DNA of 64,000 bases, taken from Caulobacter sp. SL161. Its GTDB lineage: Bacteria; Pseudomonadota; Alphaproteobacteria; Caulobacterales; Caulobacteraceae. Each line of letters begins with the position of its first letter. Position 1 is the stretch's first letter. The stretch spans positions 2,356,001-2,420,000 of the forward strand of contig NZ_JAPPRA010000001.1 in assembly GCF_026672375.1 (NCBI RefSeq), read 5' to 3'. Positions 1 to 64,000 of the stretch are shown here, in pieces. Below the pieces are notes generated by a model that was not told the origin of the DNA, did not search any database, and saw nothing but the letters and a program-made list of their open reading frames with translations. A program made the translations under genes and the position numbers.

Positions 1-16
1 TTCTGGGAGGATCTCG

Positions 17-325
17 ATGACCCCTGATGATCAGCTCTCGGCCTTTTTGGGGGAGCAGCCGGCGACAAGCCGCGCGGATCTGTTCACCGCCGTGGTGATG
101 CAGAAGATCGAACGCCGCGCGTTTCTCGGGCGGATCGCCGCGGCCGGCGGGTGGGCGGGCGTGGTCGGCCTGATCGCCTGGGCCTGCGCGCCGGTGCTGA
201 ACGTGCTGATCGGCGCGCTGGCGCCGGGTCTGGCCCCCGCCGCGGCGGCGCTGGCCCTGGTGGCGGTCACGCTGCTGGTCAGCAGCCCCTCTGTCCGGCG
301 ACGACTGGGTTTGGCCGCGATTTAG
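17..325 (+). CDS. Short two-helix membrane protein (possible sigma-linked regulator)
   Basis: Protein of 102 residues of unknown function. A strong ribosome site (GGGAGG, 5-10) precedes the ATG. The N-terminal 38 residues are soluble and acidic to polar; hydrophobic segments lie at about 40-60 and 72-90, and a basic tail follows. Residues 22-34 (LFTAVVMQKIERR) match residues 25-36 of the protein at 1421-1801 (LFNAEVMAKLDR), and the helix arrangement is the same, so the two look like paralogues. The second copy overlaps a sigma factor gene, so this copy may also follow one just outside the window. A role as a short anti-sigma-like partner is inference only. Confidence 0.6.
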   Translation: MTPDDQLSAFLGEQPATSRADLFTAVVMQKIERRAFLGRIAAAGGWAGVVGLIAWACAPVLNVLIGALAPGLAPAAAALALVAVTLLVSSPSVRRRLGLAAI

Positions 326-434
326 CGCCTTACGAAAGTTTCATGGCGACCGGCGCCTCCAAACGGGAGCCTCGACGCCTCTTAACAGTGAAGGCGGCGC
401 GGGAGCGTCGTCCACCGAACTGGAGGATTTGAGA

Positions 435-821
435 ATGGGTCCCGAAATTGTCGTCCCGGTTGCGCTCTTCGCGATGATCTGCGCCGTCGTCTGCGTGCCG
501 CTGTACCTCAAGAGCAAGGAGCGCATGGAAATGCAGGCGACGCTTCGTCTCGCCATCGAGAAGGGACAACCGGTCCCACCTGAGGTGATCGAGGCCATGA
601 CCCGTAATGTGAAGACGCCGCCGACCCGACTGCGCGATCTGCGGACCGGCGTCATCTGGCTGGCGATCGGCGTCGGTGTGGCGTTGGCGACCTATTTCGG
701 CGACTTCATCCATGGCGACGGCGATTTCGACGGTTTCGGCATCGCCTGCATCCCCGCCGTTATCGGCGTCGCGTTCATTGTTCTGAGCTTCTTCAATCCG
801 AACAAGGAACAGCGGGTCTAG
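435..821 (+). CDS. DUF6249-like membrane protein
   Basis: Protein of 128 residues with three likely membrane helices (about 4-24, 71-89 and 101-121). The loop at 25-70 contains a charged stretch and the motif KGQPVPPEVIEAM, which is typical of small DUF6249-type proteins found near sigma factor genes. The ATG at 435 is preferred over an in-frame TTG at 429 because GGAGGA at 422-427 is correctly spaced from it. It lies between two paralogous short membrane proteins and 31 bases before an ECF-type sigma gene, so co-transcription is likely. Its function is unknown. Confidence 0.7.
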   Translation: MGPEIVVPVALFAMICAVVCVPLYLKSKERMEMQATLRLAIEKGQPVPPEVIEAMTRNVKTPPTRLRDLRTGVIWLAIGVGVALATYFGDFIHGDGDFDGFGIACIPAVIGVAFIVLSFFNPNKEQRV

Positions 822-852
822 CACCCGAGGCCTTGGGAGGGGCTTGATTTCA

Positions 853-1428
853 ATGGGCATGGAACGCCCGCCAACAGGACACGACGTCGAGCTCGCCGCG
901 CAGGCGGCCGCTGGGGATCGGCTGGCCTATGGGGAACTGGTACGGCGGCATGGCTCCACCGTCCGGGGGCTGCTGCGACGCCTTGGCGCCGACGCCGCGA
1001 CCGCCGACGACCTGGCGCAGGACGCCTTCATGACGGGCTTCGAGCAGGTGGCGGAGTTTCGCGGCGAGGGGACCTTCGGGGCCTGGATCAAGAAGATCGC
1101 CGCGCGGCTCTATCTGAAGCGCGTCAAGCGTGAGGCGCGGCTGATCTTCTCGGACAATGTCGAGCCGCTCGAAGAGATATCCGTCCGGGATGCGTCCGGC
1201 GACGCCGCCAGCCGTATCGATCTCGACGAGGCGCTCAAGAGCCTGTCACGGGGCGAGCGCCTGTGCGTTTCGCTTTGTTACGGCGCCGACTGGTCCCACG
1301 GCGAAGCGGCGGAGGCCTTGAATATCCCGATCGGCACGGTGAAATCCCATGTCAAACGTGGTTTGGACAAACTTCGGGCGAAGCTCGCCCGACCGGATGA
1401 GGGCGCGAGGAGGGAAGCTCATGGCTGA
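853..1428 (+). CDS. ECF-type RNA polymerase sigma factor
   Basis: Sigma-70 family protein of about 191 residues. Region 2 is visible in LAQDAFMTGFEQVAEFRGEG followed by FGAWIKKIAARLYLKRVKRE (core binding and -10 recognition). Region 4 is the C-terminal helix-turn-helix (GEAAEALNIPIGTVKSHVKR). Regions 1 and 3 are absent, as expected for extracytoplasmic-function sigma factors. ATG 853 has a GGGAGGGG tract about 10 bases upstream; an in-frame TTG at 844 is too close to it. The gene overlaps the next one by 8 bases, so the downstream membrane protein is probably translationally coupled and may control this sigma factor. Its regulon is not deducible here. Confidence 0.88.
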   Translation: MGMERPPTGHDVELAAQAAAGDRLAYGELVRRHGSTVRGLLRRLGADAATADDLAQDAFMTGFEQVAEFRGEGTFGAWIKKIAARLYLKRVKREARLIFSDNVEPLEEISVRDASGDAASRIDLDEALKSLSRGERLCVSLCYGADWSHGEAAEALNIPIGTVKSHVKRGLDKLRAKLARPDEGARREAHG

Positions 1429-1801
1429 ACCCGATTTCGAAGCGCAATTGACCCGCATGTTCGCTCAGGCGCCGTCGTTTCCGGACGCGGCGCTGTTCAA
1501 CGCGGAAGTCATGGCCAAGTTGGACCGAGGGTGGGCGATGCGACGGATGTTCATCGCCGTCGCCGGAACGGGCGCAGGCCTGATCGGCGCCTTCCAGATC
1601 TTCGGCAGCCGGTTCTCCAACGAACTGGCGCAGCTCTCCCGCGAGGGCAGCCATGGTCTGGAGACCGAGATCAATGGCGGATGGGCCAGGCTGACAGCTC
1701 TGCTGAGCACGCCGTCCAGCGCCGAAGCCGTCTGGCTGGCGGCCGGGTTGGCGGTCGTCGCCCTGGCGTTCGCAGTGACCCGGCTGGTCGAAGATTTTTG
1801 A
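1421..1801 (+). CDS. Short membrane protein coupled to the sigma factor (putative regulator)
   Basis: Protein of 126 residues starting inside the sigma gene, with a ribosome site (GAGGAGGGA, about 1407-1414). The N-terminal 40 residues are cytoplasm-like, a hydrophobic helix spans about 42-62, a polar loop spans 63-100 and a second helix spans 102-120. It shares the LFxAxVMxKxxR motif and topology with the protein at 17-325. Position and overlap suggest an anti-sigma or sensory partner, but it lacks a recognisable zinc anti-sigma motif, and no family assignment is claimed. Confidence 0.65.
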   Translation: MAEPDFEAQLTRMFAQAPSFPDAALFNAEVMAKLDRGWAMRRMFIAVAGTGAGLIGAFQIFGSRFSNELAQLSREGSHGLETEINGGWARLTALLSTPSSAEAVWLAAGLAVVALAFAVTRLVEDF

Positions 1802-1893
1802 GCGGCTGCCGGCGGCTTATCACTGTTCATGTTGCGGTGCGGCGCGATCTCGCCCACAAACGGCGCCCAAAAGCGTCTTAGGGAGGGTTCGCC

Positions 1894-2721
1894 CTGTCCG
1901 CCCATCGTGAAGAGACGGTCCGCCGTCTGGCCGCCCCTGATATCGCCTCTCGCAAGGGCGGGGTGCCGATTGTCTGTCTGACCGCCTACACCGCGCCCGT
2001 CGCGGCGGCGCTCGACGACGCCTGTGACGTGCTGCTTGTCGGGGACTCGGTGGGCATGGTCGTTCATGGCCTGCCCAACACCGTCGGCGTGACCATGGAC
2101 ATGATGATCCTGCACGGTCAGGCCGTGATGCGGGGCTCCAAGAAGGCCATGGTCGTCGTCGACATGCCGTTCGGCTCCTACGAGGCCTCGCACGAGGAGG
2201 CCTACGCCAACGCCGTGCGGATCATGAAGGAGACGGGCGCCCAGGCGGTGAAGGTCGAGAGCGGACCGACCGTGCCCGACACCATCGCCTACCTGACCCA
2301 GCGTGGCGTGCCGGTCATGGGTCATGTGGGCCTGCGCCCTCAGGCGGTGCTGCTGGAAGGCGGCTTCAAGGCCAAGGGCAAGGACGACGCAGGGCGCGCC
2401 AAGGTGCTGGAGGAGGCCCGGTTGACGGCTGAAGCCGGCGCCTTCGCCATCGTCGTCGAGGGCGTCGCCGAAAGCCTGGCGCGCGAAGTGACCGAGTCAG
2501 TCTCCGTGCCGACCATCGGCATCGGGGCCTCAGCCGGTTGCGATGGTCAGGTGCTGGTCGTCGACGACATGCTGGGCCTGTTCGACTGGACGCCGAAGTT
2601 CGTGCGTCGCTACGCCGATCTGAAGACCCAGATCGAGCGCGCCGCCGCCCAGTACGCCAGCGATGTCCGTGATCGCAGCTTCCCAGGACCGGCTGAGACC
2701 TATTACGCCAAGAAGCCTTGA
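1894..2721 (+). CDS. panB: 3-methyl-2-oxobutanoate hydroxymethyltransferase (ketopantoate hydroxymethyltransferase)
   Basis: Cytoplasmic enzyme that transfers a hydroxymethyl group from 5,10-methylene-tetrahydrofolate to alpha-ketoisovalerate, the first committed step of pantothenate and CoA synthesis. The product is about 275 residues, full length for PanB, with the metal-site motif LLVGDSVGMV, VVDMPFGSY, GHVGLRPQ and the C-terminal IGIGASAGCDGQVLV. No ATG, GTG or TTG lies between an in-frame TAG at 1879 and a GTG at 1963. The GTG would delete the conserved N-terminus. A CTG at 1894, seven bases after GGGAGGG (1881-1887), gives the expected start SAHREETVRRL, so a CTG start is proposed. Confidence 0.9.
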   Translation: MSAHREETVRRLAAPDIASRKGGVPIVCLTAYTAPVAAALDDACDVLLVGDSVGMVVHGLPNTVGVTMDMMILHGQAVMRGSKKAMVVVDMPFGSYEASHEEAYANAVRIMKETGAQAVKVESGPTVPDTIAYLTQRGVPVMGHVGLRPQAVLLEGGFKAKGKDDAGRAKVLEEARLTAEAGAFAIVVEGVAESLAREVTESVSVPTIGIGASAGCDGQVLVVDDMLGLFDWTPKFVRRYADLKTQIERAAAQYASDVRDRSFPGPAETYYAKKP

Positions 2722-2730
2722 AACGGCGCG

Positions 2731-2757
2731 TTGCGACCGCGCGCGGCACGCTATAGG
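2731..2757 (+). promoter_or_regulatory. Candidate housekeeping promoter for the TPR protein-bamB transcript
   Basis: TTGCGAC (2731) and GCTATAGG (2750) are separated by 12 bases. This resembles the Caulobacter sigma-73 pattern (TTGACGS, 10-14 bases, GCTANAWC). It lies in the 152-base gap after panB. The match is partial, so this is an inference. Confidence 0.35.
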
Positions 2758-2873
2758 TTCGCCGCCTCAGCGGACGGCCCTTCGTCCGCCACAATCTGTC
2801 CTAAACCCGACGGTGTTCCTCGTGTGAGTGAGGAGCGCCCAAGGGCCAGCGCCTGTTTTCGGAGCCTCGTTTC

Positions 2874-3626
2874 GTGGTCGATGTTTTTGACGAAGTCGAA
2901 GAACAGCTTCGGGCGGAGCGTTACCGCACGCTAGCCAAGAAGTCGCTGCCCTGGGTAGCGGCGGTGACGGCGGCGGCGGTGATCGGCGTGGGCGGCTACT
3001 GGGGTTGGACCAGCTATCAGACCGGCCTGACCGACAAGGCCTCGCAGGCCTATCAAGCCGCGTTGCAGACCGCGCAGACCCAAGGGCCGGCCAAGGCTTT
3101 CTCCGGCTTCAAGGCTGTCGCTGACACCAACGCCAAGGGCTACAAGTCCCTGGCCCTGATGCAGATGGGCGCCATCCGCCTTGAGGAGAAAAAGACCCAG
3201 GAGGCCGTCGGCTATTTCGACGAGGCCGCCAAGGTCGCTCCCAGCCCGATGATCGGTGATCTGGCCCGCCTCAAATCCGCCTTCGCCTTGATGGACACCG
3301 CTTCCTACAAGGACATCGAGACGAGGTTGACGCCTTTGGCGGGGGAAAAGAGCCCATATCGCGTGTACGCCAAGGAAGCCCTGGCCTTCGCCAAGCTGCA
3401 GGCCGGTGATCTGGCCGGCGCGCGCTCGGAGTTCGTGATCCTGGCCAACTCGCTGGACGCCAACACGTCCGAAGCCATTCGCCAGCGCGCCCAGGCGGCG
3501 ATGCAGCTGATCGACTCCGGCTCGGCCAAGGATTTGGCCGCTGCGGTCAAGGCCGCGGCGACGCTGCCGTCCGCGCCGCCGATGATGCAAATGCCGCCCG
3601 CCGTCGCCCCGAACGCCGCCCAATGA
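2874..3626 (+). CDS. Membrane-anchored TPR protein, YfgM-like
   Basis: Protein of 250 residues with a short cytoplasmic N-terminus (DEVEEQLRAERYRTL), one membrane helix at about 25-47 and a periplasmic domain of TPR-like helical repeats (for example about 95-125, ALMQMGAIRLEEKKTQEAVGY). The C-terminal tail is rich in Pro, Met and Ala. It matches the YfgM/TPR_21 type, known to associate with the SecYEG-PpiD secretion and chaperone network. Start is GTG 2874 with GGAG ten bases upstream. Its stop overlaps the ATG of the BamB gene, an arrangement consistent with a joint role in envelope protein biogenesis. Confidence 0.82.
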   Translation: MVDVFDEVEEQLRAERYRTLAKKSLPWVAAVTAAAVIGVGGYWGWTSYQTGLTDKASQAYQAALQTAQTQGPAKAFSGFKAVADTNAKGYKSLALMQMGAIRLEEKKTQEAVGYFDEAAKVAPSPMIGDLARLKSAFALMDTASYKDIETRLTPLAGEKSPYRVYAKEALAFAKLQAGDLAGARSEFVILANSLDANTSEAIRQRAQAAMQLIDSGSAKDLAAAVKAAATLPSAPPMMQMPPAVAPNAAQ

Positions 3627-5053
3627 GCCTCAAGATGAACTCCAAGCGTTCCGTCGCGCTGGTCGCGCTGATGACGGCGGCCGTGACGGTCAGCGGTTGC
3701 TCGACCGTTTCCAAGCTCAACCCCTTCGACAAGAGCGACGAGAACAAGAGCACGGCCAGCCAAGGTCAGCGGATCTCGATCATCGCCTTTGACCAGAAGG
3801 TCGAGGCCAGCGAGTCGCTGAAGGGCGCCGACTTTTTCCTGCCCGATCCTGTCGTGCAGACCGAATGGCGTCTGCCCGGCGCCAACCCGGAACAGTCGAT
3901 CGAGCATGTTGATGCGGGCAAGGCCTTCCAGATCGCCTGGAAGAAGGGCTTCGGCAAGAAGGGCGGGGCCAAGTTCCACGTCACCGCGCCGCCGGTCGCT
4001 TCGGGTGACCGCATCTTCGTGATGGACGGTGAAGCCGACGTGGTCGCGATGGACGCGCGCACCGGCGACACGATCTGGCGCAAAGACCTGCGTCCGGCCG
4101 CCGGCCCGACGACGAAGGGCGGCTTCCTGGGGCTGATCCCCAAGAAGAATGACCGCCTGGGCTTCGGCGGGGGCGTCGCTCTGGGCCCCGACAACAAGCT
4201 CTACGTGGCTTCGGGCTTCCGCTTCGTCGCCCAGATCGACGCGGCGACCGGCGCCATGGGCTGGACCCAGCCGACCTCCACACCCATCCATGCTGCGCCG
4301 ACGGTTGTCGATGGCCGGGTTTTCGTCGTCTCGACCGACAACGAACTTCTGACGTTCGCGTCGGAGAACGGGGTGCCAGGCTGGACCTATCAGGCGCTCA
4401 GCGAACCTGCGCGGATCCTCGCCGCCTCGACGCCGGCCGTCAGCGGCGACACGGTGGTTTCCGGCTTCGCGTCGGGTGAACTGGTCGCCCTGCGCGCCGC
4501 CAACGGCAACGACCTGTGGAACGAAGCGCTGAGCCGCGCCAGCCGCACCAACGCGCTGTCGGAGATCCGCGACATCCCGGGCCGCCCGGTGATCTACAAG
4601 GGCGACGTTTTCGCCGTCAGCCACTCGGGCGTCTTCGCCGCCACCGACCTGCGCTCGGGCCAGGCGCGCTGGAGCCTGCCCGTCACCGCGATCACCACGC
4701 CGTGGGCGGCTGGCGACGTCGTCTATGTCGTGGACAAGTCCGGCCAAGTGATCTGCGTGTCGCGCGAAAGCGGCTCGGTCTACTGGATCCAGGATCTGAA
4801 CGACTCGGCCAACCTCTCGAAGAAGCAGAAGAAGAAGCGCGCCAAGAAGCCGCGCTTGTGGTCGACCCCGATCCTGGCGAATGGCCGCCTGATCACGGTG
4901 TCCAGCGAGGGTGAGGCCGTCGCCCTGAACGCCAAGACGGGCGCCAAGGAAAAGTCCCTGAAGATCGGTTCGCCGGTCCTGCTGAACCCGATCGCTGTGG
5001 GTGACATGATCTATCTCGTCACCGACGACGCCGAGCTGATCGCCATCCGCTAA
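3623..5053 (+). CDS. bamB: Outer-membrane protein assembly factor BamB (PQQ-like beta-propeller lipoprotein)
   Basis: Lipoprotein of 476 residues. The signal peptide ends in the lipobox VSGC (Cys26). The rest is a beta-propeller with repeated blades marked by patterns such as VVAMDARTGDTIW, VAQIDAATGAMGW, LVALRAANGNDLW and AVALNAKTGAKE. BamB assists BamA in inserting beta-barrel proteins into the outer membrane. A lysine-rich insertion (SKKQKKKRAKK) lies near residue 395. The gene overlaps the upstream TPR gene by four bases (ATGA) and ends before a strong terminator at 5094-5133, which separates it from der. Confidence 0.92.
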   Translation: MSLKMNSKRSVALVALMTAAVTVSGCSTVSKLNPFDKSDENKSTASQGQRISIIAFDQKVEASESLKGADFFLPDPVVQTEWRLPGANPEQSIEHVDAGKAFQIAWKKGFGKKGGAKFHVTAPPVASGDRIFVMDGEADVVAMDARTGDTIWRKDLRPAAGPTTKGGFLGLIPKKNDRLGFGGGVALGPDNKLYVASGFRFVAQIDAATGAMGWTQPTSTPIHAAPTVVDGRVFVVSTDNELLTFASENGVPGWTYQALSEPARILAASTPAVSGDTVVSGFASGELVALRAANGNDLWNEALSRASRTNALSEIRDIPGRPVIYKGDVFAVSHSGVFAATDLRSGQARWSLPVTAITTPWAAGDVVYVVDKSGQVICVSRESGSVYWIQDLNDSANLSKKQKKKRAKKPRLWSTPILANGRLITVSSEGEAVALNAKTGAKEKSLKIGSPVLLNPIAVGDMIYLVTDDAELIAIR

Positions 5054-5093
5054 GCTTCCGGTCCCGCGTGGGACCTGAGGCCTAAACCCTTGA

Positions 5094-5133
5094 AGCCCGG
5101 GTCGGCGCAAGCCGGCCCGGGCCTTCGCTTTTT
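5094..5133 (+). terminator. Rho-independent terminator after bamB
   Basis: A 12-base-pair GC stem (5095-5106 with 5111-5122, one G-U pair) is closed by a GCAA tetraloop and followed by TTCGCTTTTT. Confidence 0.8.
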
Positions 5134-5178
5134 CGGCTCCCTTTTGCGATAGGGGCGAAAATCGACTACTGGACGCCT

Positions 5179-6948
5179 ATGCCTTTGAAACTCGCCATCG
5201 TCGGCCGGCCCAATGTGGGCAAGTCCACGCTGTTCAACCGCCTCGCCGGCAAGAAGCTGGCGATCGTCGACGACCAGCCGGGCGTCACGCGCGACCGCCG
5301 CTACGCCTCCGGCAGCCTGGGGGATCTTGAGCTTGAGCTCATCGATACCGCCGGCTTCGAGGATGTCGACGACTCCAGCCTCGAGGCGCGCATGCGCGCC
5401 CAGACCGAGGCCGCGATCGAAGAGGCGGACGTCTCGCTCTTCGTCTTCGACAGTCGCGAGGGCGTCACCGCGCTCGACGAGGTGTTCGCCGCCATCCTGC
5501 GCAAGCGCGACAAGCCCGTCATCGTTGCGGCCAACAAGGCCGAGGGCAAGGCAGGCGAGGCCGGCGCCGGCGAAGCCTTCCGCCTGGGCCTGGGCGAGCC
5601 GATTCCGATCTCCGGTGAGCACGGAGAGGGCATGGCTGAGCTCTATGCCGCTCTGCTGGCCTTCGAGCCTCAAGTCCAGGCTGGCGACGACGACGAGGAC
5701 GACGACAGTAAGCCGATCCGCATCGCCATCATCGGCCGCCCCAACGCCGGCAAGTCCACGCTGGTGAACCGCCTCCTGGGCGAGGATCGCCTGCTGACCG
5801 GTCCCGAAGCGGGCATCACCCGCGACTCCATCTCGGTCGACTGGGAATGGGACGGCCGCAAGATCCGCCTGGTCGACACGGCCGGCCTGCGCCGCAAGGC
5901 CAAGGTCCAGGACAAGCTGGAAAAGCTGTCCACCGCCGACACCATCCGCGCCATCACCTTCGCCGAGGTGGTGCTGCTGGTGATGGACGCCACCCATCCG
6001 TTCGAGATCCAGGACCTGCAGATCGCCGACCTGGCGGAGCGGGAGGGGCGGGCCGTGGTGTTCGTGCTGGCCAAGTGGGACCTGATCGAGGATCAGGCCG
6101 CGCACCTCACCGCCTTCCGCGAGCACGCCGAGCGCATGTTGCCACAGCTGCGCGGCGCCCCCGTCGTGGCGCTGTCGGGCGAGACCGGCAAGGGCATCGG
6201 CCACCTGATGCCGGCTGTGATCAAGACGCACCGCGACTGGTCGACCAAGGTCAAGACCCGCGACCTGAACGACTGGCTGCAAATGGCCATGCAACGACAC
6301 CCGCCCCCTGCGGTCAGTGGTCGTCGCGTGAAGCCCAAGTACATGGCGCAGACCAAGGCCCGTCCGCCGACGTTCGTGCTGTTTTCCAGCCGCGCCGACC
6401 AGATGCCCGATCACTATCGGCGCTACCTGATCAACAGCCTGCGCGAGAGTTTCGATCTGCCCGGCGTGCCGCTGCGGATCACGATCAAGTCGGGCGCGAA
6501 CCCCTACGCCGATGGCGAGGCCAAGGGGCATAGCGGCCGTGGCAAGCGCGAGTTCGAGCGCCGGGAGCGGGAAGAAGAGCGGATCCGCGCCTCGCGCAAC
6601 ACGGTCAAGAAGTCCAAGCGTCTGGCGGCCGAAGCCGCCGCCAAGGCGGCGGAGGCTGCTGGCTTGCCGGATCCGGGCAAGGCGGCGGTGAAGTCCGTGA
6701 AGAAAAAGGGCCCCGCCGTAGCAAAGGCTGCTCCGAGCGAGGCCGCCGGTGCGTCGGAACCCGGCAAGGCGGCGGTCAAGTCGGTGAAGGCCAAAGGGCC
6801 GCGCGCCCAGAAGAAGGTCGCCACGGCGCCCAGCTACAAGGTCGGGACTAGGACGGCCGGCGGCAAGGCCGCCGCGCCGCGCCGTCCGGCTGCGGGTTCG
6901 CGCACGGTGCGTGGGAACACCGGACCCGGCCGCCCTAAAGGGCGCTAA
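5179..6948 (+). CDS. der: Ribosome-assembly GTPase Der (EngA)
   Basis: Double-GTPase of 589 residues needed for 50S subunit maturation. G domain 1 has G1 at 9-17 (GRPNVGKST), G3 DTAG at 56-59 and G4 NKAE at 119-122. G domain 2 has G1 at 186-194 (GRPNAGKST) and G3 DTAG at 233-236. Its G4 position reads AKWD (298-301) instead of the usual NKWD. A KH-like domain follows to about 460. The protein is longer than typical Der because of a Lys/Ala-rich tail holding two copies of [10 protein letters not shown] (starting at 499 and 528). It is probably transcribed separately from bamB because a terminator lies between them. Confidence 0.95.
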
Positions 6949-6956
6949 GCGGAAAC

Positions 6957-6990
6957 GAAAAATGGCCGCCGCTTTGTCAGCGGCGGCCAT
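6957..6990 (-). terminator. Terminator after the chemoreceptor gene
   Basis: Perfect 12-base-pair stem (6962-6973 with 6979-6990) with a five-base loop. On the minus strand it is followed by TTTTT. It lies between the convergent ends of der and the chemoreceptor gene and may also slow der transcription, although the plus side has no T tract. Confidence 0.75.
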
Positions 6991-7027
6991 CTGGAACCCG
7001 TTACTGCGGGTTCGTCCCCCCACGGGA

Positions 7028-8533
7028 TCAGAACTCTTCCCAGTCACTGGACGGCGCCACCGCGACGGCGGCGGAGCCAGGCCGTGCGGAAGCTTGGATT
7101 CGGGCGCGCGGCGCGGCCATGGCAGGCTCGGGGCGCGGCGCGGCGGCTTGCGGGCGTTGGGCGACGTAGCTCGCGCCCGTCTGGAACCGCGAGACCTGCC
7201 GCGCCAGATCCTGGGCCTCGCCGCGCAGCTGGGCCGCCGACGTCGTGGCCTGTTCGACCATCGCGGCGTTCTGCTGGGTGACCTGGTCCATCTGGTTGAC
7301 GGCGGAGTTGACCTCGTTCAGGCCCGTCGCCTGCTCCTGGGCGGACTCGGCGATCTCGCGGATGAGGGTGTCGATCTCGCCGACCTTGGCCACGATGGCG
7401 GTCAGCGCCTGGCCCGTGTCGCCGACAAGGCGAACTCCGCGCTCGACCTGGGCGGTGCTGCTGGCGATCAGTTGCTTGATCTCCTTGGCCGCTTCGGCGG
7501 AGCGTTGAGCCAGAGCGCGGACCTCCTGAGCGACGACCGCGAAGCCCCGGCCGGCGTCACCGGCGCGGGCGGCCTCGACGCCAGCGTTCAGGGCTAGAAG
7601 GTTGGTCTGAAACGCGATCTCGTCGATGACCCCGATGATCTGGGTGATCTGGCCCGAGGACTTCTCGATCTCGCCCATGGCGGAGACCGCCTCGCGGACG
7701 ACCTCGCCGGAGCGGTCGGCCTCGCGGCTGGCCGAGGAAGCGGCGGCCGAGGCCTGCTTGGCGCCATCGGCGCTGCGCTTGACGGTCGCGGTGATCTCGT
7801 CGAGCGCGGCTGCGGTCTCTTCCAGGCTGGCGGCCTGTTGTTCGGTCCGCTTGGAGAGGTCGTTGGAAGCGCTGGCGATCTCGACCGCGCCGCTCTCCAT
7901 GCCGCCGGCGGCCTCGGCGATCGCGCCCATGGCGTCCTTGAGGCTGTCGACGGCCGCGTTGAAGTCCGCCTTCAGCCGGTCGTGGCGTGCGTCGAAATGC
8001 GCGTCGATCCGAGCGGTCAGGTCGCCGTGCGCTAGCCGCTGAAGACTTTCGGCCAGGGCCGAGACGACCTCGTCCTGTTCCTTGCGGATCGCGTCTCGCT
8101 CCCGCTCGCTGGCCAGACGCTCGGACTCGATCTCTGTGATGTCTGCCGCGAACTTGATGATCTTGGTCAGTTTTCCCTGACGATCGAAGACCGGATTGTA
8201 CGAGGCCTGGATCCACACCTCGCGGCCGCCTTGGCCCACCCGCCGGAACTTGCCGGCCAGAAATTCCCCAGCGTTCAGACGTCGCCAAAACTCGCGGTAG
8301 TCCTCACTTTTGGCGAAGCCTGGTTCGACGAACAGGCTATGCGAACGACCTTGGATATCGCTGCGGCTGTAGCCCATGGTGCGCAGGAAGCTGTCGTTTG
8401 CCGTGATGATCGACCCGTCGAGATTGAACTCAATCACAGCCTGGGAACGCTGAATGGCGGCGACAATGCCTTCAAGTTCGCAAATCCGATTGGCTTGGTC
8501 GCCCGTGTCGCGGCCAATAGAGAACAGAGCCAT
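7028..8533 (-). CDS. Soluble PAS-domain methyl-accepting chemotaxis protein
   Basis: Chemoreceptor of about 501 residues with no membrane helix, so it should act in the cytoplasm. A PAS domain covers roughly residues 15-125 ([18 protein letters not shown], then the PAC segment [13 protein letters not shown]). A HAMP-like linker ([10 protein letters not shown]) and a long coiled-coil signalling domain follow, with the hairpin tip [20 protein letters not shown] that binds CheA and CheW. The C-terminus is DWEEF, resembling the xWxxF pentapeptide that docks CheR/CheB. ATG 8533 is preferred over an upstream ATG at 8572, which would add a proline-rich segment and sit too close to a CtrA-like site. 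Confidence 0.9.
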
Positions 8534-8587
8534 TCGAGGTCCCGGTGGGTTGCTTGGACTTTCAAGCATCACAACTGGTCGCGCATG

Positions 8588-8602
8588 GTTAACGAGCCGC
8601 TA
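8588..8602 (-). promoter_or_regulatory. Candidate CtrA-binding site upstream of the chemoreceptor
   Basis: The plus strand reads TTAA-CGAGCCG-CTAA, one mismatch from the CtrA consensus TTAA-N7-TTAA. It lies 55 bases before the chosen start of the chemoreceptor gene, a class often under cell-cycle control in Caulobacter. Inference from one site. Confidence 0.35.
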
Positions 8603-8664
8603 ATGCTCCCGTTTGGGGCGACCTATCGCGGAACACGGTTCTAGAATCGCCATCCAGAGTGGAA

Positions 8665-8681
8665 GTCTGACAGCGTCAGAC
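8665..8681. repeat. Inverted repeat GTCTGAC-AGC-GTCAGAC
   Basis: A perfect 7-base inverted repeat with a 3-base spacer, between the end of the SDR gene (8719) and the upstream region of the chemoreceptor gene. It could be an operator or a weak hairpin; there is no T tract. Confidence 0.4.
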
Positions 8682-8718
8682 AACCCTTGCGTCCATGAAG
8701 GCGGCGGCGCCGAATCGG

Positions 8719-9474
8719 TCAGGCGTCGATCGACGCTGATTCCTGGCCGCGTTCCTTGAAGCGAACCACACCCTTGGTCGCCTCACGATCGCTGCGCAGC
8801 AGATCCACCATGAACGGCGCGATGGTCTCCGGTGCGGGGACCGTCGCGGGGTTTTCGCCCGGGAAAGCGGCGGAGCGCATCTTGGTTCGCATGGCGCCAG
8901 GGTCGACGCAGAAGGCGCGAACAGTCGTGTTCTCCATCTCGTCGGCATAGACGTCGACGAGGGCCTCCAGCGCGGCCTTGGTCGCCGCATAGGCGCCCCA
9001 GAAGGCGGGACGGGTCTTGGCGACGCTGCTGGAGAAGAACACCGCGCGGCCGGCGTCCGACGCGCGCAGCAGCGGATCCATGCTGCGGATCAGGCGCCAG
9101 TTGGCCGTCAGGTTGGTGGACAGGATCATGTCCCAGCCCTTGGGCTCCAGGTGGCTGACCGGCGTCAGGGGGCCCAGCACGCCGGCGGCGCCGACCAGGA
9201 TGTCGAGCTTGCCCCAGCGCTTGTGAATCGCCGCGCCAAGGTGATCCAGGCCATCGGCCTCACGCAGGTCCAGCGGCACGAGCGTGGCGCGCTCGCCCGT
9301 CGCCTGCAGGATCGCATCGTCCAGCGCTTCCAGAGCGCCTTGCGTCCGCCCCACAGCGATCACGTGCGCGCCGGCCTTGGCCAGGCCCAGGGCGACGGCT
9401 TCGCCGATGCCGCGCGTGGCGCCGGTGACAAGAGCGATGCGGCCGGCCAGCGGCTTGGAGGAGTCGGAAGTCAT
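8719..9474 (-). CDS. SDR family NAD(P)-dependent oxidoreductase
   Basis: Classical short-chain dehydrogenase of 251 residues. The nucleotide-binding motif TGATRGIG lies near residues 17-24. The catalytic Tyr and Lys are in YAATKAA, with SSSVAKT carrying the catalytic Ser, and the substrate-binding region follows (VDPGAMRTKMR). The substrate cannot be told from sequence. The gene lies 49 bases from the start region of its downstream neighbour on the same strand and is separated from the chemoreceptor gene by about 185 bases. Confidence 0.88.
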   Translation of the reverse strand: MTSDSSKPLAGRIALVTGATRGIGEAVALGLAKAGAHVIAVGRTQGALEALDDAILQATGERATLVPLDLREADGLDHLGAAIHKRWGKLDILVGAAGVLGPLTPVSHLEPKGWDMILSTNLTANWRLIRSMDPLLRASDAGRAVFFSSSVAKTRPAFWGAYAATKAALEALVDVYADEMENTTVRAFCVDPGAMRTKMRSAAFPGENPATVPAPETIAPFMVDLLRSDREATKGVVRFKERGQESASIDA

Positions 9475-9522
9475 GGGCGCGTTCTAGAGCAGGGAAGCGG
9501 AAACGAAAACCGGCGGAAGCCC

Positions 9523-10509
9523 TTAAGCCTCTACGATTTCCGACGGCCGCTTGGCGTAGTGCTGGGCGATCACTGAGCAGGCCATCAGCTGGATCTGATG
9601 AAAGATCATCAGCGGCAGCACGATGACCCCCGCGGTCGGGCCCGGGAACAGGATGCCGGCCATCGGCACGCCGGTCGCCATACTCTTCTTGGAGCCGCAG
9701 AACATGATGGTGATCTCGTCTTCCTTCGAGAAGCCGAGCGCGCGCGCGCCATAGGTCGTGGCGGCCAGCACGATCGCCAGCAGCACGCAGCAGGCCAGCA
9801 GCAGCGCAATCATCTCCACGGCCGAGACCTTGGCCCAGATCCCGCCGACGACCGCCTCGCTGAAGGCGGCGTAGACCACCAACAGGATTGAGCCGCGATC
9901 GACATAGCCAACCAGCTGCTTGTGCTTCTCGACCCATTTGGCGACCAGCGGCCGGGCCAGCTGGCCGACAATGAAGGGCAGCAGAAGCTGGACGATGATG
10001 TCCTGGATCGACTCCCAGCCCCCGGCCGCGCCGCTCTGGGTATGCATCAGGACGCTGACCAGCACCGGCGTGATGAAGATACCGAACAGGTTGGAGGCCG
10101 AGGCCGCGCAGACGGCCGCAGCGACATTGCCGCGCGCGATCGAAGTGAAGGCGATCGACGACTGCACCGTCGAGGGAAGGCAGCAGAGGAACAGCATACC
10201 CGCCGCCAGGGTCGAGGACAGAACGCCCAGCTTGCTGGCCACAAGGCCTAGCACCGGGAACATCACGAAGGTGAAGGCCAGGATCGTCAGGTGCAGGCGC
10301 CAGTGCGTGACGCCCGCCACCACGGCCTCGCGCGACAGCTTGGCGCCATGCAGGAAGAACAGCAGGGCGATCGCCAGCTTGACGATGACCGACAGCCCTT
10401 CCGCCGCTGCGCCGCGGACAGGCAGAACCGAGGCCAGCACGACCATGCCGAACAGGGCGATGACGTAGGGCTCGATTTTCAGCTTATCGAGCAGGCTTTT
10501 GAAACCCAT
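9523..10509 (-). CDS. Bile acid:sodium symporter-like (SBF family) transporter
   Basis: Inner-membrane protein of about 328 residues with nine to ten hydrophobic helices. Family-typical stretches include LPSTVQSSIAFTSIARGN, ASNLFGIFITP and FCGSKKSMATGVPMAGILF, as in YfeH-like members of the SBF family, which take up organic anions with sodium. The natural substrate is unknown. The ATG at 10509 is preferred over an in-frame TTG at 10515 because GAGGA lies eight bases upstream. That ribosome site sits in the 3' arm of the hairpin that ends purF, so residual read-through from purF may matter for expression. Confidence 0.85.
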   Translation of the reverse strand: MGFKSLLDKLKIEPYVIALFGMVVLASVLPVRGAAAEGLSVIVKLAIALLFFLHGAKLSREAVVAGVTHWRLHLTILAFTFVMFPVLGLVASKLGVLSSTLAAGMLFLCCLPSTVQSSIAFTSIARGNVAAAVCAASASNLFGIFITPVLVSVLMHTQSGAAGGWESIQDIIVQLLLPFIVGQLARPLVAKWVEKHKQLVGYVDRGSILLVVYAAFSEAVVGGIWAKVSAVEMIALLLACCVLLAIVLAATTYGARALGFSKEDEITIMFCGSKKSMATGVPMAGILFPGPTAGVIVLPLMIFHQIQLMACSVIAQHYAKRPSEIVEA

Positions 10510-10513
10510 GGAC

Positions 10514-10549
10514 AAAATCCTCGTCCCGCCCAGTCATGGCGGGACGAGG
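10514..10549 (-). terminator. Terminator after purF, overlapping the next gene's ribosome site
   Basis: Perfect 12-base-pair stem (10519-10530 with 10538-10549) with a seven-base loop, followed on the minus strand by ATTTTG. The distal arm includes the GAGGA ribosome site of the SBF transporter gene. Confidence 0.6.
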
Positions 10550-10555
10550 GATATG

Positions 10556-12058
10556 TCACGCGCTGACCAGCAGCGAAAGCTGCTTGTCGTTGGTTTCGTT
10601 GCGACCCTCGGCGATCTCGCGATCCGTCAGGCGGGTCGGATAGTCGCCAGTGAAGTAGTGATCGGTGAACTGCGGGGTCGCTGGATCGCGCTGACCGGCT
10701 TCCAGGGCGTCGTAGAGGCCGTCCACGGACAGGAAGCCCAGAGAGTCGACCTCGAGGAACTTGGCCATCTCCTCCAGCGACTTGTTGGCCGCCAGCAGTT
10801 GCTCGCGCTCGGGCATGTCGATGCCGTAGAAGTCGGGCCACTTGATCGGCGGGCTGGCCGAGCGGAGGTGAACCTCCTTGGCGCCGGCCTCACGGACCAT
10901 GCGGACGATCTTCAGCGAGGTGGTGCCGCGCACGATCGAGTCGTCGATCAGCACCACGCGCTTGCCGGCCAGGACCGCGCGATTGGGGCTGTGCTTCATG
11001 CGCACGCCCAACTCGCGGACACCTTGCGTCGGCTGGATGAAGGTGCGGCCGACATAGTGGTTGCGGATGATGCCCATCTCGAACGGCAGGCCGCTCTGCT
11101 GGGCGTAGCCGAGGGCGGCCGGCACGCCGCTGTCGGGCACGGGCACCACGACATCGGCCTCGACGCCGGTTTCCTTGGCCAGGTTCATGCCCATGCGCTT
11201 GCGCACGCCATAGACTGAGCGACCGTTCACGACGCTGTCGGGACGGGCGAAATAGACATATTCGAACACGCAGGGACGCGCCGGAGCGGTCTGGAAGGGC
11301 TTGGTCGAGGTGATGCCGGTCTCTTCGATCACCACCATCTCGCCGTGCTCGATGTCGCGGACGAAGCGCGCGCCGATCATGTCGAGCGCGCAGGTTTCAG
11401 AGGCCAGGACGGGCTTGCCATCCAGGTCGCCCAGCACCAGCGGGCGGATGCCCAGTGGGTCGCGCACGCCGATCATCTTCTTGTTGGTGATCGCCACCAG
11501 GGCGTAGCCGCCTTCGATCTGGCTGATGGCGTCGACGAAGCGGTCGACGATCTTGGCCTTCCGCGAGCGGGCGATCAGGTGAAGGATCGCTTCGCTGTCT
11601 GAGGTCGACTGGAAGATCGCGCCTTCCTGCACCAGGCGCTCGCGCAGGGTCAGGAAGTTGGTCAGGTTGCCGTTGTGGGCGATCGCCACGCCGCCGGTTT
11701 CGAGATCGGCGAACATCGGCTGGACGTTGCGGATGAAGCTGCCGCCGGCCGTCGAATAGCGCGTGTGGCCGATGGCCATGTTGCCCGGCAGGCGCTGGAC
11801 GAGGTCGGCGCCGGTGAAGGCGTCGCCGACATGGCCCATATGGCGTTCGGTGTGGAAGCGATTGCCGTCGAAGGCGGCGATGCCGCAGGCTTCCTGGCCG
11901 CGGTGCTGCAGGGCGTGCAGGCCCAGGGCTGCGATCGCGGCCGCGTCACGCACGCCGAATACGCCGAAAACGCCGCACTCCAGGCGAAGGGTGTCGTCCT
12001 CCGGATCGCGCCAGGGCGAGGAAGAGTAGCGGTCGGTCGACTGGCCCAGGAAGGTCAT
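10556..12058 (-). CDS. purF: Amidophosphoribosyltransferase
   Basis: First committed enzyme of de novo purine synthesis: glutamine and PRPP give 5-phosphoribosylamine. The product is 500 residues. An N-terminal propeptide precedes the catalytic Cys28 (ECGVFG), which must be exposed by cleavage, followed by the Ntn glutaminase domain (HRGQEACGIA, GHTRYST). The C-terminal phosphoribosyltransferase domain has the PRPP loop VLIDDSIVRGTT. The start codon overlaps the stop of cvpA by four bases. Genes run radA-cvpA-purF with two such overlaps, so they form one transcript ending at the hairpin at 10514-10549. Confidence 0.96.
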   Translation of the reverse strand: MTFLGQSTDRYSSSPWRDPEDDTLRLECGVFGVFGVRDAAAIAALGLHALQHRGQEACGIAAFDGNRFHTERHMGHVGDAFTGADLVQRLPGNMAIGHTRYSTAGGSFIRNVQPMFADLETGGVAIAHNGNLTNFLTLRERLVQEGAIFQSTSDSEAILHLIARSRKAKIVDRFVDAISQIEGGYALVAITNKKMIGVRDPLGIRPLVLGDLDGKPVLASETCALDMIGARFVRDIEHGEMVVIEETGITSTKPFQTAPARPCVFEYVYFARPDSVVNGRSVYGVRKRMGMNLAKETGVEADVVVPVPDSGVPAALGYAQQSGLPFEMGIIRNHYVGRTFIQPTQGVRELGVRMKHSPNRAVLAGKRVVLIDDSIVRGTTSLKIVRMVREAGAKEVHLRSASPPIKWPDFYGIDMPEREQLLAANKSLEEMAKFLEVDSLGFLSVDGLYDALEAGQRDPATPQFTDHYFTGDYPTRLTDREIAEGRNETNDKQLSLLVSA

Positions 12059-12668
12059 CGCGATTTCTCCACCAGGTCGTCGAGGTTCCGACGCTGGTTT
12101 TCATCATAGCCTTTTCCCGACGATTCCTCGCCGGACGTATTGTCGCCGCCGTCCTTGACGGCGTCCTTGATCGCCGGAGCGATCTTGCCGGCCAAGGCCT
12201 TGCCCTTGGGGGCGAAGACTTTCAGCACGGTGCCGCTGACTTCCGACAGCGGATAGAAAATCGAGTCTTCGACCCAGCGCGGCATGCGGTCTGGCGGCGT
12301 CGCCAGATGCAGCAAGAGGTTGAAGACGCCCAGGATCACCAAGGCCCGGATCAAACCGAAGCTGGCGCCGACCGCCTGGTCGAGAACGCCGGCCGAGGTG
12401 TCGTGCAGGCTGGCGGTGATGCGGCCGCCGATCAGGCGAACGATCAGGAAAACGATGACGAAGACGACCAGGATCGCCGTGGCGGTCGCCGCCCAATCGG
12501 GGTCCATCATCTCGCGGAACAGAGGGCCGGTGACGCGCAGGCCAAACAGGGCGATGGCGGCGGCGAAGATGAAGGACAGCGCTGAGGTCAGCTCGCGCGA
12601 GGCGCCGCGCACCCAGCCTGTGACGCCGGAGACCAGAAGCAGCAGGCCGGCGATGATGTCGAACGGCG

Positions 12669-12672
<4 letters not shown>
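12055..12672 (-). CDS. cvpA: CvpA family inner-membrane protein
   Basis: Protein of 205 residues. Four hydrophobic helices fill the first 125 residues (for example ITASLHDTSAGVLDQAVGAS with FGLIRALVILG), a pattern of the CvpA/colicin V production family. A polar, Lys/Asp-rich C-terminal tail follows. CvpA is often next to purF and is linked to envelope homeostasis in other bacteria; the molecular function is not settled. Four-base overlaps with radA upstream and purF downstream imply translational coupling. Confidence 0.88.
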
Positions 12673-14051
<1,379 letters not shown>

Positions 14052-14125
14052 GAGGTCTCCTGATTCTCGGATACGGGGAGACTACAGGCTGGGGGCACGC
14101 TGCGCCAAAGACGGACGCACGGTTG

Positions 14126-15220
14126 CTAGCGTGCTGCGCCGACGTATCGGCGTGCGCCGCGCAGGGACAGTCTGGTCAGGCGCTCATAGGCCGATGTCCC
14201 GGCGGCCTCGGCGGCGTCGTCCACCGGCAGATTGGCGCCGAACAGCTCGACCATCGCGCCGGGACGGGCCGCGTCGCAGTCGGTGACGTCCACCGCGATC
14301 AGGTCCATCGACACGCGACCCAGCATCGGCCGCCGCGCGCCGTCGAACCAGACCTCGCCACGCGGGAAGGCGGCGCGCGGAACACCGTCGGCATAGCCGG
14401 CGGCGATGATGGCGACGCGGGTGTTGTCGCTGGCGGTCCAGCCGGCGCCGTAGCCGATGCTCTCACCGCGCGGCACCACGCGGACCTGCAGGATCGGCGC
14501 CTCGACGGTCGCGACCGCCCGGATCTCGGGGTGGGGGCGACCTTCCGGACCGCCGCCATAGAGGCTGACGCCAGGCCGGGCCTGGTCGAAACGATAGGCT
14601 TCGCCCAGGAACAGGCCGCCGGAATTGGCCAGGCTGCGCTGAACGCCCGGCAACAGGGCTGCGGCCTCCTGGAAGCGCGCCAGCTGGGTGGCGTTCAGCG
14701 GATGCTCGGGGGTGTCGGCGCAGGCCAGGTGACTGACGACCAGCTCCACATCCAAGCGCTTGAGCCGGTCGAAGGAGCCGACCAGCACCTTCAGCTCCTC
14801 GGGACGCAGGCCAAGGCGGTTCATGCCGGTGTCGATGTGCAGGGCCGCCCGCAGCCGTCCCGATCGCGCCTGCAGGTTCCAGGCCTCGACCTGCGGCAGG
14901 CTGTTGAGCACGGGGACCAGCTGCGCGCCTTCCAGCGCTTCGCCCGACCCCGGCGTGGCGCCGTCCAGCACATAGATCGTGGCCTCGCGGTCACCGAGTG
15001 ACTGGCGCAGGGCCACGCCTTCAGCCAGTCGCGCGACGTAGAAGCTGCGCGCGCCTTCCGCCCACAGGCGATCGGCTACGGGCGCGGCGCCGAGGCCATA
15101 GGCGTCGGCCTTGACCGCCGGCGCCACCTCGGCGTCACCGGCGCGTGCGCGCAAGGCGGCGTAGTTATGCGCCAGGGCGTCGAGGTCGATGGTGATGCGG
15201 GTGTCTTGGGCGTCGGTCAC
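14126..15220 (-). CDS. alr: Alanine racemase
   Basis: PLP-dependent enzyme of 364 residues that converts L- to D-alanine for peptidoglycan. The cofactor-binding Lys37 is in [10 protein letters not shown]. The second catalytic residue, Tyr, is in [18 protein letters not shown] and the C-terminal beta-domain motif [13 protein letters not shown] are present. It lies 74 bases upstream of the radA start on the opposite side, in the same orientation, and may be read independently. Confidence 0.95.
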
Positions 15221-15259
15221 GGCTTGGGCCTAGCCGACGCGGCGCGTGGGTTCAACGGC

Positions 15260-15946
15260 TTAACCCGGGTGCGCGAGCAGGAACTTGGCCACCAGGTTCT
15301 CCACGCCCGACGCGATGATCTGCACGCCGATGCACAGCAGCAGGAACGCCACCAGCCGCGACAGCACCCGCGCGCCCGACGGGCCCAGCAGGCGCATGAC
15401 CTGACCCGAGGCGCTGTAGCAAAGCCAGACCAGCACCGCGACCAGGGCGGCCGCGAGGCCGGCGCCGATGAAGAACGGCGCCACCGCGTCGCCTTCGGTC
15501 GGGCGCTGCGAGGACAGTGCGATGGCCACCGAGATCGAGCCGGGACCGGTGGTGAAGGGCATGGTCAGCGGGAAGAAGGCCACGTCGTGGTGGCTCTGGG
15601 CCGACTCGGTCTGATTGGCCTTGCGGTCTTCGTTGTGCTCGGGGTCCATCAGAAGGCCCCAGGCGCGGATCGCCACGACGAGGCCGCCCGCGACCCGCAG
15701 CGCGCCGATGCTCACGCCGAAGAAGTTCAGGATATAGCCGCCCAGCAGCAGCGACCCCAAGAGGACCAGGAAGGCGTAGAAACCGATGGCGCGCGCCAGC
15801 TTCAGGCGTTCCGGGCGCGAGCGATTTCCCATGGCCTGGTCGAAGATCAGCGCCGCCCCGACCGGATTGACGATCGAGAACAGCGCCGGGAACGCCAGCA
15901 GGAAAGCGCCGATCAGGCTGGAGGTGGGCAGGGGGCTGAAGTCCAT
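15260..15946 (-). CDS. MarC family membrane protein
   Basis: Integral membrane protein of 228 residues with about six helices. Recognisable motifs are the first-helix segment FPALFSIVNPVGAALIF, FFPLTMPFTTGPGSISV and the C-terminal helix LLCIGVQIIASGV. MarC proteins were once linked to multiple antibiotic resistance but have no proven transport function. The stop lies 39 bases before the alr start. Confidence 0.88.
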   Translation of the reverse strand: MDFSPLPTSSLIGAFLLAFPALFSIVNPVGAALIFDQAMGNRSRPERLKLARAIGFYAFLVLLGSLLLGGYILNFFGVSIGALRVAGGLVVAIRAWGLLMDPEHNEDRKANQTESAQSHHDVAFFPLTMPFTTGPGSISVAIALSSQRPTEGDAVAPFFIGAGLAAALVAVLVWLCYSASGQVMRLLGPSGARVLSRLVAFLLLCIGVQIIASGVENLVAKFLLAHPG

Positions 15947-16006
15947 GTGACTCGTCCAGCGGGCGGCGGGCGGGACGGGGACGGTGCCGTACCGGCTCTG
16001 GCAAAG

Positions 16007-16492
16007 TCAAACCTCTCCCGACTGAGCGGGGGCGATGGTTTCGACAGCCGCATGTTCGGCGGGCCATTGATCGAAGGGCATGACAATCTGCTGCGCTGTG
16101 GCGTCGGCGATCAGCAAGCCATCGGACCGTCGAAAGTCGGCGCGGGTGGTGATCAGTTGGCGGGTCTGGGCCACGACGCGACCCTCGATCATGAGCGGAT
16201 CGTTGCGCGACACCTTCAGGAAGTTGACCTGCAGGTTCACCGTCCGAAAGAGCCTGTCGTGCGGCACGATTGTCATCGTCGCGAACGCCAGGACCTGATC
16301 GGCCAGCGCCGCCAGATAGCCGCCGAACAAGGAGCCGTCCGCCGTGGCGAGATCCGGGTCGGGTCGCCAGGATTTGCGAACCCAGCCCTCTCCCCAGTCG
16401 TCGATGAGTCCCAGCTTCAAGGTGCGGATGATCGGGGGCGGGATCGCCGTTCCCGCCTTCAAGGAGTCCAGTCGCTCGGTCGCCCAGGTCAT
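16007..16492 (-). CDS. PaaI-like hotdog-fold thioesterase
   Basis: Protein of 161 residues with a single hotdog domain. The segment DGSLFGGYLAALADQVLAFA resembles the active-site helix of PaaI/YdiI acyl-CoA thioesterases, and LQVNFLKVSR matches the strand before the second half of the fold. The substrate is unknown. It is divergent from the TetR regulator at 16590 with a 97-base shared upstream region, so that regulator may control it. Confidence 0.8.
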   Translation of the reverse strand: MTWATERLDSLKAGTAIPPPIIRTLKLGLIDDWGEGWVRKSWRPDPDLATADGSLFGGYLAALADQVLAFATMTIVPHDRLFRTVNLQVNFLKVSRNDPLMIEGRVVAQTRQLITTRADFRRSDGLLIADATAQQIVMPFDQWPAEHAAVETIAPAQSGEV

Positions 16493-16589
16493 CGCATGGC
16501 CTTTCCGTTGTCGTCAGAGCCAGCATAGGTTGGGCGTGCGGCCTGGCTTACTCGACTTCACGCGAGGCGGGCCGGTGAGCGGAGGGCGT

Positions 16590-17189
16590 ATGAAGCCTGT
16601 TGAAAAGGTTCGGAAATCGCCTCGTCAAAGCCGGTCTCAAGATTCCGTGTACTGCCTTCTGGAGGCGGCGGCTCGGATTCTGGAGACCGAGGGCGACGCC
16701 GGCTTCACGACCAACGCCGTGGCCCTGCGCGCGGGGGTGAGCATCGGCACGCTGTATCGCTACTTCCCGGACAAGCGGGCGATCCTTGTCGCCCTGGCGG
16801 AACGCGAGACCGAGACCCATCGCCGCGCGGTGATCGCGACGGCGACTGGGGAAAACCCCGTTGCGCGCGACCGGGCGCTGATCCGGGCCTTTGTCGGGGC
16901 CTTCGCGCGACGGGACAAGGCCCGCCGGATCGCGATGAAGGCCATGCTGGCCGAGGCCGATCACGCAGAACTCGCATCACGTTTCGCCGACGCGGAGGCG
17001 GGGATCACCGACGCGCAAGGACGGCCGCTGACGCGCGTCCAGGCGTTCGTTCTGGCGCGCGCGATCCACGGCGCGCTGCGGGCGGCGGTGCTGGAGGGCG
17101 CGGACTTTCTGCAGAGCCGCGAGTTCGAGGACGAACTCGTCCGCCTGGGTCGCAGCTACCTTGGTTTCGGGAGCGCCACGGCGCGATAG
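16590..17189 (+). CDS. TetR family transcriptional regulator
   Basis: Regulator of about 199 residues. The N-terminal helix-turn-helix is typical: LLEAAARILETEG, then TTNAVALRAGVSIGTLYRYF (about 20-58). The rest is the helical ligand-binding domain. GGAGGG lies three bases before ATG 16590, which is tight; an in-frame GTG at 16575 is an alternative start. It is divergent from the hotdog thioesterase, a usual arrangement for a local repressor. The stop lies eight bases from the restored end of dnaB. Confidence 0.85.
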   Translation: MKPVEKVRKSPRQSRSQDSVYCLLEAAARILETEGDAGFTTNAVALRAGVSIGTLYRYFPDKRAILVALAERETETHRRAVIATATGENPVARDRALIRAFVGAFARRDKARRIAMKAMLAEADHAELASRFADAEAGITDAQGRPLTRVQAFVLARAIHGALRAAVLEGADFLQSREFEDELVRLGRSYLGFGSATAR

Positions 17190-17196
17190 GCCGATC

Positions 17197-18715
17197 CTAT
17201 TCGTCGGACGGGATGTTCCGCGCCTGGGCGAAGTAGTGGTCGCGCGCCAGGTTGCCAAAGCGGGTGGTGTCGCTGTTGAACGACAGACGCACGGTGCCGA
17301 TGGGGCCGTGACGTTGCTTGGCGATGATCACCTCGGCCCAGGCCCTGAAGCCGGTCCATCTCTTCCTGCCAGGTCAGGTGCTCGGGCGTGCCTTCGCGCG
17401 GTTCGGCGCGGCCCACATAGTAGGCCTCGCGATACACGAACCAGACCATGTCGGCGTCCTGTTCGATCGAACCGGATTCGCGAAGGTCGGAGAGTTGCGG
17501 CCGCTTGTCGTCACGCTGTTCGACCTGACGCGACAGCTGCGACAGGGCGATGACCGGAACGCTGAGCTCCTTGGCCAGGGCCTTCAGGCCCATGGTGATC
17601 TGCGAGACTTCCTGCACGCGGTTGGCGTTGGCGCCGAGGTCGGAGCCGGTGACCAGCTGCAGGTAGTCGACCACGATGAGATCAAGGCCCACCTGACGCT
17701 TCAGGCGGCGGGCCCGGGCGGTCAGCTTGGCGATCGAGATACCACCGGTGGCGTCGATGTAGAGCGGCGCGTTCTGCAGCTCCATGGCCGCGTCGCGCAC
17801 GCGTCCGAATTCGCTGGCGTCGATCTCGCCCTTACGCAGGCGGTCGCCCGACACGCCCGAGGCGTCGGCCAGCATACGCAGGGCCAGCTGCTCGGCGCTC
17901 ATTTCCAGCGAGTAGAAGGCCACCACACCGCCCTGGACGGTCTTCTTCGTGCCGTCGGGCTGGATCTCGTAGGCGTACTTCTTGGCGATATTGAAGGCGA
18001 TGTTCGTCGCCAGCGCTGTCTTACCCATCGACGGGCGGCCGGCCAGGATGATCAAGTCGGACGGGTGCAGACCGCCGATCTTCTGGTCGAGGTCCATCAG
18101 GTCGGTCGACACGCCCGACATGCCGCCGTCGCGGCTGTAGGCTTCGGCCGTCATCTCGACCGCGCCGCGCAGGGCGTCGCCGAAGGACACGAAGCCCGAG
18201 GACGCCGCGCCGCTTTCGGCCAGACTGTAGAGGCTTTGTTCGGCGGCCTCGATCTGGTCGCGGGCGGTGCGCTTCTCGTCGTTGCCGCCTTGCGCCGCCG
18301 TGGCGATGTCGCCGCCGATGCGGATCAGTTCGCGACGCAGCGACAGGTCGAAGATCACGCGGGCGTAGTCGCCGACATTGGCCGCCGGCGGCGCACGATC
18401 GACGAGGTCGGCCAGATAGCGCAGGCCGCCCAGCTCCTCGAACGCGGGATCCTTCTTGAACTCATCGGCCAGCAGAATCGGTTCGGCCAGCTGGCCCTTG
18501 CGGACGTGGGTCTCGATCGCCTGGAACAGGCGCTGGTGGAAGGGCTCGTAGAAGCAGCGGGCCTGCAGATTGTCGCTCAGGCGCTCATAGGCGGCGTTGT
18601 CATACAGCAGGACGCCCAGCAGCGCTTGTTCGGCTTCCATGTTGTGCGGCGCCACGTTGATCGTGGGCTCGGGAAGACCGGGGAGAACGAGGTCGAGCGC
18701 AGGGACGAGAGACAT
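17197..18715 (-). CDS. dnaB: Replicative DNA helicase DnaB, with a one-base frameshift near the 3' end
   Basis: Hexameric helicase that unwinds DNA at the fork. An N-terminal DnaG-interacting domain begins NMEAEQALLGVLLYDN. The RecA-like ATPase has Walker A GRPSMGKTA, DLIVVDYLQLVTG and SQLSRQVEQR. After DRLQGL the frame breaks: an extra C in the CCC at 17337-17339 (minus strand GGG) changes AEVIIAKQRHGPIGTV to unrelated sequence that runs to a stop at 17156, inside tetR. Removing one base restores the conserved tail RFGNLARDHYFAQARNIPSDE in two parts and a TAG at 17197-17199. Because DnaB is essential, sequencing or assembly error is the simplest cause. ATG 18715 is used; GTG 18721 is an alternative. 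Confidence 0.93.
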
Positions 18716-18863
18716 CGGCACAGGTTAACGCGACGCGCTTTGCGACGCGCGGGCCAGTTGCCCGGCGTCCCAAGATGAACGGGGATGTTCTGTGTATGTT
18801 TTGACCGGCGCCAAGCGCAAGGCGCGACGGTTGGCGGGGCGTCCGTTTCTGACGTTGGAGCTA

Positions 18864-18898
18864 AAAGGACGGGCGCGGAGATCGCTCTCCGCGCCCGC
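18864..18898 (-). terminator. Terminator after the TonB-dependent receptor gene
   Basis: Perfect 12-base-pair stem (18871-18882 with 18887-18898) with a TCGC loop, followed on the minus strand by TCCTTTTAGC. It isolates the receptor gene from dnaB. Confidence 0.8.
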
Positions 18899-18929
18899 CT
18901 CTAGGCTCGGTCGGAAGACCCCAGATGGC

Positions 18930-21359
18930 CTACCAGCTCACGCTGATCCGGCCGTAGAAGAAGCGGCCGTTGAAGCCGAACGGCGAGAAGCCGGTGAAGG
19001 CTGTCGCATTCGTCGTGTTGACGTTGGCCGGCGTGCGGTTCGGGTACTCGTCGAACAGGTTGTTGGCGCCGATCGCCAGGTTAAGCCGCTCGTTGATGGC
19101 GTAGCGGCCTTCCAGATCGACGACGGCCTTTGCGCCCGTGCGCACGTCGAACGCGCCGGTCGGGTCGTTGTTGGGCGACAGGACCGAGCCGTAGAAGGTG
19201 GTCTTCAGCGTCGCGCCCCAGGCTTCGCGGCCCCAGTCGCCGGCCAGGGTGATCTTCCGCTTGGGCGTGCCTTCCTCGAAGGTCAGCACGTTGGCGCGGT
19301 TGAACAGGCTGGGCGGAACCGGCAGCGACGAGAGGGTGTTGGTCGTGGGAAGCTTGGTGACGTCGGTCTTGTTGAAGTTGGCCGCCGCCGTCAGGTCGAA
19401 CCGGCCGGCCTGGTCGTCATCGATCCGGTAGCGCGCCACCACGTCGACGCCCTTGGTCTCGGTGTCGACGCCGTTGAGGAAGAAGCGCGCCGCCGTCACG
19501 TTGAACGGCGCCAGCAGGTTGTAGATCGCCACGGCGGTGGCCGAGCCGGTGGCCGAGCCCTGGATGTTCTCCGAGAGCACGATCCGGTTGTCGATCTTGA
19601 TCTGGTAGGCGTCGACGGTCAGTTCGAACGGACCGCGGTGGAAGACGACGCCGGCCGACAGGTTGTCGGACTTCTCGGCTTCAAGCGGCTTGGCGCCCAG
19701 CACCTTGGCCACGGCGCTGGTGGCGGGGAAGGTGCCGACTTCCACGGGCGTGGAGACGCCGTTGATGATGATGAAGTTGGTCGAAGTGGTGGTGAAGAAC
19801 TGCTGCTGCAGCGCCGGCGCACGGAAGCCCGTCGAGACCGCGCCGCGAATGGCGAAGCCGTCGGTCAGTTCGTAGCGCGCGGCCAGCTTGCCGGTCGTCG
19901 TCGATCCGAAGTCCGAATAGTCCTCGTAGCGGACAGCGGCCGAGGCGGTGAAGCGCTCGGTCAGGCGCGATTCCAGGTCGAGATAGAGACCGATATTGTC
20001 GCGGTCCCGCGACAGTACGTTCGACGGCTGGAAGCCTGGGAAGCCCTGCGCGCCTGCCGCGGCCGTGGTGATCGGGCCGCGGTTATACGAGGTCGGCTCG
20101 CCGGCGCGGATCGAATAGCCTTCCCAGCGGGCTTCAGCGCCGAAGGCGACGTTCAGCGGCTCATAGGCGCCGATGTCCACGCCGCGCGACACGTCCAGGC
20201 CGACCACGGTCTGGTCGTAGGTCATGCCGCCGGACTTGAAGCTCGTCTGGCTGGCCGCGCCATAGGAGGCGTTGGCCGAGCTTTCGGTGCGGTAGTCGAT
20301 CTTGTTCTTGCCGTAGACGACGTTGAGATCGACCTTGAAGCCCGCCAGATCGCCCTTCACGCCGAAGGCGGCCGTGGAGTCCTCGATATCGGTCGCGATG
20401 ATCGGCAGGTAGCCGTTCGGATAGATCGTGGCGACCGGCGTCTGGCGCGCGTCGCCGACAATGCGCGGGAACGCGGCGCTGCCGCCTTCGCGCGTCTGGT
20501 AACCGGCCCAGCCATAGGCTTCCCAGCCCGAACCGACCGGCAGGCCGGCGTTCAGATAGACGGTCTTGTCCTTCACCTCGGCGTCGCCGTAGCGCGAGGT
20601 CACCCTGGCCGGCGTGACGCGAACATCGATGTCGCCGCGGCTGGTGGGATTGCGGTCGCGGTACTCGGCCGAAACGGTCAAGAAGCCGTCGGCGCCCAGC
20701 GGCAGGCCCTGCCAGGCCTGGACGGTGACGGTTTCACCATCGCGCTCGCGGCGGCCGTCGGTGTTGCGTGCGGTTTCAACCAGGGTGTTGTAACCGCCGT
20801 AGGTGATCGTCGCGCCGCCACCCGAGCGGGCTTCGCGAAGGCGGAGGTTGATGACGCCGGCGATGGCGTCCGAGCCGTACTGCGCCGAGGCGCCGTCGCG
20901 CAGGACTTCGACGCGGTCGAGCGCGATGGTCGGGATGGCGTTCAGGTCGACAGCGGCCGAGCCACGTCCGATCGAACCGTTCACATTGACCAGGGCCGAG
21001 GAATGACGCCGGGCGCCGTTGACCAGCACCAAGGTCTGGTCGGGGGCGAGGCCGCGCAGGGTGGCCGGCCGGATGTGGTCGGTGCCGTCGGTGATGGCCG
21101 GGCGCGGGAAGTTGATCGAGGGCGCCAGCGTCGACAGCGACTGCGCAAGCTCGGTGGTGCCGGTGCGGGTCAGCGCCTTTTCGCTGACCACGTCGACGGG
21201 GGCCACGGTGTCCAGTCGCGATCGACCCGCCGTGCGGGTGCCGGTGATGACGAGCTCGTCGACGGACGTCTGATCGGTGTCCGTGGCGCTCTGGGCGTTG
21301 GCCATGGTCGCGACGCTGGCCAGCGAGGCTGCAGCGAGTAGGAAGGTCTTGTAGCGCAT
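18930..21359 (-). CDS. TonB-dependent outer-membrane receptor
   Basis: Receptor of 809 residues that moves a ligand across the outer membrane using TonB energy. A signal peptide ends near residue 22 (ATMANA-Q). A TonB box (DELVITGTR) lies near 34-42. The plug domain spans about 50-165 (TLVLVNGARRH, VEVLRDGASAQYGSDAIAGV). The beta-barrel ends in an aromatic strand (GRISVSW). The ligand is not clear from sequence. It is a single gene: a terminator follows and the rplI terminator lies upstream. The 205 bases upstream contain a short AT-rich patch (about 21447-21462) that could hold its promoter. Confidence 0.92.
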   Translation of the reverse strand: MRYKTFLLAAASLASVATMANAQSATDTDQTSVDELVITGTRTAGRSRLDTVAPVDVVSEKALTRTGTTELAQSLSTLAPSINFPRPAITDGTDHIRPATLRGLAPDQTLVLVNGARRHSSALVNVNGSIGRGSAAVDLNAIPTIALDRVEVLRDGASAQYGSDAIAGVINLRLREARSGGGATITYGGYNTLVETARNTDGRRERDGETVTVQAWQGLPLGADGFLTVSAEYRDRNPTSRGDIDVRVTPARVTSRYGDAEVKDKTVYLNAGLPVGSGWEAYGWAGYQTREGGSAAFPRIVGDARQTPVATIYPNGYLPIIATDIEDSTAAFGVKGDLAGFKVDLNVVYGKNKIDYRTESSANASYGAASQTSFKSGGMTYDQTVVGLDVSRGVDIGAYEPLNVAFGAEARWEGYSIRAGEPTSYNRGPITTAAAGAQGFPGFQPSNVLSRDRDNIGLYLDLESRLTERFTASAAVRYEDYSDFGSTTTGKLAARYELTDGFAIRGAVSTGFRAPALQQQFFTTTSTNFIIINGVSTPVEVGTFPATSAVAKVLGAKPLEAEKSDNLSAGVVFHRGPFELTVDAYQIKIDNRIVLSENIQGSATGSATAVAIYNLLAPFNVTAARFFLNGVDTETKGVDVVARYRIDDDQAGRFDLTAAANFNKTDVTKLPTTNTLSSLPVPPSLFNRANVLTFEEGTPKRKITLAGDWGREAWGATLKTTFYGSVLSPNNDPTGAFDVRTGAKAVVDLEGRYAINERLNLAIGANNLFDEYPNRTPANVNTTNATAFTGFSPFGFNGRFFYGRISVSW

Positions 21360-21502
21360 CGATTACCCCTCTCGTGATCGGTGCGCTCCGCGCATCGCGG
21401 CGCGCCCCGGGCGGGGTCTAGTCGCCCCGCATCGAGAACATGGGTCGTTCATAATTTAGACACAAGGCGCCCAGCATCGAAGCATTCTCATATCGGGCGC
21501 AG

Positions 21503-21532
21503 AAAAAAACGGCGCGGATCGCTCCGCGCCGT
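21503..21532 (-). terminator. Terminator of the rpsF-rpsR-rplI operon
   Basis: Perfect 10-base-pair stem (about 21509-21518 with 21523-21532) with a four-base loop, followed on the minus strand by seven T residues. Confidence 0.85.
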
Positions 21533-21564
21533 CTTTCGTAACAAAGCTCCGATCCCGGACGGGA

Positions 21565-22149
21565 TTAGGCTTCGTAGTGGTCGCCTTCGAACGAGCCGGC
21601 GCCGCCTTCCGCCATGTCTTGGGCGGCTTCGGCTTCGGCCGCGCGATCTTCCTCGAACTGCGAGTTGATCACGTTCTCGCCGCGCGCTTGGCGCTCGGCT
21701 TCGTCTTGGCTGCGCGCGATGTTCAGGGTGACCGTGATGGTCACTTCGGCGTGCAGCTTCACCTTCACTTCGTGAACGCCGAGCGTCTTGATCGGCTTGT
21801 CCAGCACGACCATCGAACGATCGACCTTGCCGCCTTCGGCCTTGATGGCGTCGGCGACGTCACGGCCCGCGACCGAACCGTACAGCTGGCCGCTTTCGCC
21901 AGCTTGACGGATCAGGACGTATTGCGTGCCGTCCAGGGCTTCGCCGTTCTTGGCGGCCGATTCACGGTTCTTCACGTTGCGGGCTTCGATCTCAGCGCGC
22001 TGAGCTTCGAAGGTGGCCAGGTTCGCCTTGGTGGCGCGCAGGGCCTTGCCGCGGGGCAGCAGGTAGTTCCGGGCGAAGCCGTCCTTGACGGTGACTTCGT
22101 CGCCGAGGACGCCGGTGCCTTCAACGCGTTCGAGCAGAATGACTTTCAT
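21565..22149 (-). CDS. rplI: 50S ribosomal protein L9
   Basis: Protein of 194 residues binding 23S rRNA near the L1 stalk. The N-terminal domain (MKVILLERVEGTGVLGD, VKDGFARNYLLPRGKA) is canonical, followed by the long helix and the C-terminal domain. An acidic extension of about 40 residues (ends DMAEGGAGSFEGDHYEA) goes beyond the usual 150-residue length; such tails are seen in other alphaproteobacterial L9 proteins. It is the last gene of rpsF-rpsR-rplI and is followed by a strong terminator. Confidence 0.96.
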   Translation of the reverse strand: MKVILLERVEGTGVLGDEVTVKDGFARNYLLPRGKALRATKANLATFEAQRAEIEARNVKNRESAAKNGEALDGTQYVLIRQAGESGQLYGSVAGRDVADAIKAEGGKVDRSMVVLDKPIKTLGVHEVKVKLHAEVTITVTLNIARSQDEAERQARGENVINSQFEEDRAAEAEAAQDMAEGGAGSFEGDHYEA

Positions 22150-22162
22150 CGTGGCGTCTCCC

Positions 22163-22441
22163 TTACTTCACGACGTAGGGGAGCAGAGCCAGGAAGCGGG
22201 CGCGCTTGATGGCCTTGGCCAGTTCGCGTTGCTTCTTGGCCGACACCGCGGTGATGCGCGACGGAACGATCTTGCCGCGTTCGGAAACGTAACGCTGCAG
22301 CAGCTTCACGTCCTTGTAGTCGATCTTCGGCGCGTTGGCGCCCGAGAACGGGCAAACCTTGCGGCGACGGAAGAACGGGCGGCGAGCGCCGCCGGCGGCG
22401 GCGGCCGGAGCGCCGGCTTCAGGAGCAGTCGTATCGGTCAT
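22163..22441 (-). CDS. rpsR: 30S ribosomal protein S18
   Basis: Protein of 92 residues that binds the 30S platform with S6. The core [31 protein letters not shown] and [20 protein letters not shown] is canonical. An Ala/Gly-rich extension of about 21 residues precedes it. It lies 13 bases upstream of rplI and 14 bases downstream of rpsF. Confidence 0.96.
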
Positions 22442-22455
22442 GATCTATCTCTCCC

Positions 22456-22836
22456 TTACGCCTGAGCCTGAGCGCCGAAGTCTTCGCGCGGACGTTCCGG
22501 GCGGTCGCCGCGATCGCGACGGGCCAGGACCGGCGAGAGTTCGAGGTCCAGCTCTTCCACGCGGATGGTCATGAAGCGCAGCACATCTTCGTTGATGAGC
22601 AGCTGACGCTCCATTTCCTTCACGGCCGGCGCCGGGGCGTCGATCGCGAGCAGGGAATAGTGGCCCTTGCGGTTCTTCTTGATGCGGTAGGTGAGGTTAC
22701 GCAGGCCCCAGTACTCGATCTTGGCGATGTGACCGCCATTCTCTTCGATGAGGGCTTTGAGTTGCTCGTTCAGAGCTTCGGCCTGTTGCGGCGAGATGTC
22801 CTGCCGCGCGATGACCACGTGTTCGTAGAACGCCAT
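22456..22836 (-). CDS. rpsF: 30S ribosomal protein S6
   Basis: Protein of 126 residues, partner of S18. It begins [18 protein letters not shown], with [16 protein letters not shown] and [14 protein letters not shown] in the core and a charged Arg/Asp-rich tail. ATG 22836 is preferred over in-frame upstream starts because AGAAGGAA precedes it and homologues start here. It is the first gene of the operon, with a candidate promoter and leader upstream. Confidence 0.96.
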
Positions 22837-23026
22837 GTTTTTCCTTCTTCCGTTGTGGAAGGCGGCGCGGACGACGACGGAAGTCCGTCGACCACGATGG
22901 ATCCTGCAAGCCGAGCGGAGCGAACCCCGGTCCCGGATGGGTGCGTGCAAGACCGCCTTCCGTGAGAACGCGCGCTCCTACAGGATATGGGGAACAAACG
23001 CAAGCCGAGGCGGGGTTTGCCGTCAA
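22837..23026 (-). promoter_or_regulatory. Candidate promoter and leader of rpsF
   Basis: On the minus strand a perfect TTGACGG (-35 pattern, 23020-23026) lies about 190 bases before rpsF. The leader contains two short hairpins: CGACGG-AAGT-CCGTCG (22875-22890) and CTTCC-ACAAC-GGAAG directly before the ribosome site (about 22847-22861). In many bacteria S6-S18 binds a leader hairpin of its own mRNA. Whether this is such a motif is an inference; no -10 box is convincing. Confidence 0.3.
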
Positions 23027-23105
23027 AACGGGCGTTCACGCGAACTGTCTTACAAATGGCCCGCAAGGCTTCCAAGCCCAAGGCCAAGTATGCTAGCTGG
23101 CGTGC

Positions 23106-23765
23106 ATGGGGATCGGTGCTCGTCTTTGGATCGTGCTCGCGGCGGTTTCGGCCGCCGGGGTCGCGCACGCCGAGATCATCCAGAAGCCGGCCATGTCGGT
23201 CTCGGCCAAGGATGGCCGCTTCGCTGGTTACTACGCGGCCTTGCCTCTGGACCTCTCCACCGACAAGGAAAAGGTCGCGCTGACAGTCAAGTCGTCGGGC
23301 ATGCCGGAAAACCCGACCTACGATTTCGACCTGAACCTGACCCAGAAGCCCGACGACGAACGGGTGGGGCAACGTTCGCTGGCCCTGGGCGCCTCTTGGA
23401 ACGAAAGCGAGGCCCGGCTCCGCTCGTCGATGTCGAAGCTGTTCGGCTTTGGCCTGTTGCCACGCGCGAACTACATTCGGGTGTCGATGGATATGGACGC
23501 CAGCCAGCCGGTGGCCGCTCCGGGCGTGGCCCCGGTGGCACGAGCGAACATCCGCTCGTCCCTGACGCTGGACGGCAAGCCGGTGGGCTCGATCGCCTTT
23601 GGTGGGGGCACGATGGGCGACGAAGGCGTTGATCTCAGCCTGACCCGTCCGTTCGACCTGCCGGCCGAGTTTACGGTCAGCCTGCGTGGCGTCAGCAACG
23701 AGCGGGAGACCTGGCGGCTCCAGGACGCCCGCGCCATGGTCAAGCTGGTGAAGGCGAGCTGGTAG
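23106..23765 (+). CDS. Secreted protein of unknown function
   Basis: Protein of 219 residues with a clear signal peptide (cleavage likely after VAHA, residue 22). The mature part is beta-rich and contains KSSGMPENPTYDFDLNLTQ and, near the C-terminus, FTVSLRGVSNERETW. I do not recognise a family. The gene is monocistronic, divergent from rpsF, and its last 26 bases overlap the 3' end of the convergent desaturase gene. Confidence 0.65.
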   Translation: MGIGARLWIVLAAVSAAGVAHAEIIQKPAMSVSAKDGRFAGYYAALPLDLSTDKEKVALTVKSSGMPENPTYDFDLNLTQKPDDERVGQRSLALGASWNESEARLRSSMSKLFGFGLLPRANYIRVSMDMDASQPVAAPGVAPVARANIRSSLTLDGKPVGSIAFGGGTMGDEGVDLSLTRPFDLPAEFTVSLRGVSNERETWRLQDARAMVKLVKASW

Positions 23766-24549
23766 ACGCCAGCGCCTTGCCCTTGTGGGCCGTCACGGCC
23801 GCAAAGCGCTGCAGATACTCCGGGTGCTCGGTGCCCATCAGCTTGTCCCACCAGGTGAAGTAGAGGCCGTAGTTCCATCCCGCCTGGGCATGGTGCAGGT
23901 CATGATGGGTGACCGTCGTCAGCCAGGGGATCAGCGGCCGGCCGTCCTTGCGGGCGGGAAACAGCTCGTAGCCGGAATGGCCCAGCGTGTTGCGGACGAT
24001 CTGGTGCAGCATGAAGAGTCCCACCACCGGCCATTGGGTGGGGATCAGGATCATCCACAGCGGTACGAACAGGGCGTTGATGGCGGCCTCGCCCAGGTCG
24101 AAGCTGTAGGCGGTGAAAGGCGAGGGGTTGTTCGACCGGTGATGACGACGGTGGAAGGTGCGGAACAGGCGCCGGTCGTGGATCATCCGGTGGGTCCAGT
24201 AGAACCAGGCGTCATGGGCGATGATCATCAGGAGCAGGCTGGCCCAGAACCATACCAGACCCCAGCCCTTGGCGATCAATGGCCCTGGCAGCCAGCCGGC
24301 GCGGAACAGGCCGAAGGTGATCAGCCCGAAGGTCGAGAACACCATCACCGAGCGGATCGAGATCGCGAACTCGGTCAGCAGTTGCCGCCCAGCAGGTCGG
24401 GTGACGCGGATCTTGCGGCCCGCCATGGGCTTGGCGAGCAGCACCCAGAGGACGAACCAGACGCCGATCGAGAACACAGCATAACGGGTCACGTCGATCT
24501 GCATGCCGATCAGCCAGTTGCGGGCGAAGGGGATCAGGTGGTCAAGCAT
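23740..24549 (-). CDS. Fatty acid hydroxylase/sterol desaturase family protein
   Basis: Membrane di-iron enzyme of 269 residues. Helices lie at about 20-42, 62-84, 95-117 and 150-175. The eight-His-type motifs are present: HDAWFYWTHR (HxxxxxxxH), HRRHHRS and THHDLHH near the C-terminus. The family hydroxylates or desaturates lipids at the membrane; the substrate here is unknown. The gene follows, by 73 bases, a membrane-anchored AraC regulator on the same strand, suggesting a joint transcript. Confidence 0.85.
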   Translation of the reverse strand: MLDHLIPFARNWLIGMQIDVTRYAVFSIGVWFVLWVLLAKPMAGRKIRVTRPAGRQLLTEFAISIRSVMVFSTFGLITFGLFRAGWLPGPLIAKGWGLVWFWASLLLMIIAHDAWFYWTHRMIHDRRLFRTFHRRHHRSNNPSPFTAYSFDLGEAAINALFVPLWMILIPTQWPVVGLFMLHQIVRNTLGHSGYELFPARKDGRPLIPWLTTVTHHDLHHAQAGWNYGLYFTWWDKLMGTEHPEYLQRFAAVTAHKGKALASTSSPSPA

Positions 24550-24622
24550 CGGGCGCTCCGGCAATGGGTGGGACGTCGCCAGGGAAGCCTGGGGATCTTG
24601 AGCCGTCGCGCCGATGTTGAAA

Positions 24623-25735
24623 TCAGGCCCGCTTGTCGCTTTTCGACGCGCCTTCCCCGGTTTCGACCAGCCGCAGAGGCGCATAGACGGGTGTCGCTTC
24701 CAGGCGCCAGGCGGTGGGGGTCACGCCCGTCGCGGCGCGGAAGGCCCGGTTGAACGGACCCAGGGACGCAAAGCCCAGCTCATAGGCGATGGTCGACACC
24801 GACTTGAGCGCCTGTTCGGGATCGGCCAGCGCGACCTTGGCCGCGGCGATCCGCCGGCCGTTGACGTAGTCGGCGAAGTTGCGGTGCCCCAGCGTGCCGT
24901 TGATCAGCTTGCGCAGCCGGTGTTCGGGCGCGCCGACCAGGGCGGCCAGGGTTCCGATCGACAGGTCCTCGCCGCGCCAGACCTCATTCTCGTTCATCGC
25001 CTTGTCGAGGCGCGCCAGGACCAGACGGTCGGCGGGGGTGAGGTCGAGGGCTTCGGCGGCTTTCGGGGAGGGGGCTTCGCCGGCCGTCGGCAAGGCCTGG
25101 ACCAGCACCGGTTCGGCGCGCAGCAGCGCCAGAGCCGAGCCGACTCCGAGCGCGGCCAGCCCGAGCGCCTGGGCCAGGCTGGGCAGCACGGAGCCTCGAC
25201 CGAAGCCGAGGTCACAGAGCGTTTGCACAAACATGTAGCCCGTGGCCGCTGCGGCGATCGGCGCGCGAAGGTGGCGGCGACGCTCGACGAGGTCGATCCT
25301 CCAGCCCCGCCAGGCCATCAGCAGGATATGACAATGCAATGCGACCGAGATGGCGGCGAAGCTCCACCAGACGACCGCCCGCACCGGCGAAGGCGGCAGG
25401 AACGCGCCAGCCGCCCACTGAACGATCACGAACGCCGGCACGACGAAGCGCCAAGTCGGGATCTTCGGCTCGTCCTCGAACAGGACCGAACAGAACAGCC
25501 AGAAAACGGCGGCGGTCCAGGCCGACAGCGCCCAGGTCAGAATGCTGAAATGGCGCCCCTCGGCGTAGAAGAAGTGGCTGTCGATGACGTGGGAGATCGC
25601 GCAGGCCATCAGCAGGACGCCCAGCCATCGAACCGGGGTCATTTTCCGGCTGGCGGCCAGCGACACGCCGGTGGCCGCGAACGCTCCGACGGCGAGGCCG
25701 CGAACGGCGAGTTCGATTTGCACGAGATCGGTCAT
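24623..25735 (-). CDS. Membrane-anchored AraC family regulator
   Basis: Protein of 370 residues. The N-terminal 215 residues hold about seven hydrophobic helices (for example LAVGAFAATGVSLAA and AVVWWSFAAISVALHCHIL). The C-terminal 110 residues form a double helix-turn-helix AraC domain (LSIGTLAALVGAPEHRLRKL, then VSTIAYELGFASLGPFNRAF with FRAATGVTP). This design suggests that a membrane or lipid signal directly controls DNA binding. The nearest target is the downstream desaturase gene. Function is inferred from architecture and position. Confidence 0.88.
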   Translation of the reverse strand: MTDLVQIELAVRGLAVGAFAATGVSLAASRKMTPVRWLGVLLMACAISHVIDSHFFYAEGRHFSILTWALSAWTAAVFWLFCSVLFEDEPKIPTWRFVVPAFVIVQWAAGAFLPPSPVRAVVWWSFAAISVALHCHILLMAWRGWRIDLVERRRHLRAPIAAAATGYMFVQTLCDLGFGRGSVLPSLAQALGLAALGVGSALALLRAEPVLVQALPTAGEAPSPKAAEALDLTPADRLVLARLDKAMNENEVWRGEDLSIGTLAALVGAPEHRLRKLINGTLGHRNFADYVNGRRIAAAKVALADPEQALKSVSTIAYELGFASLGPFNRAFRAATGVTPTAWRLEATPVYAPLRLVETGEGASKSDKRA

Positions 25736-25803
25736 GACCGATCATGACCGCCAGCGCGCGCGAGCTTCAACCCGCGCGGCTGGTCGGAATCCAAAAACGC
25801 TCG

Positions 25804-26346
25804 TTACTTCTTGGCGGCCTTGTAGGCCTTCACCGCGCCCATGGTCTGGGTCACGTGGCCCATGAAGTTGCCGTCGGTGTGGCTGAGCAGGATCTTGCCG
25901 TTGGGCGCGATCACATAAGAGGTGCGGTTCGACCAGTCGGGCTTCACCGCCAGGGCCACGTCATAGGCCGCGATCAGCGCCTTGTCTGCGGCGGCGACCG
26001 CGAACTTGTCGCGGCAGTGCTCCTTGGAAAAGTCTTTCAGGCGGTCGACATTGCCGGCCGTGACGCCGATCACCGTGGCGCCCAGCTTTTCGAACTCCGG
26101 AGTCGCCTCGGCGAACTCGCGCGCCTCGGCGGTGCAGCCGGCGGTGTAGGCGGCCGGGAAGAAGTAAAGCACCACCGGGCCCTTCTTCAGCGCCTTGGCC
26201 AGGTGGAAGTCGAAATCCTTGCCGGCCAGAGCGCCCTTGGCGCTGAAGTCGGGGGCCTTGTCGCCGGCCTTCAGGGCGGCCAGGGCGGGGGAGGCGACGG
26301 CGAAGGCCAGGGCGGCTGCGGCGACGCCGGCGAGAACGGATTTCAT
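25804..26346 (-). CDS. Periplasmic peroxiredoxin (AhpC/TSA, Bcp-like)
   Basis: Protein of 180 residues with a signal peptide (residues 1-23, ASPALA) and a thioredoxin-fold peroxiredoxin domain. The peroxidatic Cys71 lies in YTAGCTAEAREF, matching the TxxC pattern of the Bcp class. A second Cys (Cys111, KEHCRD) could be resolving. It likely reduces peroxides in the periplasm. ATG 26346 is chosen because it gives the signal peptide. It is divergent from fabD with a 169-base shared upstream region. Confidence 0.87.
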   Translation of the reverse strand: MKSVLAGVAAAALAFAVASPALAALKAGDKAPDFSAKGALAGKDFDFHLAKALKKGPVVLYFFPAAYTAGCTAEAREFAEATPEFEKLGATVIGVTAGNVDRLKDFSKEHCRDKFAVAAADKALIAAYDVALAVKPDWSNRTSYVIAPNGKILLSHTDGNFMGHVTQTMGAVKAYKAAKK

Positions 26347-26515
26347 GGCGCGACTCCAAAATGCGTGGGCGCCTCTTTTACGGACGCACCGGCACTTTGG
26401 ACGTGGCCGCGGTGATTGCAAGCCTTGCTCGCCACGCCGCGTCGCACTTGCCCGCCCGCCGGCTTTACCCTAACCCTCCCGGCCTTGAATCTCTTTAGAA
26501 ACGGAGCGGGCTTCG

Positions 26516-27460
26516 ATGAGCATCGCCTTCATTTTCCCGGGTCAGGGCAGCCAGTCGGTCGGCATGGGCTCCGATCTCGCCGAGGCCTTCGCCGCCGCGC
26601 GCGAAGTGTTCCAGGAAGTCGATGACGCCCTGGGCCAGAAGCTTTTCGCGCTGATGAAGGAAGGCCCGGAAGGCGACCTGACTCTGACCGAGAACGCACA
26701 GCCGGCCCTGATGGCCGTCAGCCTGGCGGTGACGCGCACGCTGGAGAAGGAATTCGGCGTCGGCATCGACAAGGCCGCCTTCGTCGCCGGCCACTCGCTG
26801 GGTGAGTACTCGGCCCTGGCCGCCGCCGGCGCCATCAGCCTGTCGGACACTGCGCGCCTCTTGAAGCTGCGTGGCCAGGCCATGCAGCGCGCCGTGCCGG
26901 TAGGCGAGGGCGCTATGGCCTCGCTGATCGGTCCCAAGACCGACCTGGCCCTGGCCGAAGCCGCCGCCGCCGCGGGCTCGGACGTCGGCGTCTGCGTCGT
27001 GGCCAACGACAACAACAACGGCAATGTCGTGATCTCGGGCGCCAAGGCCGCCGTCGACAAGGCCATCGAGAAGGCCAAGGAGCTGGGCGCGCGGGCCATT
27101 CCGCTGAACGTCTCGGCGCCCTTCCACTGCCCGCTGATGCAGCCGGCCGCCGACGAGATGGCGACCGCCCTGGCTGCGGCGACGATCGTGGCGCCGCGCG
27201 CGCCGCTGGTGGCCAATGTCACCGCCGCGCCGATCCATGATCCCGACATGATCCGCAAGCTGCTGGTCGAGCAGGTCACCGGTCGCGTCCGTTGGCGCGA
27301 AAGCATGACCTGGATGGCGACCGAAGGCGGCGTCACGCGCTTTGCCGAGGCCGGCGCCGGCAAGGTGCTGTCGGGCATGGCCAAGCGCATCGCCCCCGAC
27401 GCCGAAGCCGTTCCCCTCAACACGCCGGCGGACCTCGAAGCGTTCGCCAAGTCGCTCTAA
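26516..27460 (+). CDS. fabD: Malonyl-CoA:ACP transacylase
   Basis: Enzyme of 314 residues that loads malonate onto acyl carrier protein for fatty acid synthesis. FPGQGSQSVGMG is at the N-terminus, the nucleophile Ser is in GHSLGEYSAL, the conserved Arg follows in LRGQAMQ, and the catalytic His is in SAPFHCPLM. It heads the cluster fabD-fabG-methyltransferase-acpP-fabF, all on the plus strand. Confidence 0.96.
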   Translation: MSIAFIFPGQGSQSVGMGSDLAEAFAAAREVFQEVDDALGQKLFALMKEGPEGDLTLTENAQPALMAVSLAVTRTLEKEFGVGIDKAAFVAGHSLGEYSALAAAGAISLSDTARLLKLRGQAMQRAVPVGEGAMASLIGPKTDLALAEAAAAAGSDVGVCVVANDNNNGNVVISGAKAAVDKAIEKAKELGARAIPLNVSAPFHCPLMQPAADEMATALAAATIVAPRAPLVANVTAAPIHDPDMIRKLLVEQVTGRVRWRESMTWMATEGGVTRFAEAGAGKVLSGMAKRIAPDAEAVPLNTPADLEAFAKSL

Positions 27461-27478
27461 GCCCAAGGAAGTCCGAGC

Positions 27479-28219
27479 ATGTTTGATCTCAACGGCAAGA
27501 CCGCGCTCGTCACCGGCGCCACGGGCGGCATCGGCGGCGCCATCGCCCGCGCCCTGCACGCCCAGGGCGCGCATGTCGTGCTCTCGGGCACGCGGGAATC
27601 GGCCCTGGCTGAGCTGAAGGCGGAACTGGGCGAGCGCGCCTCGACCGTCGTCGCCAACCTGTCCGACGCCGAACAGGTCGATGGCCTGGTGGCCAAGGCC
27701 GAGGAAGCCGCTGGCGCGCCGCTGGACATCGTGATCGCCAACGCCGGCGTCACCCGCGACGGCCTGATCGTCCGCATGAAGGACGAGGACTGGGACACCG
27801 TGATCAAGGTGAACCTGGAAGGCTATTTCCGCCTGTCGCGCGCTGCGGCCAAAGGCATGATGAAGCGCCGCGCCGGCCGGATCATCGGCATCACCTCGGT
27901 GGTCGGGGTCACCGGCAATCCGGGCCAGACCAACTACGCCGCCTCCAAGGCCGGCATGATCGGCTTCTCCAAGGCCCTGGCCCAGGAACTGGCCAGCCGG
28001 GGCGTGACCGTCAACTGCGTGGCGCCCGGCTTCATCGCCAGCCCGATGACTGACGCGCTGAACGAGCAGCAGAAGGCCGGCATCCTTTCGACGATTCCCG
28101 CCGGCAAGCTGGGCGAGGGGGCGGATATCGCCGCCGCCTGTGTCTATTTGGCCAGCGACCAAGCCGGTTACGTCACAGGTCAGACCTTGCACGTCAACGG
28201 CGGCATGGCGATGATCTAA
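27479..28219 (+). CDS. fabG: 3-oxoacyl-ACP reductase
   Basis: NADPH-dependent SDR enzyme of 246 residues that reduces beta-ketoacyl-ACP. It has the cofactor motif TGATGGIGGA, the structural NAGVTRDGL and the catalytic Ser-Tyr-Lys in ITSVVGVTG and NYAASKAG. The C-terminal tail TGQTLHVNGGMAMI is typical. It lies 18 bases after fabD. Confidence 0.95.
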   Translation: MFDLNGKTALVTGATGGIGGAIARALHAQGAHVVLSGTRESALAELKAELGERASTVVANLSDAEQVDGLVAKAEEAAGAPLDIVIANAGVTRDGLIVRMKDEDWDTVIKVNLEGYFRLSRAAAKGMMKRRAGRIIGITSVVGVTGNPGQTNYAASKAGMIGFSKALAQELASRGVTVNCVAPGFIASPMTDALNEQQKAGILSTIPAGKLGEGADIAAACVYLASDQAGYVTGQTLHVNGGMAMI

Positions 28220-28267
28220 GGACTTTGAGTTCCAGCCGCTTTGGCGAGGCTTTGAGAGGGTATCGTC

Positions 28268-29164
28268 ATGGTGGCTGGATTGTCCTGGTTGGGACGACTG
28301 GGCGTATCCCAGGCGACCGATCTGGCGGAGAGCGCCGCGCGCGAAGCCGCCGCTCGGGCCGAGGCGAACGCCCTGAGGGCTCGCCTCGACAAGCTGGAGG
28401 CGCAGGTCGCCCTCACCGAGCGCTACTTCACCGAAGCGTTCTGGAGCGCGCTGGATGTGGCCTATGAGCCGATCCTGGCGCAGCGCCCCCTGACCTGCAT
28501 CGTCTGCGGGCATACGGACGGCCGCAATGGCTTCGAGATTCGCGAGGACCGCTGCTATTTCGGCGGCGGCCGCCTCGAACGCTATGTCTGCCCGGGCTGC
28601 GACTGCGTTTTCGGCCCGCAGAAGTACCTGGATCTCGCTGAGGCCTTCGTCGGCAAGGACTATCAGGTCCTCTATTCTCGTTATGCCGAGGGCGACACCA
28701 CGGCGAACGAACTGCGCGCCTTTCGGTCGCTAAAGGCCGAACCGGGCGGCCGGTATCTGGACTGGGGTGCGGGCGGGGGCTGGAATCGCACCCTGGAGAC
28801 ACTCAAGGGCGAAGGGTGGGACATTGTCGCCCATGAGCCGAACGCCGCCGGCGCCATCGCCGAGAGCGGAGCCCAGGTCTGGGATGGGGCATCCGGCGGG
28901 TTCGACGGGATTTTCTCAAACAACGTCATCGAGCATTTTCGGGACCCCGTCGCGCAGTTCGAGGCCTTCCATGCGTTGTTGAAGCCGGGCGGCAAGATGG
29001 CGCACGCGTCGCCTTGCTATGACTACTGCTTTGCCTTCACCCGATTTCATTCCGTTTTTCTGCTCGGCAGATCGTCGAATATTTTGGCGGAACGCACCGG
29101 TTTCAGGGTTGTCGACAGCGAGCGAGATGGTGAATACATCAACCACGTGTTTCAACGAGTCTGA
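28268..29164 (+). CDS. Class I SAM-dependent methyltransferase with zinc-ribbon-like insert
   Basis: Protein of 298 residues. An N-terminal helix rich in Ala, Arg and Glu (about 17-60) is probably coiled coil. Two CxxC pairs follow (CIVCGH near 77-82, CPGCDC near 113-118), suggesting a zinc-binding element. A Rossmann methyltransferase domain covers about 155-280, with the SAM motif [14 protein letters not shown] and the post-I acidic residue in VAHEPN. ATG 28268 has GAGAGGG upstream. The substrate is unknown. It sits between fabG and acpP, where most bacteria have no such gene, and its 3' third looks less GC-rich than its neighbours. Confidence 0.82.
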
Positions 29165-29328
29165 TCGTCTCAACCGTTGAAGCCGCCCGCCGCCAGAGCG
29201 GTTCGCGGGAGACCGGCGCCGCTGGTCACCCGAAAAAGAACGTGATAGGCGGTGGCCCGACGAGCCGTGGTGATCTCTCTGGGAGGGGGACTGCGGCTTC
29301 TGAATTTGATCAAGAGGGACTGAACAGA

Positions 29329-29565
29329 ATGTCCGACATTCTCGAGCGCGTGCGTAAGATCGTCATCGAGCACCTGGATGCCGATCCCGAGAAGGTCACC
29401 GAGAAGGCTTCCTTCATCGACGACCTGGGCGCCGACAGCCTCGACAACGTTGAGCTGGTGATGGCGTTCGAAGAAGAGTTCGACATCGAAATCCCGGACG
29501 ACGCCGCCGAGCACATCCAAACGGTCGGCGACGCCGTGAAGTTCATCACGGAAAAGACCGCCTAA
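29329..29565 (+). CDS. acpP: Acyl carrier protein
   Basis: Acidic protein of 78 residues carrying the growing acyl chain. The phosphopantetheine is attached to Ser37 in [14 protein letters not shown]. The length and helix pattern are canonical. It has its own 164-base upstream gap and a strong hairpin downstream, consistent with much higher expression than the flanking fab genes. Confidence 0.97.
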
Positions 29566-29573
29566 GGTCTTCG

Positions 29574-29594
29574 GGTTCGCATTGTTCGCGAACC
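29574..29594 (+). repeat. Hairpin directly after acpP
   Basis: Perfect 7-base-pair stem GGTTCGC / GCGAACC with a seven-base loop, starting nine bases after the acpP stop. No T tract follows. It may stabilise the acpP 3' end. Confidence 0.5.
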
Positions 29595-29603
29595 GGAGTA
29601 TTT

Positions 29604-29653
29604 CCGCCGCGCCGCACGGGCTCTTGCCATCGTGCGCGCGGCGGTTTTCGTTT
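29604..29653 (+). terminator. Terminator between acpP and fabF
   Basis: A 14-base-pair GC stem with one bulged C (29604-29618 with 29631-29644), a 12-base loop and then TTTTCGTTT. Confidence 0.75.
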
Positions 29654-29731
29654 GAGGCCAAGATTCGCGGTGGCGCGGAGTGGGGGTCTTTCCCACATCC
29701 GGCGTCCCGCATCGAAGGTTGGGAGTGAGCC

Positions 29732-31012
29732 ATGCGTAGAGTCGTCGTCACGGGTATCGGCCTGCTGACCCCGCTCGGCCAGGGTGTCGACATCACCTGG
29801 AAGAACATCCTCGCCGGCAAGTCCGGCGCGAACCGCATCAGCGCGTTCGACCCCACCGACTATTCGTGCCAGGTCGCCTGCGAGGTGCCGCGCGTCGATG
29901 GTCGTGGCGGCGGCGGCCCGGACGTCGAAGGCGCGTTCGACCCTGACCAGACCATGAGCCCGCGCGATCAGAAGCGCGTCGATGACTTCATCCTGTACGG
30001 CGTCGCCGCCGCCGATGAGGCCATCAAGGATTCGGGCTGGGTTCCGGAAACCGACGAGGACAAGTGGCGCACGGGCGTCATCCTCGGCTCGGGCATCGGC
30101 GGTCTGTCGACCATCGCCGACACGGCGCTGGAGCTTGAGGCCAAGGGCCCGCGCCGCGTCAGCCCGTTCTTTATTTCCTCGGCCCTGATCAACCTCATCT
30201 CGGGCCAGGTCTCGATCAAGTACGGCTTCAAGGGTCCGAACCACGCGGTCGTGACGGCCTGCGCCACGGGCGCCCATGCGATCGGCGACGCCGCGCGCCT
30301 GATCAAGTATGGCGACGCCGACGTGATGATCGCCGGCGGCGCCGAAGCGGCCGTCTGCAAGGTCGGCATCGCCGGTTTCCAGGCCTGCCGCGCGGTGGCC
30401 ACCGCGTTCAACGACACGCCCGAAAAGGCCTCGCGTCCCTATGACAAGGACCGCGACGGCTTCGTGATGGGCGAGGGCGCCGGGGTGCTGGTGCTGGAAG
30501 AGTACGAACACGCCAAGGCCCGCGGCGCCAAGATCTATGCCGAAGTCGCAGGCTATGGCCTGTCGGGCGACGCCTACCACATCACCGCCCCGTCGGAAGA
30601 CGGCGAGGGCGGCGCGCGCGCCCTGGCCGCAGCCGTTCGTGACGCGGGCCTGCAGCCTTCGGATATCGACTATGTGAACGCCCACGGCACCTCGACCATG
30701 GCCGACGGCATCGAGGCCAAGGCTGTGGAGAAGTTCCTGGGCAACCACGCGGCCAATGTTGTCATGTCCTCGACCAAGTCGATGACGGGCCACCTCCTGG
30801 GCGCGGCCGGCGCGATCGAGGCGGCGTTCTCGATCCTGGCCATCCGTGACCAGATCGCCCCGCCGACCATCAATCTCGACAATCCCGATGTCGAGGTCGC
30901 GATGAATCTCGCCCCGCACAAGGCCGTGCCGATGAAGATCGATGTGGCTGTGTCCAACAGCTTCGGCTTCGGCGGCACCAACGCCTCTGTCGTGTTCAAG
31001 AAGGTCTCGTGA
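29732..31012 (+). CDS. fabF: 3-oxoacyl-ACP synthase II
   Basis: Condensing enzyme of 426 residues that elongates acyl-ACP. The catalytic triad is visible: Cys177 in TACATGAH, His318 in NAHGTST and His354 in KSMTGHLLGAAG. The C-terminal SNSFGFGGTNASV is canonical. The GTGA overlap with mltG means fabF and mltG are co-translated. Confidence 0.96.
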   Translation: MRRVVVTGIGLLTPLGQGVDITWKNILAGKSGANRISAFDPTDYSCQVACEVPRVDGRGGGGPDVEGAFDPDQTMSPRDQKRVDDFILYGVAAADEAIKDSGWVPETDEDKWRTGVILGSGIGGLSTIADTALELEAKGPRRVSPFFISSALINLISGQVSIKYGFKGPNHAVVTACATGAHAIGDAARLIKYGDADVMIAGGAEAAVCKVGIAGFQACRAVATAFNDTPEKASRPYDKDRDGFVMGEGAGVLVLEEYEHAKARGAKIYAEVAGYGLSGDAYHITAPSEDGEGGARALAAAVRDAGLQPSDIDYVNAHGTSTMADGIEAKAVEKFLGNHAANVVMSSTKSMTGHLLGAAGAIEAAFSILAIRDQIAPPTINLDNPDVEVAMNLAPHKAVPMKIDVAVSNSFGFGGTNASVVFKKVS

Positions 31013-32109
31013 GCAAGACGTCGCCCCCTCGCGCCCGCGCTCCCAAGGGGGCGGGCTCCCGCCGTGAGACGGCCACCGCCGGCCGTCGCATGATGAGGGC
31101 CCTGCTCGGGGCCGCCGCCACGCTGGTCGTGGTCGGCATGGTCGCCCTGTTGGGCGCGGCCTGGGTCTATAACGGTCCGGGCCCTGCGGCCAAGGGTGGC
31201 GACAAGACTACCGTTGTCCTGCGCAAGGGCGCCAGCCTGCCCGAAATCGCCTCCAGCCTGGAGCGCGGCGGCGTGATCCGCTCAGCGTCGATCTTCATGA
31301 CCGCCGCCAAGGTCACCGGCGCGGCGCGGACGCTGAAGGCCGGCGAGTACGAGTTCAACAGTCGCGCTTCGATGGCCCAGGTGCTGGACGCGGTTCGCCG
31401 CGGCCGGATTGTCCGTCACTGGATCACCATCCCCGAGGGCCTGACCTCGGACATGGTCATGGACATCCTCAACAAGTCTGCGGTGCTGACGGGGAGCGCC
31501 GCCACGCCGCCTGAAGGCGCGATCCTGCCTGAGACCTACGAAGTGCAACGCGGCGAGGATCGCGCGGCCGTCCTGCAGCGCATGATGGACGATCGCGATG
31601 CGGTGCTGAACGCCCTGTGGGCCGATCGTGCGTCGAGCCTGCCCTTTTCGACCAAGGAAGAGGCCGTCATTCTGGCCTCGATCGTGGAAAAGGAGACGGG
31701 CCTGGCTGAGGAGCGGCCGCGCGTCGCCGCCGTGTTCGTCAACCGCCTGCGGACCGGTATGCGCCTGGGCTCCGACCCGACCATCATCTACGGCATCTCG
31801 CGGGGACGCCCGCTGGGGCGCGGCATCTTCCTGTCGGAACTGCGCCGCCTGACGCCCTACAACACCTATCTGATCGACGGCCTGCCGCCGACGCCGATCG
31901 CCAATCCCGGCCGCGCGGCCCTGGCGGCGGTGATGAACCCGCCCAAGAGCGAAGATCTGTACTTCGTGGCCGACGGCACCGGCGGGCACGTGTTCGCCCG
32001 GACGCTGGAAGAGCACAACGCCAATGTCGCCAAGTGGCGTCAGATCGAGCGTGAACGCGCCGGCAAGGCGCCGGCCAAGCCGGCCGCTGCGCCGCTGGCC
32101 GGGGGCTGA
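31009..32109 (+). CDS. mltG: Endolytic murein transglycosylase MltG
   Basis: Protein of 366 residues that cuts nascent glycan strands and helps set their length. A basic cytoplasmic N-terminus precedes one membrane helix (about 27-50). A LysM-like segment follows (LRKGASLPEIASSLERGGVI), then the YceG/MltG catalytic domain with the active Glu in ASIVEKETGL (about residue 227) and the motif LGSDPTIIYG. A proline/alanine-rich tail ends the protein. Start is GTG 31009, overlapping the fabF stop. Confidence 0.93.
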   Translation: MSKTSPPRARAPKGAGSRRETATAGRRMMRALLGAAATLVVVGMVALLGAAWVYNGPGPAAKGGDKTTVVLRKGASLPEIASSLERGGVIRSASIFMTAAKVTGAARTLKAGEYEFNSRASMAQVLDAVRRGRIVRHWITIPEGLTSDMVMDILNKSAVLTGSAATPPEGAILPETYEVQRGEDRAAVLQRMMDDRDAVLNALWADRASSLPFSTKEEAVILASIVEKETGLAEERPRVAAVFVNRLRTGMRLGSDPTIIYGISRGRPLGRGIFLSELRRLTPYNTYLIDGLPPTPIANPGRAALAAVMNPPKSEDLYFVADGTGGHVFARTLEEHNANVAKWRQIERERAGKAPAKPAAAPLAGG

Positions 32110-32112
32110 GGC

Positions 32113-32994
32113 ATGCCACTGTCGGGTATGACAGGGTTCGCGCGTGTGGAAGGCGCGCACGGCGCCTGGTCGTGGGCGGTAGAGGCCCGCAGCGTCAATG
32201 GCCGCAACCTTGAGACCCGCTTTCGCGGCCCGCCGGGCTTCGAAGGCCTGGAGCGCGCCGCGCGTGACGGGGCGCAAGCGCGGTTCCAGCGCGGCCAGCT
32301 GACCGTCAACGTCCAGGCCAAGCGGGCGGAGGTCTCTGGCGAGACCCGGGTGAATGTCCAGGTCCTTGAGCGCTACCTGACCGCGGGCGGTCCGTACGTG
32401 GCCACCGGCATGATCGCCAAGCCGAGTCTGGATGGTCTGCTGGCGCTCAAGGGCGTGATCGAGGCCCGCGAGGATGAAGACGACGCCGAGACGCGCGCGG
32501 CGGTCGAGGCCGCCATGGCCGCTACAATCGCTCAGGCCCTGGACGGCCTGAAGACGGCGCGCCTGGAAGAGGGGGCGGCGCTGGATCCGATCCTGAGCGG
32601 CCTGGTCGCCCGGATCGAGCAACTGACCGCCCAGGCCGAGGCTGAAGCCGCCGGCCAGCCAGCGGTGATTAAGGAGCGCTTCGCCCGACGCATGACCGAA
32701 CTGGTCGGCGAGGCCGCCAGCGAGGATCGCATCGTTCAGGAAGCCGCCGCCCAGGCGGTGAAGGCCGATGTGCGCGAGGAACTGGACCGCCTGGCCAGCC
32801 ACGTGGTGGCCGCGCGCGGTCTGCTGTCGGGCGAGGGCGCTTCGGGTCGGCGGCTCGACTTCCTCTCCCAGGAATTCATGCGCGAATCCAACACCCTCTG
32901 CTCGAAATCGGCCCTGACCAGCCTGACCGCGATCGGTCTGGAGCTGAAGGCCGTCATCGAACAGTTCCGCGAGCAGGTTCAGAACGTTGAATAA
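32113..32994 (+). CDS. YicC family endoribonuclease-type protein
   Basis: Protein of 293 residues. The N-terminal YicC domain begins MPLSGMTGFARVEG with the typical SVNGRNLETRFRGP. The C-terminal DUF1732 domain ends with RRLDFLSQEFMRESNTLCSK. Members of this family are linked to RNA turnover and stationary-phase survival. The gene starts 3 bases after mltG and overlaps gmk by 8 bases. Confidence 0.92.
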   Translation: MPLSGMTGFARVEGAHGAWSWAVEARSVNGRNLETRFRGPPGFEGLERAARDGAQARFQRGQLTVNVQAKRAEVSGETRVNVQVLERYLTAGGPYVATGMIAKPSLDGLLALKGVIEAREDEDDAETRAAVEAAMAATIAQALDGLKTARLEEGAALDPILSGLVARIEQLTAQAEAEAAGQPAVIKERFARRMTELVGEAASEDRIVQEAAAQAVKADVREELDRLASHVVAARGLLSGEGASGRRLDFLSQEFMRESNTLCSKSALTSLTAIGLELKAVIEQFREQVQNVE

Positions 32995-33628
32995 ATCCCA
33001 TTATCCCCATCGTGGTCTGCTGCTGATGGTCGTCGCCCCGTCGGGTGTCGGCAAGACGTCGCTGACCCGCCGCCTCGTCTCCGATCATGGCGACCTGCAT
33101 CTGTCGATCAGCGCGACCACGCGCGATCCGCGTCCTGGCGAGCACGATGGCAGGGACTATCACTTCGTCTCGCGCGACAAGTTCCAGGGCATGCTGGCCG
33201 AGGACGCGTTCCTGGAATGGGCCGAGGTCTACGGAAACTTCTACGGCAGCCCCAAGGCGCCGATCATGGATGCGCTGAGCCGCGGCGAAAGCGTGCTGTT
33301 CGACATCGACTTTCAAGGCGCGATGAAGGTGCACAAGCAGGCCGGCGCTGACAGCGTGCTGGTCTATATCCTGCCGCCGTCGCTGGCCGAGATGAGCCGT
33401 CGTCTGCACACCCGCAGCCAGGATAGCGAAGAGGTCATCCACCGCCGTCTGTCGCGGGCCAAGGACGAGGTCGCGGCCTGGGAGCAGTTCGACTACGTCA
33501 TCCTCAATGACGATTTCGACCGGGCCTATGCTGATCTGGCCCACATCTACCACGCCGAACGGCTGAAGCGGGCGCGCAACCCGTGGATCGGCGATCTGGT
33601 CAGTAATCTTCTGAAGGAAGAGATCTAG
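32987..33628 (+). CDS. gmk: Guanylate kinase
   Basis: Enzyme of 213 residues converting GMP to GDP. The P-loop is APSGVGKTS. The GMP-binding region includes SISATTRDPRPGEHDGRDY, and the lid has RRLSRAKDE. A TTG start at 32987, inside the end of the YicC gene (TTGAATAA), gives 17 residues before the P-loop strand, a normal spacing. A later ATG would place the P-loop almost at the terminus. Confidence 0.95.
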   Translation: MNKSHYPHRGLLLMVVAPSGVGKTSLTRRLVSDHGDLHLSISATTRDPRPGEHDGRDYHFVSRDKFQGMLAEDAFLEWAEVYGNFYGSPKAPIMDALSRGESVLFDIDFQGAMKVHKQAGADSVLVYILPPSLAEMSRRLHTRSQDSEEVIHRRLSRAKDEVAAWEQFDYVILNDDFDRAYADLAHIYHAERLKRARNPWIGDLVSNLLKEEI

Positions 33629-33734
33629 GGCGGGCGACGAGCCTGCCGGCCGACGCATCGGTTTCCGTCGCGCAGGCCGTCCTGGACAAGGGCGGTCCGC
33701 GCCCCGCCGGGCGCGTTGGCGACATGTGTGCGCT

Positions 33735-35402
33735 TCAATACAAGGATCGCGGCGGCGTCTGTAGCCTGAAGACGCAGGTCAGACCTTCGGGCGCGTAGTC
33801 GAACTCCGAGGCGCCGGAGAGATCGCCTCTCAGGCTCGATGAGATCAGGCGCGAGCCAAAGCCGCGTCGGGACGGCGGCTTGACCGGCGGGCCGCCCCGC
33901 TCGCGCCAGATCAGGCGCAGACGGGTGCGGCTTTCCATGGTCCAGGAGACCTGGATCCGGCCGGCGTCGGTGGACAGCGCGCCATACTTGGAGGCGTTCG
34001 TGGCCAGTTCATGCAGGATCATGGCCAAGGCCACGGCGGCGTTCGGGGCCAGCGGCGTTGCGGGTCCTTCGATGCTCACCTGGGTCGCATAGGGCTGCAG
34101 CGCTTCGGCGACCAGTTCGCCAAGGTCCGCGCCTTCCCAGCTGCGGCGCGTGAGCAGATCGTGCGCGCCGGCCAGGGCCAGCAGGCGCTCGTTGAACTGG
34201 GCCAGACCAAGCTCGCCGCCTCCCTTGAGGCTGTGCCGGGCCAAGGATTGAACCACTACCAGGGTGTTCTTCACCCGATGGTTCAGCTCGTTGATCATCA
34301 ACTGCTGACGCTCGGCGGCCGCGCGGGCCTCTTCTTCGCGGTGATGCAGGATCTCCGCCGCGGCGCGAAGCGAACCGCGGACCTCGGCGATCTCTTGCAG
34401 GGCGGAAGGCGCCGGGGCCAGGGGCGCGCCCGCCGCCAGGGCCTCGGCCTCGGCGACGAGACCGCGTACGTCGCGCGAGATGGGACGCGCAAACGCCAGA
34501 GCGGCCATGACGCCCAGGGCGATCATCAGCGCCGACCCCAACAGGGCAGGGCCAAGTGACCCAAGGATGGTCCGGTTCAGTTCATCGTGCGGCACGCCCA
34601 CAATGAAGGTCCAGCCATAGGTCGGGGAGCGGCTGAACGCTGACAGCGTCTGGACGCCGTCGAGCGTATGGGTGTCGACGACGCCGTCCTGCGCCAGGGC
34701 CATGGCTCTTTGCATGTCGAGGCTGGCATGGCGACCCAGCATCTTCTCCTGGTCGTGCGACCTCGCCAGGAGGGCGGCGTTGCGGTCGACGATGCTGGCG
34801 GTCCAGGTCTCGGGCAGGCCCTGGCCGGTCATCAGGGCATGAAACACCGCCGGGTGCTGCATGTAGGCCAGCACGAAGATCTGTCCATCCACCAGCACCG
34901 GCATGTTGACGCCGATGATGGGACCCGCATTGGGGCGCGGGATCAGATTGCTGACGTTGGACTTGCCCGTGGTCATCTCGCGCCAGCTCTGTTCGCTGGG
35001 GGGCGCATTGGGCGGCGGCGCGCCGGCCGGCATGCGGGTGTTGATCCACTGCCGGTCTTTGTCCATCAGCACGATCCAGCCGTCGCGGCCGTCGACGGCT
35101 TCTCGCGCCTGCTTCTCGAAGGTGGCCAGATCGCCCTGCGACAAGGCGGGGGACACGGCCAAGCCCTGCAGCACGCTCTGGCCCTGACCGATCTGGCGGT
35201 CCGTGGCCAGGGACAAGGCGCGGGTTGTGGTCACCAACTGGGCGGCGAAGCGCCGTTGCCCTTCGGTGTACTGCACGGCCACCAGAGCGGCCATCAGCAG
35301 GATGGCAGGGGCGGCGAGGGTCAGCGCCATGAACAACAGACGCCGCGTGACCGTCGAAGGCGCTCTTGTCGCGCTGTTGGTGGTCACATCCGCCCCGCTC
35401 AA
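33735..35402 (-). CDS. Membrane sensor histidine kinase, HWE type
   Basis: Protein of 555 residues. Two membrane helices (about 23-45 and 285-310) flank a periplasmic sensor domain of Cache type. A short linker leads to the kinase: the phospho-acceptor His in INELNHRVKNTL (about 367), the N-box HELATNASKYGAL and the WxE signature IWRERGG. These three features define the HWE/HisKA_2 class common in alphaproteobacteria. No response regulator is adjacent, so its partner is elsewhere. It is convergent with gmk. Confidence 0.9.
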   Translation of the reverse strand: MSGADVTTNSATRAPSTVTRRLLFMALTLAAPAILLMAALVAVQYTEGQRRFAAQLVTTTRALSLATDRQIGQGQSVLQGLAVSPALSQGDLATFEKQAREAVDGRDGWIVLMDKDRQWINTRMPAGAPPPNAPPSEQSWREMTTGKSNVSNLIPRPNAGPIIGVNMPVLVDGQIFVLAYMQHPAVFHALMTGQGLPETWTASIVDRNAALLARSHDQEKMLGRHASLDMQRAMALAQDGVVDTHTLDGVQTLSAFSRSPTYGWTFIVGVPHDELNRTILGSLGPALLGSALMIALGVMAALAFARPISRDVRGLVAEAEALAAGAPLAPAPSALQEIAEVRGSLRAAAEILHHREEEARAAAERQQLMINELNHRVKNTLVVVQSLARHSLKGGGELGLAQFNERLLALAGAHDLLTRRSWEGADLGELVAEALQPYATQVSIEGPATPLAPNAAVALAMILHELATNASKYGALSTDAGRIQVSWTMESRTRLRLIWRERGGPPVKPPSRRGFGSRLISSSLRGDLSGASEFDYAPEGLTCVFRLQTPPRSLY

Positions 35403-35484
35403 AAAACCGCGCGAAGCTGGAGGGCGGAGGGCGCTGCGTCAATAGGCCACAGCTGTCGCCGCCCGCTCGGCTGACGCTTCGGGT

Positions 35485-35604
35485 TTAGCCCGCCGTCATG
35501 ACAGGCGCCCGCGCCGTGATGGGAGCGGCGCGATGACCGTCCACCAACACCGACAGCGCGGCCAGCGACAGCAGGGTGCAGATCAGGATCAGGCGGATGG
35601 CCAC
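35485..35604 (-). CDS. Small hydrophobic protein, 39 residues
   Basis: A short reading frame starting with GTG 35604. The ribosome site GAGGAG lies six bases upstream. The product begins MAIRLILICTLLSLAALSVL, a single membrane helix or signal peptide, followed by a short polar tail (DGHRAAPITARAP). It starts 63 bases after the rsmA stop on the same strand, so it is probably on the same transcript. Function unknown. The clear ribosome site and hydrophobic pattern support a real gene. Confidence 0.5.
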   Translation of the reverse strand: MAIRLILICTLLSLAALSVLVDGHRAAPITARAPVMTAG

Positions 35605-35667
35605 GGCGCTCTCCTCGGCTTACGGGACCATCAAGCGGCGCCGTGGATGAACCGAAGCTGAAAGGCG

Positions 35668-36498
35668 CTACTGGTCCACGCCGCCCAGCGTCGCCCTTGC
35701 CAGATCTAGGAAGCCCGCAAGGTCGATCACCTCGGCCCGGGCGTCCGGGCTGACGCCGGCGCGCTCGCAAAGATCGGCCCCGCCCAGCGCCTTGAGGCTG
35801 GATCGCAGCATCTTGCGCCGTTGGCCGAACGCGGCGGCGGTCACACGCTCCAGCGCCGCGACCACCTCGGCGGGCGGCGGTTCAGCCTTGGGAACGAGGC
35901 GGACGACGGCCGAGGCCACCTTGGGCGGCGGCGTGAAGGCCTTGGCCGGCAGGTCCATCACGGTCCTGGCCTCGCACAGCGTCTGGGCGATGACGGCCAG
36001 GCGTCCGTAGGCGTCGTCGCCCGGTTGCGCGACGATCCGGTCGGCGACTTCCTTCTGGAACATCAGGGTCATCGACAAAGGGCGGAACGGGCCTGTCAGC
36101 CAGTTGATCAGCAGCTGGGTGCCGACGTTGTAGGGCAGGTTGGAGACCACGTGCGCCGGCCCGCCGGCAGCCTGGGCGGCGTCGACCTTGAGGGCGTCGC
36201 CTTCCACGAGTTCTAGACGCCCCTCGGCCACTTCGGCCACTTCGGCCAGGAGCGGCAGGAAGCGGCTGTCCTTCTCGATCGCCACCACACGCGCGCCGGT
36301 CTCGAGCAAGGCGCGGGTCAGGCCTCCGGGACCGGGGCCGACCTCGACGACGGTGTCGCCCTCGCCAACCTGAGCCAGGCGCGCGATCTTGCGGGTGACG
36401 TTCAGGTCCAGCAGGAAGTGCTGGCCAAAGCTCTTGCGCGCCATCAGGTCGTGGCGTTCCAGGGCCTCGCGCAGGGGCGGCAGATCGGCCAGGCTCAT
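35668..36498 (-). CDS. rsmA: 16S rRNA (adenine(1518)-N(6)/adenine(1519)-N(6))-dimethyltransferase
   Basis: Enzyme of 276 residues (also KsgA) dimethylating two adenines near the 3' end of 16S rRNA, a late step of 30S assembly. KSFGQHFLLD, the SAM motif VEVGPGPGGLTRALL and the catalytic NLPYNVGTQ are present. ATG 36498 follows GGAG; GTG 36513 is an alternative. It lies 44 bases after pdxA in the run lptD-surA-pdxA-rsmA. Confidence 0.95.
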   Translation of the reverse strand: MSLADLPPLREALERHDLMARKSFGQHFLLDLNVTRKIARLAQVGEGDTVVEVGPGPGGLTRALLETGARVVAIEKDSRFLPLLAEVAEVAEGRLELVEGDALKVDAAQAAGGPAHVVSNLPYNVGTQLLINWLTGPFRPLSMTLMFQKEVADRIVAQPGDDAYGRLAVIAQTLCEARTVMDLPAKAFTPPPKVASAVVRLVPKAEPPPAEVVAALERVTAAAFGQRRKMLRSSLKALGGADLCERAGVSPDARAEVIDLAGFLDLARATLGGVDQ

Positions 36499-36542
36499 CT
36501 TGTGTCTCTCCACCTGTCTATCCGACGGATAGGCAGGCCGTT

Positions 36543-37544
36543 CTAAACGCCGCGACGGGCGGCGATCTTGGCCGCCAGCTGGATGGCGGCGATCAGGCTA
36601 TCGGCCCGGGCGATCCCGCGTCCAGCGATGTCGAAGCCGGTGCCGTGGTCAGGCGAGGTCCGCACGATGGGCAGGCCCAGGGTGATGTTCACGCCGCCCC
36701 AGAAGTCCAGCATCTTCACCGGGATCAGCGCCTGGTCGTGGTACATGCACAGCACCCCGTCGTAGCGCGCCCGGGCCTCAGGATGGAACAGGGTGTCGGC
36801 GGGCGAGGGGCCGGACGCCTGCACGCCCAGCGCGCGAAGCGCTTCGACCGCCGGCGCGATGATGTCGATTTCCTCGCGTCCCAGGGCGCCGCCTTCGCCG
36901 GCGTGCGGGTTCAGCGCCGCTACGGCCAGGCGCGGCTCGGCGATGCCGAAGTCCTTGCGGAGGGCCTGGGCGGTGACAAGCCCACTGTTGATGATGGCCT
37001 CGGTCGTCAGCGCCGACGGCGCCTTGGCCAGCGCGGTGTGGATGGTCACGAGCGTGGCGCGCAGGTCACCCGCCGCCAGCATCATCACCGGGCCCCTTGC
37101 GCCCACCATGCTGGCCGCCGCCGTCAGTTCGGCCAGGAACTCGGTATGGCCGGGGAACTGGAAACCGGCCTCGTAAAGCGGGGCCTTGGCGATCGGCGCG
37201 GTGATCAGGCCGCTGACGGCGCCCGACAACGCCAGCCCGACCCCTGTCTCGATCCAGCGGATGATCTGGGGCGCGTGGCTCGGGGAAGGGCGGCCGGAGA
37301 CAACCGGCGAAAGCACGGGAATGTCGAGGACAGGGAGCGCGTCAGGGAAAACCTGGGCGGCTTCCTGCGGCCGGGTGACGGCGCGCACCTTCACGCCGCC
37401 GCCGGCCGAGGCCAGAAGCTGTGCGTCGCCGATCACGACGAAGGTGGGGCCGTCCTGCCGTAGCGCACGCCAAGCCTTGGCGATGATCTCCGCGCCGACG
37501 CCGGCCGGATCGCCGGCGCTGATGGCGAGGGGGCGCGACGTCAC
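36543..37544 (-). CDS. pdxA: 4-hydroxythreonine-4-phosphate dehydrogenase
   Basis: Enzyme of 333 residues in pyridoxal phosphate synthesis; it oxidises 4-phosphohydroxy-L-threonine. Metal-binding histidines are seen in FPGHTEFLAEL, ALNPHAGEGG and CMYHDQALIP. It starts AISAGDPAGVGAE. Start is GTG 37544, overlapping the surA stop by four bases (GTGA), so it is coupled to surA. Confidence 0.95.
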   Translation of the reverse strand: MTSRPLAISAGDPAGVGAEIIAKAWRALRQDGPTFVVIGDAQLLASAGGGVKVRAVTRPQEAAQVFPDALPVLDIPVLSPVVSGRPSPSHAPQIIRWIETGVGLALSGAVSGLITAPIAKAPLYEAGFQFPGHTEFLAELTAAASMVGARGPVMMLAAGDLRATLVTIHTALAKAPSALTTEAIINSGLVTAQALRKDFGIAEPRLAVAALNPHAGEGGALGREEIDIIAPAVEALRALGVQASGPSPADTLFHPEARARYDGVLCMYHDQALIPVKMLDFWGGVNITLGLPIVRTSPDHGTGFDIAGRGIARADSLIAAIQLAAKIAARRGV

Positions 37545-38890
37545 CGGGTTTCGATGGTCGCCTGGTTGCGCAGGTCGCGAAGATAGCGCTTGGCGATCAG
37601 GGCCAGTTGCTGGCCGCGCAGGCGGTTTTCGATCTGGTCGTCCGTCGGCGCGTTGGCGCCGCCCTGGCGCTTGCCGCAAACCGCGATCAGATGCAGGCCC
37701 GCGTCGGTGCGGATCGGGTCGGAGATCTGCCCGATTTCGAGCTTGTTGGCCGCCTCCTGGAAGGCGGGGGCGAGGTCGGTGATCTCCGCTTCGCCCAGGT
37801 CGCCGGCGACCAGACCGTCGACCTTGGCCGCCGTCGCTTCAAGGCTCTGGCAGCTGGTGATCTTGGGCTTCAGGTCGACAAGTTGCTTGGTGGCGGCGGC
37901 GATCTGGGCTTCGGTGGCGTCAGCCGCCAGCGGCGCGGCGACCTGTTTCAGGTCGACGATCGCGGTCTTCGAGCCCGCACGCTTGTCGCGCAGATAGATG
38001 ATGTAGACGCCGTCCTTGACCTGGATCGGGCGCGACAGCTGACCCGGACGCAGCTGCTCCAGCGCGGCGTCGACCTCGGTCGGCATCTCGCCCTGGCTGA
38101 CCCAGCCGACCTCGCCGCCGTTGGCGGCGGTGGCCGAGCCCGAGAACTGACGGGCGACGGCCGCGAACGGCGCACCCTGCTGCATCTGGTTGATCAGTTG
38201 CGTCGCGCCATTGACGGCGACCTCCATGCCGCCCACGCGGGCGGCGTCGAGGAAGACCTCGCTGATCTGGTACTGCGGCTTGGCCGCCGCATCCGCCAGG
38301 CGGCGTTGATAGGCCTTGATCTGGTCCTCGCCGATGCGCAGGCGCGACCCATAGCGCCCCTGGATCCAGGACTGCCAGCTGGACTCCGCGCGCAGCTGGG
38401 CGCGCCAGGTATCGAGGCCGATTCCCTGCGCCACCAGCTGTTGCTTCAGCTGTTCGGGTTGCAGGCGGTTGGACTGGGCGATGTCGCCGATCTGTTCTTC
38501 GACTTCCTTGTCGGTCGAGATGATCGTGATCTTCTGCTGCTTCTCGACCCGCTTGAGCTCCTGCATCTGCAGGCGCTCGTCGATCAGCGAGCGCAGGGCT
38601 TCCTGCTCGATCTGCGGCAGGTTCTCCTGGGTGGGCTGCATGCCCGAGGTCGCCATCAGCAGGCGCATTCGCTGCATCAGGTCGTAGCTGGAGATGATGT
38701 CGTCATTGACGACCGCCGCCACGCTTTCCGACAGCGGTTGTGGCGCGGCCGGCGCCGACGGCGCTTGGGCCACGCCCTCAGAGGCCGCTTGCTGCATGGC
38801 CATGGCGGGCGCGCCGAGGCTCGCCACGGTCAAGGCGAGAATGGACGCGGCGCCGGCCGCGAAAGTCGTCACGCTACGCGCAGACCGCAT
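37541..38890 (-). CDS. surA: SurA-type periplasmic peptidyl-prolyl isomerase/chaperone
   Basis: Protein of 449 residues. A signal peptide ends near residue 32 (GAPAMA). The SurA N-terminal chaperone region starts SVAAVVNDDIISSYDLMQRM, followed by parvulin domains (first around FLDAARVGG to GEVGWVSQGEMP; second more degenerate, ending IRTDAGLHLIAVCGKRQ). SurA escorts outer-membrane proteins, including LptD, to BamA. ATG 38890 gives the signal peptide; AGAGGAACG precedes it. The gene is 166 bases downstream of lptD. Confidence 0.92.
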   Translation of the reverse strand: MRSARSVTTFAAGAASILALTVASLGAPAMAMQQAASEGVAQAPSAPAAPQPLSESVAAVVNDDIISSYDLMQRMRLLMATSGMQPTQENLPQIEQEALRSLIDERLQMQELKRVEKQQKITIISTDKEVEEQIGDIAQSNRLQPEQLKQQLVAQGIGLDTWRAQLRAESSWQSWIQGRYGSRLRIGEDQIKAYQRRLADAAAKPQYQISEVFLDAARVGGMEVAVNGATQLINQMQQGAPFAAVARQFSGSATAANGGEVGWVSQGEMPTEVDAALEQLRPGQLSRPIQVKDGVYIIYLRDKRAGSKTAIVDLKQVAAPLAADATEAQIAAATKQLVDLKPKITSCQSLEATAAKVDGLVAGDLGEAEITDLAPAFQEAANKLEIGQISDPIRTDAGLHLIAVCGKRQGGANAPTDDQIENRLRGQQLALIAKRYLRDLRNQATIETR

Positions 38891-39056
38891 GGATAGTGTC
38901 GTTCCTCTAGGCCCTGCCGCCCCTTTCGGAGCGCGGTCGATTATTACAGTCTCGGTGGCGGCGGTCGTCCGACCGACGTGTCCTTGCGGCCGTCGCCTCC
39001 GATAGTCACGCTTGGCAAGCTTGCGGGTCCGCCCGCACGCCCCCAAGCGCGGTCAC

Positions 39057-41459
39057 TTAATTGCTGCTGTACCCTGTATCACCCAATGTGGCGAGCGTTA
39101 GGCGGAACACGATCGTACGATCAGGTTGCAGCCGCAAACCGCTGGCCGTCGAGGCGTAGCGGTCTTCCTGCTGGTAGATGACGTCCACGCGAATGCAGTC
39201 GTCCTGGTAGGCGACGCCTAGGTCGCGACGACGCCAGACGTCCTGGACCATGTCGCGCTGCCCGAACGCGGTCAGGGAGAAGTGCTTGGTCAGCTTCAGC
39301 TCGCCGCGCGCTTCGAAGTTTTCCTGGCGGTTACCGTTAGCGTCCAGTTCGTCCTTCAGATAGCGAACCGAGCCGCTGCCGCGCGTGGTGAAGGCGTCGA
39401 CGCCGGTTTCGATCCGATGGATGTCCTGCGTCTTGGAGTCGAGGCGCGTGCGGACAAAGGCGTTGATCCCCCGAACCGGCGTGACGGTGGCCGCAACGAT
39501 CCAGTCGGAAGACTTCATCTGCAGGCCCGTGCGCGTGGGCAGCAGCGGATCGAACTCCGATCGAAAGCTGCGCCCCACCAGGATGCTGCCGCCACGGCCG
39601 TCGGGGCGCGCGAAGGTGGCGCGGCCGCCGACGTTCAGGCGTTGACCCCCTTCGTAGAGGTCAAAGCCCGGCGACTTGTTGGCCTGGAACAGGTTGGTCT
39701 CATCAAACTCGAGGGTCGCGCTGTCCTCGTTGTAGAGGTAGCGCTTGGTCCCGTCGCGGGCCACGACCACAGGCACGCGCGAGCTGTCCGAGCCGAGCGC
39801 GACCTGGGCCAGCGGCTCCAGCACCACGCTGCCGCCTTTGGCCAGCGGCTTGTAGAACGGAAGGCTGAAATCCACGCCGCCGACGCCGAGCGCGCGGGTG
39901 TAGGTCTCCTGGGTGTCATCGCCCAGCGCGCTGGCGGCGGGGGTGACGAAGGTCTTGATCGAATAGGCGTCACCGCGCGCCTGGACGAACGGCGAGACCT
40001 TCAGGCCAGGTCCGATGATGTTGCTGGCGCGCCAGTCGGCCTTGACGCTGGCCCGGCTGGAGTCGACGCCGTTCTGGCCCTTATAGGCGCCCAGGAAATA
40101 GGGCGCTTCGCCAAACTGAGACTCCGAGCGGTTCAGCATGACGCCAGAGCCCTGGAGGCGCAGTCGACCGCCCAGCACCGGCTTTTCCGGCTCCCATCGC
40201 GCTTCCACCAGCGGGCCGATCAGCGGGAACGCGCCGCTGTTCTCAAAGGCGTTCGCCGAGTTTGTGGCGGCGTTGACGCCCACGACCCGTAGACCTTGGA
40301 CCGAAACCGCAGAGACGGACAGCCAGGACCGTTGCGACTGGCGTGTCGCATACAGCTGTGAGACCAGACGGCGGTCGTCGCTCGTGAACAGTCCGCGCTG
40401 CTGGTAGACGTCGTTGATCTTATATTTGTCGAACAGCAACGCGTCGGACACGCGTTCGGCCGAGAAGCCCCACTTCCAGTGCTCATCGATGTCAAACTTG
40501 CCGTTCGCCAGGATGTAGCTTCGGAAGGTCTCCTCGCCGAAGCGGTCGCCTCGGATGTCGAATTCCTTGTCGTAGGTGAAGCCGCCGCGCGCCTCGAGCG
40601 TCCCGGAGTAGAAGCGCTTGCGGTAGGCGACGTTCAGGAACGGATTGACCTGGCTGTTGATCTGCGGGGCCAGGATCACGTCCGACGATGGCGATATCAC
40701 ATGGTAGTAGGGCTGGTTGTACGAAACGCCGCGACCTCGGGAGAAGTCGAGCTTGGGGGCTAAGAAGCCCGAGCTGCGCTTGGCTTGCGGGTCCGGATGC
40801 CAGAACAGCGGCAGATACAGAACGGGCGCGCCCCATACACGGATGACGGCGTTCTTATAATAGATGAGCTGCTTGGGCTTATCCTGGACGATCTTGTCGG
40901 CCGAGACCGACCAGGTCGGGGTCGGCTTTTCGGCGCAGACCTCGCAGGGCGTATAGATCGCCTTGTTCAGTTCCTGGATGTTCTCGTTGCGACGCACGGC
41001 GCTGGCGGCCGCGACCTTCATGTTCTGCTCGAGTCGGGCGGCGAAGTTACGGGCGAAGCCCGCCTTCATGTCCTTGTCGAGCTCCAGATGGTCGGCGAAT
41101 TCGGCCGTGCCGTCGGGATTGATCAGCTCGACATTGCCGTCCGCCGTGATCGCGCCGGTCTTGCTGTCGTAGATCACCTTGTCCGCGCGCAGGGTGCGGC
41201 CCTGATAGCGCGCCTCGACCGCGCCCTCGGCGGTCATGATTTGGTTCTTATCGTCCCGGATCAGAAGGTCTGATTCCAGATAGTAGCCATCGTCGCCCAG
41301 GCCGTCGGGCGGCGCGGTCTTGATCACCGGCGTCTGCGGGATCGTCGCGAGGTTCTGCTGGGCTTGGGCCGCGCTGGCGCAGGCCAGCGTCAGCCACGCT
41401 GCGCCGCTCATCAGCAGCGCGCGGCCGGCGGACGGGACGCTGGAGCGCGTTTCAGTCAT
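39057..41459 (-). CDS. lptD: LPS-assembly protein LptD
   Basis: Outer-membrane protein of 800 residues that inserts lipopolysaccharide into the outer leaflet. A signal peptide ends near residue 35 (ASAAQAQQ). The periplasmic beta-jellyroll includes YYLESDLLIRDDKNQIMTAE and the OstA repeat VIYDSKTGAITADGNVELI. The C-terminal barrel ends RLTLATLGDTGYSSN. A Cys-Cys pair near 160 (YTPCEVCAEKP) may take part in disulfide formation. ATG 41459 follows AGGG at suitable spacing. It lies 22 bases after lptG. Confidence 0.94.
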   Translation of the reverse strand: MTETRSSVPSAGRALLMSGAAWLTLACASAAQAQQNLATIPQTPVIKTAPPDGLGDDGYYLESDLLIRDDKNQIMTAEGAVEARYQGRTLRADKVIYDSKTGAITADGNVELINPDGTAEFADHLELDKDMKAGFARNFAARLEQNMKVAAASAVRRNENIQELNKAIYTPCEVCAEKPTPTWSVSADKIVQDKPKQLIYYKNAVIRVWGAPVLYLPLFWHPDPQAKRSSGFLAPKLDFSRGRGVSYNQPYYHVISPSSDVILAPQINSQVNPFLNVAYRKRFYSGTLEARGGFTYDKEFDIRGDRFGEETFRSYILANGKFDIDEHWKWGFSAERVSDALLFDKYKINDVYQQRGLFTSDDRRLVSQLYATRQSQRSWLSVSAVSVQGLRVVGVNAATNSANAFENSGAFPLIGPLVEARWEPEKPVLGGRLRLQGSGVMLNRSESQFGEAPYFLGAYKGQNGVDSSRASVKADWRASNIIGPGLKVSPFVQARGDAYSIKTFVTPAASALGDDTQETYTRALGVGGVDFSLPFYKPLAKGGSVVLEPLAQVALGSDSSRVPVVVARDGTKRYLYNEDSATLEFDETNLFQANKSPGFDLYEGGQRLNVGGRATFARPDGRGGSILVGRSFRSEFDPLLPTRTGLQMKSSDWIVAATVTPVRGINAFVRTRLDSKTQDIHRIETGVDAFTTRGSGSVRYLKDELDANGNRQENFEARGELKLTKHFSLTAFGQRDMVQDVWRRRDLGVAYQDDCIRVDVIYQQEDRYASTASGLRLQPDRTIVFRLTLATLGDTGYSSN

Positions 41460-41481
41460 GAACGACCCTGGAAACAATGAC

Positions 41482-42588
41482 TCACCCATCTTCCGTATAG
41501 CAAAGCAAAGTGAAGCCCACCAAAAGCGCGACGGTCGGCGGGGTCCAGGCAGCGACGAACGGGGCCAGAACGTCGGCCCGCCCCAGTGTGCTGCACAGCT
41601 CGTTGAAGAAAAAGAACCCAAACCCCAGGGCGACGCCCGACCCGGCCAGCATGGCCAGTCCGCCCAGACGCATCAGGCGCAGCGAGAAGGCCGCCGCCAG
41701 GACCGACATGGCCGCAAAGAGCAGGGGCGTGGCCAGATCCTGCTGCAGGCGCAGCTTGAAGGGCGCGGCCGAGAAGCCGGCGTCGGCTGTCCGCTGGATC
41801 GTGGCCGGAAGACGCCACAGCGCCACCGCCTGCGGCGTATTGAACCGCTCCGAGGCCGTGCGATCGTCGAGGTTCGAGGGGATGGACAGGCTGTCCGAGC
41901 GAATGGCGCCGGCGCCGGGGGTGGCTTCTCGCACGCCGCTCAGTCGCCAGAAGCCAGGCTCAAGGCGGGCCTCATTGGCCTCGATGCGACGGGTGAAGTC
42001 CATCACGCCCTTGGCGTTCAGCGTGTAGACGAACAGCGACACCCCGCGCAGGCGCACCGAGCCGTCGACGAGCTCGCGGGCTCTGGCGCGGATCACGATC
42101 TGGGTCTTGTCGTCGCCCTGGCGCAGCCATGTCCCCTTGGGCGCTTCCTTCAGATAGCCGTTCATCGTGCGGTCGCGTTCGGTCTCGAACTTGGCCGTCA
42201 TCGCCGTGGTCAGCGGATTGAGCAGGGTGATCGTCAAAAGACCGATCACGAATGACGAAGCGGCCGCCGGCATGATGAAACGCCAGGCCGAGATCCCGGC
42301 CGCGCGCATGGCGATCAGCTCGCTGCGGCGGTTCAGCTCGACAAACGCCCACATGGTGCCGAACAGAAAGATGAAGGGCGCCAGGACCAGAATGGTCGCC
42401 GGGGCCTGAAGGATGGTCAGGTAGAGCAGCCGCAGGAAGCTGGCGTCGGCGCGTGTACCCACATTGCGCGCGATGTCGACGAACGCGATCAGCATCACCA
42501 TCGCGCTCAGCACCGCCAGGGCCCCGACCAGCGCACCCATGGTGCGCTTGAGCACATAGCGTTCCAGCATGCCCATGGTCAGCATCAT
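41482..42588 (-). CDS. lptG: LPS export permease LptG
   Basis: Inner-membrane protein of 368 residues, one of the two permeases of the LptB2FG transporter. Helices lie at about 15-38, 63-82, 98-120 and, after a periplasmic jellyroll domain, 285-360. LNRRSELIAMRAAGIS is the coupling-helix motif contacting LptB. The start overlaps the lptF stop (ATGA). LptB is not in this window. Confidence 0.94.
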   Translation of the reverse strand: MMLTMGMLERYVLKRTMGALVGALAVLSAMVMLIAFVDIARNVGTRADASFLRLLYLTILQAPATILVLAPFIFLFGTMWAFVELNRRSELIAMRAAGISAWRFIMPAAASSFVIGLLTITLLNPLTTAMTAKFETERDRTMNGYLKEAPKGTWLRQGDDKTQIVIRARARELVDGSVRLRGVSLFVYTLNAKGVMDFTRRIEANEARLEPGFWRLSGVREATPGAGAIRSDSLSIPSNLDDRTASERFNTPQAVALWRLPATIQRTADAGFSAAPFKLRLQQDLATPLLFAAMSVLAAAFSLRLMRLGGLAMLAGSGVALGFGFFFFNELCSTLGRADVLAPFVAAWTPPTVALLVGFTLLCYTEDG

Positions 42589-43724
42589 GCGGCTCCCGAA
42601 AACGCGGGCGCCGGGGTGGCGGGCTTGGTCTTGCGGCGCGGGGAGACCCTCTGGCGGAAAATCTGCGACATCGCCCAGGCCGTGGCGGCCAGCGGCACGA
42701 TATACTGCAGCACGTTCAGCCAGGGATCATCCTCGCACGCCGCCTGGACGCCGAAGCCGACGATGCGGACGATCGCGGCGGCCGCGCCGACAGCGGCGAT
42801 GCGATTGCCATAGCCCATGCGGCTGAACGAGCCGCCCAGCACGGCGGCCAGCGCCATGCTCATCAAGGCGATGTTGTAGAGCGGGCCGGCGAAGCGCGAG
42901 TGCCCTTCGGCCAGCAGCTTGTCCTTGTTGCGCTGTTCCCATTCCTGGGTCAGGTCCGGGAAGAACAGCTCGTGCGGATAACGGTCGGCGATCTTGTAGT
43001 GCAGCAGCTCGTCGCTGTGGAACAGGCTGGACAGATCGAAGGTGTACTCGTCGAAGGACGTGTACTGCAGCACGCCGTCGCGCGAGAACTGCTGGTTGGA
43101 CCCGTGGCGCATGATCAGCACCGGTTCGCCCTTGCGGGTGGCGATCTCGGCTTCTCGCGACGAATAGGTCGAGGCCGCGCCGTTGGGCAGTTCCTGGTGG
43201 ATGAACAGGTTCTGGATCTTGCTGTCGCGGTCGATCGACTGGGCGTAGACGGTCAGACCCGGGCCAGGCTCGGTGAACTGGCCCGGCTGGACCAGGGTCG
43301 CGGCGACGTCGGTCTTGATCTGGAAGGCGGTCTCGCGGATCTGGCGGGCGCTCCAGGGCTGCAGCCACAGACCCGAGATCAGCGAGATCAGGGCGGCGAT
43401 GACCGCCAGGCGCATGGCCGGCGAGATGACCCGCCAGCGACTCATGCCACCTGCGAAACAGACCACGATCTCCTGCTCCGTATGCAGTCGATTCAAGGCC
43501 ACCAGGGCGGCTACGAACAGGGCCAGGGGCATCATGATGCCCAGCAGCTGGGGCAGGGCCAGGAGGATGATCTTCAGGAACACCAGCGCGCTCTGGCGCT
43601 GCTCCACCAGCACATCGAACTCCGACAGGCTGCGGGCCAGCAGGGCGAGCGCCACCAGCGCCGCGGTCGCCAGAAGCGTCGGGCCTAGCAACTGCCGGAA
43701 GAGATAGCGTTCGATGAGGCGCAT
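42585..43724 (-). CDS. lptF: LPS export permease LptF
   Basis: Inner-membrane protein of 379 residues pairing with LptG. It begins MRLIERYLFRQLLGPTLLA. The coupling motif is NRLHTEQEIVVCFAGGMSRW. Six helices flank a periplasmic domain (about 130-270). ATG 43724 is chosen because it matches the family N-terminus; upstream in-frame codons would add about 90 residues of non-homologous sequence. It is divergent from pepA, as in many proteobacteria. Confidence 0.94.
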   Translation of the reverse strand: MRLIERYLFRQLLGPTLLATAALVALALLARSLSEFDVLVEQRQSALVFLKIILLALPQLLGIMMPLALFVAALVALNRLHTEQEIVVCFAGGMSRWRVISPAMRLAVIAALISLISGLWLQPWSARQIRETAFQIKTDVAATLVQPGQFTEPGPGLTVYAQSIDRDSKIQNLFIHQELPNGAASTYSSREAEIATRKGEPVLIMRHGSNQQFSRDGVLQYTSFDEYTFDLSSLFHSDELLHYKIADRYPHELFFPDLTQEWEQRNKDKLLAEGHSRFAGPLYNIALMSMALAAVLGGSFSRMGYGNRIAAVGAAAAIVRIVGFGVQAACEDDPWLNVLQYIVPLAATAWAMSQIFRQRVSPRRKTKPATPAPAFSGAA

Positions 43725-43950
43725 GAAGACGGGGATCGGGGCGGATGGATTCGTGGGACGAACCCCGAAGATGCGCCGTTCTACACGGGGGCTTAACGCC
43801 AGCACAACCGGGGACCGAACTTGGCCGTCCCGAGTGTAGCCGAACGGAGCCTTTTCTAAGGCGCGGCATTGGACTATGCCGCCTTGATGAGGTGAGCCGG
43901 CGCGCGGTCTGATGCGCCGCTTACGGTCGCCCAAATTGCAGGAGCGCGGC

Positions 43951-45432
43951 ATGCGTATCGAGTTCGTTCCCGTCGACACCCAGGCCGGCGCCACCGCCGC
44001 GCTCGCGGTCCTGGCTCACGAAGGCGCCGCCTTGTCGCCCGAGGCCCGCGCAGCCAACGAGGCCACCGGCGGCGCCCTGGCGCGCGCCATCGCCGGCGGG
44101 CGCTTCACCGGCGCCAAGGGGCAGACGCTCGACATCGTCGCCCCGAACGGACTGGAAGCTGCACGTGTGGTCCTGGTCGGCGTCGATGGCTCCGGCGCCG
44201 TCGAGCCCGAGGCGGTCGAACTGGCCGCCGCTTCGGCCTTCCAGGCCGTGAAGACCTCGGGCGTGGTCGAACTGGTGCTCAAGCTGGGCGCCGACGCCGA
44301 GACCGCCGCCCGCGCCGCTTTCGGCGCGCGCCTGGCCGCCTACCGCTTCGACAAGTACCGCACCACCGAGAAGGCCGAGAAGAAGCCCTCAGTCCAGGTG
44401 GTCAAGATCGCCGCCGCCGATCCGGTCAAGGCGCAGAAGGCCTATGAACCGCTGGCGGCCCTGGCCGACGCGATCGTGTTCAGCCGCGACCTCGTCTCCG
44501 AGCCGGCCAACATCCTGCACCCCGAAGAGTTCGCCGCCCGCGCCAAGGGGCTGGAAAGCCTGGGCCTGGAGGTCGAGATCCTGGGTGAGGCCGAGATGGC
44601 CAAGCTGGGCATGGGCAGTCTTCTGGGCGTGGGGCAGGGCAGCGTCCGCGAAAGCCAGCTCGTCATCATGAAGTGGATGGGCGCGGCTGATAAGTCGGCC
44701 CAGCCGATCGCCTTCGTCGGCAAGGGCGTGTGCTTCGACACCGGCGGCATCTCGATCAAGCCGGCCGACGGCATGGAAGACATGAAATGGGACATGGGCG
44801 GCGCGGCCGCCGTGGCCGGCGTCATGCACGCCCTGGCCGGCCGCAAGGCCAGGGTCAACGCCATCGGCGTGCTGGGCCTGGTCGAGAACATGCCCGACGG
44901 CAACGCCCAGCGTCCGGGCGATGTGGTCACCTCGATGTCGGGCCAGACCATCGAGGTCATCAACACCGACGCCGAAGGCCGCCTCGTTCTGGCCGACGCG
45001 CTTTGGTACACGCAGGAACGCTTCAAGCCCCAGTTCATGATCGACTTGGCCACCCTGACCGGCGCGATCATCATCTCGCTAGGTCATGACTACGCCGGTT
45101 TGTTCAGCAATAACGACGGTTTGTCGGAAAAACTTCTCGCGGCTGGCAAGGCCGAGCGTGAGAGCCTGTGGCGCCTGCCGCTCCCGGCCGCCTATGAGAA
45201 GCAGATCGAAAGCCCGATCGCCGACATGAAGAACATCGGCGGGCGTCCGGCCGGCTCGATCACGGCGGGTCTGTTCCTGCAGAAGTTCGTCAACGGCGTG
45301 CCGTGGGCCCACCTCGACATCGCCTCGGTGGCCTGGAAGAAGCCCTCGGCCGATCCGACCGTGCCCGATGGCGCGGCGGGCTTTGGCGTGCGTCTGCTCA
45401 ACCGCCTCGTCGCTGACGCTTACGAAGGCTGA
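43951..45432 (+). CDS. pepA: Leucyl aminopeptidase
   Basis: Metallopeptidase of 493 residues (M17). The signature NTDAEGRLVLADAL is intact, with zinc ligands also in GKGVCFDTGGISIKP and the catalytic Lys there. GRPAGSITAGLFLQKFV lies near the C-terminus. AGGAG six bases before ATG 43951 fixes the start. It is followed two bases later by holC. Confidence 0.95.
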   Translation: MRIEFVPVDTQAGATAALAVLAHEGAALSPEARAANEATGGALARAIAGGRFTGAKGQTLDIVAPNGLEAARVVLVGVDGSGAVEPEAVELAAASAFQAVKTSGVVELVLKLGADAETAARAAFGARLAAYRFDKYRTTEKAEKKPSVQVVKIAAADPVKAQKAYEPLAALADAIVFSRDLVSEPANILHPEEFAARAKGLESLGLEVEILGEAEMAKLGMGSLLGVGQGSVRESQLVIMKWMGAADKSAQPIAFVGKGVCFDTGGISIKPADGMEDMKWDMGGAAAVAGVMHALAGRKARVNAIGVLGLVENMPDGNAQRPGDVVTSMSGQTIEVINTDAEGRLVLADALWYTQERFKPQFMIDLATLTGAIIISLGHDYAGLFSNNDGLSEKLLAAGKAERESLWRLPLPAAYEKQIESPIADMKNIGGRPAGSITAGLFLQKFVNGVPWAHLDIASVAWKKPSADPTVPDGAAGFGVRLLNRLVADAYEG

Positions 45433-45434
45433 GC

Positions 45435-45899
45435 GTGACCGACGCCGCGCCCTGCGAGGTCTGGTTCTATCACCTCGAGCGCTCGCCGCTCGAGGCGGTG
45501 CTGCCCGAGCTTCTGGAAAAGACGCTGGGGCGCGGCTGGAAGGCGCTGGTGCGCGGCGGCGATCCGCGCCGGATCGAGGCCCTGGATCAGCACCTCTGGA
45601 CCTATCGGGAAGACAGCTTCCTGCCGCATGGCCTGGCCAGCGAGCCGATGGCCGAGCGACAGCCCGTGCTGCTGACCGCCGCCGAGGGAAACCCCAACAG
45701 CGGCGATGCGCTGTTTCTCATCGACGGGGCCGAACCTGGAGACCTTTCAGGGGTTTCGCGCTGCATCCTCTTGTTCGACGGTCGCGATGATCAGGCCTTG
45801 GCCCTGGCGCGCGGACGTTGGTCGACGTTCAAGAAGGCCGGGCATCCGGTGTCCTACTGGCGCCAGGGCGCCGAGCGGGGTTGGGAGAAGCAGGCATGA
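45435..45899 (+). CDS. holC: DNA polymerase III chi subunit
   Basis: Protein of 154 residues. It begins with the typical VWFYHLERSPLEAVLPELLE and contains TYREDSFLPHG and FLIDGAEP as in HolC. Chi links the clamp loader to SSB. It starts with GTG two bases after pepA, and its stop overlaps the ATG of the next gene. Confidence 0.9.
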   Translation: MTDAAPCEVWFYHLERSPLEAVLPELLEKTLGRGWKALVRGGDPRRIEALDQHLWTYREDSFLPHGLASEPMAERQPVLLTAAEGNPNSGDALFLIDGAEPGDLSGVSRCILLFDGRDDQALALARGRWSTFKKAGHPVSYWRQGAERGWEKQA

Positions 45900-46237
45900 G
45901 GCGGACCTTTGCAGTGTTGATCTCGGCGATGGTTCTGGCGGGTTGCTCCAGCGCGCCGGAGCCCGCGCCGCCACCACCACCGACGACACCGACCGCGCCG
46001 CCGGCCATCGCGCTCCCGACGCCGCCGCCGCAAAGCGAGCCCAAGGACGAGTGCGGCCTGAAGGACGCCCAGCAGTTCATCGGCCAGCTCCGCACCAGCT
46101 TGCCGGCGCCGGTCGACCCTTCCCGCTGGCGGGTCGCCTGCACGACCTGCCCGGTCACGATGGACTATCGCCCCGACCGCCTGAACATCCTGTTCAACGC
46201 CGATACAGGCGTGGTTCAGCAGGTGAAGTGCGGCTAG
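45896..46237 (+). CDS. I78-family peptidase inhibitor lipoprotein
   Basis: Protein of 113 residues. The lipobox LAGC places the lipidated Cys at 17. A proline/threonine-rich linker spans about 22-50. The C-terminal domain (CGLKDAQQFIGQ, then VTMDYRPDRLNILFNADTGV and a final CG) matches the I78 inhibitor family. It probably acts against serine proteases in the periplasm. It overlaps holC by four bases (ATGA). Confidence 0.78.
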   Translation: MRRTFAVLISAMVLAGCSSAPEPAPPPPPTTPTAPPAIALPTPPPQSEPKDECGLKDAQQFIGQLRTSLPAPVDPSRWRVACTTCPVTMDYRPDRLNILFNADTGVVQQVKCG

Positions 46238-46327
46238 AGCGTTCCGGGGATCTTGCTCCTACGCGCTGGCCCTGAGTTGGCGCGGGCGAGCGTTGGGCGC
46301 ATTGTCGCCATGACGGGAGTGACCGAC

Positions 46328-46714
46328 ATGCGCAGGCTTCTGACGACCGCCCTGGCGATGATGGCTTTGATGGTCCCGGCGACGACGATCGCGCAGGCGT
46401 CCCGGTCCGCCGCGGAGGCGGACGACGCCATTCCTGGCTCGCCGGCCCGGGGCGCGGCCTTCGCGGCCAAGCAATGCGCCACCTGCCACGCCATCACCGC
46501 CGACGGCGTCAGCCCGCGCTCCGACGCGCCACCGTTCGGCGAGGTCGCCAAGAAGTACGCGGACTACCGATTGGACTGGGAGCTCGAGGCGATCGCCTCG
46601 GTCGGTCACTACGCCATGCCCGCCAAGGCGATGACGGCGATCCAGATCGCCGACGTCACCGCCTATCTGCGCACGCTGTATGACAAGCCGCGCGACGATC
46701 ACCATCGCCGCTGA
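46328..46714 (+). CDS. Periplasmic c-type cytochrome
   Basis: Protein of about 128 residues with a signal peptide (to about residue 24) and one haem site CATCH at 50-54. A distal Met ligand is likely in VGHYAMPAKAM. It ends with a His-rich tail (DDHHRR). GGGAG nine bases upstream supports ATG 46328; ATG 46310 is an alternative. It acts as a small electron carrier; partners are unknown. It follows the I78 lipoprotein by 90 bases. Confidence 0.85.
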   Translation: MRRLLTTALAMMALMVPATTIAQASRSAAEADDAIPGSPARGAAFAAKQCATCHAITADGVSPRSDAPPFGEVAKKYADYRLDWELEAIASVGHYAMPAKAMTAIQIADVTAYLRTLYDKPRDDHHRR

Positions 46715-46726
46715 GTCGGCGGTCGG

Positions 46727-47125
46727 TCAGCGCTTACCCACGCCTGGAAACTGCGCCACGCCGTCCTCGAACACGCCCAGATAGCCGAGCTCTCCGAGGA
46801 GCGGCGTCAGGTCCTCCACCAGGTCGCCGGACTGCGGCAGGTGGACAGGACGATCCTTCTGATCATGCAGGCGGTAGACCGTCCACATCTTGCCGCGCGG
46901 CGCGGGCGCGCCCGGCTGGATGAACTTGTGCTCCCAGCCGACCAGGGCGGGCGAGCGGCCCACTTCGACGTCGAAGGGGCGATCGCGGAAGGCCAGATCC
47001 ATCTCGATCCGCAAGGCCTCGCCGATGCGGGTGTTCACCCATTCGGCGAACGCTTCCAACACGACGTGCGACGACAATCCTTCCGGATTGGCTACGACAT
47101 GGTTGCGGGGGTGACCTGTGCTCAT
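46727..47125 (-). CDS. Hypothetical protein
   Basis: Soluble protein of 132 residues, rich in acidic and aromatic residues, with no signal peptide. Segments include [20 protein letters not shown] and [17 protein letters not shown] do not recognise a family. The start is uncertain; ATG codons at 47125, 47137 and 47149 are all in frame and none has a strong ribosome site. It is convergent with the cytochrome c gene (12-base gap). Confidence 0.6.
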
Positions 47126-47202
47126 GGGTCGCACCATGCGGCGACACATGTTCGGGAAGCGCTAAACGACATGGTTTAGCGGCCGTTCATCCTGAGGTTG
47201 GC

Positions 47203-49068
47203 TCAGCCTTCGGCCTCGGCCAACTCCTCGGCCAGGCTCATCCAGGCCTCCTCGGCCTCGCTGAGCTTGGCCTGGGCGTTATCGCGCCGCTTGGTCAGTT
47301 CGGCGACCTTGCCCGGGTTCTTGACGTAGAGATCTGGGTCGCCGAGCTGGGCTTCCAGTTCGGCCAAGTCGCGGGTGCGCCTCGTCATCACTTGCTCGGC
47401 GGCCTCGACCTTGCGGCGAAGCGGCTCGACGGCGGCCTTCTTCGCGGGCGGCGCGACCGGCTTTTCAGGCTCGCGGCTGACCTGGGTCGGCTTCACGGCC
47501 AGCTTGGCGCGCTCCAGAACGAACTTGGCGTAGTCGTCCATGTCGCCATCGAACGGCTTGACCGTGCCGTCGGCCGCCAGCCACAGGCGGTCGGCGACCA
47601 GCTCCATCAGCGAGCGGTCGTGGGTGATCAGGATCACAGCGCCCATATAGTCGTTCAGCGCGTCCAAGAGGGCCCGGCGGCTGTCGATATCCAGGTGGTT
47701 GGTCGGCTCATCCAGGATCAGCATGTGCGGGGCGTCCATCGCCACCAGGTTCAGCAGCAGGCGCGCGCGCTCGCCGCCCGACAGGCTCTCGACCTTGGTC
47801 TCCTGCTTCTCGAAGCCGAGGCCGAACTGGGCCAGTTTCGAGCGCCGCGAGCTTTCCGAGGCCTCGGGCATGGCCCGGCGGATGATCTCCAGCGGCGTGT
47901 CGTTGGGATCCATCGCCTCGATCTGGTGCTGGTGGAACCAGCCGACCTTCATCTTCTTGTCGCGGTGGAACTCGCCGGCCTGTACGCCCAGCGCGCCGGC
48001 GATCATCTTGGCGAAGGTCGACTTGCCCGCCCCGTTGACGCCCAGAAGACCGATGCGGTCGTCCAGGTCCATGCGCAGGTTCAGATTTTTCAGGATCGGG
48101 CGGCCTGCCTCATAGCCGACGCTGGCCTTCTCCAGCCGGATGAGTGGCGGGGGCAGGGGCTTGGGCGGAGAGGGCAGGGTGAAGGGCGCGACGCGCTCCT
48201 CGATCGTGGTGGCCACCGGCTCCATCTTGGCCAGACGCTTCATCCGCGACTGGGCCTGGGCGGCCTTGGAGGCCTTGGCCTTGAAGCGGTCGACGAAGGC
48301 TTGCAGATGAGCGCGCTCGGCGTCCTGCTTGGCTTTCGCGGAGAGTTGCAGGCGGGCCTTCTCGGCGCGGCGCTTCTCGAAGTCGTCGTAGCCGCCGGTG
48401 TAGAGCTCCAGCTTGCCGCCGGCCAGGTGCAGCATGTGGGTGCAGCTGTTGTTGAGCAGTTCGCGGTCGTGGCTGACGATCAGCGCCGTGTGCGGGTACT
48501 TCTGGAGCCGCGCCTCCAGCCACAGCGCGCCTTCCAGGTCCAGATAGTTGGTCGGTTCGTCCAGCAGCAGCATGTCCGGCTCGGCGAACAGGGCTGCGGC
48601 GAGCGCGACACGCATGCGCCAGCCGCCCGAGAACTCGCTCATCGGCCGGCGCAGGTCGTCCTGGGTGAAGCCCAGGCCCACCAGGATTTCCGAGGCGCGA
48701 GCCGGAGCGGAGTCGGAGTCGATCTCGATCAGCCGGGCCCAGATCTCGCCCATCTCCTCGGGATCGGCGGTCTCCAGCCGGGTCATCAGCGTGTGACGCT
48801 CGATATCGGCTTCCAGCACCGTCTCCAGCAAGCTCACCGGCGTGGCCGGGTGCTCCTGGTCGACCGAGCCGATGCGGGCGCTCTTGGGCAGGCTGATTTC
48901 GTCATCGCCCGCGTGCAATTGGCCCAGGATCAGCTTGAACAGGGTCGACTTGCCCACGCCGTTTCGCCCGATCAGGCCGACCTTGGCCCCCGGCGGCAGG
49001 CTGACGGTCGCCTTGTCGAAAAAGCGCCGGCCCCACGCATTGAAGGTCAGGTCGTTGATCTGCAGCAT
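47203..49068 (-). CDS. ABC-F family ATPase
   Basis: Cytoplasmic protein of 621 residues with two ABC domains and no membrane helix. Walker A motifs are GRNGVGKST (about 29-37) and GVNGAGKST (about 340). Signature motifs are FSGGW (first) and LSGGERARL (second). Walker B reads [13 protein letters not shown] and [14 protein letters not shown] charged linker lies between the domains, and a C-terminal coiled coil (about 550-620) follows, as in Uup/YheS-type proteins that act on stalled ribosomes. The exact subfamily is not certain. Confidence 0.9.
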
Positions 49069-49164
49069 TTTTGTGAAGCTTACGCGGTGGGGTTGGCGAG
49101 GGCGGGGCGCACGGCTATAAGCCCGCAACCTCCCAATTCACAACTTTTCTGTGAGATCACTGTC

Positions 49165-49584
49165 GTGACCGAACGCACCTTCTCGATCATCAAGCCGGAC
49201 GCCACGCGTCGTAACCTGACCGGCGCCATCAACGCTGTGATCGAAGCCGCCGGCCTGCGCATCGTCGCTCAGCGCCGCGTGAAGCTGACCGAAGCCCAAG
49301 CCAAGAAGTTCTACGAAGTCCACGCCGAGCGTCCGTTCTACGGCGAACTCGTGGGCCAGATGACCGCCGAGCCGGTCGTCGTCCAAGTGCTGCAAGGCGA
49401 CAACGCCGTCCTGAAGTACCGTGAAGTCATGGGCGCCACGAACCCGGAAAACGCCGACGAAGGCACCATCCGCAAGCTGTTCGCCCTGTCGATCGGTGAA
49501 AACTCGGTCCACGGCTCGGACAGCCTGGAGAACGCCGGCATCGAAATCGCCCAGTTCTTCACGGAAGAAGAAATCGTCGGCTAA
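49165..49584 (+). CDS. ndk: Nucleoside diphosphate kinase
   Basis: Enzyme of 139 residues balancing nucleoside triphosphates. The phospho-acceptor His116 is in NSVHGSDS. The N-terminal [13 protein letters not shown] and the Kpn loop region ERPFYGELV are canonical. Start is GTG 49165. A strong terminator follows at 49612-49650. Confidence 0.97.
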
Positions 49585-49611
49585 TCGCCGTCGACATTTC
49601 TGATGACGCAG

Positions 49612-49650
49612 AGCGGCCGGATCGGTGACGATCCGGCCGCTTTCTTTTGT
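49612..49650 (+). terminator. Terminator after ndk
   Basis: Perfect 13-base-pair stem (49612-49624 with 49629-49641) with a GTGA tetraloop followed by TTCTTTTGT. The T tract leads directly into the DUF1275 gene's upstream region. Confidence 0.9.
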
Positions 49651-49664
49651 GCGGAGGCCGGGAC

Positions 49665-50306
49665 GTGCAGCACTACGGACGCGGCGAGGTGGCGCTGGCG
49701 GTGACGCTGTCGGGCGTGGCGGGCTATGTCGACGCGATCGGCTTTCTCAAGCTGGGCGGCTTCTTCGTCTCGTTCATGAGCGGCAACTCCACGCGGCTGG
49801 GCGTGGCGCTCGCAACGGCGCATTGGACGGCGGCGCTGACGGTCCTGGGGCTGGTCGCGGCCTTCGTCGCGGGCGTAGTGCTGGGCGCGCTCACGGCCCG
49901 GGCGCTGGGCGAGACGCGGCGCTCGCCGGTTCTGGTCCTGGAGGCCATGTTGCTGGCGATCGGCGCGATCCTGCTTGCGCTGGGACACGATCGCGCCGGG
50001 ATTGCGGCGGTGGCGATGGCGATGGGCGCCGAGAATGCGGTCTTCCAGCGCAACGGCGACGTCACTGTGGGCCTGACCTACATGACCGGCGCCTTGGTCA
50101 AGGTCGGGCAAAGGATCGCCGGCGCGATCGTCGGTGGAGAGCCGCGCGACTGGTGGCGCTATGCGCTGCTATGGACGGGCCTGGCGTGCGGCGGCGCGCT
50201 GGGGGCTCTGACCTATCTGGCGGTGGCGGCGGCGGCGCTGTGGATCGCCGTGGCCATCGTGCTGGGCGGCGCGCTGTGGGCCGAGCGACGTTACCGCTCG
50301 GTCTAG
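49665..50306 (+). CDS. DUF1275 (YoaK-like) membrane protein
   Basis: Protein of 213 residues with about six helices. SGVAGYVDAIGFLKLGGFFV and FMSGNSTRLG are family marks, and NGDVTVGLTYMTGALVKVGQ is the second conserved block. Function unknown. GGAGG seven bases upstream supports GTG 49665. The last four bases overlap the 3' end of the DedA gene. Confidence 0.85.
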   Translation: MQHYGRGEVALAVTLSGVAGYVDAIGFLKLGGFFVSFMSGNSTRLGVALATAHWTAALTVLGLVAAFVAGVVLGALTARALGETRRSPVLVLEAMLLAIGAILLALGHDRAGIAAVAMAMGAENAVFQRNGDVTVGLTYMTGALVKVGQRIAGAIVGGEPRDWWRYALLWTGLACGGALGALTYLAVAAAALWIAVAIVLGGALWAERRYRSV

Positions 50307-50920
50307 GCCAGGACGGCGCGCGGGCGCTGGAAAGCCAGCCAGATCGTGGCGACGATGATCAGCGCCGCGACCGCCAGCGGACCGGCCACGCCGGGATCAA
50401 GATCCAGGCGCTGCAGATTGACGACGGCGAAATAGCCCGGGGCCATCAGCGACACGACCCAGATCGGCGCGGTCAGCGCGCTGGCGATATGGAACCGCCA
50501 GGGGCGGGCGCGGCTCATGCCGGCCAGGATCGGGATCATCGGGCGGACGGGGCCGAGATAGCGGGCGGCGATGATCGCCACCGTGCCGTAGCGGCGGGCC
50601 AGCAGCTTGGCGCGGGCGAACAGGCGCCGACGGCCCGAGAACAGCATCCGAGCGCCATGGCGGCCGCCCAGACGGTGGCCCAGCAGATAGGACAGGGCGT
50701 CACCGACCGCCGCGCCGGCGCTGCACCACAGCACCGCCTCGACGGGATGCATGACGCCCTGAGCCACCAGAGCGCCGGCGGCCAGCATGACGCCGACGAT
50801 GGGGATCAGAACGCCCACCACCAGCAGCGCTTCCAGCAGTGTCAGCACGAACAGCAGCCCGCCCGCCAACAAGCTGTTGTCGGCCGCGAGGGCGAAGGTC
50901 TGATTCAGGAAGGCGTCCAT
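50303..50920 (-). CDS. DedA family membrane protein
   Basis: Protein of 205 residues with about five hydrophobic segments. The core FIPVVG-type motif is VLIPIVGVMLAAGALVAQG, and the conserved Arg-Gly region is RYLGPVRPMIPILAGMSRA. DedA proteins act as undecaprenyl-phosphate or phospholipid flippase-type carriers. ATG 50920 gives the normal N-terminus; GTG 50944 is in frame upstream. Confidence 0.88.
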   Translation of the reverse strand: MDAFLNQTFALAADNSLLAGGLLFVLTLLEALLVVGVLIPIVGVMLAAGALVAQGVMHPVEAVLWCSAGAAVGDALSYLLGHRLGGRHGARMLFSGRRRLFARAKLLARRYGTVAIIAARYLGPVRPMIPILAGMSRARPWRFHIASALTAPIWVVSLMAPGYFAVVNLQRLDLDPGVAGPLAVAALIIVATIWLAFQRPRAVLA

Positions 50921-50998
50921 GGCGGCACTATCTCGTGCGACCATGACAATTCTCTGACCCAGCGTCGTAAATGCGCGTCAACCTTCGGCTTTCGCCGC

Positions 50999-51579
50999 TC
51001 AAAGGCCGCGGCAGAACGTCGCCAGGGTGTCGGCGTAGAGCCTGTGCTCCTGCTCCAGCACCCGGGCGGCCAGGGCGGGCTCGTCGTCGCCGGGCAGGAT
51101 GGGCACGCGGGCCTGGCCCAGGATCGGACCCTCGTCGACGCCGGCCGTGACCAGATGGACCGTACAGCCGGCCTCGACCTCGCCGGCGGCGATGGCCCGA
51201 GCGTGGGTGTCCAGACCCGGATAGGCGGGCAGCAGGGACGGGTGGATGTTCAGCATCCGGCCCTCCCAGGCGTCGACCAGGAAGGGGGTCAGGATCCGCA
51301 TGTAGCCTGCCAGGGCGATGACCTCGATTCCGCGCGCGCGCAGGGCCGCGTCGATGGCCCGCTCATGGGCCTCGCGGTCCTTGCCGAACGGCTTCTGGTC
51401 GACGCACAGCGCCTCGACCCCGGCTGTTGCGGCGATCTGAAGGCCCTTGGCGTCGGGCTTGTTGGCCAGCACGAGGGCGATCTCGAACGGACAGCCCGGC
51501 GGCTGGGCGGCGCGGACCAGGGCCTCCATATTGGAGCCCCGGCCCGAGATCAGGACGGCGACTTTGGTCTTGGGGCTCA

Positions 51580-51580
<1 letters not shown>
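50999..51580 (-). CDS. purN: Phosphoribosylglycinamide formyltransferase
   Basis: Enzyme of 193 residues that transfers formate from 10-formyl-THF to GAR in purine synthesis. LISGRGSNMEAL is at the N-terminus, and the catalytic Asn and His are in NIHPSLLPAYPG. The Asp is in GVDEGPILGQ. The start overlaps the purM stop by one base. Confidence 0.95.
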
Positions 51581-52605
<1,025 letters not shown>

Positions 52606-52730
52606 TCGCTCGCTCTGGTCTGTCGGAAGGCGACGACGCCGTCCGAACTCGCGGAAAATTTGCTTCCCGGCCATGCTTGGCGCGTCTTGACGCTTGCAGA
52701 CTCGGGGGTGCGCGAGGCTATTAGCAGCGG

Positions 52731-53900
52731 ATGAAGCTGATCACCACCACCGCCGAGTTGGCGGCGTTCTGTAATGGCCTTGCGGGCGAGCCTTTCGTCG
52801 CCGTGGACACCGAGTTCATGCGCGAGACGACCTACTGGCCCAAGCTGTGCCTGATCCAGGTCGCGTCCCCCACCCAGGAAGCGGTCATCGACCCGCTCGC
52901 CGATGATATCGATCTTGAGCCGCTGCTGGTCGTGATGCGTGACGAGCGCATCCTCAAGGTGTTCCACGCCGCCCGGCAGGACGTCGAGATCTTCAACAAT
53001 CTGAAAGCGATGCCCAAGCCGCTGTTCGACACGCAGGTGGCGGGCATGGCGGCCGGCTTCGGCGAGCAGATCGCCTATGACGCCCTGGTGCGTCAGATGC
53101 TGCGGATCGAGATCGACAAGTCCAGCCGCTTCACCGACTGGGCCCGACGTCCGCTCACCGACGCGCAGCTCAGCTACGCCCTGGCCGACGTCACCCACCT
53201 GGCCAAGCTGTTCCCGATCCTGCGCGAGCGCCTGGAAACCTCGGGCCGTCTGGCCTGGGTCGAGGAGGAGATGACCGCCATCTCCGATCCGGCCGCCTAT
53301 GATGTTGACCCGGAAAAGGCCTGGCGTCGCCTGCGTCCGCGCAAGACCGCGCCGAAGTATCTGGCCGTGTTCAAGGCCGTCGCCGCCTGGCGCGAGCGCA
53401 CCGCCCAGAACCGCGACCAGCCGCGCGGCCGGATCCTGAAGGACGAGGCCATTGACGAGCTGGCCACCCAGACGCCCGGCAATCTCGAGGCGCTGAACAA
53501 TCTGCGAGGCGTGCCCAAGGGCTTTGGCGGCAGCAAGTTCGGTCCCGACCTGCTGGCGGCGATCAAGGACGCTCTGGCCGATCCGGAAGGCTACGCGCCC
53601 GTCGTCGACAAGCCCGGCCCGCCGCCGCCCCAGAACGCCGGCGCCGTCGTCGAGCTCCTCAAGGTGCTGCTGAAGGCGCGTGCGGAAGAGGCCGGTGTGG
53701 CCTCCAAGCTGATCGCCACGGTGTCCGACCTTGAGAAGATCGCCGCCGATGACAACGCCACGACGCCCGCCCTGGCGGGCTGGCGACGCGAAGCGTTCGG
53801 TTCCGACGCGCTCAAGATCAAGCGCGGCGAACTGGCGCTGGTGCTGGACGGCGCCCGTGTGCGGGTGGTCGAGGTTCGGCGGGCGCCCAAGAACGATTGA
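52731..53900 (+). CDS. rnd: Ribonuclease D
   Basis: 3'-5' exoribonuclease of 389 residues involved in tRNA 3' maturation. The DEDD catalytic motifs are [18 protein letters not shown] and YALADVTHL. An HRDC-type domain follows (about 215-290, [18 protein letters not shown]). The C-terminal 90 residues are less conserved. The gene is divergent from purM. Confidence 0.94.
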
Positions 53901-54028
53901 TCGTCCTTGTTTGGGGCTCAAATTCGCGGTCTTGGCGTCCCGCCGGCGCCTCGATCGCGAGTTTTAGGTGCCTGACTGACCTCGCGCGCGATGCGGGCGT
54001 CTCTCAAGCCTGTCTCGCTTGGACGGGC

Positions 54029-54125
54029 TGATCTAAAGTCGATATGCAGGCGCCGGGGGCATTGCGTTAGAGCGCTTTCGGGCGGTTCGATGGCTTACGC
54101 TTGAACCTAACGCGATCTAAAGTCG
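54029..54125. repeat. Direct repeat upstream of the hybrid kinase
   Basis: GATCTAAAGTCG occurs at 54029-54040 and again at 54114-54125. A GCGTTAG / CTAACGC inverted pair lies between the copies. The 248-base gap 53901-54148 holds no gene and no clear promoter. Confidence 0.4.
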
Positions 54126-54148
54126 GGCAGACTGGGTGGCGCGTCCAG

Positions 54149-55831
54149 ATGGGAACGGTGTTGCGGACATTCTGGACAAACCTGGCGGAGGACTATCGCC
54201 CGGCGGCGTTGTCGCGCCGCAAGCAGGTTCCGCTGCGTCTGTTCGTGATCGTCACCCTGTGCGTGGCGGCCTTGATCCTCAAGAACATGCCGTTCCTGTT
54301 CGTCTGGTCGGTCGCCTACCTCGTCGTACAGATCTGTGAACTCTATGCGCTGAAGCGGTTCATTAGCGCCGCTGACCCGACCGACCGCGTCTGGTTCAAC
54401 CTTGTTTCCGATGTCGCCCTGGCCACGGTGTTCGGCTGGCTGGCCCTGCCGTTGTGGGAGATGGGCACGCCCGCCGGGGCCGCCGGGGCGATCCTGCTCT
54501 TGTCGGCCTCGATCTTCACCGCCCTGATGGGGGCTGAAGGCTGCATGGTCGCGTTCATCAGCGGCGCGGGGCCGCACGTGGCCTATCTGTTCATCACGCC
54601 TCTGCTGGCGGGCGGCGGCGGTGATCCGGTCTTGCCGTACTTCCTGATCGGCGGCGGGCTGTTCAGCCTGACCATCGCCATGACCTTCCTGTGGTCGCAC
54701 CGGGCGATGAAGGCCGAGCGGGAGGCGCGACGCGCCGCCGAGGCCCAAGTGGCCGCACGTTCGGCCCTGATCGCCATGGTCAGCCATGAACTGCGAACCC
54801 CGATCAACGCCATCGTCAATGGCGCTGGACGCTTGGACGCAGGCAGCGCCGGTCTCATCGCCGATGCGGGCCGGATGATGCGCACCCTGCTCAACGACCT
54901 GCTGGATCTGTCCAAGATCGAGGCCGGCCGCATGGGCGTCGAAATGGTGGACCACGACCTGCGGGCTCAGGTGTCCGACACCGTCGATTTCTGGCGCGGG
55001 GCGGCTGAGGCCAAGGGGCTGACCCTGACCTTGACCGGCGCCGAGCGACTGCCGCGCTGGGTGCGGGGCGATCCGATGCGTCTGCGGCAGGTGCTGAATA
55101 ACCTGATCAGTAACGCCGTGAAGTTCACAACGGAAGGCGGCGTCACCGTCGACATCCAACCGGTCGCAAGTGAGGCGTCGGCTGTTGAGATCGAGGTTCG
55201 CGACACCGGACCAGGTCTCACCGAGGCGCAGATCAACCGGCTGTTCGATCCCTATGAGCAGCTTGGAGGCGAGACCGCGCGGAACTTCGGCGGCACCGGT
55301 CTTGGCCTGGCGATCAGTCGGGACCTTACGCGCCTGATGGGCGGTGAGCTCGCCGCCAGCTCTGCGCCGGAGGGCGGCGCGCGGTTCGTCCTGCGGCTGC
55401 CGACCCCGGCGGGAGCCGAGCCGATGAGCCACGAGTCCGAGGCTGACGAGAGCGTCGGCCTTGTCCCGCGCGCGGACGCGCCGCGGATCCTGGTCGTCGA
55501 CGATCACGACATCAACCGGCGAACCTTGCGAGGGATTCTGGAAGCGTTCGGGGCCGTCGTCGATGTCGCCGAGGATGCGCTGAGCGCCCTGGCGGTGTGC
55601 GAGGATCAGCAGTTCGACGCCATCGTGATGGATGTGCGCATGCCGGGCATGGACGGGCTGGAGGCGACGCGCCGGCTCCGCGCGGCGGGCCTCAATCGTC
55701 AGACGCCCGTGGTGGCGGTCACCGGCGCGGTCTCGGACGACGAGGTCGCGGCCTGTCGCGATGCGGGCATGACCGCCTGCGTCGCCAAACCTGTGAGCGC
55801 CCGCGAGCTTTATGCCGCCTTGTTCGCCTGA
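54149..55831 (+). CDS. Hybrid sensor histidine kinase/response regulator
   Basis: Protein of 560 residues. Six to seven hydrophobic helices fill the first 190 residues. HisKA follows with the phospho-acceptor His in MVSHELRTPINAI (about 212), then HATPase with NLISNAVKFT, DTGPGLT and GTGLGLAI. A C-terminal receiver has LVVDDHDINRR, the phospho-Asp in MDVRMPGMDG and the Lys in AKPVS. There is no output domain, so a histidine phosphotransfer protein elsewhere is expected. ATG 54149 is preferred; TTG 54101 is an alternative. The signal is unknown. Confidence 0.9.
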   Translation: MGTVLRTFWTNLAEDYRPAALSRRKQVPLRLFVIVTLCVAALILKNMPFLFVWSVAYLVVQICELYALKRFISAADPTDRVWFNLVSDVALATVFGWLALPLWEMGTPAGAAGAILLLSASIFTALMGAEGCMVAFISGAGPHVAYLFITPLLAGGGGDPVLPYFLIGGGLFSLTIAMTFLWSHRAMKAEREARRAAEAQVAARSALIAMVSHELRTPINAIVNGAGRLDAGSAGLIADAGRMMRTLLNDLLDLSKIEAGRMGVEMVDHDLRAQVSDTVDFWRGAAEAKGLTLTLTGAERLPRWVRGDPMRLRQVLNNLISNAVKFTTEGGVTVDIQPVASEASAVEIEVRDTGPGLTEAQINRLFDPYEQLGGETARNFGGTGLGLAISRDLTRLMGGELAASSAPEGGARFVLRLPTPAGAEPMSHESEADESVGLVPRADAPRILVVDDHDINRRTLRGILEAFGAVVDVAEDALSALAVCEDQQFDAIVMDVRMPGMDGLEATRRLRAAGLNRQTPVVAVTGAVSDDEVAACRDAGMTACVAKPVSARELYAALFA

Positions 55832-55935
55832 GGGCAGTGTTAGCGCCTGACGATCGGCGGCTTCTTCACTAGAAATAGATGCGGCGCTGCGAGTCGACGC
55901 GCCGCTGATTTGCCCCCTAACCGCCGCAGGATCCC

Positions 55936-57231
55936 GTGCCCAAAAACGACCCCGAGCGCGTCGAGGTCAGTAAGCCGCATCGCATCTGGGTGGCCCTCGG
56001 CGCGGCGGTGCTGCTGCTGCTGTTGCTTCTCGGCGCGATGCTCCTGCCGCGCACCACCGGTCGCCTGACGAGCGCGCCGCATGGTCTGGCCGCCGCGCCC
56101 GCGCCGCCCGAACGGCCGCAAGACTGGCGGGGTGATATCGACTATCGTGCCATGGACAGCCGCCTGCGGGCGATGATGACCGATCGGTCGATGCAGGGAC
56201 TGGCGGTCGCCGTCGTCGAGAAGGGGCGACTTTCCTTCGTTCAGGGTTATGGCGTCACGGCTGAGGGTGGGGCGCCGGTGGATGCGCGGACCGTGTTCCG
56301 CTGGGCCTCGCTGTCGAAAACCGTCGCGGGAACCCTGACCGCCCGATTGGCGGCCGATGGCGCGCTATCACTTCAGGATCCGCTTTCGGCGTTCGACACC
56401 AGCCTGAAACTGCCGGGCGACGCGCAGGTGGGCTTGACGCTGGAGCAACTGCTTTCCCAGCGCACGGGCCTGGGTCGCAACGCCTACGATGGTCGTCTTG
56501 AGGATGGGGAGGACCCGAACGTCATTCGCGGATCGTTCGCGGCGCTGAAGCCGGTGTGTCCCCCCGGGACCTGTCACACCTATCAGAACATCGCCTATGA
56601 CACGATCACCGAGGTGATCCGCGCGCGCACCGGTCTCGACTATGCCGAAGCGGTCAAACGCCGCCTGTTCGAGCCCCTGGGCATGAAGAGTACGACTTTC
56701 GGGGAGGCCGGTTTGAAGTCCTCGGCCCAATGGGCCAGGCCGACGCGTCACGGTCGTGCGCTGCCGTTCTCTGATGCGTACTATCACGTGCCGGCTGCAG
56801 CGGGGGTCAACTCCACGATCGTTGACCTGGCGATCTGGATGCAGGCGCAGATGGGGTTGCGGCCCGACGTGCTGTCGTCGTCCGTGCTGGGCGAGGTTCA
56901 ACGATCCAGGGTCGGCACCGGGCGTCCGTACGGCCGCCTCAACATCGCGCGGGAGCTCAAGGGACCGGGCTATGGCCTTGGCATGCGCAGCTTCACCTAC
57001 CGCGGTCACGATCTGGTCGGCCACAGCGGCGGGGTGGCGGGGTATCGCGCGACCATGATGTTCGAGCCGGCGACACGGACGGGCATCGTCATGCTGTGGA
57101 ACAGCGACGCCAACCTGCCGTTCCGCTATCAGGCCGAGTTCTTTGACCGCGTCTACGGGCTGCCCTTCACCGATTTTCTCGAGCTGGATCGGGGTGATCC
57201 GATGCCGAGTGGCTCAGAACTGGCGGACTAG
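55936..57231 (+). CDS. Serine hydrolase of the beta-lactamase/penicillin-binding type
   Basis: Protein of 431 residues anchored by a helix at about 18-37. The serine-hydrolase motifs are all present: SxxK at 125-128 (SLSK), YxN at 216-218 (YQN) and HSG in GHSGGVAGY. This is the class C beta-lactamase-like family; most members are esterases or peptidases, and resistance cannot be concluded. Start is GTG 55936. It follows the hybrid kinase by 104 bases. Confidence 0.88.
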   Translation: MPKNDPERVEVSKPHRIWVALGAAVLLLLLLLGAMLLPRTTGRLTSAPHGLAAAPAPPERPQDWRGDIDYRAMDSRLRAMMTDRSMQGLAVAVVEKGRLSFVQGYGVTAEGGAPVDARTVFRWASLSKTVAGTLTARLAADGALSLQDPLSAFDTSLKLPGDAQVGLTLEQLLSQRTGLGRNAYDGRLEDGEDPNVIRGSFAALKPVCPPGTCHTYQNIAYDTITEVIRARTGLDYAEAVKRRLFEPLGMKSTTFGEAGLKSSAQWARPTRHGRALPFSDAYYHVPAAAGVNSTIVDLAIWMQAQMGLRPDVLSSSVLGEVQRSRVGTGRPYGRLNIARELKGPGYGLGMRSFTYRGHDLVGHSGGVAGYRATMMFEPATRTGIVMLWNSDANLPFRYQAEFFDRVYGLPFTDFLELDRGDPMPSGSELAD

Positions 57232-57262
57232 CCGGGCAGACGCGGTCAGGAAGCCTGAGCGA

Positions 57263-57529
57263 TCAACGAGCGAACTGGGAAAGCGCACCACCGGCGGCCA
57301 GGCCCAGAGCGCAGAAGACGCCGAGATGGAACACAATGCCGATGGCGACCGTGCGGCGAACCGACCAGCTGCTTTCCTGGGCGAACACGCGGCCCAGCTC
57401 CGATTGCAGGGTGCGCGCGGCGCTGGTCACCGGCGCGTCGTGGTCGTTGGCTACTCGGAGTTCGGGGCGCTTGCGAGCGGCCGGAGCCGAAGCGATAGCG
57501 TCGAGATAGTCGAACTTACGCTGCAACAT
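57263..57529 (-). CDS. Small single-helix membrane protein
   Basis: Protein of 88 residues. A polar N-terminus (MLQRKFDYLDAIASAPA) precedes one C-terminal helix (about 60-82, TVAIGIVFHLGVFCALGLAA). GGAGG six bases before ATG 57529 fixes the start. No family recognised. It is convergent with the serine hydrolase gene (31-base gap). The 158 bases upstream are AT-rich for this genome and contain TTGACAG, a possible -35 box. Confidence 0.65.
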   Translation of the reverse strand: MLQRKFDYLDAIASAPAARKRPELRVANDHDAPVTSAARTLQSELGRVFAQESSWSVRRTVAIGIVFHLGVFCALGLAAGGALSQFAR

Positions 57530-57687
57530 CACTGACCTCCACGTTTGTTGTTGGAGGAAGGTTGCGCGTGGCAAGGCTAACAAACCGTGCTTTTTTCCTG
57601 CAGAATTGCGCGACATTCTGTCAATTGCCCCGTATTGGGGAAATTCACAGCCAGTTAATCATGATCTAAGTCTGAACTATACCTGTA

Positions 57688-59187
57688 TTATGCCGCTGTG
57701 ATCTTGGGCTTGAGGCCAAGATGCTGTGCTGCAGTATTGGCGCGCTTATTGGTTTGTTCACCAAGAACGAGGTCGGCAAAGCCCGGCTCTGCAGACACAA
57801 TCAGATGGGCGCTATCAAGGGTCAGGCGCGAGTGGCCCAGCAGACTGGGGCTGCGGCCCGACAGATCGCACGCTAGGCGGATGGTCGCGCCCAGGGCGCG
57901 GGCGCGCTTCAGTTGGGCAGGACTGAGCAGGCGTTCCAGCGTCTCAAGTTCCGGCGGGTGGAAATTGGTGGCGTGGCGGGCATGAGCGGCGGTGGCCAGG
58001 AAGCAGCGCTCGGCGTGGCCCTGGCCGGCGATCGGCGCGCGCAGAACCTGTTCGAACACCAGGTCGGCGCGATGGTCGGGGTGCAGACGCACGCCCATGT
58101 CGGCCAGACGGCAGGCGGCGGAGATCAGCACGCGGTCCCGGTCGCCGAACAGCGGCGGAAGGCCCTCGAAGGCGGGCGCGATCCACGCGTCGAGCGCCGG
58201 GCCCAGTTCGTCGGCGACGCCCTGCCGATGGCCCAGCGCGCCGCAGCCTTCGATCAGGGGGTCCAGCCCTCGGACGCGGGGCGGCATGGCCTCGAACAGC
58301 AGCCCTTCGCGCACGCCATAGGCCGAGATCTCGATCCGCTTCAGCTGAAGCTGCTCGATCAGGGTCTCCAGCACGATGGCGGCGTAGGGCAGGGTCTCCG
58401 AGCGCTTCTTGCTCATGCCCTCTATGCGTTCCAGCGAGCTCTTGGACTGATGGGCCACTAGGCGTGCGGCCTCCAGCGCCTCGCCGGCGCTGATCGAGTA
58501 CTGGTGAACGACGTGCAGCGGATAGCCTGACAGCCGCATGTGCAGCAGGGCGAGGTTGCGCCAGGCGCCGCCCACGGCGTGGAAGGTGTCGGTACGGAAA
58601 TCGGCGGCGACGCGCGCCAGCCGCTCCTGGGCCAGGCGCCGTACGCGCTCGCCGTCGAAGCCGTTGCCGGTCCCGCCGGTACCCGCCAGGCTGAACGGGC
58701 CCAGCGGCAGGGTGACCCCACGGCCCGCACCGGTGGCCGACAGGTGAACCAGCTCGAGACTGGCCCCGCCCAGATCGCCGACCACGCCGGTCGCGTCCGG
58801 AGCGCCCGCCAGCACGCCGACGGCGGCGTAGTGAGCTTCTTCTTCGCCGGACAGCACGCGGACGGTGAAACCGGTCTCCTCGCGCACGCGCGTAATGAAG
58901 TGCGGGCCATCCAGGGCCTCGCGCGCCGCGGCGGTGGCCACCACGAAGGTCTCGGCCGGATTGACCGCCTCCAGCACAGCGCGGAAGCGCTTCAGCGCCT
59001 GCAGGGTCTGGACGACGCCCTCGGGCGACAGGCGGCCGGTCTTGGCAAGGTCGCGGCCTAGGCCCGCCAGCACCTTCTCGTTGAACACGGTCCAGATGGC
59101 GCGGCCTTCCAGCCGGTACACCACCAGGCGGACCGAGTTGGAACCGATATCGATGACAGCCGCGTCGCGCGGGGCCTGGAAGGGCAT
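57688..59187 (-). CDS. ppx: Exopolyphosphatase / Ppx-GppA phosphatase
   Basis: Protein of 499 residues with the actin-like ASKHA fold. VIDIGSNSVRLVVYR and VVGDLGGASLELVHL are the two phosphate-binding signatures. FVVATAAAREA lies between them. A C-terminal HD-like helical domain is present (about 310-490). It removes phosphate from polyphosphate or (p)ppGpp. It lies near ppk1 in the same orientation, forming a polyphosphate turnover cluster. Confidence 0.92.
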   Translation of the reverse strand: MPFQAPRDAAVIDIGSNSVRLVVYRLEGRAIWTVFNEKVLAGLGRDLAKTGRLSPEGVVQTLQALKRFRAVLEAVNPAETFVVATAAAREALDGPHFITRVREETGFTVRVLSGEEEAHYAAVGVLAGAPDATGVVGDLGGASLELVHLSATGAGRGVTLPLGPFSLAGTGGTGNGFDGERVRRLAQERLARVAADFRTDTFHAVGGAWRNLALLHMRLSGYPLHVVHQYSISAGEALEAARLVAHQSKSSLERIEGMSKKRSETLPYAAIVLETLIEQLQLKRIEISAYGVREGLLFEAMPPRVRGLDPLIEGCGALGHRQGVADELGPALDAWIAPAFEGLPPLFGDRDRVLISAACRLADMGVRLHPDHRADLVFEQVLRAPIAGQGHAERCFLATAAHARHATNFHPPELETLERLLSPAQLKRARALGATIRLACDLSGRSPSLLGHSRLTLDSAHLIVSAEPGFADLVLGEQTNKRANTAAQHLGLKPKITAA

Positions 59188-59277
59188 GCGCGTCCTTTAG
59201 CCTATTCCCCGTCGGGGGAAAGCGGGACCGATCGTCTCGCGACGAATTTCCATGGGGATGACTTTATCCGGTCCGGC

Positions 59278-59673
59278 CTAGGGATTGATCCGGCAGGCTA
59301 CGGTGCGCCAGCCGTCGGCCTCGCGGCGGTGATAGCAGGTGCCGTAGGCCACCTGGTGGCCGTCGGCGCGGGGGCCGCCCTTGGTCAGGGCCCAGGGGGC
59401 AGGGCCCAGCAGCAGCATATCGGTGGACTTGGCGCTGGGACCGCAAGGCCCCCACCAGCGCACGCCATAGCCGCCGGCGATCCCGGGGCCGTAGACCTCG
59501 GCCGTGGCCTGGGCGAGTTTCTCCACGCCCGGCGGCGGGGCGCCGAAGCGGTCGAAGCCGGGACGGGCGGGCAGGGCCTGGATCGCGCAGATCGCCTCGC
59601 GCCGCTCGCCCTTGGGCGCGCAGCCGGCGAGGATCGGGACCAGCAGCAGCGCGGCGAAGGCTGTGCGCCTCAC
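59278..59673 (-). CDS. Small lipoprotein of unknown function
   Basis: Protein of 131 residues. Lipobox ILAGC places the lipidated Cys at 18. Five Cys residues follow in the mature part; segments include [14 protein letters not shown] and [13 protein letters not shown]. No family recognised. Start is GTG 59673, overlapping the ppk1 stop by four bases (GTGA), so it is translated with ppk1. It sits between ppk1 and ppx. Confidence 0.75.
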
Positions 59674-61880
59674 CGCTTGCGCTTGGGGCCCACGTGGTCG
59701 AAGGCGCGCGGCAGGTCTCGGGCCCCGTGACCGCGTCCCGACAGGCTGGGATTGGTCATGAAGTAGTCGTGGGCCGAGAACGCGCCCTTGGTCTTCCAGG
59801 CCGGGTCGCGGGCGTAGTCGCCTTCGCTGCCCAGCTTCCAGCTCTGGGCCTCGTCATTGAGGTTGGCGACCATGATCTGGTCCAGCACCTGCTGGTGCAC
59901 GGTCGGGTTCTCGATCGGCACCAGGCTCTCGACCCGGCGGTCGAGGTTGCGCGGCATCCAGTCGGCCGAGCTCATATAGAGCCGCGTCTGGGCGCTGGGC
60001 ATCGGCGCGCCGTTGGCGAAGGCCACGATGCGCGAGTGCTCCAGGAACCGGCCGACGATCGACTTGACCCGAATGTTCTCCGACAGACCCTTGATGCCCG
60101 GCCGCAGGCAGCAGATGCCGCGCACCACCAGATCGATCTGCACGCCCGCCTGGCTTGCCTTGTACAGCGCGTCGATGATCTGCGGATCCACGACCGCGTT
60201 CATCTTGGCCCAGATCGCCGCCGGCCGGCCCTCGCGTGCGGCGTCGGCTTCCAGGGCGATCATTCGCAGGAGATCGGGCTTCAGCGTCTGGGGCGAGAAC
60301 GACAGCTTCTCCAGCCGCCCGGGCTGGGCGTAGCCGGTGATGAAGTTGAAGAGCTTGCCGCCATCGCGCCCCAGGGCCGGGTCGCAGGTGAACAGGCTAA
60401 GGTCTGTGTAAACCCTGGCCGTCTGCGGGTGATAGTTGCCGGTGCCATAGTGGCAGTAGGTGCGCAGGGCCTCGCCCTCGCGGCGCACCACCACCGACAG
60501 CTTGGCGTGGGTCTTCCAGTCGACGAAGCCGAACACCACGTGCACGCCCGCCCGCTCCAGGTCGCGCGCCCACTTGAGGTTATTTTCCTCGTCGAAGCGC
60601 GCCTTGATCTCCACCAGCGCCGTGACGTTCTTGCCGTTGTCGGCCGCCTCGATCAGGGCCGCCACGATCGGGCTGTCCTTGGAGGTGCGATAGAGGGTCT
60701 GCTTGATCGCCAGCACGTTGGGATCGCGCGCGGCCTGGCGCAGGAACTGCACCACCACATCGAAGCTCTCGAACGGGTGGTGGACCAGGATGTCCTTCTC
60801 GCGGATCGCCGCGAAGCAGTCGCCGCCGTGGTCGCGGATGCGCTCGGGGAAGCGGGCGTTGAAGGGCGGGAACTTCAGGTCCGGACGGTCCGGCGGGATC
60901 AGTTCGCTCATCTGGGCCAGGCCCAGCTTGCCCTCGACCAGCACCACGTCCTCGGGCTCGGCGCGCAGGCCCTCGGTGATGAAGTCGCGCAGGTCGGCCG
61001 GCATGGTGGTCTGGATCTTGACCCGCACCACCTGGCCCAGACGCCGCTTCTTCAGCCGCGCCTCGAACTCGCGCACCAGGTCTTCGGCCTCTTCCTCGAT
61101 TTCGAGATCGCTGTCGCGGATCAGGCGGAACAGACCCCGGCCCTCGACCTCGTAGCCGGGGAACAGGTGCTCCAGGAAGAGGATGATCAGGCTCTCCAGC
61201 GCCACGATCTTGCGCTGGCGCTTGCGCCCGCGCGACACCACCGAGCTCAATTCCCAGAACCGCCGCACCTGCGAGGGGATCGGCGCCAGGGCGTAGAGGT
61301 GCTTGTCGTCGGCGATCCGCCGCAGCTTCAGCGCCAGGCAGAAGCCCAGGTTCGGGATGAACGGGAACGGGTGGGCCGGGTCGATGGCCAGCGGCGTCAG
61401 CACCGGGAAGATCTGGTTGCGGAAGATCTCCTCGGCCCGGACCTTGTCGTCGCCCTCGATGTCCTTGGCGTCCAGCAGCTTCAGGCCCTCGTCCCACAGC
61501 TGGGTGCGCAGCAGGCGCCAGATCTTCTGCTGCTCGGCCATCAGCTCGGCGGCCGAGGCGTTGATGCGGTTCAACTGCTCGCTGGGGATCAGGCCGTCCT
61601 GGCTGATGACCCGCACGCCCTCGCGCACCTGACCTTTGAGGCCGGCCACGCGCACCATGTAGAATTCGTCGAGGTTGTTGGCGCTGATCGACAGGAACCT
61701 TAAGCGCTCCAGCAGCGGGTGGCGGGGATTGGAGCTCTCCTCCAGCACCCGCTGGTTGAAGGCCAGCCACGACAGCTCGCGATTGAAGAACCGTTCGGGC
61801 GAGGCCATCAGCTCGGCGTCGAGCGACAACCCGCTGGCGGGGACTTCGGCGTTGGCGGCGATCGGCAGGGCGTCGGTCAT
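59670..61880 (-). CDS. ppk: Polyphosphate kinase 1
   Basis: Enzyme of 736 residues that builds polyphosphate from ATP. The N-terminal domain begins [20 protein letters not shown] with [17 protein letters not shown]. The two phospholipase-D-like domains carry the autophosphorylated His region ([19 protein letters not shown]) and [19 protein letters not shown] near the C-terminus. The gene follows hdaA on the same strand but is separated from it by a 182-base palindromic element. Confidence 0.96.
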
Positions 61881-61952
61881 GTCATCTATATAGGCGAACT
61901 TTGTTCCGTCATGGTGAACAAGCTCGGTGACGCGGTGAAGACAGGGAAAATG

Positions 61953-62134
61953 AATCCCTCTCTCTTCGAGAGAGGGAGGGGCCCGCGCCGCAGGCGCGGG
62001 AGGGTGAGTGGTTACGAGCCCTTCAAGCCCTGGCGGTGATCGTCATTCGGCGGCGCGAACGCCTGAGACGTTTTATCCTCTCACCCTCCCACCGCTGCGC
62101 GGCGGGCCCCTCCCTCTCTCCACGAGAGAGGGAT
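61953..62134. repeat. Long palindromic element between hdaA and ppk1
   Basis: Two arms (61953-62008 and 62080-62134) are near-perfect reverse complements over about 55 bases, around a 71-base centre. Each arm itself contains a small hairpin (CCCTCTCT...AGAGAGGG) and a GC-rich block. It resembles dispersed REP/MITE-like elements. It has no reading frame. As RNA it would fold into one large cruciform-like hairpin between the two genes. Confidence 0.75.
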
Positions 62135-62136
62135 TT

Positions 62137-62835
62137 TTACCCCGCCTCATCCTCCCCCTCGAACCCCTCCAGCACTTCGCGCGCCAAGGCCTTGTTCAGC
62201 TCGCGCCGGCGCGCGGCGGCTTCCTCGTCCAGCAGGTCGGCCGCGGCGATGGCTTCGGCGGCCGAGCGGGGCAGGCGGGCGACGAGGTAGGGATAGAGGT
62301 CCGGCTCGGGCTTCAACAGCCGCTGGGCGAAGGCCCGCCGCAGCACCGCCTCCAGCACCGCGTCGTCGGGCTCGTCGAGGACCGCCACCGACAGGGCGTT
62401 CAGCCGCGAGCGCAGGTCCGGCACCGCCGTCTCCCAGGCCAGGGGCGCGACCCGGCCGGTCAGCAGCACGGTCCCGCCGTCCACCCCGGCCATGTTCAGA
62501 AGGTGAAACAGCGCCTCGTCGCTCAGCGCGCCGCCCTGCGCGCGGCGGTCGGCGTCCTCGACCAGCACCGGCCGGCCGCGCAGAGCCGCCAGATCCAGCG
62601 GCGCGGCGGCCGGATCGGCCGCGTCCACCACCACGGCCCCGACCTCCTGGGCCCAGGCCCGCGCCAGATGCGTCTTGCCGCCGCCCGCCGGGCCCACCAG
62701 AGCCAGCCGCCCCTCCGGCCAGGCCAGCCACGCATCGACCCGCGCCACCGCCTCGGCGTTGACCGGCGAGACGGCGAAGTCCTCCCGGCCATAGCTGGGG
62801 GTGAGGGACAGCGGCAGTCGAAACTGGGTGGACAA
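62137..62835 (-). CDS. hdaA: DnaA regulatory inactivator HdaA (Hda homologue)
   Basis: Protein of 232 residues: a DnaA-like AAA+ module without the DNA-binding domain IV. The N-terminal QFRLPLSLTP contains the sliding-clamp binding motif. Walker A is GPAGGGKTH (48-56), Walker B VLVEDAD, sensor TVLLTGR and the Arg finger region LRSRLNALSV. With the DNA-bound clamp it stimulates DnaA-ATP hydrolysis, limiting replication starts. The start is TTG 62835. The frame is open upstream, but no ATG is available close by, so the start is not certain. Confidence 0.92.
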   Translation of the reverse strand: MSTQFRLPLSLTPSYGREDFAVSPVNAEAVARVDAWLAWPEGRLALVGPAGGGKTHLARAWAQEVGAVVVDAADPAAAPLDLAALRGRPVLVEDADRRAQGGALSDEALFHLLNMAGVDGGTVLLTGRVAPLAWETAVPDLRSRLNALSVAVLDEPDDAVLEAVLRRAFAQRLLKPEPDLYPYLVARLPRSAAEAIAAADLLDEEAAARRRELNKALAREVLEGFEGEDEAG

Positions 62836-62889
62836 GCCCTTGGGGTCCGGCGTGGTGAACGTCAGGCCAAGGATATAGGCCGCTTCGGC

Positions 62890-62952
62890 GGGGCGGGGGA
62901 GGTGGCGGGGCTGGGGATGATGGGGATTAGGGCGTGGGAGGTGTGGATGGGG
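62890..62952 (+). other. G-tract array, possible G-quadruplex
   Basis: Eight or more runs of three to five G lie on the plus strand with loops of one to seven bases (GGGG-C-GGGGG first, then GGGG-CT-GGGG-ATGAT-GGGG-ATTA-GGG-CGT-GGG). This satisfies the usual four-tract G-quadruplex rule more than once. It lies 55 bases upstream of the hdaA start, on the non-template strand relative to a plus-strand reader. Confidence 0.55.
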
Positions 62953-62986
62953 TTGGCGAGCGAGTTAGCTCGGTTAAGCTGACCTA

Positions 62987-63508
62987 ATGAAGCTGGCTCC
63001 ATATTCCTACAAAGCTGCTTATGAGCGGGTAGCAGAGCTCATTGGTTATCCTGTTGAGCGAAGCACTAGGATATTCGCAATTGAGGGTTTGCCTTCGGCT
63101 GGCAAATCATCGCTCGCATCTTGGTTAGCTTGGCAATTTGGAATGCCGGCTGTCCACCTCGATCTCTTCTTGATACCCGGCGATATCGGTAAAATAGCGT
63201 GGCGTGAAAGCGAAATAGCTGAAGCGATTAAGGGGCGCGTCGAGAGCAAACGTTCCCCGCTTATCGTCGAAGGTGTATTCTCTTTCGCCGTACTGGAGAG
63301 GCTCGGCTTGGCACCCGACTTGAAAATACTGGTAGAGAACCTGAACAACATATCTGACGATCCGCTGGTCGATATGACGCGTGCTAGATGCCAGGACCCT
63401 CAGTTTCTGAAATCGGTTGATCTTACTGTCAGGTGGAGCGATCCGATGTCGACTGCTGAGGAGGCCAAACTCGCCTTTCAGACGTCACTGGAGAGCTGGC
63501 GACCTTAG
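62987..63508 (+). CDS. P-loop nucleotide-binding protein (kinase-like), likely acquired
   Basis: Protein of 173 residues. Walker A is GLPSAGKSS near 34-42. HLDLFLIPGD and LIVEGVFSFAVLERL resemble the acceptor region of uridine kinase and AAA_33-type nucleoside kinases. Function is not assigned beyond nucleotide binding. The DNA is visibly lower in GC and uses A/T-ending codons unlike neighbouring genes, with no strong ribosome site. It stands between the hdaA upstream region and a cluster of palindromic repeats, which suggests horizontal acquisition. Confidence 0.7.
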   Translation: MKLAPYSYKAAYERVAELIGYPVERSTRIFAIEGLPSAGKSSLASWLAWQFGMPAVHLDLFLIPGDIGKIAWRESEIAEAIKGRVESKRSPLIVEGVFSFAVLERLGLAPDLKILVENLNNISDDPLVDMTRARCQDPQFLKSVDLTVRWSDPMSTAEEAKLAFQTSLESWRP

Positions 63509-63573
63509 TCGTCATTTGACCGAGCCGCGCCCCCGCGCGGTCCCGTCCTTAAATCTCTTGGAGGCTGCAGCGT

Positions 63574-63666
63574 GCAGGACTGACCAAGTCAGTCAAGGAC
63601 CGCCCTCCGGGCGGCCGCGCGGCGGCGACGCGGAGCGTCGTCCTTGAGTGACTTGGTCAGCCCTGC
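63574..63666. repeat. Palindromic repeat, type B
   Basis: Arms 63574-63600 and 63640-63666 are reverse complements at 25 of 27 positions (core CTGACCAAGTCA). The 39-base centre holds nested hairpins, including CCGCCC-TCC-GGGCGG. No gene is present. Confidence 0.75.
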
Positions 63667-63738
63667 GATCGTCTCGCCGTGAGATGTAAGGCGGGCTCCT
63701 TCTCGGGCGAGAAGGGGCGGAACTGGGTCCAACATAAC

Positions 63739-63870
63739 CCCCGACTTCCCCGGCGAATGCCGGGGCCCAGATTCATCCCGAGCGGTTTGGGCGGGCGCGA
63801 CCTGCGGCCTTGCGAGCGCTTCGACGGCGGCGGGTTCGATCTGGACCCCGGCGTTCGCCGGGGAGGTCGG
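63739..63870. repeat. Palindromic repeat, type C
   Basis: Arms at 63739-63772 and 63838-63870 are imperfect reverse complements. Each arm itself forms a hairpin (CCCCGGCG...CGCCGGGG). Sequence of this kind is widely dispersed in intergenic DNA of GC-rich alphaproteobacteria. Confidence 0.7.
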
Positions 63871-63884
63871 AGTTCAAAAGGTCC

Positions 63885-63996
63885 GTCATCCCGCGCTTTA
63901 TGCGCGGGACCCATTTGTCCGCCGCACGGGCCTAGATCCCTCACGCGCTCACGGGGAAGCTGAACCATGGGTCCCGCGCATGAAGCGCGGGATGAC
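63885..63996. repeat. Palindromic repeat, type D
   Basis: Arms 63885-63914 and 63967-63996 match as reverse complements at 29 of 30 positions (core CCCGCGC...GCGCGGG). The 52-base centre has no gene. The element may continue beyond the window. Confidence 0.75.
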
Positions 63997-64000
63997 GGGG

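Follow-up and report, generated by a model that had tools for sequence, protein, structure and literature searches.

The stretch of DNA analysed here (the window; 64,000 nucleotides, positions 2356001-2420000 of the main contig of a 4.0-Mb genome) probably carries, at its right end, an occupied slot of a hotspot between hdaA and an EcsC-like gene, in which small low-GC modules, often anti-phage ones, are replaced as units while the flanks stay. The hdaA-EcsC interval is an exchange hotspot between core genes without a visible integrase: the gene order is conserved, each occupied genome holds different cargo, near-empty alleles occur and the left cargo edge is sharp. In addition, a structured palindrome, here called element A, lies directly at the right edge in part of the occupied genomes and beside swapped cargo at further loci. 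The present cargo of our genome is a foreign, strain-specific gene for a P-loop protein (Table 1).

Table 1. Features of the hdaA slot and of related loci (window positions unless a locus handle is given)
Feature	Position	Strand	Remarks
Long inverted repeat, ppk-hdaA gap	61950-62135		GAGAGAGGGA..TCCCTCTCTC; inner arms GC-rich
hdaA, left core gene of the hotspot	62137..62835	-	NCBIfam NF051883, DnaA regulatory inactivator HdaA, E 2.8e-129
hdaA upstream region	62836..62950	.	far edge (..GGTGTGGATGG) is the sharp left cargo boundary; by eye
Cargo ORF, P-loop NTPase-like, 173 aa	62987..63508	+	522 bp; Walker A GLPSAGKSS
Hairpin just 5' of A	63525..63540	+	by eye; a hairpin of differing sequence lies there beside many A copies
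Element A, structured palindrome of ~145 bp, EcsC-side cargo edge	63547..63691	+	inverted-repeat arms within 63574-63666
Hairpin just 3' of A	63698..63715	+	by eye; usual there, absent at the locus with cargo directly on the 3' side
Element B, dispersed CIR-like inverted repeat	63739..63872	+	CcrM site (GANTC); arms within 63741-63870
Element C, dispersed REP-pair-like inverted repeat	63881..64000	+	CGTC..GACG ends; arms within 63883-63998
Repeat resembling that at 61950-62135, past the EcsC-like gene	~L011 10797-10975		by eye
Type II-A retron, cargo of G073	L077 1889-3765		PADLOC; both proteins, RT and NDT
PDC-M34-type gene pair at H3, G072	L170 1676-2967		related to the pair in the next row
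PDC-M34-type gene pair at the hdaA site, G019	L100 1658-2808		related to the pair in the previous row
Accessory pair beside an A copy	L162 1677-3936		DUF5131-like and TcmP-like genes (names by eye)
ZMP/ZTP riboswitch	L140 2515-2595		66 bits; ~0.9 kb 3' of an A copy whose 5' side is low-GC
p02 homologue of the P-loop gene with four adjoining ORFs	L014 5711-10491		homologue has an in-frame stop (TGA)
PADLOC cargo of G070, G013; G061; G072; G023			PDC-M07; PDC-M25; DitA; part of DrmA
PADLOC cargo of G025; G030; G028, G064; G032			PDC-M38; DpdB; NsnA; PDC-S15 and NsnA
PADLOC cargo of G026; G019; G020; G024			TIR effector; PDC-M34; HEC-01; PDC-S32

hdaA is present in 68 of the 75 genomes of the genus, and its surroundings were read in 57 of the 68. 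The right-hand core gene, which we take to be EcsC-like, starts at genome position 2420063, 63 bp past the end of the window, and is followed by a GNAT-like gene, secG and pyrG (names by eye). The two core genes are adjacent in the same arrangement in 38 of the 57 regions; in three others the cargo is interrupted or closely followed by a contig end, and with these 41 intervals were readable. In 16 distant genomes (hdaA 49-54% identity) EcsC does not lie beside hdaA in the stretch read; some of these regions are cut by a contig end, and in one an EcsC match lies reversed at a distance of 5 kb. ppk was found on the other side of hdaA in 52 of the 57 regions, with a gap of 26-446 bp between the two genes. 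Low-GC cargo of one or two ORFs fills 29 of the 41 intervals (GC cut-off 0.575, relaxed to 0.61 for G035 and G039), nine are near-empty (202-313 bp), and three (G005, G010 and G029) have other content; the slot reaches up to 2.8 kb. An all-against-all BLASTP of the 43 cargo ORFs returned ten weak pairs, of which the best full-length one had 33% identity and another 35% over 62 aa, and no two genomes share cargo, G000, G044 and G027 included (HdaA 96.6-98.3% identical to that of G000). Conserved core flanks with variable content, the mark of a hotspot, were thus found, and the preferred landing site next to hdaA that a sequence-only reading of this DNA had proposed proved larger than guessed. 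That reading had also remarked that no transposase or integrase is visible, and by eye we saw none among the ORFs of at least 100 aa from the window end to pyrG, ~3 kb downstream. The hdaA gene of G058 (L119) contains one TGA inside the matched frame.

The cargo ORF of the window stands out by composition, with a GC of 0.517 (51.7%) and a GC3 of 0.546 (55%) versus GC3 values of 0.927 in hdaA and 0.939 in ppk (93-94%), and sliding GC drops to 0.51-0.56 across it. This agrees with the 522 bp of lower-GC coding DNA of different codon preference described earlier from the sequence; the ORF is real, with its start corrected to 62987. The gene had been expected to be strain-specific, and conservation across the genus, which that description had set as its own refutation, was not found, a sequence search detecting no homologue in the 74 other genomes. 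The search gave two matches in the 75 genus genomes (the gene itself, in its own genome only, and one generic P-loop match of 20.7 bits), four in 299 family genomes, three in 385 class genomes and 12 in 398 phylum genomes; apart from the gene itself, these samples yielded generic P-loop matches of at most 24 bits, which rules out a conserved, fast-evolving core gene. Neither the phage set nor the viral contigs contained a match. Among plasmids a single record matched, plasmid p02 of Azospirillum sp. TSH58, with 43% identity over 91%. The named genomes gave no match when searched with the single P-loop sequence and five with a two-row profile, namely relatives of 41-42% identity in A. brasilense, A. 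isscasi and 'Roseomonas genomospecies 6' and two weaker ones in an Acetobacteraceae MAG and an Ancalomicrobiaceae MAG. The Walker A motif and further columns are common to four aligned P-loop proteins, and AlphaFold2 on four sequences reached a mean pLDDT of 36. The best profile E values were 0.018 in NCBIfam, 0.19 in Pfam, 0.0019 in PHROGs and 0.29 in PDB; no nucleoside or uridine kinase family matched at family level, and the weak, generic P-loop similarity leaves the earlier label 'kinase-like' a guess. A search against defence profiles, which had been recommended with it, returned IetA at 0.005 as the best PADLOC match and none at 1e-5. Judged purely by its position, the gene most likely has an activity against phages or other mobile DNA as well.

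The cargo of 15 of the 29 genomes has a PADLOC match at E<=1e-5 (41 of the 43 cargo ORFs were scanned singly, and the other two, of G039 and G013, were covered by a pooled scan that lists 25 of 204 families), and Pfam families among the cargo include AbiJ_NTD4 (two members), SLFN_AlbA_2 (two) and GmrSD_N (three). The other 14 cargo genomes, that of the P-loop gene among them, have no PADLOC match at 1e-5. Of three core genes scanned as a control, hdaA and ppk gave no match and the EcsC-like gene matched at 7.9e-8; weak matches therefore need care and are no proof of defence. Cargo rich in defence genes, a further mark of such hotspots, was accordingly seen in 15 of 29 genomes against this three-gene control. 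The two related PDC-M34-type gene pairs of Table 1 lie at two different swap sites.

The left edge of the slot falls at about one and the same point: cargo-bearing genomes are alike up to ~62950 and then continue into unrelated cargo, with the last bases varying in a few genomes (by eye). Up to six DnaA boxes have been reported in C. crescentus for the promoter of hdaA (PMC3193534), and selection on such a promoter can explain the sharpness of this edge. At the right edge, element A is found in 12 of the 29 genomes with low-GC cargo (the G063 copy being cut by the contig end) versus none of the 12 without (Fisher p=0.008). In the remaining 17 of the 29, the cargo extends to EcsC, in several directly, or to other DNA, with no A between, which shows that A is not required at hdaA and eliminates the idea that cargo there depends on it. 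Judged by the upstream sequence, eight of the nine near-empty genomes seem to form a single clade, and A is absent genome-wide from the seven near-empty genomes of this clade that were searched (G003 included), so that the link between A and cargo at the hdaA locus is confounded by descent. In G044 and G027, A and B occupy the same place, at 95.5-97% identity, beside different cargo genes; close relatives with other genes thus have both elements in common, and A and B predate the P-loop gene. This contradicts the earlier assumption that the palindromes were collected together with the gene.

Going inwards, element A has an outer stem, then an internal loop that hardly varies between copies, a long inner stem and finally a tip of three hairpins, which is variable; a flanking hairpin usually lies on each side. 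RNAalifold folded 55 copies into a consensus of -78.5 kcal/mol with 54 pairs, 20 of which show compensatory changes; such covariation is no proof of an RNA, because in inverted repeats it can also arise by correction at the DNA level. A search of the window stretch against Rfam 15 gave 16 matches up to E 5, all below the gathering score and ten of them to microRNA families, and at six further A loci no family matched A, the ZTP riboswitch of Table 1 lying elsewhere in L140; no known RNA family was found, nothing reaching the gathering score. Counting partial and reverse ones, 17 of 18 genomes contain 2 to 20 matches to A each. A covariance model, applied with strict filters although a model of a long hairpin may catch other palindromes, found A in 47 of 199 sampled family genomes and nine of 22 genera (our own included) and in two of 190 genomes of the class sample, one being our own. 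The model matches viewed from another genus (three genomes) and from G007, G017 and G020 of our own (L257-L262) have the shape of A with a different internal loop and may represent subfamilies, each with a partner protein. Identity between A copies averages 83-85% for different loci, and is 0.876 within loci (n=90) versus 0.846 between loci of one genome (n=145); the nearest relative of a copy lies at the same locus in 19 of 37 cases and at another in 18. By these comparisons A is mostly inherited in place, yet it also spreads or is converted.

Forty further A copies from seven genomes, among the matches listed, were read with their flanks. Over 600 bp the mean GC is 0.594 on the 5' side versus 0.667 on the 3' side (Wilcoxon p=4e-4), and a GC below 0.57 occurs on the 5' side of 12 copies versus the 3' side of three (sign test p=0.035), these three forming one orthologous locus. 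DNA of GC<0.57 within 600 bp on one side flanks 15 of the 40 A copies versus none of 50 B and C copies (p=9e-7), which come from six of these genomes and lie apart from A, six of 56 having been set aside for their nearness to it; the 15 A copies sit at about five loci and are therefore not independent. At four sets of orthologous A loci the cargo differs between genomes, namely H2 (five genomes), H3 (five), H4 (four, of which our own has no low-GC cargo) and H5 (three). The 5' core flank and A are constant at these loci and the cargo differs, with A in the same place and orientation in genomes without common cargo within H2-H4; at H5 the cargo lies on the other side of A, and low GC on the 3' side was seen at L136, H5, L255 and L257. 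A further 17 A loci, one of them already in the 40-copy set, comprise eight with a 5' and two with a 3' low-GC flank. The 20 cargo ORFs at H2-H4 and three further loci have no mutual similarity at E 1e-4; one pair among them has relatives in the hdaA-site cargo of G019, one ORF is related to the AAA cargoes, and four of the seven proteins scanned from this set match PADLOC families. By eye, the left edges are locus-specific, with no shared boundary motif among the hotspots; at H2 the edge is formed by a hairpin that resembles a terminator and has a T run, and at H4 by a stop codon. A thus marks the cargo edge often at the hdaA site and also at four further orthologous loci.

The other two repeats behave differently. 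All three had been noticed from the letters, and their arms were found here; folded as single-stranded DNA against dinucleotide shuffles, A, B and C gave z scores of -7.6, -6.4 and -8.4, with none of 200 shuffles as good in each case. All three also recur in our genome, with at least 79 matches among those listed (self and reverse-strand matches included; 40 of 92 candidates scored). A differs from B and C in its link to low-GC flanks, and three equal mobile elements are ruled out. GANTC is present in 23 of 30 B copies, mostly at one position, versus 32% expected by shuffling, and in one of 29 C copies and two of 40 A copies; by virtue of this CcrM site B resembles the CIR elements, and its unchanged position in G044 and G027 beside other cargo makes it older here than the P-loop gene. 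B and C are ordinary dispersed repeats and bystanders. At L005, L130, L137, L138 and L141, C lies reversed 34-42 bp downstream of A, and the two often stay together.

How the slot turns over can be outlined as follows. Cargo, mostly one or two genes, would enter with DNA from other bacteria and be replaced through homologous recombination within the core DNA on either side, perhaps also in A copies, which average 83-85% identity between loci. We infer homologous recombination from the lack of any recombinase gene seen and from edges that fall at the ends of functional units; together with the near-empty alleles, these features fit a double crossover in the flanks. A persists through the changes of cargo, and may provide homology for recombination, act as an insulator or terminator, or mark an original entry site.

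The strong hairpins of A would suit a bidirectional terminator or insulator whose protection of core genes against arriving cargo accounts for its retention at the edge, and the terminator-like left edge of H2, the stop codon at H4 and the general respect of edges for functional units point the same way; a simple terminator, however, needs no near-invariant internal loop, and 25 of the 40 A copies have no low-GC neighbour, so we regard this role as possible but doubtful. We are similarly hesitant about a MITE-like repeat that prefers insertion near low-GC DNA, with the cargo association reflecting target preference. A MITE would have terminal inverted repeats with a target-site duplication and a link to a transposase; inverted-repeat ends are present in A. 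Its dispersal over nearly all genomes searched and the frequency with which its nearest relative lies at another locus would be expected of such a repeat, but at H2-H4 A is constant in place and orientation beside cargo that is never common, copies are more alike within than between loci, and A sits at the edge of low-GC DNA rather than inside it.

A bolder proposal is that A is the dock, or attachment site, of a recombination system acting in trans, in which a folded strand or cruciform would be recognised through the internal loop and single-gene cargo loaded. The near-invariant loop, the compensatory changes, the direct contact of A with cargo at hdaA and H2-H5, the mostly constant low-GC side (12 versus 3 copies) and the lack of such a link for B and C speak for it. 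On the other hand, no two of the loci examined have the same left edge, these edges coincide with the ends of core functional units, inspection by eye showed no common second site, H5 and a few further loci have their cargo 3' of A, 17 of the 29 hdaA cargo genomes do without A, and attC boxes are absent. An active dock is accordingly speculative, and we think it improbable that A forms a new class of structured DNA (or RNA) docks across much of the Caulobacteraceae, marking and perhaps directing the loading of single defence modules. The least probable of these readings, and one we hardly credit, takes the P-loop gene for leftover cargo of a GInt-type site-specific island whose recombinase genes were lost. 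Recombinase-like genes do adjoin three of its four relatives, mostly in Azospirillum: two of the four ORFs beside the p02 homologue match tyrosine-recombinase profiles, and similar ORFs were seen by eye in A. brasilense and 'Roseomonas genomospecies 6' (L047, L048), a layout like that described for GInts (PMC5385486). Against this, no recombinase trace was seen in the hdaA region, the 680-aa and 151-aa ORFs of p02 have no profile match, the stretch inspected by eye in the fourth relative (A. isscasi) revealed no recombinase, the Azospirillum-type loci are close relatives that may count as one event, and the matter concerns one cargo in 29.

The preferred reading, a hotspot of module replacement between hdaA and the EcsC-like gene, has practical consequences. 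The interval is a simple address at which most genomes with the same gene order show a different candidate defence gene, and cargo of unassigned type there, the P-loop gene included, forms a list of candidates that can go straight into phage assays in relatives of a model bacterium. The link of A, but not of B and C, to several swap sites turns the movement of small defence modules without a recombinase of their own into a testable question; if A were indeed a dock, one genome would carry many one-cassette defence slots with no recombinase gene at the site.

Several known systems invite comparison. Like the attC site of integrons, A is a long imperfect palindrome at the edge of small cargo. 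attC sites carry the boxes R'' (RYYYAAC) and R' (GTTRRRY) at their two ends. Both boxes together occur in none of the 40 A copies and single ones in four and one, which rules out an attC site; unlike in integrons, moreover, cargo genes stand on both strands relative to A and no integrase was seen. GInt islands are recognised by the operon ginABCD, which encodes three recombinases and one small protein and adjoins the cargo, and the Azospirillum relatives of the P-loop gene adjoin an operon of that look (PMC5385486); at the hdaA site no recombinase-like ORF was seen by eye from the window end to pyrG, and the site therefore does not qualify as a GInt. By its length of >100 bp, its inverted repeats, its dispersal and its frequent GANTC, B resembles the Caulobacter CIR elements as described (PMC2229807), a likeness to the description rather than to the CIR1-4 consensus, whereas A and C mostly lack GANTC. 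C likewise resembles, by description and not by family consensus, the CGTC-tagged REP repeats (PMC3733652), with CGTC/GACG hairpin ends in an alphaproteobacterium; Caulobacter is not named in the main text of that paper (0 occurrences). Neither Rfam nor the literature searched, whose scope largely leaves aside subscription papers, yielded a description of the hdaA site and element A. As a whole, the slot is reminiscent of the hotspots cDHS1 and cDHS2 of Pseudomonas aeruginosa, which are core-flanked, low in GC and home to many different defence systems (PMC10250203); those, as the paper presents them, are large (medians 26 and 6 kb), additive and located beside tRNA/tmRNA genes, unlike the smaller hdaA slot, which is of the replacement type. 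A further comparison is with the integrase-free hotspots of Oliveira et al. 2017 (PMC5635113), whose rapid turnover between core genes the authors attribute to double homologous recombination in the flanks: the hdaA slot, too, turns over between conserved core genes without mobile-element genes, and it differs from the hotspots described there in holding mostly one or two genes and in having an edge palindrome that recurs at other hotspots.
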